Positions 1 through 42,219 of a stretch of DNA of 42,219 nucleotides are shown here, one piece after another. The position numbers and the translations under genes are program-made. Source of the DNA: Treponema sp. (GTDB lineage: Bacteria > Spirochaetota > Spirochaetia > Treponematales > Breznakiellaceae); contig JAITNM010000077.1 in assembly GCA_031290475.1 (NCBI GenBank), positions 1-42,219 of the forward strand, read 5' to 3'. Below the pieces are notes generated by a model, which worked only from the letters and a program-made list of their open reading frames with translations, was not told the origin of the DNA and ran no database searches. Within the stretch, counting starts at the first letter, position 1; every line of letters begins with the position of its first letter.

Positions 1-208
1 CGCCCGTGTTTTTTTCGCCGCCACCCCTCAAACACGTTATTGAGGCACTTTCGATGGCGATCAGAATTACGAATTACTGCTTTATTGGGTAGGGGATCAC
101 TGAAAAAACTGGAGTTGGCCTGTAAAAGCTGGATAATCTTCTAAATTGCTGAATAACCCAAAAGGCCCCTCGCCCCCCTTTATTCGCAGCGTATTTGAAG
201 AGTATTAT

Positions 209-234
209 TATAATATTAAATAAATACTAAGGAG
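209..234 (+). promoter_or_regulatory. -10-like box and ribosome binding site of the P83/100-like gene
   Basis: TATAAT lies at 209-214 and AAGGAG at 229-234, six bases before the ATG at 241. No convincing -35 hexamer is seen 16-18 bases upstream of the TATAAT. The rest of 1-208 holds no gene I can support. It has only a weak 6-bp hairpin at 26-45 with no following T run. Confidence 0.45.
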
Positions 235-240
235 TGTTGT

Positions 241-1887
241 ATGTTGCATATGAAAAAAACCAGGAAGTTCTTTTTTTGTTTGGGATGTGCCTTCTTATTT
301 GTTTTTTCCCCGGGCTTGATCAATTCCCAATCGGTGGATACCCGGGAGCTGGGCGCGGGGGGTACAGACTCCATGGAATTCATCAATTATGAAGGCCCCT
401 ACGCCCGGATCGAGACCCTGGAACAGATACGGAACATCGGCGCCTCTTTGGGTACGTCCGTGAACGCCGGCGCGGTCCAGGGAGGCGGCGGAAACCGGTA
501 CTTTATCATCCATTCGGTGACTCCCCCTGAGGGTGACCGGCTTGACGCGGATATCTTTGGCCTGGGAGTCGATGTGGGGGTGGATCATATACGGAACCTC
601 AGGCTCATCATCCAGGGATACCTGGAATCAGCCTACCGTTATTCCGCCCGGGACGCGGCCCTCCTTGGGGAGTACATCACCATATACACCGCGGTTTTCC
701 GGGGAAACTGGGGCTATTTCAGCGGCCGCTATAAAAATGCGGCCCTCGGCCATGTGGACCAGGAAAAGGCGGGACTCTCCATCCGTTTTGACGAGTGGCC
801 CGGCAGGACCCATATGCTCATCCCCCTGACCCTGGCCGAAGGGGGAAGCCTGAGCGCCCTGGATACCAGCGCTCTCTCAAGTCCGGAGGTAATCGACGAG
901 ATGCGTTCCCAGGATGATATGGGACTTTCCTCCCGCAAAGATATGGTGGACCTTAAGGAACGGGAAGCGGCGGAGGCGGAAGAGCGGGCCGCCGCCCAGA
1001 GGCAGGCTGCGGATACGGAGCAGCAGCGGATAAACCAGGAACGGGAACAGAATCAAACGGAACGGGAACAGATTGCCCGTGAGCGGGAACAGGCCCGGGA
1101 AGACGGGGCAACAGGCCGCCCTGTTGCCCGGGAAGATACGGAGACCGGCCGTACCGCCGCCCGGGAACAGCGGAGCGCCGAAGAACAGCTGGCCGCCCGG
1201 GAAGCGGCGGCGGAACAGAAGGACGAGGAGCTAAACCAGCGGGAAGCCGCCGCCGCCGCCCGGAGGCAGGAAGCGGAAAAAAATGAGGAACTGGCGGAAC
1301 GCAAGGGCGAAGAGGCCCGCCAGGAACGGCAGGAAATTGCCCAGGACCAGCAGATCCTGATCGCCCGGGAAGAGGGCCAGACCCCGGCCGCCCGCCGGCA
1401 AGCCCAGGACCCGGGGTTCCTGGGTATACGCATGATCGGGACCGACAGCGCCCTGGGCCGGCTCGTCCGGGTCAATGCCGCAACTGGCGCTGAACTCCGC
1501 TCGGGGAACCTGGACACCGTGAACGCCCGTTCCCTTACCCAGGCGGGGAACCGGCTCATCGCCGTGGCCGGGGAAAACCGGGGCGCCGGGGCCATACGGC
1601 TCGTGGAGATTGACCAGGAAAATCTCGGCATAGCCCGCCAGGGGAACGACGACATCCACCCCCAGAGCCTCATCTGGCAGAACGGCGGCGGCCTCTACGC
1701 CATCGCCGTGCAGGACGGCAAGCCCTACCTGGGCCGGTTCAACAACAACCTGGAAAAGGAAGCCCAGTCCGCCATAGCGGTGCACCCCTACGGGACCCCG
1801 GTTTTTCAGGAAGGGATGATCCTGATCCAGCGGGAGAACGGCCAGGTGGCAATACTCAACGGGGCGGATCTCAGCGAAAAGCGGTAG
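241..1887 (+). CDS. P83/100-family periplasmic coiled-coil protein
   Basis: A 548-residue exported protein resembling the Borrelia P83/100 antigen family, whose function is poorly known. Residues 1-30 form a signal peptide: basic MKKTRK, a hydrophobic FFFCLGCAFLFVF core, then a likely cut near INSQS. Residues about 35-200 form a globular domain. Residues about 230-390 are a long charged segment rich in Glu, Arg, Gln and Ala, predicted coiled coil, with repeated RERE/QERE units. The last 150 residues form a second globular domain starting near GFLGIRMIG. The start at 241 was chosen because AAGGAG sits six bases upstream; ATG 250 would be 15 bases away. The gene stands alone, convergent with the nif-like genes. 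Confidence 0.8.
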   Translation: MLHMKKTRKFFFCLGCAFLFVFSPGLINSQSVDTRELGAGGTDSMEFINYEGPYARIETLEQIRNIGASLGTSVNAGAVQGGGGNRYFIIHSVTPPEGDRLDADIFGLGVDVGVDHIRNLRLIIQGYLESAYRYSARDAALLGEYITIYTAVFRGNWGYFSGRYKNAALGHVDQEKAGLSIRFDEWPGRTHMLIPLTLAEGGSLSALDTSALSSPEVIDEMRSQDDMGLSSRKDMVDLKEREAAEAEERAAAQRQAADTEQQRINQEREQNQTEREQIAREREQAREDGATGRPVAREDTETGRTAAREQRSAEEQLAAREAAAEQKDEELNQREAAAAARRQEAEKNEELAERKGEEARQERQEIAQDQQILIAREEGQTPAARRQAQDPGFLGIRMIGTDSALGRLVRVNAATGAELRSGNLDTVNARSLTQAGNRLIAVAGENRGAGAIRLVEIDQENLGIARQGNDDIHPQSLIWQNGGGLYAIAVQDGKPYLGRFNNNLEKEAQSAIAVHPYGTPVFQEGMILIQRENGQVAILNGADLSEKR

Positions 1888-1893
1888 TTGGCC

Positions 1894-1928
1894 AAAAAAA
1901 CGCCCTGGGATACTGTTTTTGAGGCGTC
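1894..1928 (-). terminator. Probable terminator of the nifS-nifU unit
   Basis: Read on the minus strand, ACGCC pairs with GGCGT (plus 1923-1927 with 1900-1904) across an 18-nt loop and is followed by a run of seven T. It lies about 30 bases past the nifU-like stop. The stem is short. On the plus strand there is no T run, so it would not terminate the P83/100-like gene well. Confidence 0.4.
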
Positions 1929-1958
1929 ACTTGTCTGTGTAAATGAATTGCGGCGCCG

Positions 1959-2552
1959 CTACATCCCGTAGATGTGCTCGTAGCTGTGGAGCAGTTCCAG
2001 GGCCTTTTCCTTGCAGCCGCCGCAGACCGTGCCGATCTTTGTGGCCTCCTGGAGCTGTTCCCAGTTACGGGCGCCGTGGTTATACGCGTCTTCGATGTCC
2101 TTGTCGGTGATGCCCAAACAGTGGCAGATCTCCGTGGAGGGCTCTTTGAACAGGCCCGGCCTGCCCGTTTTTTCCAGGTAATCGTCTATGGCGGAACGGA
2201 GGGCCTTATCGCCCAGCACCGAGCAGTGGATCTTGTAATCCGGAAGACCGCCCAGTTTTTCCACCAGGTCCTGGGGGCGGATAACGTAGGCATCCTTAAT
2301 GTTCATGCCCTTGATCATCTCGCTGAGCATACTGGTAGAGGCAATGGCGCTGGCGCAGCCGTAGGTCTTCCACCGCACGTCGGTGATACTATCATCCTTG
2401 ATGATGAGGAGCATGAGCATCTGATCGCCGCACTTGATATTCCCCGTCTGCCCCCGGGCATTTGCGGGAAAACTTGACTCATCCTCGAAGAGGACGTTCC
2501 GGGGATGGGTAAAATGTTCTTTAACCGTATCTGAATATAGCCAATCCGACAT
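1959..2552 (-). CDS. nifU: NifU/IscU-like Fe-S scaffold with BFD-type [2Fe-2S] domain
   Basis: Iron-sulfur cluster assembly scaffold of 197 residues, working with the cysteine desulfurase just upstream. Residues 1-120 are an IscU-type domain with three conserved Cys: NIKCGDQ, YGCASAIAS and KIHCSVLGD. Residues about 140-190 are a BFD-like [2Fe-2S] domain with CHCLG and CGGC. The third domain of classical NifU, the thioredoxin-like Nfu domain, is absent. The frame is open to 2639, but I place the start at 2552 (MSDWLYSD): AGAGAGG lies nine bases upstream and the family normally begins there. It follows nifS by about 110 bases in the same direction. It probably serves general Fe-S assembly; no nitrogenase genes are in the window. 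Confidence 0.88.
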   Translation of the reverse strand: MSDWLYSDTVKEHFTHPRNVLFEDESSFPANARGQTGNIKCGDQMLMLLIIKDDSITDVRWKTYGCASAIASTSMLSEMIKGMNIKDAYVIRPQDLVEKLGGLPDYKIHCSVLGDKALRSAIDDYLEKTGRPGLFKEPSTEICHCLGITDKDIEDAYNHGARNWEQLQEATKIGTVCGGCKEKALELLHSYEHIYGM

Positions 2553-2572
2553 GATATATAACCTCTCTATCC

Positions 2573-2590
2573 CGCGGCGGTATCGCCGCG
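2573..2590. promoter_or_regulatory. GC-rich hairpin between nifS and nifU
   Basis: CGCGGCG and CGCCGCG form a perfect 7-bp stem with a 4-base loop. It lies about 20 bases before the nifU start codon and just ahead of its ribosome binding site. There is no T run, so it is not a terminator. It could be an mRNA processing or stability element that sets the ratio of the two proteins; that role is inference. Confidence 0.5.
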
Positions 2591-2662
2591 TATCTCGATC
2601 GAAGCCGAACTTGTTCGACATTACTCCTATATGGAGCAAAAATCCACAAGTCCGACAGGCTC

Positions 2663-3853
2663 CTACGCATGAATTGTGGACATGGCCCTGAACCGGGCAA
2701 TAATGGGCGGCAGGGTTTCCACAATATAATCGATATCCTGTTCTGTTACACCCCAGCCAAGGCTGAAGCGGATGGAACCGTGGGCCAGTTCCGGTCCCAC
2801 GCCGGTGGCAAGCAGTACATGGGAGGGTTCAAGGCTTCCGGACGCGCAGGCGGAACCGGTGGAAACTTCTACGCCGTTCAAATCCAGGGCCAGGAGTATG
2901 GACTCCCCTTCGGCGCCAGGAAACGACACGTTGAGGGTATTGGGCAGTACATCCCCGGGATGGCCGTTGACTTTTATGTTCGGCGTGTTGGCAAGAAGGC
3001 CGTCCCGGAGCCGGTTCCGAAGGGCCCGCATCTCCCGGCCGTAGGTTTCCACCTGCTCTTTCGCAAAGGCCGCCGCCTTGCCGAAACCCAGGATGCCCAT
3101 GTTGTTGTAGGTTCCGGCCCGTAAGCCGTCTTCCTGGTGGCCGCCGTGGATGAGGGGTTTTAAGGGCGCCCCTTCACGGACGTAGAGGGCGCCGATTCCC
3201 TTGGGGCCGTAGATCTTGTGGGCCGACATGGTGAGGTAATCAACCCCCAGATCAACGACGTTTACCGGCACCTTCCCCACAGCCTGGACGGCATCGGTGT
3301 GGAAAAAGGCGCCCGCTTCTTTTACAAGACGCCCGATTTCCTTGATATCCTGAATGGTGCCGATCTCGTTGTTGGCCATCATCACGGATACAAAAAGGGT
3401 TTTCTCGCTTAGAGCCCCTTTAAGGGCATCAATGTTAAGCTTGCCGTATTCGTCTACCGGCAAAAAAACCACTTTGAATCCCAATGATTGTAAATATTCG
3501 GCGGAATTGAGCACGCAGGGATGCTCTATGGCGGTAGTGATAATCCCGGTACGGCCTTCGCGTTTAACCCTGCCGTCCTTATCGGAGGCAAGACCGCGCA
3601 TGGTCTGAAATACCGTATTATTCGACTCCGATCCGCCGGAGGTAAAGATCAAACCCGAGGCCTTTCCCCCCAGAAGTTCTCCCACCGCCTGACGGGCATC
3701 CTCTACCCTGGCGCGGGCAAGACGCCCCCCCGCATGCATACTCGATGCGTTTCCATAGATATCGAAATCTTCTATCATTGCGGCCTTAACCTCCGGTCTT
3801 AGGGGGGTGGTCGCGTTGTAATCCATGTATATACGTCTCTGCTCCGACGGCAT
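2663..3853 (-). CDS. nifS: Cysteine desulfurase (NifS/IscS family)
   Basis: PLP enzyme of 396 residues that converts cysteine to alanine and passes a persulfide to the NifU-like scaffold encoded next. It starts with the typical MDYNATTPL segment. The PLP-binding Lys is in the MSAHKIYGPKG motif (about residues 210-220). The catalytic Cys is in the STGSACASGSLEPSH loop near residue 330. The loop length is that of group I (NifS/IscS-like) enzymes. GGAG lies six bases before the ATG at 3853. No clear promoter hexamers were found in the 115 bases between this gene and gtrA. Full length and intact. Confidence 0.95.
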   Translation of the reverse strand: MPSEQRRIYMDYNATTPLRPEVKAAMIEDFDIYGNASSMHAGGRLARARVEDARQAVGELLGGKASGLIFTSGGSESNNTVFQTMRGLASDKDGRVKREGRTGIITTAIEHPCVLNSAEYLQSLGFKVVFLPVDEYGKLNIDALKGALSEKTLFVSVMMANNEIGTIQDIKEIGRLVKEAGAFFHTDAVQAVGKVPVNVVDLGVDYLTMSAHKIYGPKGIGALYVREGAPLKPLIHGGHQEDGLRAGTYNNMGILGFGKAAAFAKEQVETYGREMRALRNRLRDGLLANTPNIKVNGHPGDVLPNTLNVSFPGAEGESILLALDLNGVEVSTGSACASGSLEPSHVLLATGVGPELAHGSIRFSLGWGVTEQDIDYIVETLPPIIARFRAMSTIHA

Positions 3854-3968
3854 TTTCTACTCCGTATTTCTTACCTTTTCTATCATATTAATAAATATAC
3901 TCTATTCCTATATGTTTGACCATAGTTACCAGAGAAACCTTCAATCCTTCGGATTCTTCTGAAAATTG

Positions 3969-4412
3969 TCAGTTTTTCACGCGGGTATTAATCGAATTCC
4001 TGAATACCACAAAACGGAAGAACAAAAATTCCGTAATACCGTTGGCCAGAATGGTGAGTATCAAAATGAGGTTGTGGTTCCAGCCGATAGTGTCCAATGC
4101 CGCGCCCCACAAGGTAGAAACCGGGGTAAACACCAGATAATAACCTAAAACCTTGAGCATGGCGACAGGCACATTGTTCGCCGATTTGAAGTTGAGGTTC
4201 CGGTTGATGGTAAAATTCCAGAGGACGCTCAGGATCAGGGCGGGGAGATAGCAGGGCCAGTAAGGCGCCTCTTCAACATGTTTCAATTGCCGCCAGGCAA
4301 ATTCCAGCAGGTTCTCCGAGCCGAACTCAATCAGCGCCGCCGATGAGGAAAAAAGCGCGTACTTCAACGCGTGAAAAACCGTTTCTTTCGCGGTAGAGCT
4401 TTGTACTTCCAT
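3969..4412 (-). CDS. GtrA-like four-helix membrane protein
   Basis: A 147-residue integral membrane protein of the GtrA/DPMS3 family. Members are linked to moving lipid-linked sugars across the inner membrane or to helping glycosyltransferases. Four hydrophobic helices are visible, with the family hallmark NFTINRNLNFKS after the second. The frame is open to a GTG at 4430, but that codon lies inside a good promoter (TTGACT, 17 bases, TATAGT). The ATG at 4412 is six bases past the -10, suggesting a leaderless message starting at or next to the ATG. No Shine-Dalgarno is present. No glycosyltransferase gene is adjacent, so the substrate is unknown. Confidence 0.8.
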   Translation of the reverse strand: MEVQSSTAKETVFHALKYALFSSSAALIEFGSENLLEFAWRQLKHVEEAPYWPCYLPALILSVLWNFTINRNLNFKSANNVPVAMLKVLGYYLVFTPVSTLWGAALDTIGWNHNLILILTILANGITEFLFFRFVVFRNSINTRVKN

Positions 4413-4418
4413 AAAGGT

Positions 4419-4447
4419 ACTATAGGACACCGTGTGTACAAAGTCAA
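4419..4447 (-). promoter_or_regulatory. Sigma-70 type promoter of gtrA
   Basis: On the minus strand the -35 is TTGACT (plus 4442-4447), the spacer is 17 bases and the -10 is TATAGT (plus 4419-4424). The predicted start falls at or next to the ATG at 4412. Confidence 0.65.
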
Positions 4448-4448
4448 A

Positions 4449-4462
4449 TACCTTGCAAGGTA
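4449..4462. promoter_or_regulatory. 14-bp perfect palindrome upstream of gtrA promoter
   Basis: TACCTTGCAAGGTA is a perfect palindrome ending two bases upstream of the gtrA -35 box. It could bind a dimeric regulator, most likely an activator given its position. It also lies 28 bases past the aminotransferase stop, but it has no T run. Confidence 0.4.
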
Positions 4463-4490
4463 AGACGCGCCTCTGGTACGGTTCAGCTTT

Positions 4491-5744
4491 TTACAAGACC
4501 GAAAACGCCTCGTCCGCTACTTCAATGGTAGTTTTGATGTCGTCATCACTCAGGGAATAGTTCAGGAAATGGTTGTGATGGTTGGTCACGTAAATGCCCC
4601 GCTTGACCATTTCGGCGATCCACCTCTGGTGGAGCATGAGGGAGGGGGTTCCGCCGCCTTCGGGGTCTGCCAGGCGCAGGTAGAACAGGGCCGGGGCGCC
4701 GGAGACGCGGAGATCGTAGCCATGCTTCTTTGCCGTTGCGATGAGCCCGTCCTTAAGGGCGGTGCCCTTTTCCAGGAGCAGCTTGGGCAGGTTTACCCGC
4801 TTCATCTTGTTGATGCAGGCGATCCCCGCGGCAAAGGGCACCGCCGACAGCCAGTAGCTTCCGGTAAAGGTTATGCCGCTCAGGGTATTTTTGAGAAAAT
4901 CCTTGCCGCAGAGGGCGCTCACGTTGTAACCGTTCGCCAGGGCCTTGCAGAAACAGATGAGGTCCGCCTCAAAGCCGAAGAAGTGATCGCTCCCGGCCAG
5001 ATCCAGGCGGAAGCCCGTCCGCACATCGTCGATGATAAGCACCGCCCCGGTGTCATCGCAGAGCTTGCGGACCTTTTGCCAGAAACCCTCCGCCGGGAGC
5101 TGGTTGTCGGCGAAATTGCCGTGGAGGTAGGGCTGGGAGATCACCGCGGCGATCTCCCCCTTGTTTTCCTCGAATACCTGGGCCAGTTTTTCGTCGTCGT
5201 TCCAGGGGACGTAGAGGTTGTTCGCCACGTCCTCTTCCAGGATTCCGGGGTAATCCACCTTCTGGGTCCAGGGGGCAACTCCGTGGTAGTAGCCCTTGAA
5301 GAAGACGATCTTCTTGCGATGGGTATGGGCGCGAGCGGTGATCACCGCCAGGGTGGTGGCATCCCCGCCGTTCTTGGCGAAAAAAGCCCAGTCCGCGCTG
5401 GCAACGGTGTCCGTAAGGAGCTCGGCAAAGTCCACAACAATGGACGAAGGGGCGGTAATGCAGTCCCCCTTTGCCCGCTGTTTTGCCGCCGCCTCGTCCA
5501 CTTCCTCATCATTATAACCCAGCACATTGGGGCCGTAGGCGCACATGTAATCAATGAAGCGGTTGCCGTCCGCATCCCAAAAGTAGGAACCTTTCGCCCT
5601 TTCGCTGAAAAAGGGGAAGGCCGATACGGGCACGAAGCAGCCCTCGGCCGGTCCCTGGTGGCCGTAGATGCCCGAAGGAATTACCTTGAGGGCCCGGCTG
5701 TAAATTTCGCCGCTCCTGGTATAACTGTTAATCGGAAATCCCAT
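4491..5744 (-). CDS. Class III PLP-dependent aminotransferase (glutamate-1-semialdehyde aminomutase-like)
   Basis: A 417-residue fold-type I PLP enzyme. The class III signature is clear: IIDDVRTGFR with the cofactor Asp, and Lys in CFCKALANGYNVSA as the Schiff-base residue. The segment FKGYYHG resembles the GSA aminomutase family. The GGGLP motif around the HemL lysine is not present, and no haem genes are near, so I do not call it hemL. A sugar or other 2-oxo/semialdehyde substrate is equally possible. The frame is open to 5831 through the 140-bp repeat, but AGAGGAG six bases before the ATG at 5744 fixes the start. Repeat copy 1 separates it from the SCP-2-like gene upstream. Confidence 0.8.
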   Translation of the reverse strand: MGFPINSYTRSGEIYSRALKVIPSGIYGHQGPAEGCFVPVSAFPFFSERAKGSYFWDADGNRFIDYMCAYGPNVLGYNDEEVDEAAAKQRAKGDCITAPSSIVVDFAELLTDTVASADWAFFAKNGGDATTLAVITARAHTHRKKIVFFKGYYHGVAPWTQKVDYPGILEEDVANNLYVPWNDDEKLAQVFEENKGEIAAVISQPYLHGNFADNQLPAEGFWQKVRKLCDDTGAVLIIDDVRTGFRLDLAGSDHFFGFEADLICFCKALANGYNVSALCGKDFLKNTLSGITFTGSYWLSAVPFAAGIACINKMKRVNLPKLLLEKGTALKDGLIATAKKHGYDLRVSGAPALFYLRLADPEGGGTPSLMLHQRWIAEMVKRGIYVTNHHNHFLNYSLSDDDIKTTIEVADEAFSVL

Positions 5745-5784
5745 GATATACTCCTCTGGAAGGGCTAAAGCCCGACAAACTCCC

Positions 5785-5924
5785 AGGGCAACGCTGATTA
5801 ACTTGATGCTAATCAGCGTTGCCCTATACATTTGCTCATTTCATTGCGCAAATGCCACATTAAAGTAGCGCTGATTTATGCTCGATTGCATCCGAAACGA
5901 AGTTTCGGCAATCAGTGCTTCCCT
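5785..5924. repeat. 140-bp palindromic intergenic repeat, copy 1 (MITE-like)
   Basis: Same length as copy 2 at 18842-18981, with 135 of 140 bases identical and no gaps. It begins AGGGCAACGCTGATT. The reverse complement of its other end, AGGGAAGCACTGATT, matches 12 of 15, so it has imperfect terminal inverted repeats. Inside are three hairpins: a perfect 15-bp stem (5786-5800 with 5810-5824); a 7-bp stem (5829-5835 with 5848-5854); and a nested one, a 9-bp outer stem ending at AATCAGTGC around CCGAAAC/GTTTCGG (5892-5908). Its right end supplies two bases of the TAG stop of the minus-strand gene at 5923. Confidence 0.9.
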
Positions 5925-6714
5925 AGGCTAAATAAACCGCTACCCGGTCCAGGATTCGGTTGATATTATCCAGCATCCCCAGGTTACCTTTCATAGAAAC
6001 GAGCCCCTGCCCTACACAGCCCAGGGCGCTCACCCTGCCGTCGAACAGATCCCGTGCAAGGGCGAGGCTGGAAAACTCCATCACCGCGTGGGGATGCGCC
6101 GGAATTTCCCGGGACATGGAAAGCGTATGGTTTTGTATGGTGATAGCCGCCTGCAAGGGTCCGCCCCCCTGCCCTGCCCCGGCGATGGAAAGCACGGCCG
6201 TGCCGTCCGCCAGGTTGGACGCCGTGAACCGGCCTATCCTGTCGTGGTTCCCGATCTGGGCTACCGCCCGGGCGATGAGGAAGAACATGATCTCCGTACT
6301 GGCGGCGAAAATAGCCGGATCTTTTAGAGCCTCCGGCGCGGCCCTGAGGTAGGTTTCAAGGATTTTCGTTAAGGAGGTAAAATTCCCGGTGAGGAATTTG
6401 ATCTTCGTAAAACCCTTGCTGGGAATGGGCGTCGCGGTCCCGTCGATCACGGCGTTGAACTTTTCGAAGGAGGAGACGGGCAGTTTTATATCCCACCTTC
6501 CCGCCCCGGGAAGGGCGGTACAGGCGCCGCCGCCGAAACGCAGGGTAACAGCAGGCCCGTTTTTAATGGCAAAACCCAGGGAGAGGGGTTTCCCCCCCGG
6601 CAGGGCCTGGTCTTCCGCCAGGGCGCGGGCTTCGGGAGAGAGACGGCAAAGGTCCTCCAGGGCGGCCAGAATGCCGTACAAATTTATGTAGGCAAGAGTT
6701 TCCCCATCTTTCAT
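5923..6714 (-). CDS. SCP-2-like (sterol carrier type) protein, possibly two tandem domains
   Basis: A 263-residue soluble protein with no signal peptide. Residues about 200-263 (HAVMEFSSLALARDLFDG to the end, with SMKGNLGML) look like an SCP-2 lipid-binding domain. Residues about 45-120 show a similar pattern (TLRFGGG, then FTKIKFLTGN), suggesting two tandem SCP-2-like halves. SCP-2 domains bind lipids or fatty acyl groups; the ligand here is unknown. AAGGAGG lies seven bases before the ATG. A good promoter is at 6735-6763. The TAG stop overlaps the end of repeat copy 1. The family call is by pattern only. Confidence 0.55.
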   Translation of the reverse strand: MKDGETLAYINLYGILAALEDLCRLSPEARALAEDQALPGGKPLSLGFAIKNGPAVTLRFGGGACTALPGAGRWDIKLPVSSFEKFNAVIDGTATPIPSKGFTKIKFLTGNFTSLTKILETYLRAAPEALKDPAIFAASTEIMFFLIARAVAQIGNHDRIGRFTASNLADGTAVLSIAGAGQGGGPLQAAITIQNHTLSMSREIPAHPHAVMEFSSLALARDLFDGRVSALGCVGQGLVSMKGNLGMLDNINRILDRVAVYLA

Positions 6715-6734
6715 AGCGGTTCCTCCTTATTAAT

Positions 6735-6763
6735 ACCATAGCACGGAAAAGGCATTATGTCAA
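6735..6763 (-). promoter_or_regulatory. Promoter of the SCP-2-like gene
   Basis: On the minus strand the -35 is TTGACA (plus 6758-6763), the spacer is 17 bases and the -10 is TATGGT (plus 6735-6740). The ATG at 6714 follows with an AAGGAGG ribosome binding site. Confidence 0.7.
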
Positions 6764-6774
6764 AGCGATTCTTT

Positions 6775-7170
6775 TTAAGCCGTCCAGTCTTCGAGGCTTA
6801 AGTGGGGCGCCCGTTTAAATTCTTTTACATTGTGGGTGACTAAAATCCCATTATTGGCTACTACTGTCGCGGCTATAACAAGATCATTGGGACCGATTAT
6901 ATTCCCCTTCTTCTCTAAATACGCCCTAATAATCGCATACTGTCTTGCGGCGGCGGTATCAAATACCACTATTTCAAAGGCATCAAAAAATTTATTCCAT
7001 AATTCACGGGTAATTCCCTTTGCGCCCTTTTCCGTGCTTACCAATATCTCCGCCATTACTATTGCGGGGATCTTTATTTTTTTTGGAGATATCGGCCTCA
7101 GCCTATTTTGCAGGGACGGATACGTTCCTTTTAGAAAATATATACAAATGTTTGCGTCCAGGTAATACAT
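6775..7170 (-). CDS. vapC: VapC-type PIN-domain ribonuclease toxin
   Basis: A 131-residue PIN-domain toxin, expected to cleave RNA in a Mg-dependent way and to be held inactive by the upstream antitoxin. Acidic active-site residues are visible: Asp in MYYLDANICIYFLKG, Glu in VMAEILVST, and Asp in IGPNDLVIAA; VTHNVKEFKR follows as in the family. The start at 7170 forms TGATG with the antitoxin stop, a one-base overlap typical of translational coupling. The frame extends seven codons further upstream, but those codons lie inside vapB. Confidence 0.88.
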   Translation of the reverse strand: MYYLDANICIYFLKGTYPSLQNRLRPISPKKIKIPAIVMAEILVSTEKGAKGITRELWNKFFDAFEIVVFDTAAARQYAIIRAYLEKKGNIIGPNDLVIAATVVANNGILVTHNVKEFKRAPHLSLEDWTA

Positions 7171-7400
7171 CAGAATTGCTCCAGAGGACAATCATCCTCA
7201 AATTTTCCCTGGACCGGCCTTTCAAATGGCGTATTTTTGAGGGAACCGAATAATTCAAAAAAACCCTCCGGATATTCGTCATGTATCGATTTTTTTATAC
7301 GTTCTCCAACCCATTTAGAGACCGATATATTTTCCTGTTTTGCCCTTTTTTCGACATTCTGTAAAGTATCTTCATCAATATATAACGATATTTGGGGCAT
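7170..7400 (-). CDS. vapB: VapB-like ribbon-helix-helix antitoxin
   Basis: A 76-residue antitoxin. The N-terminal MPQISLYIDEDTLQNVEKRA followed by a second helix with SVSKWVGERI is a CopG-type ribbon-helix-helix DNA-binding domain. The acidic and aromatic C-terminal tail (GFFELFGSL to the end) should wrap the toxin. GGAGG lies six bases before the ATG. Upstream DNA is very AT-rich with repeated AAGTATAT, fitting autorepression by the antitoxin or complex. Confidence 0.85.
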   Translation of the reverse strand: MPQISLYIDEDTLQNVEKRAKQENISVSKWVGERIKKSIHDEYPEGFFELFGSLKNTPFERPVQGKFEDDCPLEQF

Positions 7401-7454
7401 AATTATCCTCCATTTTTATACTCTATTATATATAAAGTATATATGCAAGTATAT
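7401..7454 (-). promoter_or_regulatory. vapBC promoter/operator region
   Basis: AAGTATAT occurs twice as a direct repeat at 7435-7442 and 7447-7454, 12 bases apart, in a stretch of alternating A and T. On the minus strand TTGCAT, 17 bases and TAGAGT could serve as promoter. This is the expected place for antitoxin binding, but individual boxes are uncertain because of the low complexity. Confidence 0.4.
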
Positions 7455-7463
7455 TTTTGTCCC

Positions 7464-8306
7464 TTAGCCGTAGACCCGCTTAAAATTGCCGTCAACCGCT
7501 TCTTCCAGTTCCGCCGGATCGGCGGCGGGACTGCCGGCTTCATGGCGGAGGGCGGCGGCGGCCCGGATAATCAGGGGGAGGTCCGCCCAATGGGAATAGG
7601 GTTCCCCCCGGCGGCCCTGGTAGGGGGCGTCGGTTTCGGTGAGGAGCCGTTCCGGGGGAAGGCGGGCGCAGGCGGCCATGGCGGCCTTGTGGTTGAGGAG
7701 GATGGCGTTCCCGAAGGAAAAATACGCGTTGATCCCCCGCTTGAGCAGGGATCCCCCTTCGCTTAAGGTTCCCGGGTAGGAGTGAAACACCACCGCCCTG
7801 AGCCGCCTGAGTTCCGCGGCATAGGCGAAGATCTTATGCATGGCCCGCCTTACGTGGAGCACCAGGGGGAGATCCTTTTCAAGGGCGGTTTCCAGGTGAC
7901 GGCGGAAAAGCTCTTCCTGGACGGCTTCCGTGCCGCGGAAGGCTTCGTTGTAAAGATCAAAACCTGTTTCACCTACCGCAGTAATTCTGTTTTCCGCGGC
8001 CAGGGTTTCCAGGGCTTCAAGGGATGTCCTGATGAGGGCGGCAGTATCACTGCCGGTAGAACCAGCGCTGTTAGCGGAACCGGCGGCGGATGACGAGGCG
8101 GCAAGCTGGGGGTGTACGGCAAAACAGAGGGCCATGGGCGCAACGCCGTCCTGTTCCGCCTTTTTTGCAAGCCTTTCCTGGGCCTCAAACTCTTCGCGGT
8201 TCCAGGCGCTCGCGGCGCAGGGGACGCGAAACCGGCGGCGCTCTTCTTCGGCACCGGGGAAAAGTTCCAAAAGATCCTGCGGATGGACGTGGGCATCGCT
8301 TGCCAT
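7464..8306 (-). CDS. tatD: TatD-family metal-dependent DNase/hydrolase
   Basis: A 280-residue TIM-barrel metallohydrolase of the TatD family, linked to 3'-5' DNA exonuclease activity. Metal ligands are visible: DAHVHP at the N-terminus, GETGFDLY (Glu), LHVRRA (His), FHSYPGT (His) and TETDAPYQ (Asp). A Ser/Ala/Gly-rich stretch (about residues 68-90, QLAASSSAAGSANSAG) is an unusual low-complexity insert between the first two metal motifs. GGAGGAG six bases before the ATG at 8306 sets the start. That site lies inside the 3' end of murB, whose TAG ends one base before this ATG, so the two are probably co-translated. Confidence 0.88.
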   Translation of the reverse strand: MASDAHVHPQDLLELFPGAEEERRRFRVPCAASAWNREEFEAQERLAKKAEQDGVAPMALCFAVHPQLAASSSAAGSANSAGSTGSDTAALIRTSLEALETLAAENRITAVGETGFDLYNEAFRGTEAVQEELFRRHLETALEKDLPLVLHVRRAMHKIFAYAAELRRLRAVVFHSYPGTLSEGGSLLKRGINAYFSFGNAILLNHKAAMAACARLPPERLLTETDAPYQGRRGEPYSHWADLPLIIRAAAALRHEAGSPAADPAELEEAVDGNFKRVYG

Positions 8307-8307
8307 G

Positions 8308-9291
8308 CTATACTCCTCCCCAATCCCCCACAAAGAGAATCTCCGGCTCCAGGGTAAAGCCCGTCCGGTCCCGCACTTTTTCCGTCACTGCGGTAACCAG
8401 GGCGCGGATGCCGGCGGCGGACGCGTTCCCGGTATTGATGATAAAGTTTCCGTGCCAGGGGGCCACCGCCGCGCCCCCCACGGAAAAACCCCGCAGCCCC
8501 AGTTCGTCTATGATCTTCCCCGCGGGCTTCCCGAAGTCCCGGTTGTTCTTAAAAGCCGATCCTGCGGAGGGGGCGCGGTAATGCCCTCTCGATTCCCGAT
8601 CAATGCGCAGTATTTCTGCTTCTTTTTTGATTTCTTCGGCTTCCCGTCTGAACACTCTGAATTTGGCGCCCAGTATCAGTACCTTCCGGCCTTGGAAGGG
8701 GCTCTTTTTGTAGGAAAAATCTTCATGGTTATAGGGGACAATCACCCGCTCAGCCTGTTCGTCCAGGATTTCAGTCTCTATTAACACATCGGAAACGGAT
8801 CTTTCCATACACCGGGCGTTCATCCAGACCATGCCGCCTATGGTTCCGGGCATACCGGCGAGGAACTCAAGCCCTCCCCTCCCCCGCTCCGCCAGGGCGT
8901 TTATGAGTTCGTCCGCCGGGGTTCCCGCCCGCACCGTAACGCTGCCGGTGGAATCTCCCGGCCCTTTCGCCTCTCCGGTAAAATCCCAGCCGGTCCAGCT
9001 TCCTGTGTCGAGAACAATACCCCGGATTCCCCGGTCCGCAACAACCAGGTTCGCCCCGCCCCCCAAGACAAACACGGGCGTCCCCGCCTCACGGGCCGCT
9101 GCCAAAAGCGCCGGGGCGTATTCGGGAAAGCAGGCGGGGGCGGGACATACCCAGCAGTCCGCGGGGCCGCCCACCTTAAACGTGGTGTGGGATGCCATGG
9201 GCTCGTCAAAACGGAGTTCCCCGGAAAATCCGGTTTTTCGGGAGAGGTTTTCCATAAAGAGCCGAAGTTCGCCCATGTTGCGCCTGTTCAT
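8308..9291 (-). CDS. murB: UDP-N-acetylenolpyruvoylglucosamine reductase
   Basis: FAD- and NADPH-dependent enzyme of peptidoglycan precursor synthesis, 327 residues from the start chosen. HTTFKVGGPADCW opens the FAD domain; FVLGGGANLVV, then GLEFLAGMPGTIGGMVWMN, are the classical MurB motifs. The substrate-binding Ser is in RAPSAGSAFKNN, and the C-terminal catalytic Glu is in LEPEILFVG. The frame is open to 9387. I choose ATG 9291 because TATACT lies seven bases upstream and no Shine-Dalgarno is seen, the same arrangement as at five other starts here. ATG 9276 or 9255 are alternatives. Divergent from the HAD phosphatase gene. Confidence 0.92.
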   Translation of the reverse strand: MNRRNMGELRLFMENLSRKTGFSGELRFDEPMASHTTFKVGGPADCWVCPAPACFPEYAPALLAAAREAGTPVFVLGGGANLVVADRGIRGIVLDTGSWTGWDFTGEAKGPGDSTGSVTVRAGTPADELINALAERGRGGLEFLAGMPGTIGGMVWMNARCMERSVSDVLIETEILDEQAERVIVPYNHEDFSYKKSPFQGRKVLILGAKFRVFRREAEEIKKEAEILRIDRESRGHYRAPSAGSAFKNNRDFGKPAGKIIDELGLRGFSVGGAAVAPWHGNFIINTGNASAAGIRALVTAVTEKVRDRTGFTLEPEILFVGDWGGV

Positions 9292-9298
9292 TTGATTA

Positions 9299-9304
9299 AG
9301 TATA
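9299..9304 (-). promoter_or_regulatory. -10 box of murB (leaderless candidate)
   Basis: TATACT on the minus strand ends seven bases before ATG 9291. No recognisable -35 was found at 16-18 bases, so this is weaker than the gtrA and mscS cases. Confidence 0.4.
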
Positions 9305-9368
9305 GTTTTTCTTTGCCCCTGAGTATACGGGAGGGTAAAAAGTGTGGTATAATTCCACAAGGAAACAA

Positions 9369-10154
9369 ATGGAAAACAAAATAGCAAAAATCCGGTCCAA
9401 AAACGCCTTTATTATTGACATGGACGGGGTAATCTACCATGGAAACCAGCTTCTCAAGGGAGCCGCGGAATTCGTCGAATGGCTTGACCGGAGCGGCAAG
9501 CTGTACCTCTTCCTTACCAATTCCAGCGAACGCTCCCACCTGGAACTTTCCCAAAAACTCGCACGCCTGGGGATCCCCGTGGACCCGGAGCACTTCTACA
9601 CCAGCGCCCTGGCCACCGCCGCCTTCCTGGCAACCCAGCGCCCCGGCGGTTCCGCCTACGTGATCGGCGAAGGCGGGCTCATCCAGGCCCTCTACGAGGC
9701 GGGCTTCACCATGAACAACGTCAATCCCGATTATGTGGTGGTAGGCGAAGGCAGGGGCTATAATCTGGAGGCTCTGGAGCGGGCGGTAAAGATGGTCCTC
9801 GCCGGCGCCCGGCTTATCGGAACCAACCCGGACTTGACCGGCCCTATGGAGGGCGGTATTGTCCCCGCCTGCGGATCCCTGGTGGCGCCCATTGAGAGTT
9901 CCACCGAAACCAAGGCCTACTTCGTGGGCAAGCCCAACCCCCTCATGATGCGCCACGGCTTAAGGCGGCTCAACGCCCGGCGTGAAGATACGGTGATCAT
10001 CGGCGACCGGATGGACACGGACATTGTGGCCGGGGTGGAATCGGAGATCGACACGGTCCTGGTCCTCTCGGGGGTCACTTCCCTTAAAGACATTCCCCGC
10101 TTCCCCTATGGGCCGACCCATATTCTGGAAGGGGTGTTTGAGATTCCGGAATGA
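9369..10154 (+). CDS. HAD-superfamily class IIA phosphatase, NagD-like
   Basis: A 261-residue phosphatase. Motif I is IIDMDGVIYHG (nucleophile Asp), motif II LFLTNSSERS, motif III Lys in VGKPNPLM, and motif IV IIGDRMDTDIVAG. The large cap between motifs II and III is the C2a type of NagD and p-nitrophenyl phosphatases. Substrates in the family are varied (nucleotides, sugar phosphates, phosphoglycolate), so none is assigned. AAGGA five bases before ATG 9369 sets the start. A TATAAT at 9348-9353 lies upstream without a matching -35. The AT-rich defence pair follows 74 bases downstream. Confidence 0.85.
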   Translation: MENKIAKIRSKNAFIIDMDGVIYHGNQLLKGAAEFVEWLDRSGKLYLFLTNSSERSHLELSQKLARLGIPVDPEHFYTSALATAAFLATQRPGGSAYVIGEGGLIQALYEAGFTMNNVNPDYVVVGEGRGYNLEALERAVKMVLAGARLIGTNPDLTGPMEGGIVPACGSLVAPIESSTETKAYFVGKPNPLMMRHGLRRLNARREDTVIIGDRMDTDIVAGVESEIDTVLVLSGVTSLKDIPRFPYGPTHILEGVFEIPE

Positions 10155-10228
10155 AATTGATATAGATGTCCTGACTGTAAATAAAAAGTTTTTGGATATT
10201 CCGCAGGATATTTGAGGAGCTAGAGAAT

Positions 10229-11395
10229 ATGGAAAAATGGATTAAAAGCATATCAGGAGTTATCCCCCATACCAATAAAACAGTAGATATTGAGCTTGAG
10301 GGCAGAAATCTGATTATAACCGGGGCAAATGGATCAGGGAAGACATCATTATTGAGGGCAGTGTATGAAAAAGTTGATTTGCTTATAGTTGGTAAAAAAA
10401 TTATTGACTTATTTAATTATAAAAGGCTAATTGGACAATTTCAGAAAGAAATAAAAAACATTGAAGATGGAATAATGACTAATATTCCCGATTATAAAAA
10501 TTTTATATCTATTTATGAAGATAGAAAGGCAATAATCTGTTTTTTTGAGGAAAAACGACTTTCTGAAATAGCTGTGGCAACATTCGCAAAAGGTTTGTCT
10601 ATAGAAGAAGAAGACGCAAAAAAACAGAATAAATATGGAAATTTGGGGAATAATCTTGAACAGCATCTTGTAAATTTAATGAATCGGCAATCTTTGGCTA
10701 TCACCAAAGATAAGAACCAGGAATTAGCAAATAAGATTGAAACTTGGTTTTCCGAATTTGAGAATAATCTCAAGGTGCTTTTTGAGGATGATACGCTAAA
10801 ACTTGAATTCGATTCAGATAGTTTTAAATTCTCTATCCGCCAAGACAGCAAACCTTCCTATACTTTCCAAACCCTTTCTGCGGGCTATCGGGCCATATTC
10901 GACATTTACGCCGAACTGATTATGAGAACCGAATATTTCAAAGTTCTGCCGAAAGATTTAACCGGCATCGTTTTTATTGACGAAATAGACTCGCACCTCC
11001 ATGTCTCATTGCAGCGGTTAATTTTGCCCTTCTTTATCAATTCTTTCCCCAAAATCCAGTTTATTGTAACCACCCATTCGCCCTTTGTGCTTATGTCCAC
11101 ACCGGATACCGTTGTCTTTGACCTGGCCAAAAATGAGCCGATTACAGAAGATCTGTCATATTACACTTATTCATCGATAATGAAAGGCTTGTGGAATGTA
11201 AAACCCATATCGGTAAGCCTTGAACGTGAAATAATGGAAATTGCTCAAATAGTTAACTCTGACAGTAAAAATTATAAACGCCTTGCAGAATTGGTGAAGA
11301 AAATAAAAGGCCGGGAAGACGGCTTGGATAGCGAATCAAAAGTCTTCTTTCTTAGGGGTTTTGAAACATTAGAGGAGGCGGGGAAAGATGTTTAA
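10229..11395 (+). CDS. ptuA: PtuA-like ATPase of a Septu-type defence pair
   Basis: A 388-residue ABC/SMC-type ATPase. Walker A is GANGSGKTS near residue 35. An AT-rich helical middle follows, then LSAGYRAIFDIYAELI as the signature region, Walker B with catalytic Glu in IVFIDEIDSHLH, and the switch His in FIVTTHSPFVL. This is the overlapping-ATPase domain found in PtuA, which partners an HNH nuclease in Septu and in some retrons. No reverse transcriptase is near. It is shorter than I expect for characterised PtuA proteins. GAGGAG lies nine bases before ATG 10229. The gene overlaps the nuclease gene by eight bases. Base composition is much more AT-rich than the flanks (14 of 60 bases G or C at 10441-10500; 35 of 60 at 9541-9600), suggesting horizontal gain. 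Confidence 0.75.
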   Translation: MEKWIKSISGVIPHTNKTVDIELEGRNLIITGANGSGKTSLLRAVYEKVDLLIVGKKIIDLFNYKRLIGQFQKEIKNIEDGIMTNIPDYKNFISIYEDRKAIICFFEEKRLSEIAVATFAKGLSIEEEDAKKQNKYGNLGNNLEQHLVNLMNRQSLAITKDKNQELANKIETWFSEFENNLKVLFEDDTLKLEFDSDSFKFSIRQDSKPSYTFQTLSAGYRAIFDIYAELIMRTEYFKVLPKDLTGIVFIDEIDSHLHVSLQRLILPFFINSFPKIQFIVTTHSPFVLMSTPDTVVFDLAKNEPITEDLSYYTYSSIMKGLWNVKPISVSLEREIMEIAQIVNSDSKNYKRLAELVKKIKGREDGLDSESKVFFLRGFETLEEAGKDV

Positions 11396-12059
11396 TGTTA
11401 CACGCCCGCAGCCCGGCCCTGATTGTTCAAATGACTATCACCGAGAGGAAGTCATCCGGTCTTTGCAAAAAATGTTTTATGGGAAGTGTTATTTATGCGA
11501 GGATGAAGTCTCCGATCCGGTTGTGGAACATTTTATACCCCATGAAGGCGATAGAACGTTGGAATATAATTGGAATAACCTTTACTGTTCTTGCCATCGT
11601 TGCAATAATATAAAAGGAACGGCGAAAGATTTACTTGATTGCTGCGATGCATCTACGGATGTTTCAAAAGCTATAAAATGCCTATGCCCAAGTATACCCG
11701 AACACAATGTTATCATCGAAGCACAGAATACATCGCCGGAAACGCAAAACACGGCAGGGCTTCTAGACAGGTGCTATAATGCGAATAATACCGGTATTAG
11801 GGCTATTTCCAGAGAAGCCCTGCATGAAAAACTATTTGATCATTATCTTGATTTTATAAAATATCGCAGAAAAATAAAAGACAAGAATTCAACGTCAAAA
11901 GAAAAAGATGACGCAAAAGAACATCTTGAGAATATGATGGATGTTTCGTACCCTTTCTCAATTTTCTGGAAATGGCATGTTTTAGGCGATGCCTTTCTTT
12001 CAGGACAGCTTGCCGTGAATGGAATTATGCGCAATAATTATGAGGGAGGCTGCCCCTGA
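11388..12059 (+). CDS. ptuB: PtuB-like HNH endonuclease
   Basis: A 223-residue HNH nuclease like those linked to Septu and retron systems. The zinc-stabilised core is plain: CYLCED, then VEHFIPH with the catalytic His, WNNLYCSCHRCNNIKGT with the second Cys pair, and Asn in the last HNH helix. A C-terminal helical extension of about 100 residues follows. GAGGAGG lies nine bases before the ATG, inside the ATPase gene, so the two are translationally linked. Expected role: nucleic-acid cleavage during phage infection when released or activated by the ATPase. A hairpin terminator overlaps its stop codon. Confidence 0.78.
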   Translation: MFNVTRPQPGPDCSNDYHREEVIRSLQKMFYGKCYLCEDEVSDPVVEHFIPHEGDRTLEYNWNNLYCSCHRCNNIKGTAKDLLDCCDASTDVSKAIKCLCPSIPEHNVIIEAQNTSPETQNTAGLLDRCYNANNTGIRAISREALHEKLFDHYLDFIKYRRKIKDKNSTSKEKDDAKEHLENMMDVSYPFSIFWKWHVLGDAFLSGQLAVNGIMRNNYEGGCP

Positions 12060-12087
12060 ACGGACAGGGACAGCCTTCGTTTCCTTT
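12046..12087 (+). terminator. Terminator of the ptuAB-like unit
   Basis: A 13-bp stem with one mismatch pairs 12046-12058 with 12065-12077 over a 6-base loop and is followed by TTTCCTTTT. It overlaps the TGA stop at 12057-12059. The T tract is interrupted, so strength is uncertain. Confidence 0.55.
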
Positions 12088-12127
12088 TGGTTGCCTTACT
12101 TAACCAAATTGTTGCCTGCCGTTCGGC

Positions 12128-13420
12128 TTATGGCAGATTAATTTTTGTATAGTCGTCACTACCGCCAAGAAAGCTATGGGTAAAAATGTCACCGCTAATG
12201 GAAAAAGACCAATTATCGTTGGAACCATCGGTCCACCTTATGATCCCAGAATCGCCCACATTGCCTAGCAGTTCATACTCGGCCCGGACCCAGTTACCAC
12301 CTATCCAGTTGATGGTATCCGACATAAAGCCAACGCAGGTATATACGGTACCATCGTTTTTAATAATGAGCAAAGTCGCCTTCGCTTCATCAGTGGTCAT
12401 ATGTCCCTGTGAATACCAAATATCGTAAACGCCGGTTCTTGTAGAACTTTCTATCCGGGTAAAGGCAAAATCAATAGAATTGCTCTGGTTATCAGTAAAA
12501 TAACTGTCTTTTATAACCAGTTTATTGGCGACAATTTCATAGCTGTATGGTTTTGCGTTTCCATTATTTACTCCGGTAATAGCCAGGCGAAGTGTTGTAT
12601 TGGCTGTATCGACTCTATTATCTTGTTTGGTTACTGAATATGCAACATAGCCTATATTACTGGTGAATATAAGTAATTCATCAATATCAGTCCCCGTACC
12701 TATTTTCCATGCTCCAATCAAGGGGCTGTTTTCTACAAACTTATTAATAGAACCAATGGTAATCGCGCCATCACCGGCGACCGTTATTGATATAGTAGCC
12801 TCGTGATTGGCAGCGTCCTTAACTGAAATAGTCGCCGTTCCTGCGCTTACCGATGTGATTTTTATCCTGCCGCCGGTAATTTCCGGAGTGGCGACGCCGG
12901 GAGCATTGGATGTGGCAGAGGTGCCCACTAACCCGAGGGTTACCATAGTATTTAAGGTACTATCATCGGTCTTGGCGGTAAATGAGGCGGCTGTCCCGGG
13001 GAATACCGCTGTTACCGTTCCGGCGCCGGCAGGATTAGTGGCCGTTGTTGACCCGGCTACCGTAAAGGCGTTTGCCTCCACGCCGTTGAACGTATAACCG
13101 GGTTTGGCCGTGAGCGTTATACTTGCGCTATAAACTTGGTTCGCCGCAAAAATTGTTATAACCGGCGGCAACCAGGTTATGGCGCCGGTGTATTGAAGGG
13201 TCTCGGTTACCGTTGTAACCGGAACCGCGCCGGTTACCGGCGCAGTCACGCCGCCTATCGCGGTCTGGTTAATAACCGTGTTACCGTTGTCGTCGCTCTC
13301 CTCTGTCGTGCCGCCGTCGTCGTCATTCTCCTCTTCACCGAAAAACGCGCATCCCGCAAGTATCAGACCGAATGCCAATACAAAGGTCAGTATCCCCGTT
13401 AAAAAAGCTCTCTTTCTCAT
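12128..13420 (-). CDS. Surface or periplasmic lipoprotein with Ig-like domains
   Basis: A 430-residue lipoprotein of unknown function. The signal peptide MRKRAFLTGILTFVLAFG ends in a lipobox LAGC near residue 24; an acidic linker rich in Glu, Asp and Gly follows. Next is a domain with GGVTAPVTGAVPVTTVT, then YTFNGVEANAFTV, a module I recognise from Treponema surface lipoproteins. After it comes a BIG2-like segment ending SAGTATISVKDAANHEATIS. The last 150 residues (LIGAWKI to the end) look like a beta-rich lipocalin-type fold. AGGAGG lies seven bases before ATG 13420. The frame is open to 13543, but those 41 residues are not protein-like. Convergent with the defence pair. Confidence 0.75.
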   Translation of the reverse strand: MRKRAFLTGILTFVLAFGLILAGCAFFGEEENDDDGGTTEESDDNGNTVINQTAIGGVTAPVTGAVPVTTVTETLQYTGAITWLPPVITIFAANQVYSASITLTAKPGYTFNGVEANAFTVAGSTTATNPAGAGTVTAVFPGTAASFTAKTDDSTLNTMVTLGLVGTSATSNAPGVATPEITGGRIKITSVSAGTATISVKDAANHEATISITVAGDGAITIGSINKFVENSPLIGAWKIGTGTDIDELLIFTSNIGYVAYSVTKQDNRVDTANTTLRLAITGVNNGNAKPYSYEIVANKLVIKDSYFTDNQSNSIDFAFTRIESSTRTGVYDIWYSQGHMTTDEAKATLLIIKNDGTVYTCVGFMSDTINWIGGNWVRAEYELLGNVGDSGIIRWTDGSNDNWSFSISGDIFTHSFLGGSDDYTKINLP

Positions 13421-13613
13421 ACTAAAACCTCCTGAATATTTCTGAAGAGAATTCGTAAAACGGCGTTCGGATTGCTCAAAACACCATTCCGTAGAATCCC
13501 TTTTTCCCAAACCAGTCCCGGACAGCTTGGTCCGGACAAGCACTTCTCCTTCCGGATATCGCTTTGGGGCATGCTTTATTCCACGCCGGTAATATCAGAA
13601 GCAGCCCATGTCC

Positions 13614-13799
13614 CTATGGGGCAACCTTTGCCGGGGGTTTCCGGCTTACGGAGGCTTTGATTTTTGGGGGAAGGCCGTTTTCCCGGATTGCCGCATCCTC
13701 CGCCATGACTGCGGTTATAACGGTCGATAAAATGAGGTTTTGTGACTCAGGCCGCAGTCTGCGGTAACCTTCCAATAGTTCTTTTTCCTGATCATCCAT
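13614..13799 (-). CDS. Small conserved-looking protein next to the XRE regulator
   Basis: A 61-residue acidic protein, MDDQEKELLEGYRRLRPESQ onward, of unknown function. Its segment LLEGYRRLRPESQNLILSTV resembles the C-terminal segment of XRE regulators such as the one encoded divergently (LLSREMRALVLKKIQELL). It might pair with that regulator; this is inference. AGGAGG lies seven bases before ATG 13799. A promoter with TTGATT, 17 bases and TATACT is upstream, and operator-like sites fall in it. The 190 bases on to the lipoprotein start hold no gene I can support. Confidence 0.6.
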   Translation of the reverse strand: MDDQEKELLEGYRRLRPESQNLILSTVITAVMAEDAAIRENGLPPKIKASVSRKPPAKVAP

Positions 13800-13816
13800 T
13801 CCAAAACCTCCTGTCA

Positions 13817-13908
13817 TGAACTATTCATATAGTATATTGAATATTTCATGATTAATCAAGCATAAAATGAAAATTTCACAAAATTCTATTGGCATTTTGA
13901 AAAATTCC
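13817..13908. promoter_or_regulatory. Divergent promoters with four TGAANNNTTCA operator sites
   Basis: Sites lie at 13817-13827, 13838-13848, 13868-13878 (all perfect TGAA-N3-TTCA) and 13898-13908 (one mismatch). Centres are 21, 30 and 30 bases apart, close to whole helical turns. The leftward promoter is TTGATT (13854-13859), 17 bases, TATACT (13831-13836); site 2 is in its spacer and site 1 near its start point. The rightward promoter is TTGGCA (13889-13894), 16 bases, TAAACT (13911-13916); site 4 is in its spacer. A further palindrome TGATTAATCA lies at 13849-13858. Confidence 0.7.
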
Positions 13909-13925
13909 GGTAAACTATGGGGGGT

Positions 13926-14264
13926 ATGGAGATTTCAGGCAGGCTTGCTGAATTGCGCAGGCGGGAAAATATGAGTCAAACGGCCTTTGCCAAAAGGCTG
14001 AAGGTAAACCCCTCGCTTATATCAAAAATTGAAAGCGGCTCGGCGCGCCTTACCGAGCAAAGTATCGATCATATTTGCCTTGTTTTTGGCGTTAACGATG
14101 CATGGCTTCGCTGCGGCAAGGGGGAAATGTATGCAAAAAAGCCTGTAGAAGATGAAGAAAGACTTCTGTCTATGTTCCGCCTTTTATCCCGCGAAATGAG
14201 GGCATTGGTACTTAAAAAGATACAGGAACTTCTTGCCATTGACGAGGAAAAATGGGAGAAATAA
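13926..14264 (+). CDS. XRE-family transcriptional regulator
   Basis: A 112-residue regulator. Residues 1-60 are a Cro/CI helix-turn-helix: LAELRRRENMSQTAFAKRLK, then PSLISKIESGSARLT for the recognition helix, then GVNDAWLRCG. The tail is helical and may dimerise. The frame also offers ATG 13917 (three residues longer), but that codon abuts the -10 TAAACT, so the message would start past it; ATG 13926 fits better and neither has a proper Shine-Dalgarno. The operator array just upstream suggests it represses its own gene and the divergent small gene. Related proteins control phage or toxin functions; neither is obvious here. Confidence 0.8.
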   Translation: MEISGRLAELRRRENMSQTAFAKRLKVNPSLISKIESGSARLTEQSIDHICLVFGVNDAWLRCGKGEMYAKKPVEDEERLLSMFRLLSREMRALVLKKIQELLAIDEEKWEK

Positions 14265-14282
14265 CCGCTGTGCTTCTTTGAC

Positions 14283-14311
14283 TTGATTCCCCTGGTCATT
14301 CACGGTATCCT
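14283..14311 (+). promoter_or_regulatory. Promoter of mscS (leaderless candidate)
   Basis: The -35 is TTGATT (14283-14288), the spacer 17 bases and the -10 TATCCT (14306-14311). The ATG at 14319 is seven bases further on, where transcription should begin. No Shine-Dalgarno precedes the ATG. Confidence 0.6.
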
Positions 14312-14318
14312 CTGAATC

Positions 14319-15131
14319 ATGGAAACAATCCTGTCCCTCTGGGAATACCATTCAGATACTATACTGGAATTGGCAAGGGATATCATCGTTGCCCTGATCA
14401 TCGCCGTGGCGGGCAGGATCCTGACCAAGGTCGCTATAAGGCTCATCAATAAAGCTTCTTCCAGCGGCGTCCGTATTGACGATACGGTTACCTCGCTTCT
14501 GCGCCTGATTGTCCGTTACGGGATCTTCATCATTGCTATCATCATGATCCTCAGCGCCTTTGGGATCAACACGGCGAGCCTCCTGGCTATCCTGGGCGCG
14601 GCGGGCGTGGCGGTGGGGCTCGCGTTAAAAGACACCCTGGGTAATATCGCCGCGGGGATCATCCTCCTCTTTTTGGGAAGCTACCGGAGGGGGGAGTATA
14701 TCGAATTCGGGTCCTACAGCGGAACGGTAAAGGAGATCAGCCTTTTTACCACTACCCTGGAGACCCCCGACGGGCTCTATATTTCGGCCCCCAATTCCAG
14801 TATCTGGGGCACGCCCCTTAAAAACTACTCCCGTAACGGCAAGCGCCGTATGGATTTTGTGGTGGGCATAGCCTATTCCGATTCTATTGACACGGCCTTC
14901 CTTGTCATGCAGGATATTATTGTCCGGGAGATCCGTTTTTTGAAGGACCCCGCGCCCCAGGTCCTGGTCCAGTCCCTGGGGGACAATTCGGTAAATATCG
15001 CCCTCAGGGCCTGGGCGGCTACGGACGTTTACTGGGATATTTACTGGTATCAGATGAAGAACATCAAGCTGAAGATTGAAGAAGCGGGCCTCCACATACC
15101 CTTCCCCCAGCGGGATGTACATATCGTTTAA
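14319..15131 (+). CDS. mscS: Small-conductance mechanosensitive channel MscS
   Basis: A 270-residue inner-membrane channel that opens under membrane tension to relieve osmotic downshock. Three membrane helices are visible: residues about 18-40, 63-83 and 88-125. The third is the pore helix with the Ala/Gly pattern LGAAGVAVGLALKDTLGNIAAG. The beta domain follows (YIEFGSYSGTVKEISLFTT), then the C-terminal vestibule domain. Length matches the minimal MscS. Its stop overlaps the ABC exporter start (TAATG), so all three genes are probably one operon starting at the promoter just upstream. Confidence 0.93.
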   Translation: METILSLWEYHSDTILELARDIIVALIIAVAGRILTKVAIRLINKASSSGVRIDDTVTSLLRLIVRYGIFIIAIIMILSAFGINTASLLAILGAAGVAVGLALKDTLGNIAAGIILLFLGSYRRGEYIEFGSYSGTVKEISLFTTTLETPDGLYISAPNSSIWGTPLKNYSRNGKRRMDFVVGIAYSDSIDTAFLVMQDIIVREIRFLKDPAPQVLVQSLGDNSVNIALRAWAATDVYWDIYWYQMKNIKLKIEEAGLHIPFPQRDVHIV

Positions 15132-16996
15132 TGAATTTACCTTGGAAAAAAAGCCGCTCCGCCATGATTGCCGCGGCGGCGGAAGACCGGCGTTTCAGTT
15201 TGTTCCTCTGCTGTTTCTCCACTGTTGTGACGGTGGTCTTCTCTTTCATATCCCCCCAGATTATCCGGTATACCATAGACTCGGTGATAGGAAACGCGCC
15301 CCTGGACGCTCCCGGTTTTGTCATCCGCCTGGCGGATGTACTGGGGGGAACCGCCCTGCTCCGGCAAAAGCTCTGGATCTGCGCCCTCCTCACCCTGGCA
15401 GCCGCCCTTTGTTCCGGCGTTTTCAATGCCCTAAGGCACTACACCGGCCTTGAAATCGGAGAAACTATCGCGTGGAGGCTGCGGAACTGTCTCTACGGCC
15501 ATATCCAGAAGCTGCCCTATGACTGGCATGTAAGAACCCAGACCGGGGATCTTATCCAGCGCTGTACTTCGGATGTGGACAATATCCGTAACTTTGTACA
15601 GCACTACCTGAGCGAACTGTTGCGCACTCTTTGTGTTTTTACCCTCGCCCTGGTCATGATGTTTTCCATGGATGTTTTTATGTCCCTGGTGGCATTGAGC
15701 CTTATTCCCCTTATCATCATCTTCTCTATTATTTACTTTAACCGGGTAGCCCTGGAATTCGCCAAGGCCGATGCGGCGGAGGGGTTCATGCAGGCCGCGG
15801 CCCAGGAGAATTATACCGGGGTGCGGGTGGTCCGCGCCTTTGGGCGGGAATCCTACGAGATGGGCCGTTTCTCGGAGCGGACCAAAACCTACGCGGATAT
15901 ATGGACCCGTATCGGAAAGATGCTCGGCCTCTTTTGGGGGGCCGGGGATATGATGAGCGGTCTCCAGCTTGCCCTCGTCGTGGGGGCGGGAATCTACCGG
16001 AGCGTCCAGGGGGAACTTTCGCCGGGGACCTTCCTTGCCTTTTACACCTATTGCAACTGGATGATCTGGCCGGTGCGCCAATTGGGACGATTGCTCTCGG
16101 AACTCTCAAAAACCCTTGTTTCCGCAGGCCGGGTCCGGGAGATCCTTCAGGCGGAACCGGAGATCGATCCTCCCGGGGCCCTCAATCCGGAAATAAAGGG
16201 GGAACTGTGTTTTGAAAGCGTGAGCTTCGGTTACGAAGAGGGGGAGAAGGCGCCGGATAACACGTTAGTGTTGGGCAGTACCATGGTACTGCGGGATATT
16301 TCCTTTACGGTGAAACCCGGAAAAACCCTGGCGATCCTGGGGAGTACCGGATCGGGAAAATCAACCTTGGTGCACCTCATCTCAAGGCTCTACGACTTAC
16401 GTGAGGGCAACGGGCTCATCACCCTTGACGGCATTGACATACGCCGGATCTCCCGGAGCTGTCTCCGGCGCAGCATAGGTCTTTGCCTGCAGGAACCCTT
16501 TCTTTTTTCCAAAAGCATCGCCCGGAATATTGCCCCGGGCAAAACCTCAATACCGCTGGAAGAGATCCGAGGCGCCGCGGAGACAGCCCGGGTAGATGAG
16601 ACCATTATGGGATTTGCCGAAGGGTACGATACGGTAATCGGCGAACGGGGGGTAACCCTTTCGGGGGGGCAAAAGCAGCGGGTCGCCATCGCCCGTATGC
16701 TGGCCGCAAACCCGCCGGTAATGATATTTGACGACAGCCTTTCCGCGGTAGATACCGAGACCGACGTTAAGATACGGGCGGGACTCCGGAAAAGGGTTAA
16801 GGACGCTGCGGTGATCATCATTTCCCACCGCATATCAAGCCTCATGCAGGCCGACAAAATTCTGGTGCTGAAGGACGGAACCGTTGAGGAGATTGGTTCC
16901 CATGCGGAGCTTATGGCAAGGAACGGCAGCTACCGCCGCATCTTTGATCTCCAGCGGGGCAACGATGACCGCAGTAATACTACTATAGAAGGTTAA
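15131..16996 (+). CDS. Heterodimeric ABC exporter, subunit with non-catalytic Walker B
   Basis: A 621-residue half-transporter: six membrane helices in residues 1-330, then a nucleotide-binding domain. Walker A GSTGSGKST is near residue 403, the canonical signature LSGGQKQR near 510 and Walker B VMIFDDSLSAVD near 530. The catalytic Glu after Walker B is Asp (DDS), the mark of the degenerate-site half of heterodimeric exporters such as TM287/288 and BmrCD. The partner follows five bases downstream with the complementary defects. Substrate is unknown; relatives export drugs, peptides or lipids. The ATG shares TAATG with the mscS stop, and no separate ribosome site is obvious. Confidence 0.88.
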   Translation: MNLPWKKSRSAMIAAAAEDRRFSLFLCCFSTVVTVVFSFISPQIIRYTIDSVIGNAPLDAPGFVIRLADVLGGTALLRQKLWICALLTLAAALCSGVFNALRHYTGLEIGETIAWRLRNCLYGHIQKLPYDWHVRTQTGDLIQRCTSDVDNIRNFVQHYLSELLRTLCVFTLALVMMFSMDVFMSLVALSLIPLIIIFSIIYFNRVALEFAKADAAEGFMQAAAQENYTGVRVVRAFGRESYEMGRFSERTKTYADIWTRIGKMLGLFWGAGDMMSGLQLALVVGAGIYRSVQGELSPGTFLAFYTYCNWMIWPVRQLGRLLSELSKTLVSAGRVREILQAEPEIDPPGALNPEIKGELCFESVSFGYEEGEKAPDNTLVLGSTMVLRDISFTVKPGKTLAILGSTGSGKSTLVHLISRLYDLREGNGLITLDGIDIRRISRSCLRRSIGLCLQEPFLFSKSIARNIAPGKTSIPLEEIRGAAETARVDETIMGFAEGYDTVIGERGVTLSGGQKQRVAIARMLAANPPVMIFDDSLSAVDTETDVKIRAGLRKRVKDAAVIIISHRISSLMQADKILVLKDGTVEEIGSHAELMARNGSYRRIFDLQRGNDDRSNTTIEG

Positions 16997-17001
16997 CGTT
17001 C

Positions 17002-18843
17002 ATGGCTGATTACGAAGAGCTTGACTATAACTATAAAAAGCCCATGTCCCCCGCTATCTGGAAAAAAATGCTTCCGTTCATCAGAGCCGAGAGGAAGTAC
17101 CTTTCCCGCTGCACCGCGCTCATGCTCTTAGTCGCCGGAATAGACGTGATAGTTCCCCTGCTCCTGGGCTATGCCATCAAACACTATATAGAACCGGGAA
17201 CCGCGGCAGGGGCGTGGAAGATCCTCATCCTCGCCGTCATTCTTCCCGCGGTGCAGGGAATCTGCGTGCAGTTTTTTGTTGCCATGGGAGTTAACGTCGA
17301 GGTGGAGATCAGCCGTTCCCTGCGGAACGCAATCTTCTTCCAGCTTCAAAAATTAAGCCTCTCCTACTACAACAAGACCCCGGTGGGTTATATGATGGCC
17401 CGCACCAATTCCGATACCAGCCGTATCGGCGAACTTATCGCCTGGGGGCTTATCGACTTTTCATGGTCCGCCTTTTACTGCGTTGGGGTTGTGATCTCCA
17501 TGTTCATGGTTCACTGGCAGCTCGCCCTCATCGTTTCCGCCACCATTCCTCCCCTGGCTATCCTAACCTGGTTTTTCCAGCGGAAGATCCTCTCGGTTAA
17601 CCGGATAGTGCGTAAGCTCAACTCAAAGATGACGGGCGCCATGAACGAAGGGATCACCGGCGCACGGACCGTAAAAGTGCTGGTAAATGAGGAACAGAGC
17701 CTGGCTGAGTATACGGGCATTACCGGTAACTACCGCCGCCATGCAAATCACCTGGCGCGCCTAAGGGCTGTCTTCATCCCCCTGGTGCTCTTCATCGGTT
17801 CCCTTGCCACCGCGGTGGTTCTCTCCTACGGCGGCTACGAAATTGTATTCCTGGGAGCGGAACTCTCGGTTCTGGCGATCTTCCTCCAGTATGCCGGGGG
17901 ATTTTTTGATCCCATCCAGAACATTGCCAACATCCTCACCGAATTTGTTTCCACCCAGGCCAATGTGGAACGGGTAAACGATCTTCTGGAACAGATCCCC
18001 GGAATTACCGACCGGAAGGATGTAATCGAAAAATACGGAGACGCCTTTTCTCCCAAAAAAGAAAATTGGGAACCTATTTCAGGTGATGTGGAATTTCGGG
18101 ATGTCACCTTCCGCTACCCCGACGGCAGTGAAAATGTGCTGGAACATTTTAACCTCCACGTTTCCGCCGGCACCTATGTCGCCATTGTGGGCGAAACCGG
18201 GGCCGGCAAGTCCACCCTGGTTAACCTGGTCTGCCGTTTCTTCGAGCCCAGTTCGGGAAACATACTGGTGGACGGCAGGGACTACCGGGAGCGGAGCCAG
18301 CTCTGGCTCCACGGCGCCCTGGGCTATGTCCTGCAGAGTCCCCACCTCTTTACCGGAACGATACGGGAGAATATCCGTTACGGCCGCCTTGAGGCCTCCG
18401 ACGAGGAGGTGGAGACCGCCGCCCGGATAGTCCATGCCGACAAGGTCATCGCCAAACTGGAAAAGGGCCTTGATACCGAAGCCGGCGAGGGCGGCGACCG
18501 TCTTTCCACCGGGGAGAAACAGCTCATCTCCTTTGCCAGGGCGGTGCTTGCGGACCCCCGGATCTTCATCCTGGACGAGGCCACCAGTTCCGTTGACTCG
18601 GAAATGGAAATGCTGCTCCAGGAGGCCATCACCCATCTCCTTAAAGACCGTACCAGTTTTGTCATAGCCCACCGGCTTTCAACGATACGGGGCGCGGATA
18701 TTATCCTTGTTGTGGACGACGGGAAAATAATCGAGCGGGGCGCCCACCGGGAGCTCATGGACAGGGGGGGGCACTACCACGAACTCTACACCCGCCAATT
18801 CGAAGAAGAGACGGAAGAGCGGGTGTTAAGAAGCGGCCATTAG
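17002..18843 (+). CDS. Heterodimeric ABC exporter, catalytic subunit
   Basis: A 613-residue half-transporter with six helices in residues about 1-330 and an ATPase domain after. Walker A GETGAGKST is near residue 400 and Walker B IFILDEATSSVDSE near 522 with the catalytic Glu. The signature is altered to LSTGEKQL near 500. Its signature faces the Walker motifs of the other subunit, so the altered signature and the DDS Walker B meet in one degenerate ATP site while the other site is intact. AGAAGG precedes the ATG at about 10 bases. The TAG stop overlaps the first bases of repeat copy 2. Confidence 0.88.
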   Translation: MADYEELDYNYKKPMSPAIWKKMLPFIRAERKYLSRCTALMLLVAGIDVIVPLLLGYAIKHYIEPGTAAGAWKILILAVILPAVQGICVQFFVAMGVNVEVEISRSLRNAIFFQLQKLSLSYYNKTPVGYMMARTNSDTSRIGELIAWGLIDFSWSAFYCVGVVISMFMVHWQLALIVSATIPPLAILTWFFQRKILSVNRIVRKLNSKMTGAMNEGITGARTVKVLVNEEQSLAEYTGITGNYRRHANHLARLRAVFIPLVLFIGSLATAVVLSYGGYEIVFLGAELSVLAIFLQYAGGFFDPIQNIANILTEFVSTQANVERVNDLLEQIPGITDRKDVIEKYGDAFSPKKENWEPISGDVEFRDVTFRYPDGSENVLEHFNLHVSAGTYVAIVGETGAGKSTLVNLVCRFFEPSSGNILVDGRDYRERSQLWLHGALGYVLQSPHLFTGTIRENIRYGRLEASDEEVETAARIVHADKVIAKLEKGLDTEAGEGGDRLSTGEKQLISFARAVLADPRIFILDEATSSVDSEMEMLLQEAITHLLKDRTSFVIAHRLSTIRGADIILVVDDGKIIERGAHRELMDRGGHYHELYTRQFEEETEERVLRSGH

Positions 18844-18981
18844 GGCAACGCCGATTAACTTGACGCTAATCAGCGTTGCCCTATGCATTTGCTCATTTCA
18901 TTGCGCAAATGCCACATTAAAGTAGCACTGATTTATGCTCGATTGCATCCGAAACGAAGTTTCGGCAATCAGTGCTTCCTT
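18842..18981. repeat. 140-bp palindromic intergenic repeat, copy 2 (MITE-like)
   Basis: Aligns without gaps to copy 1 at 5785-5924; only five differences (element positions 11, 23, 44, 86 and 139). The change at 86 turns a G-U pair of the outer stem into A-U, so that pairing is kept. The change at 44 extends the second hairpin to GCATTTGC/GCAAATGC. The change at 11 leaves one mismatch in the 15-bp first stem. The left end begins at the second base of the TAG stop of the ABC exporter gene. No open reading frame spans the element. Confidence 0.9.
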
Positions 18982-19045
18982 AGGGATTAAAGGCTTATCA
19001 CGATAACCGCCGGAAGCTCCGGGCATCATTTTTAGCGGATTTTGC

Positions 19046-19073
19046 TTGCATTTTTTTTCGCCCCTGGTATAAT
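19046..19073 (+). promoter_or_regulatory. Promoter of the structured RNA unit
   Basis: The -10 TATAAT is at 19068-19073. The -35 TTGCAT at 19046-19051 is 16 bases upstream; an overlapping TTGCTT is 20 bases away. The predicted start is A19080, the first base of the first hairpin. Confidence 0.55.
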
Positions 19074-19079
19074 GATCTT

Positions 19080-19179
19080 AACAGCCCTTTAATGCTGTTT
19101 GTGGCATTCAGCTTAGCTGTCTGACCACGTGCGGACCGGAGAGCCGGTCTGCCGCCTCCCCGTTAGGGGAGGCTTTTTT
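19080..19179 (+). ncRNA. Candidate structured small RNA or attenuated leader, about 100 nt
   Basis: Between a consensus promoter and a strong terminator. Hairpin 1: AACAGC with GCTGTT (19080-19085, 19094-19099). Hairpin 2: GTGG with CCAC (19101-19104, 19125-19128), with TCAG/CTGA inside. Hairpin 3: GCGGACCGG with CCGGTCTGC (19131-19139, 19144-19152), a 9-bp stem with one G-U and loop AGAG. Then the terminator. No open reading frame of note. It does not match SRP RNA, 6S, tmRNA or any riboswitch consensus I know. It could be a free small RNA or the leader of the M13 peptidase gene 58 bases downstream. Confidence 0.55.
19154..19179 (+). terminator. Strong rho-independent terminator
   Basis: GCCTCCCC pairs perfectly with GGGGAGGC around a GTTA loop and is followed by six T (19174-19179). 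It ends the structured RNA; read-through would be needed to reach the peptidase gene. Confidence 0.9.
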
Positions 19180-19237
19180 ATAGGGGGAACGTCTAAAAAC
19201 TTCAGTTTTTAAAGATGCCCTCTATTCTGAGGTTAGT

Positions 19238-21304
19238 ATGACCGTACAAAGATCAGGTAATTTTTTTGGCAGGATTTTAGCCTTATCCGTCCTCGTTCTT
19301 TTCTGCGCCTGCGCCGCTACGGCCAGGGGCGGCAAAGGTTCGTCTTCAGGGCTGGAATCAAATGTATTTGACCGTTCCGTTTCGCCGGGGGCCGATTTTT
19401 ACGGCTATGTGAATAACAACTGGCTGGAAACCAATCCCCTTCCGGCCGACAAAACACGGATAACCACATTTTCTGTCTTGCAGGACGAGAACAACCGGCG
19501 CCTCAAGGCAATTCTGGAGGGAATTGACCGCAAAACCGCGTCTCCCGGCTCCGACGAGGCGAAACTGGCCCTGCTTTACGACATGTACCTGGATAGCGAA
19601 AAACGGAACCGTGACGGTATGCTGCCCGTGACGGAGCCGTTGAAAAACATCACGGAGTTACGCGAAAAAGCCCAGCTTGCCGGAGCGGCGGCGGATCTGC
19701 GGAAACAAGGGGTAGAGGTATTTTTTAGTTCCGGTATTGATGTCGATCAAAGAGACAGTACCCGTTATATTTTTACGTTCTGGCAAAGCGGGATAAGCAT
19801 GTACGAAGGCTTTTATCTTGGCTCCGATGAGCGGAGCGCCTATTTACGGGATGAACTTGAAAAACACATGGGAAATATCTTTACCCTGGCCGGATTTTCC
19901 GCCGCCGAAGCGCAAAGAAAGGCCCATGCTGTTTTTACCATAGAAAAACAACTGGCGGCGGTGTTTTATGACAACGTCAAACTGCGGGACCCCCAGGCCA
20001 GCTATAACAAGATGCGTGTGGCGGAGCTTTCCGCCCTCTGTCCGGCCATTGATTGGCAGGCGTTCCTTGATATTTTTGGCGTTTCCGGCCCGGAAGAAGT
20101 GATGGTGGGCCAGCCGGAATTTCTGGCGGAACTTAACCGGATCATTACCGCGGAGCCCCTGGAAAACCTTAAAGCCTATATGCAATGGCGCCTTCTTAGT
20201 ACCGCCGCGCCCTTTTTAAGCGATGATTTTTACCGGGAAGATTTTCGTTTCTACGGGACGATCCTGCAAGGGCAGCAGGAAAGCGAGGATCCCTGGCAGC
20301 GCGCCCTTGGGGTCATCCGGTCCTTTATGGGAGAGGCCCTCTCCCGTTTATTCGTGGAAAAATATTTCTCCCCGGAGGCAAAGGAGCGGGTCACCGTGAT
20401 GGTTGAGAATATCCGGGATGCCTTTAGTGAACGCATTGCCCGTCTTGAATGGATGGGCGGCGGGACCAAAGAGCGGGCCCAGGAAAAACTCCGGAATACG
20501 AAGCTTAAAATCGGTTATCCCGAAAAATGGGAGGACTACACCGCCCTGGAATTACAGGACGACAGCCTCTTTGCGAATATCCGCCGGGGTGTGTCCTTTA
20601 GTATTGCCCGGCGCATAGAGGATATGAAAAAACCGGTTGACCGTTCCGAATGGAGCGCGCTTCCTGTAACGGTTAATGCCTATTACGAATGGTCGAATAA
20701 TGATATAATCTTTCCCGCCGCCATCCTGCAGCCGCCGTTTTTTGACATGGCCGCCGATGACGCGTACAACTACGGCGCCATCGGGGTCGTGATAGGGCAT
20801 GAGCTGAGTCACGGTTTTGATGACGAAGGCCGGCAGTTTGACAAGGACGGAAATTTGCGGGACTGGTGGGAAGCCGAAGACGCGGAACGCTTTAACACCC
20901 GCGCCCAGGTATTAGTTGATTTCTTCAACGCCGTAGAACTTGCGCCGGACCTGTACGCCAATGGGGCGCTTACCCTGGGGGAGAACATCGGGGATAACGG
21001 GGGCCTCCACACGGCCTTTGCGGCTTTTCAGAAGACCCGGCAAAAGCCCCCCCTTGCGGCAAAGAACGGCCTTAGCAAGGGCCTCAGCCCAGAACAGCGC
21101 TTCTTTATCGCCTATACGATCCTCTGGCAGGACAAGATGAACGACGAAGCCCTGGTGAACTTCACCTTGACCAATGAACATGCCATAGGCAGGTGGCGGG
21201 TCAACGCGGCCCTGCCCCACATTGATGAATGGTATACGGCCTTTGGTATACAAAGCGGCGATCCTCTCTACGTGGCGCCGGAAAAACGCGCTTCGATATG
21301 GTAG
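19238..21304 (+). CDS. pepO: M13-family (PepO/neprilysin-like) zinc endopeptidase
   Basis: A 688-residue metallopeptidase, exported. The N-terminus is a signal peptide with a hydrophobic LALSVLVLFCACAA core; a Cys near residue 25-27 could be a spirochaete-type lipidation site. Catalytic motifs: VIGHELSHGFDDEG (HExxH, near residue 523) and GENIGDNGG (third zinc ligand Glu, near 582). The substrate-binding NAYYEWSNNDIIFPAAILQ lies before them. The C-terminus PEKRASIW is the usual family ending, so the gene is complete. Members cleave peptides below about 40 residues. GAGG lies five bases before the ATG. Upstream is the RNA unit and terminator, so expression could depend on read-through or a weaker promoter. 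Confidence 0.92.
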   Translation: MTVQRSGNFFGRILALSVLVLFCACAATARGGKGSSSGLESNVFDRSVSPGADFYGYVNNNWLETNPLPADKTRITTFSVLQDENNRRLKAILEGIDRKTASPGSDEAKLALLYDMYLDSEKRNRDGMLPVTEPLKNITELREKAQLAGAAADLRKQGVEVFFSSGIDVDQRDSTRYIFTFWQSGISMYEGFYLGSDERSAYLRDELEKHMGNIFTLAGFSAAEAQRKAHAVFTIEKQLAAVFYDNVKLRDPQASYNKMRVAELSALCPAIDWQAFLDIFGVSGPEEVMVGQPEFLAELNRIITAEPLENLKAYMQWRLLSTAAPFLSDDFYREDFRFYGTILQGQQESEDPWQRALGVIRSFMGEALSRLFVEKYFSPEAKERVTVMVENIRDAFSERIARLEWMGGGTKERAQEKLRNTKLKIGYPEKWEDYTALELQDDSLFANIRRGVSFSIARRIEDMKKPVDRSEWSALPVTVNAYYEWSNNDIIFPAAILQPPFFDMAADDAYNYGAIGVVIGHELSHGFDDEGRQFDKDGNLRDWWEAEDAERFNTRAQVLVDFFNAVELAPDLYANGALTLGENIGDNGGLHTAFAAFQKTRQKPPLAAKNGLSKGLSPEQRFFIAYTILWQDKMNDEALVNFTLTNEHAIGRWRVNAALPHIDEWYTAFGIQSGDPLYVAPEKRASIW

Positions 21305-21383
21305 CTATCGGGCCTTGGGGACCCCTCACCGATATTTGCTTCGGTTTCGCGGTGTTCTATTACCGCGCTGCGCTGTGGCGCCG

Positions 21384-21413
21384 TTGATTCTCTCCTTGCT
21401 TTTCCGGTACACT
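21384..21413 (+). promoter_or_regulatory. Possible promoter of cysS (leaderless candidate)
   Basis: The -35-like TTGATT is at 21384-21389, the spacer 18 bases and the -10-like TACACT at 21408-21413. The ATG is five bases further on with no Shine-Dalgarno. Slightly short spacing makes this less sure than mscS or gtrA. Confidence 0.4.
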
Positions 21414-21418
21414 GAACC

Positions 21419-22864
21419 ATGGCGCTGACCATTTTCAATACCCTGGGGCGCAGGCCTGAGCCTTTTGAGCCCATAACTCCCGGTAAGGCCGGCTTTTACG
21501 GCTGCGGGCCCACGGTGTACAACTACGCCCATATCGGGAACCTCAGGGCCTACGTGTTCCACGACCTTCTCACGAGGACCTTGAGGCGGCAGGGATTTGA
21601 AGTGACCCATGTGATGAACATTACCGATGTGGGGCATTTAAGCGGCGACAACGACGAAGGCGACGACAAAATGGTAAAAAGCGCCGCCGAACGGGGGAAG
21701 AGCGTTCTTGAGGTGGCCGAGTTCTACACCCGGGCCTTTTTTAAAGATACCGAAAGGCTCAACATTAACCGGCCCTCGGTGGTGTGCAAGGCGACGGAAC
21801 ACATCGGCGAAATGATAGACCTTATCAGGCGGATCGAGGCGGCCGGCTTCACCTACTCCGCCGGGGGCAACCTCTACTTCGATATAGGCAAATTCCCCCA
21901 TTATGGGGACCTGGCCCTGCTCCGTCCGGACGGGCTCAAGGCAGGGGCGCGGATCGGGGCTGATGAAAACAAGCGGAACCCCCAGGACTTTGCGCTCTGG
22001 TTTACCAGGAGCAAATTTGAACATCAGGCTTTGGTGTGGGACAGCCCCTGGGGGAGGGGGTATCCGGGCTGGCATATTGAGTGCTCCGCCATGAGCATCA
22101 AGTACCTGGGGGAGCAGTTCGATATTCACGCCGGAGGCATCGACCACATTCCCATTCACCATACCAACGAAATTGCCCAAAGCGAGTCCGCCACGGGGAA
22201 GCGTCCCTGGGTGCGGTACTGGGTACATAACGAATTTTTAGTCCTGGACAAGGGGAAAATGTCCAAGTCTTCCGGAGGGTTTCTCACCTTGCAAAGCCTC
22301 GTGGATTCAGGCTACGATCCCCTGGATTACCGGTATTTTCTCCTGGGGGGCCATTACCGCAGCCAGTTGCAGTTTTCCTACAAAGCCCTGGACGGGGCGC
22401 GGAACGGACGGAAGTCCCTGGGGGACCGGATCCGTTTTCTCTCGGAAAAAGCCGGCGGCGGGGTAACGCCGGGGACCGCGTTACCCTCCAGCGTAACCAA
22501 TGGAAAGGCCCGTGGTTATATAGACGCCTTTGATAAAGCTCTGGGGGATGATTTTTCAAGTCCCCGGGCGCTGGCGGAGCTCTGGGGCCTCCTTCGGGAT
22601 ACGGAAATTGCCCCGGCGGATGCCCTGGCGGCGGCCTTTGATATGGACCGGGCGCTGGGGCTCAGTTTGGCGGAGGCCGCCGTACGGGACGCGGATGGGG
22701 CGGATCAGGGGCTTGCAAAGGAGATTGAGGCCTTAATCGCGGAACGGACATCGGCAAAAAAGGCAAAGGATTTTGCCAAAGCCGATGGAATCCGGAATTC
22801 TCTTAAAGATAAGGGTATACTTTTGGAGGATGGTCCTGGGGGAACTATTTGGCGCCGCCTGTAA
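21419..22864 (+). CDS. cysS: Cysteinyl-tRNA synthetase
   Basis: A 481-residue class I synthetase that charges tRNA-Cys. [16 protein letters not shown] holds the zinc Cys and HIGH-type motif near residues 29-41. [10 protein letters not shown] holds another zinc Cys, and KMSKSSGG near residue 280 is the second catalytic motif. The C-terminal helical tail ends in a [12 protein letters not shown] anticodon-domain segment. Full length. It starts without a Shine-Dalgarno next to a promoter-like pair. It is first in a series running through the sigma factor to pyrH with gaps of 24 bases or less. Confidence 0.97.
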
Positions 22865-22888
22865 GTTTGTAACGATTGAGGGAAAAGC

Positions 22889-23446
22889 TTGTTTTCAATA
22901 GAGAATGAAAAGGAAACCCAGGCGGAGTTCCGTAAACTGTATGAGACGGTATTTCCGATACTTTTTCGGGTAGCGTACCGGATCACTTCCAGCGAAGAAG
23001 CGGCGGAAGATCTTTGCCAGGAGGCTTTTTTCCGGCTCTATGAAAAGCAGATGGTTTTTCCCCATCCCGATGAGGCCAAGTACTGGCTTATCCGGGTAGT
23101 GAAAAACGCCGCGCTCAATTACGCGAAGCGTAAAGACAGGGAACGGAAGGCCTACCGGCGGGCTTTTCGGGAAATTGTACAGAACCAGGAAACGGGCGAA
23201 CATATCCTGCTTAAACAGGAGGCCCAAGACGAAATACGGCAAGCCCTGGAACAGTTGCCGGAGAACCTGCGTATGGTGTTGATTTTAAAAGAATACGGCG
23301 AATTAAACTATAAAGAAATTGGCCGCGCCCTTGGTATCAGTGAGGGCAACGTAAAGGTACGTGTATTCAGAGCCCGGGAACGTTTAGCCGCGCTCTTAGA
23401 GGCCAAGACAGCCGATTCCGGCAAGGATGGTACCCATGTGTCCTGA
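22889..23446 (+). CDS. ECF-family RNA polymerase sigma factor
   Basis: A 185-residue sigma factor with only regions 2 and 4. Region 2 runs from FPILFRVAYRITSSEEAAEDL through QEAFFRLYEKQ and YWLIRVVKNAALNYAKRK. Region 4 is EYGELNYKEIGRALGISEGN followed by VKVRVFRARERLA. The start is a TTG at 22889: GAGGGA lies five bases upstream and no in-frame ATG precedes region 2. The anti-sigma gene overlaps its end by 11 bases, so the pair should be made together. The genes controlled are unknown; the exported proteins downstream are likely targets or sensors. Confidence 0.88.
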   Translation: MFSIENEKETQAEFRKLYETVFPILFRVAYRITSSEEAAEDLCQEAFFRLYEKQMVFPHPDEAKYWLIRVVKNAALNYAKRKDRERKAYRRAFREIVQNQETGEHILLKQEAQDEIRQALEQLPENLRMVLILKEYGELNYKEIGRALGISEGNVKVRVFRARERLAALLEAKTADSGKDGTHVS

Positions 23447-24074
23447 TCGTCAAATTCTTTCGGTATATCTTGACAATGAACTCCCCTCACCCTGGAAGGA
23501 AGCCCTGGAAGCCCATCTGGCCCAATGCCCCCAATGCCGGGAAAAACTGGCATCCTACCGGCGAATTTCGGCCTTTATGACGGGGAACATGGATGTTTCC
23601 GCCGCCCGGGAGCAGGTCCGGCAAAAAATCGAAAACTTCATGGGCCCCTTCGGCCCCCTTGTTGAGCGGGATGGATTCAGGCGCCGCCTTCCCCGGGGCG
23701 GCGTCATAGAGGGAAGCTTTAACCCGCTGCGGCGGCCTTCCCCATACGGCCGGTTCTGGCGGCGGCAGGTGGCAATACCCCTCCCCGGGGTAATCGCGGC
23801 GGCGGCCCTGCTGGTCCTAACCTTTAGCCTGGCGGTGGCAAATTTTGCCGGAAGAACGGTTACGACCGAAGATACGGCCATAGCCGCGGGGATGAGCCTT
23901 GATGTCCAGGGCATCATACCGGTTTCGGATATGAACAGCGTCCTTCAGTACCTGGGGGATGATAATTCGGCGGATTTCATGATTATCAGACTTCCGGATA
24001 TCCAGAGTTTTTCCAGCGCCGGCCAGCCTACGATAATTAAAGCCTCAGATTATTCAAGGAGAAATCCGAACTGA
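23436..24074 (+). CDS. Membrane-bound zinc-finger anti-sigma factor
   Basis: A 212-residue protein. The N-terminal MCPDRQILSVYLDNEL with HLAQCPQC is a ZAS/zf-HC2 domain (Cys2, then HxxxCxxC) that binds ECF sigma factors. One membrane helix lies at about residues 108-130 (IPLPGVIAAAALLVLTFSLA), leaving an outer domain of about 80 residues as the sensor. The start at 23436 is preferred over ATG 23427 because AAGGATGG sits five bases before it. TGATG joins it to the next gene. Release of the sigma factor probably needs a periplasmic signal; no site protease is coded nearby. Confidence 0.82.
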   Translation: MCPDRQILSVYLDNELPSPWKEALEAHLAQCPQCREKLASYRRISAFMTGNMDVSAAREQVRQKIENFMGPFGPLVERDGFRRRLPRGGVIEGSFNPLRRPSPYGRFWRRQVAIPLPGVIAAAALLVLTFSLAVANFAGRTVTTEDTAIAAGMSLDVQGIIPVSDMNSVLQYLGDDNSADFMIIRLPDIQSFSSAGQPTIIKASDYSRRNPN

Positions 24075-24697
24075 TGACCCCTTCCACGCCTGTTTATGGG
24101 AATATTCGCTTTCGGGCCCTGCAGGTAAGCGCTTTCCTGTTGCTCCTGATCTCCAATGCCACGGTCAACGCCCAGGACCGTTCTCTTGAGGATCTGCTCC
24201 CGGCCCTGCAAGACCGGGCGGTTGTGATGGACATTGTGGCCCGGGTATTGGAACCAAATAAACAAGTGGTGTGGAATCAGACAAATACCCGGGTTACCAT
24301 CCCCGGAAGACCGGTGGGACTCAAGCTTTTGGGAACCAACGTGGTGGTGGCGGTACAGTTTACCCCCTATAAATGGCGGGACGGCCGCAATGTGCTGGTC
24401 GCCCAGGGCCAGATCTGGGTGGATGAGCCCAATAAGGGGATCAGTTATCGCACTACCATGGAAACCATACCCCTGGAATACGGAGAGCCGGTCTACTTCT
24501 TCCCCTTTGGTGAAACAATTTTTTCGGAGGAAACCGGGGAAGACAAACGCCCCGCCTACATCGAAATACAGGTGGTTCTCCGCCCCTATAATCCGGAAAA
24601 GCATGGCCCTGAAGGCCAGGCCGAAGTTCTGCCGGTCCAGGGCGTATCCCAGCCGAAAAGCGTCATCGGGTCCCAGGGAACAGAAACGCCTAAATGA
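24074..24697 (+). CDS. Exported protein of unknown function in the sigma-factor operon
   Basis: A 207-residue protein. Residues about 15-34 (LQVSAFLLLLISNATVNAQ) are a signal peptide or anchor. The rest is a beta-rich domain with VVMDIVARVLEPNKQVVWN and YKWRDGRNVLVAQGQIWVD; I do not recognise the family. The ATG overlaps the anti-sigma stop (TGATG), and its own stop overlaps the next start (ATGA), so all are translated as a block. It is a reasonable candidate for a periplasmic partner of the anti-sigma sensor, but that is inference. Confidence 0.7.
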   Translation: MTPSTPVYGNIRFRALQVSAFLLLLISNATVNAQDRSLEDLLPALQDRAVVMDIVARVLEPNKQVVWNQTNTRVTIPGRPVGLKLLGTNVVVAVQFTPYKWRDGRNVLVAQGQIWVDEPNKGISYRTTMETIPLEYGEPVYFFPFGETIFSEETGEDKRPAYIEIQVVLRPYNPEKHGPEGQAEVLPVQGVSQPKSVIGSQGTETPK

Positions 24698-26322
24698 GAC
24701 CGAAGGGGTACTTTTTCTTCCTCATTTTTATGGTTATATGCCTTTTCCCGGGATGCAGGGAGAAAGACCCGCAAATTGATGCAATATACCCCCGAATTGG
24801 AAAAATGGGAGAAGTTCTGACCATACGGGGAGCGTATTTCGGCGAAAATCAGGAAGAATCATACGTAACCGTGGCCGGTTTTGCCCCCACCACGACAGCC
24901 TATATCACCTGGAGGGACGATCTCATCTCCCTCACCATTCCGGAATTCGCTGAAGCCGGACTGGTATACGTTCACCGGGGTAACAAAAAGAGTAACGCCG
25001 CCCTGTTTTCCAACGAAGAAACCATTCCAAAGCCAATTTTCGGCGCCGATGCGGAAACCGGCCCCCGGATTATTTCGATTAACCCCAAATCCGCCCCTAT
25101 CGGAGGGATAGTAACCATCACGGGAAACAACTTCGGCATCTCCCGGGAAGGCAGCTCGGTCTGGTTTACCTGGGGGGTTGAAGCCTCCTCTTCAGCGCCG
25201 GCGGAACTGATCGGGCCTGCTTCGGTGGAAGTTTTAGAAAACGATTTCGGCTACGAGGTCTGGGGTGAACGGGAAATACGGGTACGGGTACCCGACGGCG
25301 CCATGAGCGGAAATTTGGAGATCCGGACTGCCCGGGGGAACAGCAGGCCCAACTATTTTGAAGTTTCCGAAAAACCGGGAATAAAAACCTTCCGGAATAA
25401 GCTGAGTTATGCTATTTCCTATTCTGTGGACATACAGGTCCAGGAAGCGTCGTCGGCAAACACCCTCTACCTTTGGCTGCCCCAGCCGGTCAATTCCGCT
25501 TCCCAGCGCCTGGGAGAACCCCTTTCCAGAAGGGAAGACCCTTTTATTGAAAACTACCGGGGCCTCTCCCTCTACAAGCTGAAGGACTTGGAAACAAACA
25601 AAAGAAAAGAAATTGCCGTATCCTATCCGGTAGAAGTCTATACGGTGGAAACCAGCGTCAGATCCCGGGAGATCAGGCAAAACCGCCCCGCCTCCCTGTA
25701 CGCCGCGTATACCGCCCCTTCTCCCCTGATACCCGGGGATGATCCCCGGATCAAACGGCAGGCGTCAAGTATTGCAGGAAGGGAACAGAACCCCTACCTC
25801 AAGGCTCAGCTTATTTACCGGTGGCTTATAAGCGAAGGGGGGATAAAACCGGGCCCCCTAACCGGAGACGCCCTGGACGCCTTGGCGAATAAACAGGCGG
25901 ATCCCTACCAGGCGGCGCTCCTCTTCTGCGCCCTTGCCCGTGCGGAGGGTATTCCCGCTATTCCCGCGGCAGGGATCCTGGTGGACCAAAACAGCGCCGC
26001 TGTCCGGCATTACTGGGCGGAATTTTGGATCGACGGTTTTGGGTGGATACCGGTGGACCCGGCCCTGGGGGCGGGGGCCTGTCCCGCGAAATTCAACCTG
26101 GCCCAGGAAAACGGGGAATACTACTTCGGCAACCTGGATAACCAGCGGGTCACCTTTTCCAGGGGAGAAGTACATCTGACCCAAATGGAAAGCCAGGGCA
26201 GAACCTCGGGCAGGGAACGGTACTATGCCATCCAAAACCTCTGGGAAGAAGCGGTGGGGGGTCTGGAATCCTATTCATCACTGTGGAATGATATTGTAAT
26301 AAACGGCATCTACCAGGAATAA
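24694..26322 (+). CDS. Lipoprotein with TIG domains and a transglutaminase-like domain
   Basis: A 542-residue lipoprotein with lipobox FPGC near residue 21. Two IPT/TIG Ig-like domains follow: IDAIYPRIGKMGEVLTIRG, and RIISINPKSAPIGGIVTITG at about residue 130. Residues about 355-480 are a transglutaminase/protease-like fold with a full triad: Cys in ALLFCALARAEGIPA, His in AVRHYWAEFWI, Asp in WIPVDPALG. Such envelope proteins act as peptidases, amidases or cross-linkers; substrate unknown. It sits in the sigma/anti-sigma operon with a 4-base ATGA overlap. pyrH begins 13 bases after its stop. Confidence 0.8.
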   Translation: MRPKGYFFFLIFMVICLFPGCREKDPQIDAIYPRIGKMGEVLTIRGAYFGENQEESYVTVAGFAPTTTAYITWRDDLISLTIPEFAEAGLVYVHRGNKKSNAALFSNEETIPKPIFGADAETGPRIISINPKSAPIGGIVTITGNNFGISREGSSVWFTWGVEASSSAPAELIGPASVEVLENDFGYEVWGEREIRVRVPDGAMSGNLEIRTARGNSRPNYFEVSEKPGIKTFRNKLSYAISYSVDIQVQEASSANTLYLWLPQPVNSASQRLGEPLSRREDPFIENYRGLSLYKLKDLETNKRKEIAVSYPVEVYTVETSVRSREIRQNRPASLYAAYTAPSPLIPGDDPRIKRQASSIAGREQNPYLKAQLIYRWLISEGGIKPGPLTGDALDALANKQADPYQAALLFCALARAEGIPAIPAAGILVDQNSAAVRHYWAEFWIDGFGWIPVDPALGAGACPAKFNLAQENGEYYFGNLDNQRVTFSRGEVHLTQMESQGRTSGRERYYAIQNLWEEAVGGLESYSSLWNDIVINGIYQE

Positions 26323-26335
26323 AGGAGGGATGAAA

Positions 26336-27028
26336 ATGGTAACGGTGATTTCTTTAGGCGGTTCAATTGTGGCCCCCGACGGGGTAGACGTTGAATTCTT
26401 AAAACAGTTTGTCGGTCTGATAGAAGAATTACTTGAAGGGGATCCTGAAAAACAGTTTATCCTGGTTTCAGGCGGAGGCGGCCCGGCCCGGGCCTGGCAG
26501 AACGCGTACCGGGAGGTGATTGCCAACAGGACCGCGGTAGTGAACAACGAAGCCGACTGGATTGGGGTCATGGCCACCCGCCTCAACGCCCAGCTGGTGA
26601 AGGCCATATTCGGCGAATACTGCAAGGATCCGGTGGTGACCGACCCCACCCGGGCTAACACCATGACCGGGCGGATCCTGGTAGCCGCGGGATGGAAGCC
26701 GGGCTTTTCCTCGGACTACGACGCAACTTTACTGGCGGAGCAATTCGGGGCGAAACTGGTGATCAACCTCTCAAACATCGAAAAGGTTTACACCGGCGAT
26801 CCCAAGAAAGACCCGGCGGCCAAACCCATAGACGCCATTTCCTGGGCTGATTTTCGGGCCATGGTGGGAGAAGAATGGGTTCCGGGCAAAAACGTGCCCT
26901 TTGATCCGGTGGCGAGCCGTCATGCCTCGGAGACGGGCCTTACGGTGATCTGCGCGGCGGGGAAAAACCTGCGGAACCTGAAAAACCTGCTCCAGGGCGC
27001 GCCCTTCACCGGTACGACCATCGGGTAA
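26336..27028 (+). CDS. pyrH: UMP kinase, archaeal type
   Basis: A 230-residue amino-acid-kinase-fold enzyme making UDP from UMP. The N-terminal MVTVISLGGSIV and ILVSGGGGPARAWQ bind phosphates; INLSNIEKVYTGDPKKDP is the family's conserved base-binding segment. It resembles the archaeal UMP kinase branch, also found in spirochaetes, rather than the usual bacterial enzyme. I use ATG 26336 because AGGAGG lies about seven bases before it; ATG 26330 touches the ribosome site. It follows the transglutaminase-like gene by 13 bases and may share its message. Confidence 0.85.
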   Translation: MVTVISLGGSIVAPDGVDVEFLKQFVGLIEELLEGDPEKQFILVSGGGGPARAWQNAYREVIANRTAVVNNEADWIGVMATRLNAQLVKAIFGEYCKDPVVTDPTRANTMTGRILVAAGWKPGFSSDYDATLLAEQFGAKLVINLSNIEKVYTGDPKKDPAAKPIDAISWADFRAMVGEEWVPGKNVPFDPVASRHASETGLTVICAAGKNLRNLKNLLQGAPFTGTTIG

Positions 27029-27127
27029 CGCTCAATTGGTCCTTAAAACGTTCCGTTCTTGCCCAAAAGAGGTGTTTTCAGGTAGTATTTAAGAAGCAAT
27101 GAAACGAGCAAATATAAGGAGTGGAAA

Positions 27128-28792
27128 ATGGAAATATCGGCCTTGCAGAAAGCCCGTTATACCTATCAGCCCAAGCTTCCCGCCAGTTTATCCCAAAAGA
27201 CAAGTGAAATTGCGGTTCAATTTGGTTCTCCCACCGAATCCGTGGCGGATACGGGGGCCCTTAAAGGGCTCTTTAAAAATACCTACGCCCAGCCTATCGC
27301 CACCTTTGTTAAAGGGACCAACGATAAGCTCGGCCGCCCGCTCAAGGCGGGGGTCATCCTTTCGGGGGGACAGGCGCCCGGGGGACACAACGTCATTGCC
27401 GGACTCTACGACGGCCTCAAAAAGGGTAATACCGGGTCGGCGCTTTACGGCTTTTTAGGCGGTCCCAGCGGGCTTATTGAAAACAAGACCATGATCTTTA
27501 CCGATGAATGTATCGACCGGTACCGGAACACCGGGGGCTTCGATATTATCGGTTCCGGGCGTACCAAGATCGAAACCCCGGAACAGTTTGCCGCATCCCT
27601 GGAAACCGCCAAAAAACTCGCCCTGGACGCGGTGGTGATCATAGGGGGGGATGACTCCAACACCAACGCCGCGCTCCTGGCGGAATACTTCCTGGAACAG
27701 AAGGCGGGGATTCAGGTTATCGGGTGCCCCAAGACCATCGACGGGGATCTTAAAAACGAGTACATTGAAGCTTCCTTCGGTTTTGACACGGCCTGTAAAA
27801 CCTACAGCGAGCTTATCGGAAACATCGAACGGGACTGCAACAGCGCTAAAAAGTACTGGCATTTTATCAAACTTATGGGAAGGGCCGCGAGCCATATCGC
27901 CCTGGAATGCGCCCTGCAAACCCAGCCCAACATCTGCCTTATTTCCGAGGAAGTGGAGGCAAAGAAACACTCCCTGTCCGACATCGTTAACCAGATCTGT
28001 GATTCTATCTGCAAACGCGCTGCCAAGGGGAATAATTTCGGCGTGGTTCTAATCCCCGAAGGGCTTGTGGAATTCATTCCGGAAATGAAACAGCTTATCG
28101 CGGAACTGAACGATATTATGGCCAGGGATGAAAAAGAATTTAACGCCATGGAAACAGGTTCCTTCCAGGACATCAGCGTCTGGCTTGCCCGGAAATTGTC
28201 GGGCCCCTCAGAATCGGTGTTCTTAAGCCTGCCTGAGGAAATCGCCCGGGAGCTCCTCATGGACCGGGACCCCCACGGAAACGTGCAGGTGTCCCTTATC
28301 GAGACGGAAAAACTGCTCATCAGCATGGTAAAGCGCCGTCTTGCGGCGCTTAAAAAAGAAGGCATCTACAAGGGGAAATTCGGCCACCAGGGGCACTTCT
28401 TCGGCTATGAAGGCCGCTGCGCCTTCCCCTCAAACTTTGACGCCGACTACTGCTACAGTCTGGGATTCAGCGCCTTTGTGCTCATCGCGTCGGGGCTTTC
28501 AGGCTACCTTTCCAGCGTACGAAACCTCATTGCCCCGGCAGGGGAATGGATTGCGGGGGGCGTGCCCTTAACCATGATGATGAACATGGAACACCGCCAC
28601 GGCGCCCCAAAACCGGTGATCCGCAAAGCCCTGGTGGAACTGGAGGGCGCGCCCTTCAAGACCTTTGAAAAAACGCGGGACAGGTGGGCCGAAGAAACCT
28701 GTTACCTTTTCCCCGGGGCCATCCAGTACTTCGGGCCTTCCGAAGTCTGCGACCAGACCACCAAAACCCTGGCTTTGGAACACAAAAAGTAA
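27128..28792 (+). CDS. pfp: Pyrophosphate-dependent 6-phosphofructokinase (long, PFP type)
   Basis: A 554-residue enzyme that phosphorylates fructose 6-phosphate with PPi, reversibly, in glycolysis. Motifs: [12 protein letters not shown], then [10 protein letters not shown] near residue 175, where Asp in place of the ATP-enzyme Gly marks PPi use, then [10 protein letters not shown] near 203 with the catalytic Asp. The length and the inserted helical region match the plant beta/spirochaete long form. AAGGAG lies six bases before the ATG. A weak promoter, TTGCCC, 18 bases, TAGTAT (27059-27088), is possible. Confidence 0.93.
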
Positions 28793-28819
28793 TCAAAAAG
28801 ACTGAAATCTAAGGTTGCT

Positions 28820-28859
28820 GTTCCAAAATCTGACATTTTGGAACTGCCTCGACTATACT
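28820..28859 (+). promoter_or_regulatory. Promoter with overlapping inverted repeat, DUF4139 gene
   Basis: GTTCCAAAAT and ATTTTGGAAC form a perfect 10-bp inverted repeat with a 5-base centre (28820-28844). The -35 CTGACA (28830-28835) sits in its middle. An 18-base spacer leads to TATACT (28854-28859), six bases before the ATG. The repeat is a likely operator; it has no T tract and is a poor terminator for pfp. Confidence 0.6.
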
Positions 28860-28865
28860 GAATAT

Positions 28866-30977
28866 ATGAGAAAGTACCTGTTTTTATCACTTGCGGTTCT
28901 TCTGGCCGGGGGCGCCGGCCTTTCCGCCCAGGCTGTACGGGAGGCCCGGGGCGGCGCCGGACCGGCTCAGGCCGCAGCGGGGGCTGAAAAGCTTCCCCTG
29001 AAAAAACTTGCCCTCTATTCCTCCGGGGTGGGGTTCTTTGAACGCCGGGGGACCTTGCCGGATAACGGGGGGAGCGCGGAAACGGTCCTCTCTTTCCCGG
29101 TAAGCGCCGTAAACGATGTGCTGAAATCCCTGGTTATTACCGGGGGCGGCAGTGCTCCTGTCACGGTGAGCTATTCCTCCTTTTTCGCTCCAGGAAATTT
29201 CAGGATAGATCTGGGGAATAATCCGGATATCGCGGAAATTCTGCGCCGTTTCCAGGGTGAGGAAATTGAAATCAACGCGCCTAATCCTCTTCGGGGGAGG
29301 ATCCTGGCAGTGGAATACCGGGATACCCCTTCTTTCACCGAAGGAACCCCCCTTTCCCGGGACGTTTACCTTTCCCTCTTTTCCCCGTCGGGCATTAACG
29401 TCATTAACCTTAAGGACATATCCTCTTTTAATTTTGTGAAAGAGGAAACAAGGGCCGATCTAAGCGGGGCCCTGGATCGTATCGCCGGTTCCCGTAACGA
29501 TGAAAGCAGGGATCTCCGCGTTACCCTCCCCGGCGCCGGCGGTTCGGAAATTACCATAAGCTACGTCATCCCTTCGCCGGTATGGAAAGTTTCTTACCGT
29601 TTGGATCTCTCGGGAACAGAACCCCTGTTCCAGGGATGGGCCATGATTGATAACGACAGCGGTACTGACTGGGACAATATTGAACTATCCCTGGTTTCGG
29701 GGAGGCCCGTATCGTTCATACAGAATCTCTACCCGCCCTACCATGTCGGCCGTCCCGTCCTGCCCCTGGCAATCGCCGGCGCGGCGGCGGGGAGGACCTA
29801 CGATTCCGCCCTGAGTTTCGGCTCGGGAAGCGGCGCTGAGGAAGAGCGGGAAGCGGCCCTTTCCACGCCGCGCAACAGGGTTTTAATGGAAAGCGTGACG
29901 GCCGGCGACAGCGAAGAAGCCGCCTATGCAAGAGAAATTCCCGTGCCTGCGGCCAAGCGGGCGGTGACAGCGGGGGGGACCGCCGCAACGGGAAGCGGAC
30001 TGGCGGATCAGTTTGAGTTTACCCTGAAACAGCCGGTAACCATTAAAGCCGGAAAGAGCAGTATGCTTCCCCTGGTGGAGGCTACGGTTACCGCGGCAAA
30101 GACCCTGGTTTTTTCAGGCGCCGATGCCGCACAGGCCCAGGCAAGAGGCGGCGGGGCAGTTCATCCGGGGATCAGCGCGGAGATCACCAACACCACCGGG
30201 ATGAGGCTCCCCCCGGGGCCCATTACGGTTTATGACGGAGGCTCCTATGCGGGAGACGCCCTGATTGAATTTTTCCCGGAAAAGGAAAAACGGATCGTTT
30301 CCTATGGGGACGATCTCTCCGTTTCCGGAACGACGCGCAATTCCGGGGAACGGCGCATAACGGCGGTGACCGTAAGCAGGGGTATCATGACGGTAAAGCG
30401 CAGCCAGAGTTACGAGACCCTGTATTTACTGCGGAACGCCTCGGAAGAAAGCAAGGCCCTCATCATTGAACACCCCGTTACGGCCGGAACTACCCTGGCG
30501 GAACCTGTTTCTTTCAGCGAACGCACCGATACTGTTTACCGTTTTAAACAAACGTTAAAATCCGGTGAAGAGCTGAGTTTTACGGTAAGGGAAGAACGGC
30601 CGGTGCTGGAGCAGGTGGCGCTTGCCCGGACCCAGCTTGATTCCTGGCTGGGCTATTCCTCGGGAGAGGAGATCCCCGCCAATGTGCGGGAGGCCCTGCG
30701 GAAAGGGGCGGAACTCAAGCGCGGGGCGGACGAAGCCAAGGCGGCCCTGGCGGAAATAGAAAGGGGGCTTAAGCGGCTTGAAGGGGACGAGGAGCGGATA
30801 CGAAAAAACCTGGAAGCCGCAGGCAGGGAGACCCCCCAGGGCCGGGACTACCTCCTCCGCCTCGTTTCCCTGGATAATGAAATTGATGCCCTTGGCGCCC
30901 GGAGGGAAGAGGCCGGCAAGACCGCCCTCGCCTTACAGAAAGAGTACGAAAACTACCTTGATTCCATGAGTTTTTAA
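28866..30977 (+). CDS. Exported DUF4139-type protein
   Basis: A 703-residue protein of unknown function. The signal peptide MRKYLFLSLAVLLAGGAGLSAQA is clear. The middle has the features of DUF4139: ITISYVIPSPVWKVSYRLDL, then WAMIDNDSGTDWDNIELSLVSGRP; a beta-rich C-terminal half follows and the last 90 residues are charged helix (coiled coil). An N-terminal KKLALYSSGVGFFERRG is typical of such proteins. The start at 28866 lies six bases past the -10 with no Shine-Dalgarno; the frame is open to 28815 but without a signal peptide start. It overlaps the convergent ecfT by four bases. Confidence 0.75.
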   Translation: MRKYLFLSLAVLLAGGAGLSAQAVREARGGAGPAQAAAGAEKLPLKKLALYSSGVGFFERRGTLPDNGGSAETVLSFPVSAVNDVLKSLVITGGGSAPVTVSYSSFFAPGNFRIDLGNNPDIAEILRRFQGEEIEINAPNPLRGRILAVEYRDTPSFTEGTPLSRDVYLSLFSPSGINVINLKDISSFNFVKEETRADLSGALDRIAGSRNDESRDLRVTLPGAGGSEITISYVIPSPVWKVSYRLDLSGTEPLFQGWAMIDNDSGTDWDNIELSLVSGRPVSFIQNLYPPYHVGRPVLPLAIAGAAAGRTYDSALSFGSGSGAEEEREAALSTPRNRVLMESVTAGDSEEAAYAREIPVPAAKRAVTAGGTAATGSGLADQFEFTLKQPVTIKAGKSSMLPLVEATVTAAKTLVFSGADAAQAQARGGGAVHPGISAEITNTTGMRLPPGPITVYDGGSYAGDALIEFFPEKEKRIVSYGDDLSVSGTTRNSGERRITAVTVSRGIMTVKRSQSYETLYLLRNASEESKALIIEHPVTAGTTLAEPVSFSERTDTVYRFKQTLKSGEELSFTVREERPVLEQVALARTQLDSWLGYSSGEEIPANVREALRKGAELKRGADEAKAALAEIERGLKRLEGDEERIRKNLEAAGRETPQGRDYLLRLVSLDNEIDALGARREEAGKTALALQKEYENYLDSMSF

Positions 30978-31561
30978 CCGTTATAGCCCTTTGCCTTGAG
31001 GGCCAGGGCTATTTCGTTCGTTCTCTTAAAGAGGGCGAAGAAAAAGGGCTTAAAAATATATTTAACGTTTCCCGCCGACATTTTCATACCCTTGGCCTTT
31101 AAGCCGTAGATTATCTCCTTCAGTTCCCGCTGGAGCACGGGGATAAAGGCGATACAGATACACACCATAAGGCCTATATCCTCAGGATTGATCTTAAATA
31201 CCTTTAAGGGAATAAACAGCAGTTCTACCGAACGGGCAAGTTCCATGGAGGATTCCAGTCGCCTGAAAATAAAAGTAATGTTGCACACCAAAACCAGCCG
31301 GAAAGCCACGAGGAGAGCTTCCCGTACTTCACCCAGGAAGAGGTTGATGAAGGCGGCAAAAAAAATGAAAGGCAGCATTCCCGCAAGTTCCCGGAGAGCG
31401 CCGGTTATTTTAAGGCGAAAAAAGATCATAAGGAAAATGTTGGCAAAGGTGAAAAAAGCAAGGATGAAATAATTTTCGATGAAAAACACAGAAATGGTGT
31501 AAACGATAAGGAGCAGCAGCTTAATAAACCCCGGGATCGCCCCCCTTGTTTCGCCTTTCAT
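30974..31561 (-). CDS. ecfT: ECF transporter transmembrane T component
   Basis: A 195-residue inner-membrane protein of the EcfT/CbiQ family that couples the ATPase to the S component. Several hydrophobic helices fill residues 8-120 (FIKLLLLIVYTISVFFI and others). Two coupling-helix motifs are at IIYGLKAKGMKM and ALALKAKGYNG near the C-terminus, the Ala-x-Gly type signatures that contact ATPase subunits. It starts with an ATGA overlap with ecfA. It is shorter than the commonest T proteins, but both coupling motifs are present. Confidence 0.85.
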   Translation of the reverse strand: MKGETRGAIPGFIKLLLLIVYTISVFFIENYFILAFFTFANIFLMIFFRLKITGALRELAGMLPFIFFAAFINLFLGEVREALLVAFRLVLVCNITFIFRRLESSMELARSVELLFIPLKVFKINPEDIGLMVCICIAFIPVLQRELKEIIYGLKAKGMKMSAGNVKYIFKPFFFALFKRTNEIALALKAKGYNG

Positions 31562-32388
31562 TCCGGTCTCCCGGGGCGCGAAAACGCACGCCCTATCTCG
31601 TCAACCAGTTCGTCAATGGTATAATCCTTCACCCTGATATCAAGTCCCCGGCTTTTCAGGCGGCAGGCGACATCCAGGACAAAGGGCGTTTCAAGGGCCA
31701 GGGATTTAAGCTTATCCACATTATCCAGAAGCTCTTCCCGCTTAAATTCACATTCTATCTTGCCCCGGTTAAGTATCACGATCCGATCCGCGGAAAGCAC
31801 TTCATCTATCACATTGGTAACATAGAGAATAGTCAGCCCCTGTTTATGAAGATCCACAATGATGCGGTGAATGTCTTTCTTACCCTGGGGGTCCAGCATG
31901 GCCGTGGGCTCGTCGAAAATGATGTACCCCGGCTTCATCGCCAAAACACCGGCGATGGCGACCCGCTGCTTCTGCCCCATGGAAAGTTCAAAGGCGTCCT
32001 CAAAGTATTCGATCTTGAGGGTTTGGGTGATCTCCGTAATACGTTCCTGTATCTCTTTTCCATCGAGCCCGAGGTTTTTCAGGCCAAAGGCAATATCATC
32101 CCTCACCTTTTCAAACACAATTTGGTTTTCCGGATTCTGAAACACAACGCCCAGGTTCTTCCGCAGTTCCAATGTTTTTGACCCGTCCCGGGTATTGATG
32201 CCGTTTACCAGCACCGAGCCCTTCGTGGGCATATCCATCCCCGAAAGGACCCTGGCCAGGGTTGATTTTCCCGAACCGTTATGGCCCACAATTGCGACAA
32301 ATTCTCCCTCTGCTACCCTAAGGTTAATATCCTCCAGGGCGCGGAGACCGGAGCGGTATGTGTACTCAACCGATTGACAGATAATCAC
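31558..32388 (-). CDS. ecfA: ECF transporter ATPase (EcfA) lacking the switch histidine
   Basis: A 276-residue ABC ATPase for vitamin uptake. Walker A GHNGSGKST is near residue 35, Q-loop VFQNPENQIVFEKV, signature LSMGQKQR and Walker B IIFDEPTAMLDP with the catalytic Glu. The switch (H-loop) His, normally YITHxMDEA, is Asn here: ILYVTNVIDEV. The signature is LSMGQ instead of LSGGQ. Only one EcfA gene is in the operon, so either a second ATPase is coded elsewhere or this one works as an altered homodimer. The start is GTG in TAGTG, overlapping the S-component stop by one base. Confidence 0.88.
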   Translation of the reverse strand: MIICQSVEYTYRSGLRALEDINLRVAEGEFVAIVGHNGSGKSTLARVLSGMDMPTKGSVLVNGINTRDGSKTLELRKNLGVVFQNPENQIVFEKVRDDIAFGLKNLGLDGKEIQERITEITQTLKIEYFEDAFELSMGQKQRVAIAGVLAMKPGYIIFDEPTAMLDPQGKKDIHRIIVDLHKQGLTILYVTNVIDEVLSADRIVILNRGKIECEFKREELLDNVDKLKSLALETPFVLDVACRLKSRGLDIRVKDYTIDELVDEIGRAFSRPGRPE

Positions 32389-32936
32389 TATTTTTCCCCG
32401 GCAGAAACACTCTCCGCATCGTAGAGATACTTGTTTACAGGTCTGGCAAGAAACACCTTGAGCAGAAACATGGTCCCGGTCTCAACAGGGAACCTGATTG
32501 CCGCAGAAAAGACCCGCAGGGGAAGGAGCGCGACAAAGGCCTTCTTCACAGTAATTGCAATCCACAGGCTTGTTAAGCCGGTACTGATAAATATAAGCAC
32601 CATGAGATTGCTGATAATAAGCCGGACGACAAATTTCCTGTTGGAAATTGTGATCGTCTTGTAGAGGAAAAGTCCGTACACAAGGCCGGTCAAAGCAGCG
32701 CTGATAGTGTAGCCTGCAAAATAGGCCCCCTTGGGGAAGAGAAGCATTCCCAGGAGGTCCCCCAGTACGGCAATGGCGGTACTCCACCCCGGACCAAGCA
32801 GGATCCCGCTTAGAATCAGGGGAACATAGGCGAAACTGATTCGTAGTATCGGCGTTTGAATGGAAATGAGTCTTTCAACGACGAGCAGGGTCGCCAGGAG
32901 CAAGCTTCCCAAAACTAATTTTTTGACCTTCTCCAT
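32388..32936 (-). CDS. folT: ECF transporter substrate-binding S component, folate (FolT) type
   Basis: A 182-residue membrane protein with about six helices that binds the vitamin. The segment SFAYVPLILSGILLGPGWST, then GDLLGMLLFPKGAYFAGYTI and TGLVYGLFLYK, matches the folate-type S component family. The divergent neighbour is folC, which polyglutamylates folates and so traps them, supporting folate as substrate. The start codon at 32936 is preceded by AGAGG 11 bases away, a long spacing, inside a leader that can fold in two ways. It is followed directly by ecfA and ecfT. Confidence 0.8.
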   Translation of the reverse strand: MEKVKKLVLGSLLLATLLVVERLISIQTPILRISFAYVPLILSGILLGPGWSTAIAVLGDLLGMLLFPKGAYFAGYTISAALTGLVYGLFLYKTITISNRKFVVRLIISNLMVLIFISTGLTSLWIAITVKKAFVALLPLRVFSAAIRFPVETGTMFLLKVFLARPVNKYLYDAESVSAGEK

Positions 32937-32997
32937 AAGGTAAGGAACCTCTTAGCCTCAAGTTAATCAGTGGTTCCCAAGGAACCGATCCTAATCC
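32937..32997 (-). promoter_or_regulatory. folT leader with two mutually exclusive helices
   Basis: On the transcript, GGTTCC (plus 32981-32986), GGAACC (32972-32977) and a second GGTTCC (32944-32949) occur in order. Segments 1 and 2 make a 6-bp hairpin with a 3-base loop. Segments 2 and 3 make a helix with a 22-base loop that includes bases next to the AGAGG ribosome site. The second pairing could block translation. The loop TGATTAACTTGAGGCTAA matches the first hairpin of the 140-bp repeat. It does not match the tetrahydrofolate riboswitch consensus I know. Confidence 0.5.
32944..32979 (-). repeat. Relic of the 140-bp repeat's terminal hairpin
   Basis: Minus strand CTGATTAACTTGAGGCTAA agrees with 18 of 19 bases of repeat copy 1 (element positions 10-28), and the GGGAACC / GGTTCCT arms are equivalent to its GGGCAACG / CGTTGCCC arms. 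The rest of the element is absent. Confidence 0.6.
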
Positions 32998-33003
32998 ATG
33001 GGC

Positions 33004-33032
33004 AGAATACCCAGCAACCCTGCTTCTGTCAA
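33004..33032 (-). promoter_or_regulatory. Promoter of the folT-ecfA-ecfT operon
   Basis: On the minus strand the -35 is consensus TTGACA (plus 33027-33032), the spacer 17 bases and the -10 TATTCT (plus 33004-33009). This gives a leader of about 60 bases. Confidence 0.75.
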
Positions 33033-33078
33033 TCCTTATTTAAGTAAATTCGCTCTTTTTTTATCGATGGAAAATAGG

Positions 33079-33084
33079 TATACT
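33079..33084 (+). promoter_or_regulatory. -10 box of folC (leaderless candidate)
   Basis: TATACT ends seven bases before the folC ATG. No Shine-Dalgarno is present and no good -35 is found in the T-rich DNA upstream. Confidence 0.45.
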
Positions 33085-33091
33085 CGTTTTT

Positions 33092-34483
33092 ATGATACCA
33101 ACCATTGATGACCTGGCCGCCTGGCTTGAACAATTTGAAAACAACGAAAGGCTTCCCGCTTTTAAGCCCTTCAACCTGGATAAGATGCGGATCATCTCCC
33201 GGATTGCGGGCCATCCTGAAACCTGCGCCCCGGTGATCCATGTCGCGGGTTCCAAAGGGAAGGGCTCGGTGACCGCCATGATTGCCTCTATTCTGGAAGC
33301 GGCGGGTATCAAGACCGGCCGATACACCTCCCCCCGGCTTTGCAGCTACTGGGACCGGATAAGTCTGGGAAACGGCCTTTTTCCCGCCGGGATCTACGTT
33401 GAAGCCGGTCGGGAACTCGCAGAAACGGAAGAACGGCGCCTTCTGGAGTTTTCAAAAGGAGGGGACAACAAGCCTTCGCTCTTTGAGATGTTCACCCTTC
33501 TCTTTTTCCTCTGTTCCCGCAGGAGCCGCTGCGAAGCCATGGCGGTAGAAACCGGCCTTGGAGGGCTTAACGACGCCACTAACATTGTGAAAAGCGAAGT
33601 ATCGGTTATTACCCTGATCGAAAAGGAACACACTGAAATTTTGGGAAACACCATCCCTGCTATTGCCGCCCAAAAGGCGGGGATCATTAAGGCGGGAAAA
33701 CCCCTGGTTCTGTCCAGGCAGGAAGGAGCAGCCCTGGAAGTTTTCCGCAAAGCGGCGGCGGAAAAAAAAGCGCCTCTTTACTATCTTCCCGAAACCGTAG
33801 CGGTTGAGAATATCGCCGTTTCAAAAGAGGGAACCGCCTTTTCCCTCCGCCCCACGGGAATAGCCGGCCTCAAGAAAAGGCTCGATCTTTTTATACCCGT
33901 TCCCGGGGCGGTTCAGGCGGAAAACGCGGCCCTGGCAGTTATTGGGGTAAAAACCGCCTTTCCCGCAATTGGGGAAGACAGTATACGGAGGGGCCTTTCC
34001 GCCGTCAGCCTCCCCGCCCGTTTTGAGAGACTTTCTTCCAATCCGGCAATCGTCATTGACGGCGCCCACACACCGCGAAGTGTAGAAACATGTGTAAACA
34101 CCTTTATAAGCCTTTACGGCAAAGGGGGAATCCTCATCTTCGGCTGCGCCGCAGGCAAAGACGGGGAATCGATAGCAAAACTGCTCACCCCCCATTTCTC
34201 ACAGATCATCATCACCGCCCCGGGGACCTATAAGGTTAGTTACCCCGAAGAGGTGTACCGGATCTTTCTCGCCGCCGTAAAAGGACCGCCGCCGCGGAAC
34301 TCCTGTCATTCAGTCCTTCCCGCCGGGGAAAAGGTCCTCCTGATACGGGACGCAAAGACCGCGCTGGAAGAGGCCCTTTCCCGGTCCCGTGAACAGGGCC
34401 TTCCTGTTTTGGGAACCGGTTCCTTTTATCTGGCGGCGGAGATCCGCGGTATTTATACCGGCATGACAGGTCAGAAAGAATAG
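33092..34483 (+). CDS. folC: Folylpolyglutamate synthase / dihydrofolate synthase
   Basis: A 463-residue Mur-ligase-fold enzyme adding glutamates to folates, which keeps them in the cell. VIHVAGSKGKGSVTAM (residues about 48-63) is the ATP loop, TSPRLCSYWDRI the following motif, VETGLGGLNDATNIV the conserved Mg/ATP segment, and AIVIDGAHTPRS, then LIFGCAAGKD, the C-terminal domain motifs. The start at 33092 lacks a Shine-Dalgarno and lies seven bases after TATACT. It is divergent from the folate-type ECF operon and overlaps the convergent beta-barrel gene by 13 bases. Confidence 0.93.
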   Translation: MIPTIDDLAAWLEQFENNERLPAFKPFNLDKMRIISRIAGHPETCAPVIHVAGSKGKGSVTAMIASILEAAGIKTGRYTSPRLCSYWDRISLGNGLFPAGIYVEAGRELAETEERRLLEFSKGGDNKPSLFEMFTLLFFLCSRRSRCEAMAVETGLGGLNDATNIVKSEVSVITLIEKEHTEILGNTIPAIAAQKAGIIKAGKPLVLSRQEGAALEVFRKAAAEKKAPLYYLPETVAVENIAVSKEGTAFSLRPTGIAGLKKRLDLFIPVPGAVQAENAALAVIGVKTAFPAIGEDSIRRGLSAVSLPARFERLSSNPAIVIDGAHTPRSVETCVNTFISLYGKGGILIFGCAAGKDGESIAKLLTPHFSQIIITAPGTYKVSYPEEVYRIFLAAVKGPPPRNSCHSVLPAGEKVLLIRDAKTALEEALSRSREQGLPVLGTGSFYLAAEIRGIYTGMTGQKE

Positions 34484-36291
34484 GAAAGGACGGTCTTTAC
34501 AAAGTAATTATCCCGGTATTGACCCAACTCGCCCTCTTCATTACCCAGGAAGATACCGCCCAATACTTTCAGGGCCATATCGCCCCTGGTCCAGGCAACC
34601 GCCGGGATGATATAGCAATCCCCATCCTCTATTCCCCAAATGGCCGCGACCGAAAGTTCCAGTTCGTCCCGGAAAAAGAGCTTTGAAAGTTTTACTGTCG
34701 CCCTGGTAGAAGTTAACTTTTTTCCGGCTTCAATATCAAAGAGCGGATCATCCCCTATCTTATTATGAAAGAGCCTTATACTTTCATTAACCTGAACATT
34801 GGCGTTGATTCCCACCACCGGAATATTCCGGTCAAAACCCAGGGACCAAAGGAGGGCGGGGTTATACACGAGACCGTCGTCACCCGCAAGGTCATTGGTG
34901 ATATTAACCGCCAGTTCCGCCCTCATGTTAAAACCTAAAATTACCTGGGCGTAGTCAATGCCGATCTGATGGTAGCGGTTGTAGGCCATCTCATAAAGAT
35001 TATCCTCTGACAGGGAATTCGTAACGGAGCCCATTGCCGTCTGATACTGCTGTACAGAACTTAGAACAGTGCCGTATGATGTGGCGGCGCTTCCGTAATT
35101 GGTAAGGGCCCCCTGATACGCCGATGCCGCGGCGTTTAGCGCGTTTTGCGCCGCGTTGAGTTCCGCCATAAAGACAGGATTCGCCGCCAAGGCGGGATTC
35201 GCCGTAAGCTGCGCCCCTTTCTCAACAACTACGCCCTGGGCCTGATTCAACGCGGCCTGGGACGCATTCAAGCCGCCCTGGGCCTGGTTTACCGCGCCCT
35301 GGGCCACGGTCACCGCCGTTTGGGGATCTTCTCCAAAAGCCGCAAAACCCGCTTTGGCTCTTCCCGCGTCTTCCAGGGCGGCTTTATACGCCGTGTCCCA
35401 GTTCTTTCGCAATACAAACGCGGGCCGGTTCAGGATGCCGCTGTAATACTGTACCCCAAAATCAACCGGTCCCAAGGTGGTAGTAAAACGCAAGCCTCCC
35501 TGGGCATATTCAAGGCCCAGGGTATCAGGCCCGGTTAAATCAAGATTAGTCTTCTCAATGGCGTCTTTCAATTCCGGAAGTTCGGACGGCGCCAAAGCGA
35601 TAGTACTATCCTTCACTCTTCCCACCTTATCCGTCATTTCCCTGGGGACCCAGCGGCCGCTTGAGGCAAACTTTGTTCCGGCAAACCAGGGTACAAACAC
35701 GGCTTCCACTTTTGAGAATAAACCGGTGTTGTAAGAAGCGTGGATCAGGGGCCGGGCAATTTTAATGTCCAGAAAATCGGTCATATCGCTCAGATCCGAA
35801 TAATCCAGGGGATTAACCACATCCAGGGGACCAAAACTGTCCGCCTTGCCCCAGGTGAGTTTCCGCAATCCCCCTTCAATGCTGAAATTACCGAAGAAAC
35901 CCCTGACATAAGCTTCATCAAGGAACAGTATCTTTGCGGGGTCCTGGAAATTAGGCGTCAATTTAATCTTTATAAAGCCGTCGGCATTTGAGCCTGCGGC
36001 GCCGAACTGGAGGTCGCCGGAAAAGATATTTCCCAATTCCAGGGCCTTTATCCGATCCGCCGTTTCACCCTCCCCTTCGGCGATATCGCCGGGAAACACC
36101 TGAATCTCCGCGGAAACAGCGCCGCCCAGTTTCACGGCGGCGCCTCCGGGACCGCCTCCTCCTCCGGCGGCGCCTGTTTCTTCAGTATCGCTGCCGGCAA
36201 AACCAAAGCCGAAATCTTCTTCCTCTGCGGAAATGAAAGAATCCAGGGGAATCAGCAACAGGGCTGTCAACAGAAATACTTTCCTGTTCAC
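34471..36291 (-). CDS. Predicted outer-membrane beta-barrel protein with coiled-coil insert
   Basis: A 606-residue exported protein resembling DUF1302-like outer-membrane proteins that accompany RND exporters. Signal peptide residues 1-22 (FLLTALLLIPLDSFISA). The mature protein opens with acidic EEEDFGFGFAGSDTEE, then a Gly-rich linker. Beta-strand patterns follow (SIEGGLRKLTWGKADSFGPL), and the C-terminal YFVKTVLSYSF ends in Phe as in barrels. An Ala/Gln/Asn-rich insert at about residues 315-405 (AQGAVNQAQGGLNASQAALN) has seven-residue repeats suggesting a helical coil. The start is GTG in GTGA, overlapping the upstream stop. It is last in the export operon. Confidence 0.7.
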   Translation of the reverse strand: MNRKVFLLTALLLIPLDSFISAEEEDFGFGFAGSDTEETGAAGGGGGPGGAAVKLGGAVSAEIQVFPGDIAEGEGETADRIKALELGNIFSGDLQFGAAGSNADGFIKIKLTPNFQDPAKILFLDEAYVRGFFGNFSIEGGLRKLTWGKADSFGPLDVVNPLDYSDLSDMTDFLDIKIARPLIHASYNTGLFSKVEAVFVPWFAGTKFASSGRWVPREMTDKVGRVKDSTIALAPSELPELKDAIEKTNLDLTGPDTLGLEYAQGGLRFTTTLGPVDFGVQYYSGILNRPAFVLRKNWDTAYKAALEDAGRAKAGFAAFGEDPQTAVTVAQGAVNQAQGGLNASQAALNQAQGVVVEKGAQLTANPALAANPVFMAELNAAQNALNAAASAYQGALTNYGSAATSYGTVLSSVQQYQTAMGSVTNSLSEDNLYEMAYNRYHQIGIDYAQVILGFNMRAELAVNITNDLAGDDGLVYNPALLWSLGFDRNIPVVGINANVQVNESIRLFHNKIGDDPLFDIEAGKKLTSTRATVKLSKLFFRDELELSVAAIWGIEDGDCYIIPAVAWTRGDMALKVLGGIFLGNEEGELGQYRDNYFVKTVLSYSF

Positions 36292-37058
36292 CGCGGCCTC
36301 CCTGTTTCAAGGAAAGCCGGGGTAAATACGCTCTCGGGTATAGGATCATCGTATTTAATGATATCCACATAAAGGGTAGTACTGGTCCCTGCGGTAAGGG
36401 TGGTCATTTTTGTGTTATGTATTGTGGGCCGTCCCTGGACATCTTTAACGCCTCCCATTTCCACGATTTTTATCAGGGTATTCTTTTTATCGTAGAGCTC
36501 CATCTTATAATTAACGTTACTGTTCTTTTCGATATACTGGATCATCCTTGAATACTGGTAAGCGGTATCCTTTGGCTTTGACTCGATCACATAACATTCA
36601 TTACCGGCAACAGTTTCCTCCCTAAGAAACGCATGGGTGTCCAGGGAAGCGTCCCTGCTCAGGGAAGCGATGTCATCATAAGAAAAATCACTCCCCATAA
36701 AGCTCCCGGAACCTTCGGAAGAAGCAATACGGCGCACTTTGCCCAGGCTGGGGAGAAATATCCACTGATCGTTGTTATTCCCGTTTTCCATGGTAAGAAA
36801 ACGGGTTCCGGCAACGCTCGCGGGCGAATTAAACACCGCCACAGAACGGCTGCCTTTTGGTCCGTCTTTGGAATATTGATCCATTTTCCGCTCGGAGGTT
36901 GCTCCGTCTTTTGAACTGATTACCATCCGGGATCGGACGGAAATTGTATCCGCCTTAATACGGTCACGGGAGGCGGCAACGATTTCACCGGCATTTTGAG
37001 AATAAACCAATAGGGTTCCGGTAAAAAAGGCGATGAATGTTAATATAATCCGTTTCAT
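36288..37058 (-). CDS. LolA-like outer-membrane lipoprotein-sorting type protein
   Basis: A 256-residue periplasmic protein with signal peptide residues 1-20 (IILTFIAFFTGTLLVYS). The rest matches the LolA-like family coded beside MMPL/RND transporters: IKADTISVRSRMVISSKDG, then NDQWIFLPSLGKVRRIAS, then GSDFSYDDIASL. LolA folds carry acyl chains, so it probably shuttles a lipid or lipoprotein between the RND pump and the outer membrane. GGAG lies six bases before the ATG. It follows the RND gene by about 40 bases and overlaps the barrel gene by four. Confidence 0.82.
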   Translation of the reverse strand: MKRIILTFIAFFTGTLLVYSQNAGEIVAASRDRIKADTISVRSRMVISSKDGATSERKMDQYSKDGPKGSRSVAVFNSPASVAGTRFLTMENGNNNDQWIFLPSLGKVRRIASSEGSGSFMGSDFSYDDIASLSRDASLDTHAFLREETVAGNECYVIESKPKDTAYQYSRMIQYIEKNSNVNYKMELYDKKNTLIKIVEMGGVKDVQGRPTIHNTKMTTLTAGTSTTLYVDIIKYDDPIPESVFTPAFLETGRPR

Positions 37059-37096
37059 AGCAAACTCCTATATCCTGAGACATTTTCCAAAACACC

Positions 37097-39817
37097 TCAG
37101 TTTTTTATAAATTCAGGTTTTATCAGGGTCAACAGTACCGGTATCAAGGTAAGACTTACCAAGGCGCTCGTACCCATAGTAAGGGCGATAAGAAAACCCA
37201 GGTCGGCAAGGATGTTGAACTGGGAAAGGAGCAGTACCGAAAACCCGGCGCCTACGGAAACCGCATTTATAATTATCGCCTTGCCGGAAGTAAGGTAGGT
37301 TTTTTTAAGGAAGTCCCCCTTCCCAAGGGAGGCGCGGTATTCCCGCTTATAGGCATCCATATAGTGAATCGTATAATCTATACCAATACCTACAGAAACA
37401 CTGGCGACCATAACAGTACCGATATTGAGTTTAATCCCCGTAAAACCCATTACCGCGAAATTTATCAGTATGGAGATTGAAAGGGGAACAATACCCACAA
37501 CGCCCGCTACAAAGGAACGGTTTGAGGCAGCAATGATAATAAATACCAAGAGCAGGGATATTATCACCGATATAAGCTGGGATTGGACCACAAGATCATT
37601 CAGGGAAGCTTCCACCATGCTGACCCCGCCAATGGTAGTTTTAACATTTTTGGGGAAATTTGCGTTAATATAGTTCTGCATTTCTTTCAAAGCGATATCC
37701 GTATCTTCCTTTCCCAGGGTTCGGAGCTGAACAGTGGATTTAATAGCCGTAGGCTCCAGAGGATCGTTAGCATAATCCGAGATACTTCCCGAAAGGAGGA
37801 CCAGGTAATTGGAAACCAGGCGCTGAAGCTCTTCGGGGCTGTTTTTTCCGTAACGTTTGAGGTCTGAAGGAATTTCGTAATATGAAGTTCCTTCGTAATT
37901 CAAGAGCCGTTTCAGTTCCCATACGAGATCGTTGGCATCCATGCCCAGGGAAGCCTCTGACGCGCGCTCCAGGAGGGCGGTTAATTCTTTATCTGATAAA
38001 TAGGTCTCTCCTCCCCGTTCCCCTTCTTTGCCCGCTGATTCCGCTATGACAGGAACGCTATCTTCGATGAGGCCAAAATCCCCAAAACCGAAACCATCTT
38101 CTGCGTCAAACCCAAAACCAAAGTCCGTATCATCATCAGCAAAACCGAAATCACCCCTCCCCTCTTCTTCCGAAACTTGAGATGACGCCCCTGTCTTCTT
38201 AAGCCCTTCAGGGCTTTCATCGGCATTAAAAACCTGGTTCATGCGCTTCACAAGATTCGTGAAACCCATCACCTTTCCTACCTCGGAAACATTTTTGGTA
38301 AGATAGCGGTCAAGGCCATCAATGGCGGAGAGGACATCCGGGTGTAGCAAGGTTTCACTGTCCGGAGCCTCTACCATAAGGTTTACCACCTTGGAACCGC
38401 CGAATTTATCCCTGATAAACCGGTCTGATTTATTGATGTCCGTCCCCGTCTTAAAGTATTCCACCATCACATTATCAATGATAACTTTTGAAAAGCCGTA
38501 AAGGGAAACAAAAACTATTAAGACGGAAAAAATAACCACAAACCGCTTCTTCCGGACTATGGCCGTAAATCCTTCGGCAATAGCGTTACTCAGGGGATCA
38601 ATTTCTTCCCTCTCTTCACCGGCAGCGTTACGGTCATTATCTTCTCCGGCGGCATTTGCCTTAAAGGCATTTGCCTTAAAGCGGGGCTTAATTTTCCGGG
38701 GACCTTGGATCAAAAGCAGGGAGGGGATCAGGGTCAGGGACACCACAAAAGCGGCTATTACTCCGAAGCTCGAAAAGATACCGAATTCCCTAATAGGCAC
38801 TACCCGGGTAAAACAGCAGGAAAAAAAACCCACAAAGGTAGTAAGGGCCGCAAGGAACACCGGCTTTCCAATCTTCCTGATAAGTTCATAGATCAGTTCC
38901 CGGTGTTCCTCCGCATTAAGCATCCGGTTCCCCACATCGCTCCGGTAGTGGGTGATAACGTGTATTCCATAGGCGCTTCCTACGGCCACAAGAATAACCG
39001 GCAGTACCGTGGTAATGATGGAAAGCTTTATCCCAAAGAGGGGCATGGCTCCAATGGCCCAGGTGGAAGCGATGACCACCGTAAGCAGGGGGAGGAATAC
39101 CGAGGAAAAACGCCTGAAGGAGAAAAAGAGTATGGCCAGCACCACGATGATTACCAGGGGAACCAGGAGTATCAGGTCCTGGCTCACCGCCTCATTTATG
39201 GTGGCGCTGATCACCGGCATTCCGGTAACATAAACATCCGCCATACCGGAAAACATCTCTTTGGCCGCATCCCGGATCACAACAAAATTGTCGATCACTT
39301 CCGGGCGGCCGGCGTCATCGGATTCAATACTCAGGGGTATCAGGATCTGGGTAGCAGTAAAATCATCGGAAACCAGGGACTTTTTATACATATCCCAGGA
39401 GAGTATACGCCGCTTCAGTTCGGCAATCTCTTCCGGCGTTCCGGAAAAACCGGCATCCACCAGTTTTTTCGCCACAATGGCATCGCCATCTGAAGTGATA
39501 TAATCGGCAGTAACAATGGAACTGACGGTATTAACAATTTCAATTTCTTCCACCCGGTCAACGTATTCACGTATACGGTTAAGAAAGGGACCGTCAAAAA
39601 CAGTTCCGTACTTCCGCTCCAGTCCTACCAGTATAAAAAGAGAACTGCCAAAGGCGTCGGTTATGTACTCAGAGACCTTAAGGGCCGCGTCATCATTGGG
39701 TACAAATCTGAGATTGTTGTTATCAAGCCGCGCCCGGGGTAATTGGATGGCAAAAAAAAGTGTAATAAGCGTAATTACCGCCACAATAAGCCATGGACGC
39801 CTAAAAAATTTCTTCAT
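37097..39817 (-). CDS. RND-superfamily (MMPL) exporter
   Basis: A 906-residue inner-membrane pump with about 12 helices: one at residues 8-26, a cluster at about 215-375, one at about 425, and a cluster at about 755-900. Large periplasmic loops follow the first and seventh helices. YGIHVITHYRSD and GIDYTIHYMDAYKRE are conserved helix-4/helix-10 segments. The second periplasmic loop holds an acidic, Phe/Gly-rich stretch at about residues 554-585 (DFGFADDDTDFGFGFDAEDG). A cytosolic linker near residue 382 has FKANA twice from a 15-bp tandem duplication. MMPL-type pumps move lipids, hopanoids or lipoproteins. Start ATG 39817 has a distant GAGG. Confidence 0.88.
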   Translation of the reverse strand: MKKFFRRPWLIVAVITLITLFFAIQLPRARLDNNNLRFVPNDDAALKVSEYITDAFGSSLFILVGLERKYGTVFDGPFLNRIREYVDRVEEIEIVNTVSSIVTADYITSDGDAIVAKKLVDAGFSGTPEEIAELKRRILSWDMYKKSLVSDDFTATQILIPLSIESDDAGRPEVIDNFVVIRDAAKEMFSGMADVYVTGMPVISATINEAVSQDLILLVPLVIIVVLAILFFSFRRFSSVFLPLLTVVIASTWAIGAMPLFGIKLSIITTVLPVILVAVGSAYGIHVITHYRSDVGNRMLNAEEHRELIYELIRKIGKPVFLAALTTFVGFFSCCFTRVVPIREFGIFSSFGVIAAFVVSLTLIPSLLLIQGPRKIKPRFKANAFKANAAGEDNDRNAAGEEREEIDPLSNAIAEGFTAIVRKKRFVVIFSVLIVFVSLYGFSKVIIDNVMVEYFKTGTDINKSDRFIRDKFGGSKVVNLMVEAPDSETLLHPDVLSAIDGLDRYLTKNVSEVGKVMGFTNLVKRMNQVFNADESPEGLKKTGASSQVSEEEGRGDFGFADDDTDFGFGFDAEDGFGFGDFGLIEDSVPVIAESAGKEGERGGETYLSDKELTALLERASEASLGMDANDLVWELKRLLNYEGTSYYEIPSDLKRYGKNSPEELQRLVSNYLVLLSGSISDYANDPLEPTAIKSTVQLRTLGKEDTDIALKEMQNYINANFPKNVKTTIGGVSMVEASLNDLVVQSQLISVIISLLLVFIIIAASNRSFVAGVVGIVPLSISILINFAVMGFTGIKLNIGTVMVASVSVGIGIDYTIHYMDAYKREYRASLGKGDFLKKTYLTSGKAIIINAVSVGAGFSVLLLSQFNILADLGFLIALTMGTSALVSLTLIPVLLTLIKPEFIKN
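38652..38681. repeat. Perfect 15-bp tandem duplication in the RND gene
   Basis: GCATTTGCCTTAAAG occurs twice in succession (38652-38666, 38667-38681), in frame, giving a repeated FKANA in the cytoplasmic linker between the two halves. The two copies are identical, which points to recent slippage. Confidence 0.85.
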
Positions 39818-39836
39818 TATTGTTGCTGCCTCACCG

Positions 39837-40619
39837 TTATCGTTTGAGAATCATTTTGTCTTCTACTGCTTCGTGATCCCGGCGTGATCCCAAAATCAGA
39901 AGCGATTTATCAATACCATCCCGGGCAATACCCCGCAGTACAACCTGAAAAACATTTTTCATGTCATCGATCATGGCAACGTTTACCCCCTCCCGGGAAG
40001 CGGACCACCAGCCGGTTTTGTCCGATTCCAAAGCATCAGGCCCCGGCGGCGCCCTGTTTCCGGCATGGACCCTGGCAGTGCTTGCCACGATCATGGAGAA
40101 CAGGGATAAAATTGTGTGAGAAGCAAGGGGCGGATTAACATCCGGTTGAAAAATCCCTTCGGCGATTCCTTTCTCTATCTGTTCCCGGATCATATTGAAA
40201 AAACCATAAGCAGGACCCGAGCCGGGATTTTCCGCCTCCTCCACCGAAAAAAAAGGATATTCCGGGGTAAGGAAATGCTTCATTTGAAAAAGCATGATAA
40301 TGTCGTCGGATTTGCCGAACATATCCAGATAACAGTCCCAATAGAGCTTGATTGAATCCAGGGTGGACATCTCCGGCGTTATCCGGGACTGATAATAATT
40401 GATAAACCGGTCTCCCGCCTCAACACAGATCTCCCTGAAGAGCTTATCCTTGCTGGGAAAATATAAATAGATGGTAGCCTTGGAGAGCTCCGCTTTCTTC
40501 GCGATGCTCCCCATACTCACCCCATCCGCGCCATACTCCAAAATTAACTCCTTAGCGCAACGCACGATCAATGCTTTCCGCTCCAACTTTTCCCGCTCCT
40601 TCCGTTCCCAAATCCCCAT
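39837..40619 (-). CDS. TetR/AcrR-family repressor of the export operon
   Basis: A 260-residue regulator. Residues about 14-62 form the TetR helix-turn-helix (CAKELILEYGADGVSMGSIA, then KAELSKATIYLYFPSKDKL). The larger C-terminal domain should bind a ligand, perhaps the exported compound. It is unusually long at the C-terminus for the family (about 200 residues is common). AAGGA lies eight bases before the ATG. It is first in the operon with the RND gene 19 bases downstream, and a perfect palindrome in its leader suggests it represses the whole unit. Confidence 0.88.
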   Translation of the reverse strand: MGIWERKEREKLERKALIVRCAKELILEYGADGVSMGSIAKKAELSKATIYLYFPSKDKLFREICVEAGDRFINYYQSRITPEMSTLDSIKLYWDCYLDMFGKSDDIIMLFQMKHFLTPEYPFFSVEEAENPGSGPAYGFFNMIREQIEKGIAEGIFQPDVNPPLASHTILSLFSMIVASTARVHAGNRAPPGPDALESDKTGWWSASREGVNVAMIDDMKNVFQVVLRGIARDGIDKSLLILGSRRDHEAVEDKMILKR

Positions 40620-40634
40620 CCTTTTGTTCCTTCT

Positions 40635-40657
40635 TATAATAACCGATGGTTATTATA
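40635..40657. promoter_or_regulatory. Palindromic operator in the tetR leader
   Basis: TATAATAACC and GGTTATTATA form a perfect 10-bp inverted repeat around GAT. The size and symmetry fit a TetR-family dimer. A related half-conserved core AACGATAGTT lies at 40697-40706 inside the promoter spacer. Confidence 0.7.
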
Positions 40658-40685
40658 TTTCTATCGATATTTCATCTTACTCGTA

Positions 40686-40713
40686 GTATTATAATGAACG
40701 ATAGTTTTGTCAA
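40686..40713 (-). promoter_or_regulatory. Promoter of the tetR-RND operon
   Basis: The -35 is consensus TTGACA (plus 40708-40713). The -10 is TAATAC (plus 40686-40691) at 16 bases; an overlapping TATAAT would be 14 bases away. The second operator-like core lies in the spacer. Confidence 0.55.
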
Positions 40714-40725
40714 GCTTATTTTGAC

Positions 40726-40750
40726 AAATTGCTGCGCAAAATTGCTGCGC
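40726..40750. repeat. 12-bp direct repeat upstream of tRNA-Leu
   Basis: AAATTGCTGCGC occurs at 40726-40737 and again at 40739-40750. It lies between the tetR and tRNA promoters. Its role is unknown; it could be an activator site or a slippage product. Confidence 0.5.
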
Positions 40751-40754
40751 TATA

Positions 40755-40783
40755 TTGACATTTCCCGCATCTCGGGATATAAA
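40755..40783 (+). promoter_or_regulatory. Promoter of tRNA-Leu
   Basis: The -35 TTGACA is at 40755-40760, the spacer 17 bases and the -10 TATAAA at 40778-40783. The mature tRNA begins at 40804. Confidence 0.75.
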
Positions 40784-40803
40784 ATTATTGTTTGATATAA
40801 GAT

Positions 40804-40885
40804 GCGGCCATGGTGGAACTGGTAGACACGCCAGCTTGAGGTGCTGGTGCCGAGAGGCATGGAAGTTCAAGTCTTCTTGGCCGCA
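40804..40885 (+). tRNA. tRNA-Leu (anticodon GAG)
   Basis: The acceptor stem GCGGCCA pairs with TGGCCGC and the discriminator is A40885. The anticodon arm CCAGC-TTGAGGT-GCTGG gives anticodon GAG. The long variable arm TGCC-GAGA-GGCA is typical of tRNA-Leu. The T arm has TTCAAGT in the loop. CCA is not encoded. A broken integrase gene lies 134 bases downstream in the same direction, so the tRNA 3' end is a likely integration site. Confidence 0.95.
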
Positions 40886-41018
40886 TACGTTGTAAGTCTT
40901 TGTAGTATAAAGAATTAGAGAAAATAATTAGCCGCTTAGAAACCGGCATTTTATACCATATTTAGTCCATTGATACGCCATTGATATTTTTCCCCGATGG
41001 CGTGAGGAAGGGTGTAAA

Positions 41019-41689
41019 ATGCGGTCCGACTACACGCTTTACAAGCGCCGGGTCCAGGGTGTCTTTATGTGGTGCGCCCGATTTTTCTGGGATGAAAAAT
41101 CGGGTAGATACTCAATGAGCCGAGACCTGGATGTCCCTATCGAGGGTAAAAAAGAGCGCCGGAAAGAGGCCGGGAAAAAGGCCCGGGCTCTCCTGGAAGA
41201 ACTGCGTCGTTTTGCCCCCCTGCCGGAGCCGTCCGGTCCCGCCGGCGTTTCCCTTACCCCTTACCTTCTCGATTTCTGGTCTCCCGGCAGCCGGTACATC
41301 CGGGAGAAAGCGGCGGTTGAAAGAAAGCCCCTATCCGCGGCCTATATCGCTATGAGCCGGGAAAACATCATTCACCATGTCCAGACCTGGCCCGGCTTCG
41401 CGGGCATCACCCTGGGGGCTCTTGCTCATGCCATGATCCGGGATTGGAAGCTCTGGGCGGCGGAGCGGGGACTATCGGGACGAAAAATAAACATGGTCCT
41501 CCAATCCATGCGGGTCCCGGTTCGGGACGCTTACCGGGATGAGGTTATTGGCATCGATCCTTTTCATAATATCCGGGAGGCGGCCCATACCGAGAAAGTG
41601 AAGGGCATCCTGTCTCCCGCTGAGGTACAGAGGTCCTTGCCGGCGCCCCGGTTACGGATTACTATGCCCGCCTGTCGGTGCTGCTAGTA
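41019..41689 (+). pseudogene. Tyrosine recombinase (integrase), frameshifted and truncated
   Basis: The open frame codes 222 residues with an N-terminal arm-binding part and a SAM-like core-binding part (FAGITLGALAHAMIRDWKLW, then INMVLQSMRVPVRDAY) as in phage or element integrases. After GILSPAEVQR the frame turns to unrelated residues. Another frame resumes with LAGAPVTDYYARLSVLL, the expected start of the catalytic domain. So there is a frameshift near 41633-41637. The gene is then cut by the IS630-type element near 41687-41690, and the catalytic Arg, His and Tyr are missing. AGGAAGGG lies six bases before the ATG. Not functional as it stands. Confidence 0.8.
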
Positions 41690-42219
41690 CCCCGTCATGA
41701 TTCAAACAGTGGATATAGTCTGGCTAATTTGATTTGAGCGTCAGCGGTAGTAAAGCGCCAGTTAATTTTACAAGATTTTTTATTGCGGATCTTGTTCCAG
41801 GCATTTACTTCCCGGCGCATTTGTTCTATGGCCGGGATACGATCCGATAAACCATGGTTATTTAGCACGCTAAATTCAATTTCCGCCATATTTAGCCAGC
41901 GCGGACTAAAGTCCGAGCCATGTTTGGGAGTATAGTGAATCTCAAGACGATCCCGTATCCTCTTGGCTTCTTCCGGTTGGAAGGTTTCATATAATGAGGC
42001 GGGATTATGGGTATTAAGATTATCCATCACCAAGGTTATTTTCTTCGCGTCGGGGAAATCTTCGTCAGCGAGCTTTTTAATCTGTCGCGCCCAATCCTCG
42101 CGGGTACGGCGCTCCGTTACCTCTGCCCGGCGCCAGCCTAACAAGGGGGCATTAAACATAAAGATGTCACAGGTTCCATTCCGTACATATTCGGTATCAT
42201 AGCGTTCTGTTTCCCCTGG
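41690..42219 (-). mobile_element. IS630-family insertion sequence, one end
   Basis: The element carries the transposase at 41695-42219 and continues past the window. Its inner edge is near 41687-41690, where the integrase reading stops; TA dinucleotides at 41685-41686 and 41688-41689 fit the TA target of this family. The exact terminal repeat cannot be set without the other end. Confidence 0.65.
41695..42219 (-). CDS. IS630-family transposase, C-terminal part (runs off the window)
   Basis: A DDE transposase fragment of 174 residues. The frame is open to the window edge; the codons before the ATG at 42159 read ERYDTEYVRNGTCDIF, the family's normal sequence, so that ATG is not the real start. 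Catalytic Asp is in ITLVMDNLNTHNP and Glu in WLNMAEIEFSVLN. The C-terminus NWRFTTADAQIKLARLYP is typical and complete. The N-terminal helix-turn-helix lies outside the window. No frameshift is seen in the visible part. Confidence 0.88.
   Translation of the reverse strand, partial: PGETERYDTEYVRNGTCDIFMFNAPLLGWRRAEVTERRTREDWARQIKKLADEDFPDAKKITLVMDNLNTHNPASLYETFQPEEAKRIRDRLEIHYTPKHGSDFSPRWLNMAEIEFSVLNNHGLSDRIPAIEQMRREVNAWNKIRNKKSCKINWRFTTADAQIKLARLYPLFES

Follow-up and report, generated by a model that had tools for sequence, protein, structure and literature searches.

The window, that is, the whole 42,219-nucleotide stretch of treponemal DNA that was analysed, carries on its minus strand a folT gene (32388 to 32936) for the S component of an ECF transporter of the folate family (TIGR04518, E = 5e-37, over the cut-off). 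It is followed on the same strand by a gene for an ecfA-like ATPase (31558 to 32388) and by a gene for an ecfT-like transmembrane protein (30974 to 31561); the latter resembles CbiQ weakly, below the Pfam cut-off, and is the conserved third gene of the operon in relatives. Indeed, the order folT-ecfA-ecfT was found in all relatives with enough flanking sequence. The divergent upstream neighbour is folC (33092 to 34483, plus strand), an arrangement seen in the window only, since no folC was present within the folT flanks examined in the relatives. A sigma-70 promoter of folT is predicted on the minus strand at 33004 to 33032 (10 of 12 matches), with TTGACA (33032 to 33027) and TATTCT (33009 to 33004) separated by a 17-nt spacer, and the transcript is predicted to start near position 32997. 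The ribosome-binding site (RBS), AGAGG, lies at 32948 to 32952 (minus strand), 11 nt upstream of the start codon (ATG, at 32936).

According to a preliminary description, the folT leader holds GGTTCC, GGAACC and GGTTCC in this order, giving two mutually exclusive helices, the second of them next to the RBS. The segments were indeed found in the minus-strand sequence in that order, at 32986 to 32981 (segment 1), 32977 to 32972 (segment 2) and 32949 to 32944 (segment 3), and the geometry holds, since segment 2 can pair with either of the others and segment 3 overlaps the AGAGG of folT. The predicted start lies upstream of segment 1, not downstream of it, so all three segments would fall inside the folT transcript. 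If this were a working two-state translational switch, segment 2 would pair with segment 1 to leave the RBS open or with segment 3 to close it, in response to a ligand, a protein or temperature. A triple of exact 6-mers of this form (x, x', x) is rare by chance: dinucleotide shuffling of the leader produced one in 0.075% of cases, and of 2108 61-nt tiles across the window 8 contained one. This rarity, the similar energies of the isolated helices (-6.7 and -7.8 kcal/mol) and the position of all segments within the predicted transcript are what a switch would lead one to expect. When the leader was folded in context, however, the segment 1-2 helix had a probability of 0.99 and the RBS-closing segment 2-3 helix one of 0.003, values that were robust to the assumed transcript ends, and the ensemble energy of the closed state was less favourable by about 3.6 kcal/mol. 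The two states are thus not both energetically accessible. The order of synthesis also favours the open state, since the segment 1-2 helix would form first during transcription and the RBS-closing helix later. Because the first helix dominates and forms first, and because the GAGG of the RBS is predicted to be 96% unpaired, the default state is predicted to be open. Conservation of the three segments in orthologous leaders, which the preliminary description had named as a check, was not found in the comparison of folT leaders: only the GGTTCC of the RBS spacer recurs. Since orthologues read AAGGAGGTTCCTTATG or a variant of it at the same place, segment 3 was probably inherited and lies outside the repeat described below, and an inherited RBS spacer accounts for it without a switch. 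Taken together, a two-state switch appears quite improbable, and the folding model suggests that the hairpin probably leaves folT switched on and is not a new switch.

The stretch GGGAACCACTGATTAACTTGAGGCTAA at 32952 to 32978 (minus strand) derives from a dispersed hairpin repeat, of which it represents the terminal inverted repeat and the loop, and segment 2 lies within the repeat's terminal sequence GGGAACCACTGATTA. The GATTAACTTGAGGCTAA core at 32968 to 32952 (minus strand) is the signature of this transposon-like repeat, two full 143-bp copies of which, 97% identical, are present on the plus strand of the window (5785 to 5927 and 18842 to 18984). With a first-hairpin profile, the folT site scored 20.0 bits and the next non-repeat site of the window -1.8 bits, and a match of the type CTGATTAACTTGAGGCTAA is expected by chance 0.01 times in the window (at most 3 mismatches). 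These data confirm the identity of the repeat in the folT leader. The preliminary description had matched the second helix to the repeat; this stands for the 5' arm and the loop, where CTGATTAACTTGAGGCTAA agrees with the first hairpin of the repeat in 18 of 19 bases, but not for the 3' arm (AGAGGTTCC), which matches the RBS and spacer of the orthologues, AAGGAGGTTCCTTATG. In the window's genome, the 17-mer GATTAACTTGANGCTAA (at most 1 mismatch) was found at 38 sites, versus 0 for the reversed control; across the family it was seen in 40 of the 200 genomes and in 26 of the 57 genera, with a patchy spread and up to 64 sites in one genome. The repeat has many copies and is devoid of coding capacity. 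Full copies have related ends of the GGGAASCRCTGATTA type at both termini, that is, terminal inverted repeats, and GGGAASCRCTGATTA is present elsewhere in the window's genome as well. The first hairpin is a palindrome with a constant loop (GATTAACTTGAYGCTAATC), and its outer arms vary among copies and stay complementary (GGGCAACGCT/AGCGTTGCCC, GGGAAATGCT/AGCATTTCCC and others). TA borders both ends of many copies.

The repeat is best called MITE-like: it shares with MITEs its short length, the lack of coding capacity, terminal inverted repeats, the occurrence of many and of solo copies, and a location in untranslated regions. Correia/nemis elements are likewise small palindromic repeats that are dispersed and occur in untranslated regions. 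The family with the apical GATTAACTTGAYGCTAATC was not linked here to any named element. REP elements with their RAYT proteins are similar as short hairpins scattered between genes, but a RAYT/REP origin was rejected, since a Y1 transposase (PF01797) was not found in the assembly of the window's genome (87% complete). At further loci of that genome (L064, L066, L077, L083 and L084) the first hairpin occurs solo or broken, and in L064 an insert separates the 3' arm from the rest of the hairpin. In five other genomes (G039, G047, G062, G063 and G069), many copies lie about 90 to 140 bases from contig ends; assemblies thus seem to break within the repeat, and copy numbers are probably underestimated.

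Of 200 family genomes, 22 (among them that of the window) have FolT relatives, and in 19 of these 22, all from one termite-gut-type spirochaete family, folT is preceded by a conserved leader RNA with the consensus UUGnUGAAAUUU, a stem and then ACCRAnnCAAGGAGG. Twelve leaders from five genera have in common UUGnUGAAAUUU, the stem and ACCAAnnCAAGGAGG; L032, the nearest orthologue, has CAGGGGG as its RBS. With a covariance model (R1), 21 sites were detected at E < 1e-9, distributed over 20 family genomes. All strong sites with enough downstream sequence precede folT, and two (L096 and L097) are cut by contig ends. The loci include L085:1501-1559(-), L086:148-216(+), L089:1501-1564(-), L090 to L104 and others. 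In a 393-genome sample of the phylum, R1 matched only a family member (G083) at E <= 1e-4, so that the folT motif was not found outside the family in that sample. Weaker R1 matches (E of 1e-5 to 1e-2) before other genes were judged to be chance, mostly good RBSs. When about 85,000 species were scanned for the exact pattern, 22 matches were obtained, 20 of them in Spirochaetaceae, Treponema or Spirochaetia records; the two Bacteroidetes matches lie inside a transaldolase-like reading frame and were discarded as chance. In genus g17 (L037:2179-2231(-), L038 to L043, L096 and L097), the leader RNA is followed by a short, conserved reading frame of the MMPDRAAFQFR type, about 150 nt upstream of folT, and the 5' AGGCAUCAU has two alternative pairing partners there, GAUGCCU upstream of the core and AUGAUGCCU at the start codon of the short frame.

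The P2 stem of this RNA has compensatory changes at all 6 of its pairs (24 double-change cells), a level reached in none of 500 shuffles, and the covariation collapsed when the P2 pairing partners were slid. For the outer helix, P1, two registers are consistent with the alignment, one in which UUG pairs with CRA (alignment A3, columns 59 to 61) and one in which CUUG pairs with CAAG in the RBS (columns 64 to 67); since the pairs are mostly invariant, with neither register backed by double changes, P1 is less well supported than P2. The RBS of motif-bearing leaders is predicted to be unpaired with probabilities of 0.21 to 0.47, compared to 0.96 for the GAGG of the window. A folate-linked leader RNA, different from the hairpin in the window, does seem to exist at folT in relatives, and it is a candidate folate riboswitch. 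Even at lax thresholds, Rfam families, the THF-II model included, did not match the relatives' folT leaders, and we found no description of this RNA in the literature searched.

The conserved RNA is present with strong covariation in the relatives and absent from the assembly of the window's genome, in which R1 had no match. A protein search of a set of genome contigs for close FolT relatives confirmed none. The window leader itself might still be a strongly diverged member of the family, and CCTTG and AAGAGGTTCCTT do look similar to the outer parts of the motif. The leader has neither of the invariant cores, UGAAAUUU and ACCRA, however, and the best R1 score was 3.4 bits even with filters off, which largely refutes this reading and leaves it with a very small probability. 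In the FolT tree the window groups with G119 and G120 (98/97), and G119 retains the motif. Alignment of the window promoter with that of the nearest orthologue, L032 of G119, gave a score of 27, reached in 0 of 300 shuffles, for a short stretch that owes part of its similarity to the promoter consensus, and the distance from promoter to ATG is nearly equal in the two (67 nt in the window and 65 nt in G119). A common ancestry of the window's promoter and RBS with those of the nearest relative is supported by these sequences, but modestly so. The repeat-derived stretch fills just the interval that holds the motif in this relative.

This coincidence bears on whether the hairpin is a passive insertion devoid of regulatory meaning, with the loss of the RNA and the arrival of the hairpin as unrelated events. 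Solo hairpin copies are common, mostly intergenic and often located after gene ends, and two other folT genomes, G120 and G143, have no motif either and carry no hairpin of this repeat family in the leader, which favours this reading. On the other hand, among 30 copies examined a repeat stretch directly abutting an RBS is clear only at folT, and it is there that the repeat occupies exactly the interval of the motif; we consider a merely passive insertion unlikely, though less so than a two-state switch. Since G143 sits apart from the window and G120 on the tree, the motif was probably lost more than once. The motif-free folT genomes (G000, G120 and G143) had no match to folK and none to folP above the cut-off; folK was present in 6 of 16 motif-bearing genomes tested. 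That an off-switch becomes dispensable once folate must be imported is only a hint, because several motif-bearing genomes also have no folK or folP and many assemblies are incomplete.

The explanation that we favour, with a probability of about 0.6, is that a mobile hairpin replaced an ancestral folT leader RNA and left the RBS open, whereas the RNA of the relatives would close the RBS with folate. A solo terminal hairpin of the MITE-like repeat would have inserted downstream of the promoter and upstream of the RBS of the folT-ecfA-ecfT operon, taking the place of the conserved, aptamer-like leader RNA still present there in most relatives, with the promoter and the RBS staying in place. Against this, the insertion is decayed: a target-site duplication is not clear at folT, and the 3' arm has no clean repeat end. 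The relatives compared are all outside the genus of the window, and they include no intermediate of the replacement. Judged from folding, segments 1 and 2 would form the first hairpin, the RBS would be open and folT would be translated constitutively; in the relatives, abundant folate would cause the leader RNA to close the RBS, much as a THF-II riboswitch does. The window would then represent a natural loss of folate control. Thus, of the earlier proposal that a mobile hairpin had been adopted as a regulator of folT, the repeat origin stands, but the switch is unlikely, with a predicted closed state of 0.3% and segments that are not conserved.

The absence of a folate riboswitch match in the window leader, also noted in the preliminary description, was upheld by an Rfam search that found nothing, the THF-II model included. 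The THF-I riboswitch of Firmicutes can control folT (PMC9881143), but it has a three-way junction with a pseudoknot, and the folT leaders studied here gave no Rfam match. In the THF-II aptamer, P1 and P2 are joined by an asymmetric junction with J12 = U C A A C U C and J21 = a single U, and the RBS forms part of the right arm of P1, which is closed with ligand bound (PMC6800512, PMC9881143). By eye, the layout of the relatives' RNA resembles this: P2 and the less well supported P1 would be joined by an asymmetric, highly conserved junction, with the RBS in the right arm of P1; the RNA spans about 60 nt up to the start codon, and a folate-related gene lies downstream. If U17-A57 closes P2, J12 would be YUGAAAUU (8 nt) and J21 would be C, so that the AA-pyrimidine run in J12 and the single-pyrimidine J21 would correspond to A20 A21 C22 and U44 of THF-II. 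Unlike in THF-II, however, the J21 nucleotide is C and the J12 pyrimidine is U, the Rfam model does not recognise the RNA even at lax thresholds, and the gene downstream is folT of spirochaetes and not, as for THF-II, folE of Rhizobiales. The window leader does not have the structure at all. It is conceivable, although we would put it at somewhat below even odds, that termite-gut treponemes have a new THF-II-like folate riboswitch unmatched by known models and that the hairpin in the window took the place of its aptamer, with the three-segment topology kept.

Of greater interest than the hairpin in the window is the leader RNA conserved before folT in the relatives. If the window is a natural loss of this RNA by a mobile hairpin, its role becomes directly testable by comparing both leaders. 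Some termite-gut treponemes rely on their neighbours for folate: Treponema primitia cannot make it, and its growth is supported by bacteria of the termite gut that secrete 5-formyltetrahydrofolate (PMC4086397). If the candidate is a true folate riboswitch, it would be a third class of THF riboswitch or the first relative of THF-II outside the Rhizobiales, and a folate-sensing leader would sit in a group with known folate cross-feeding.
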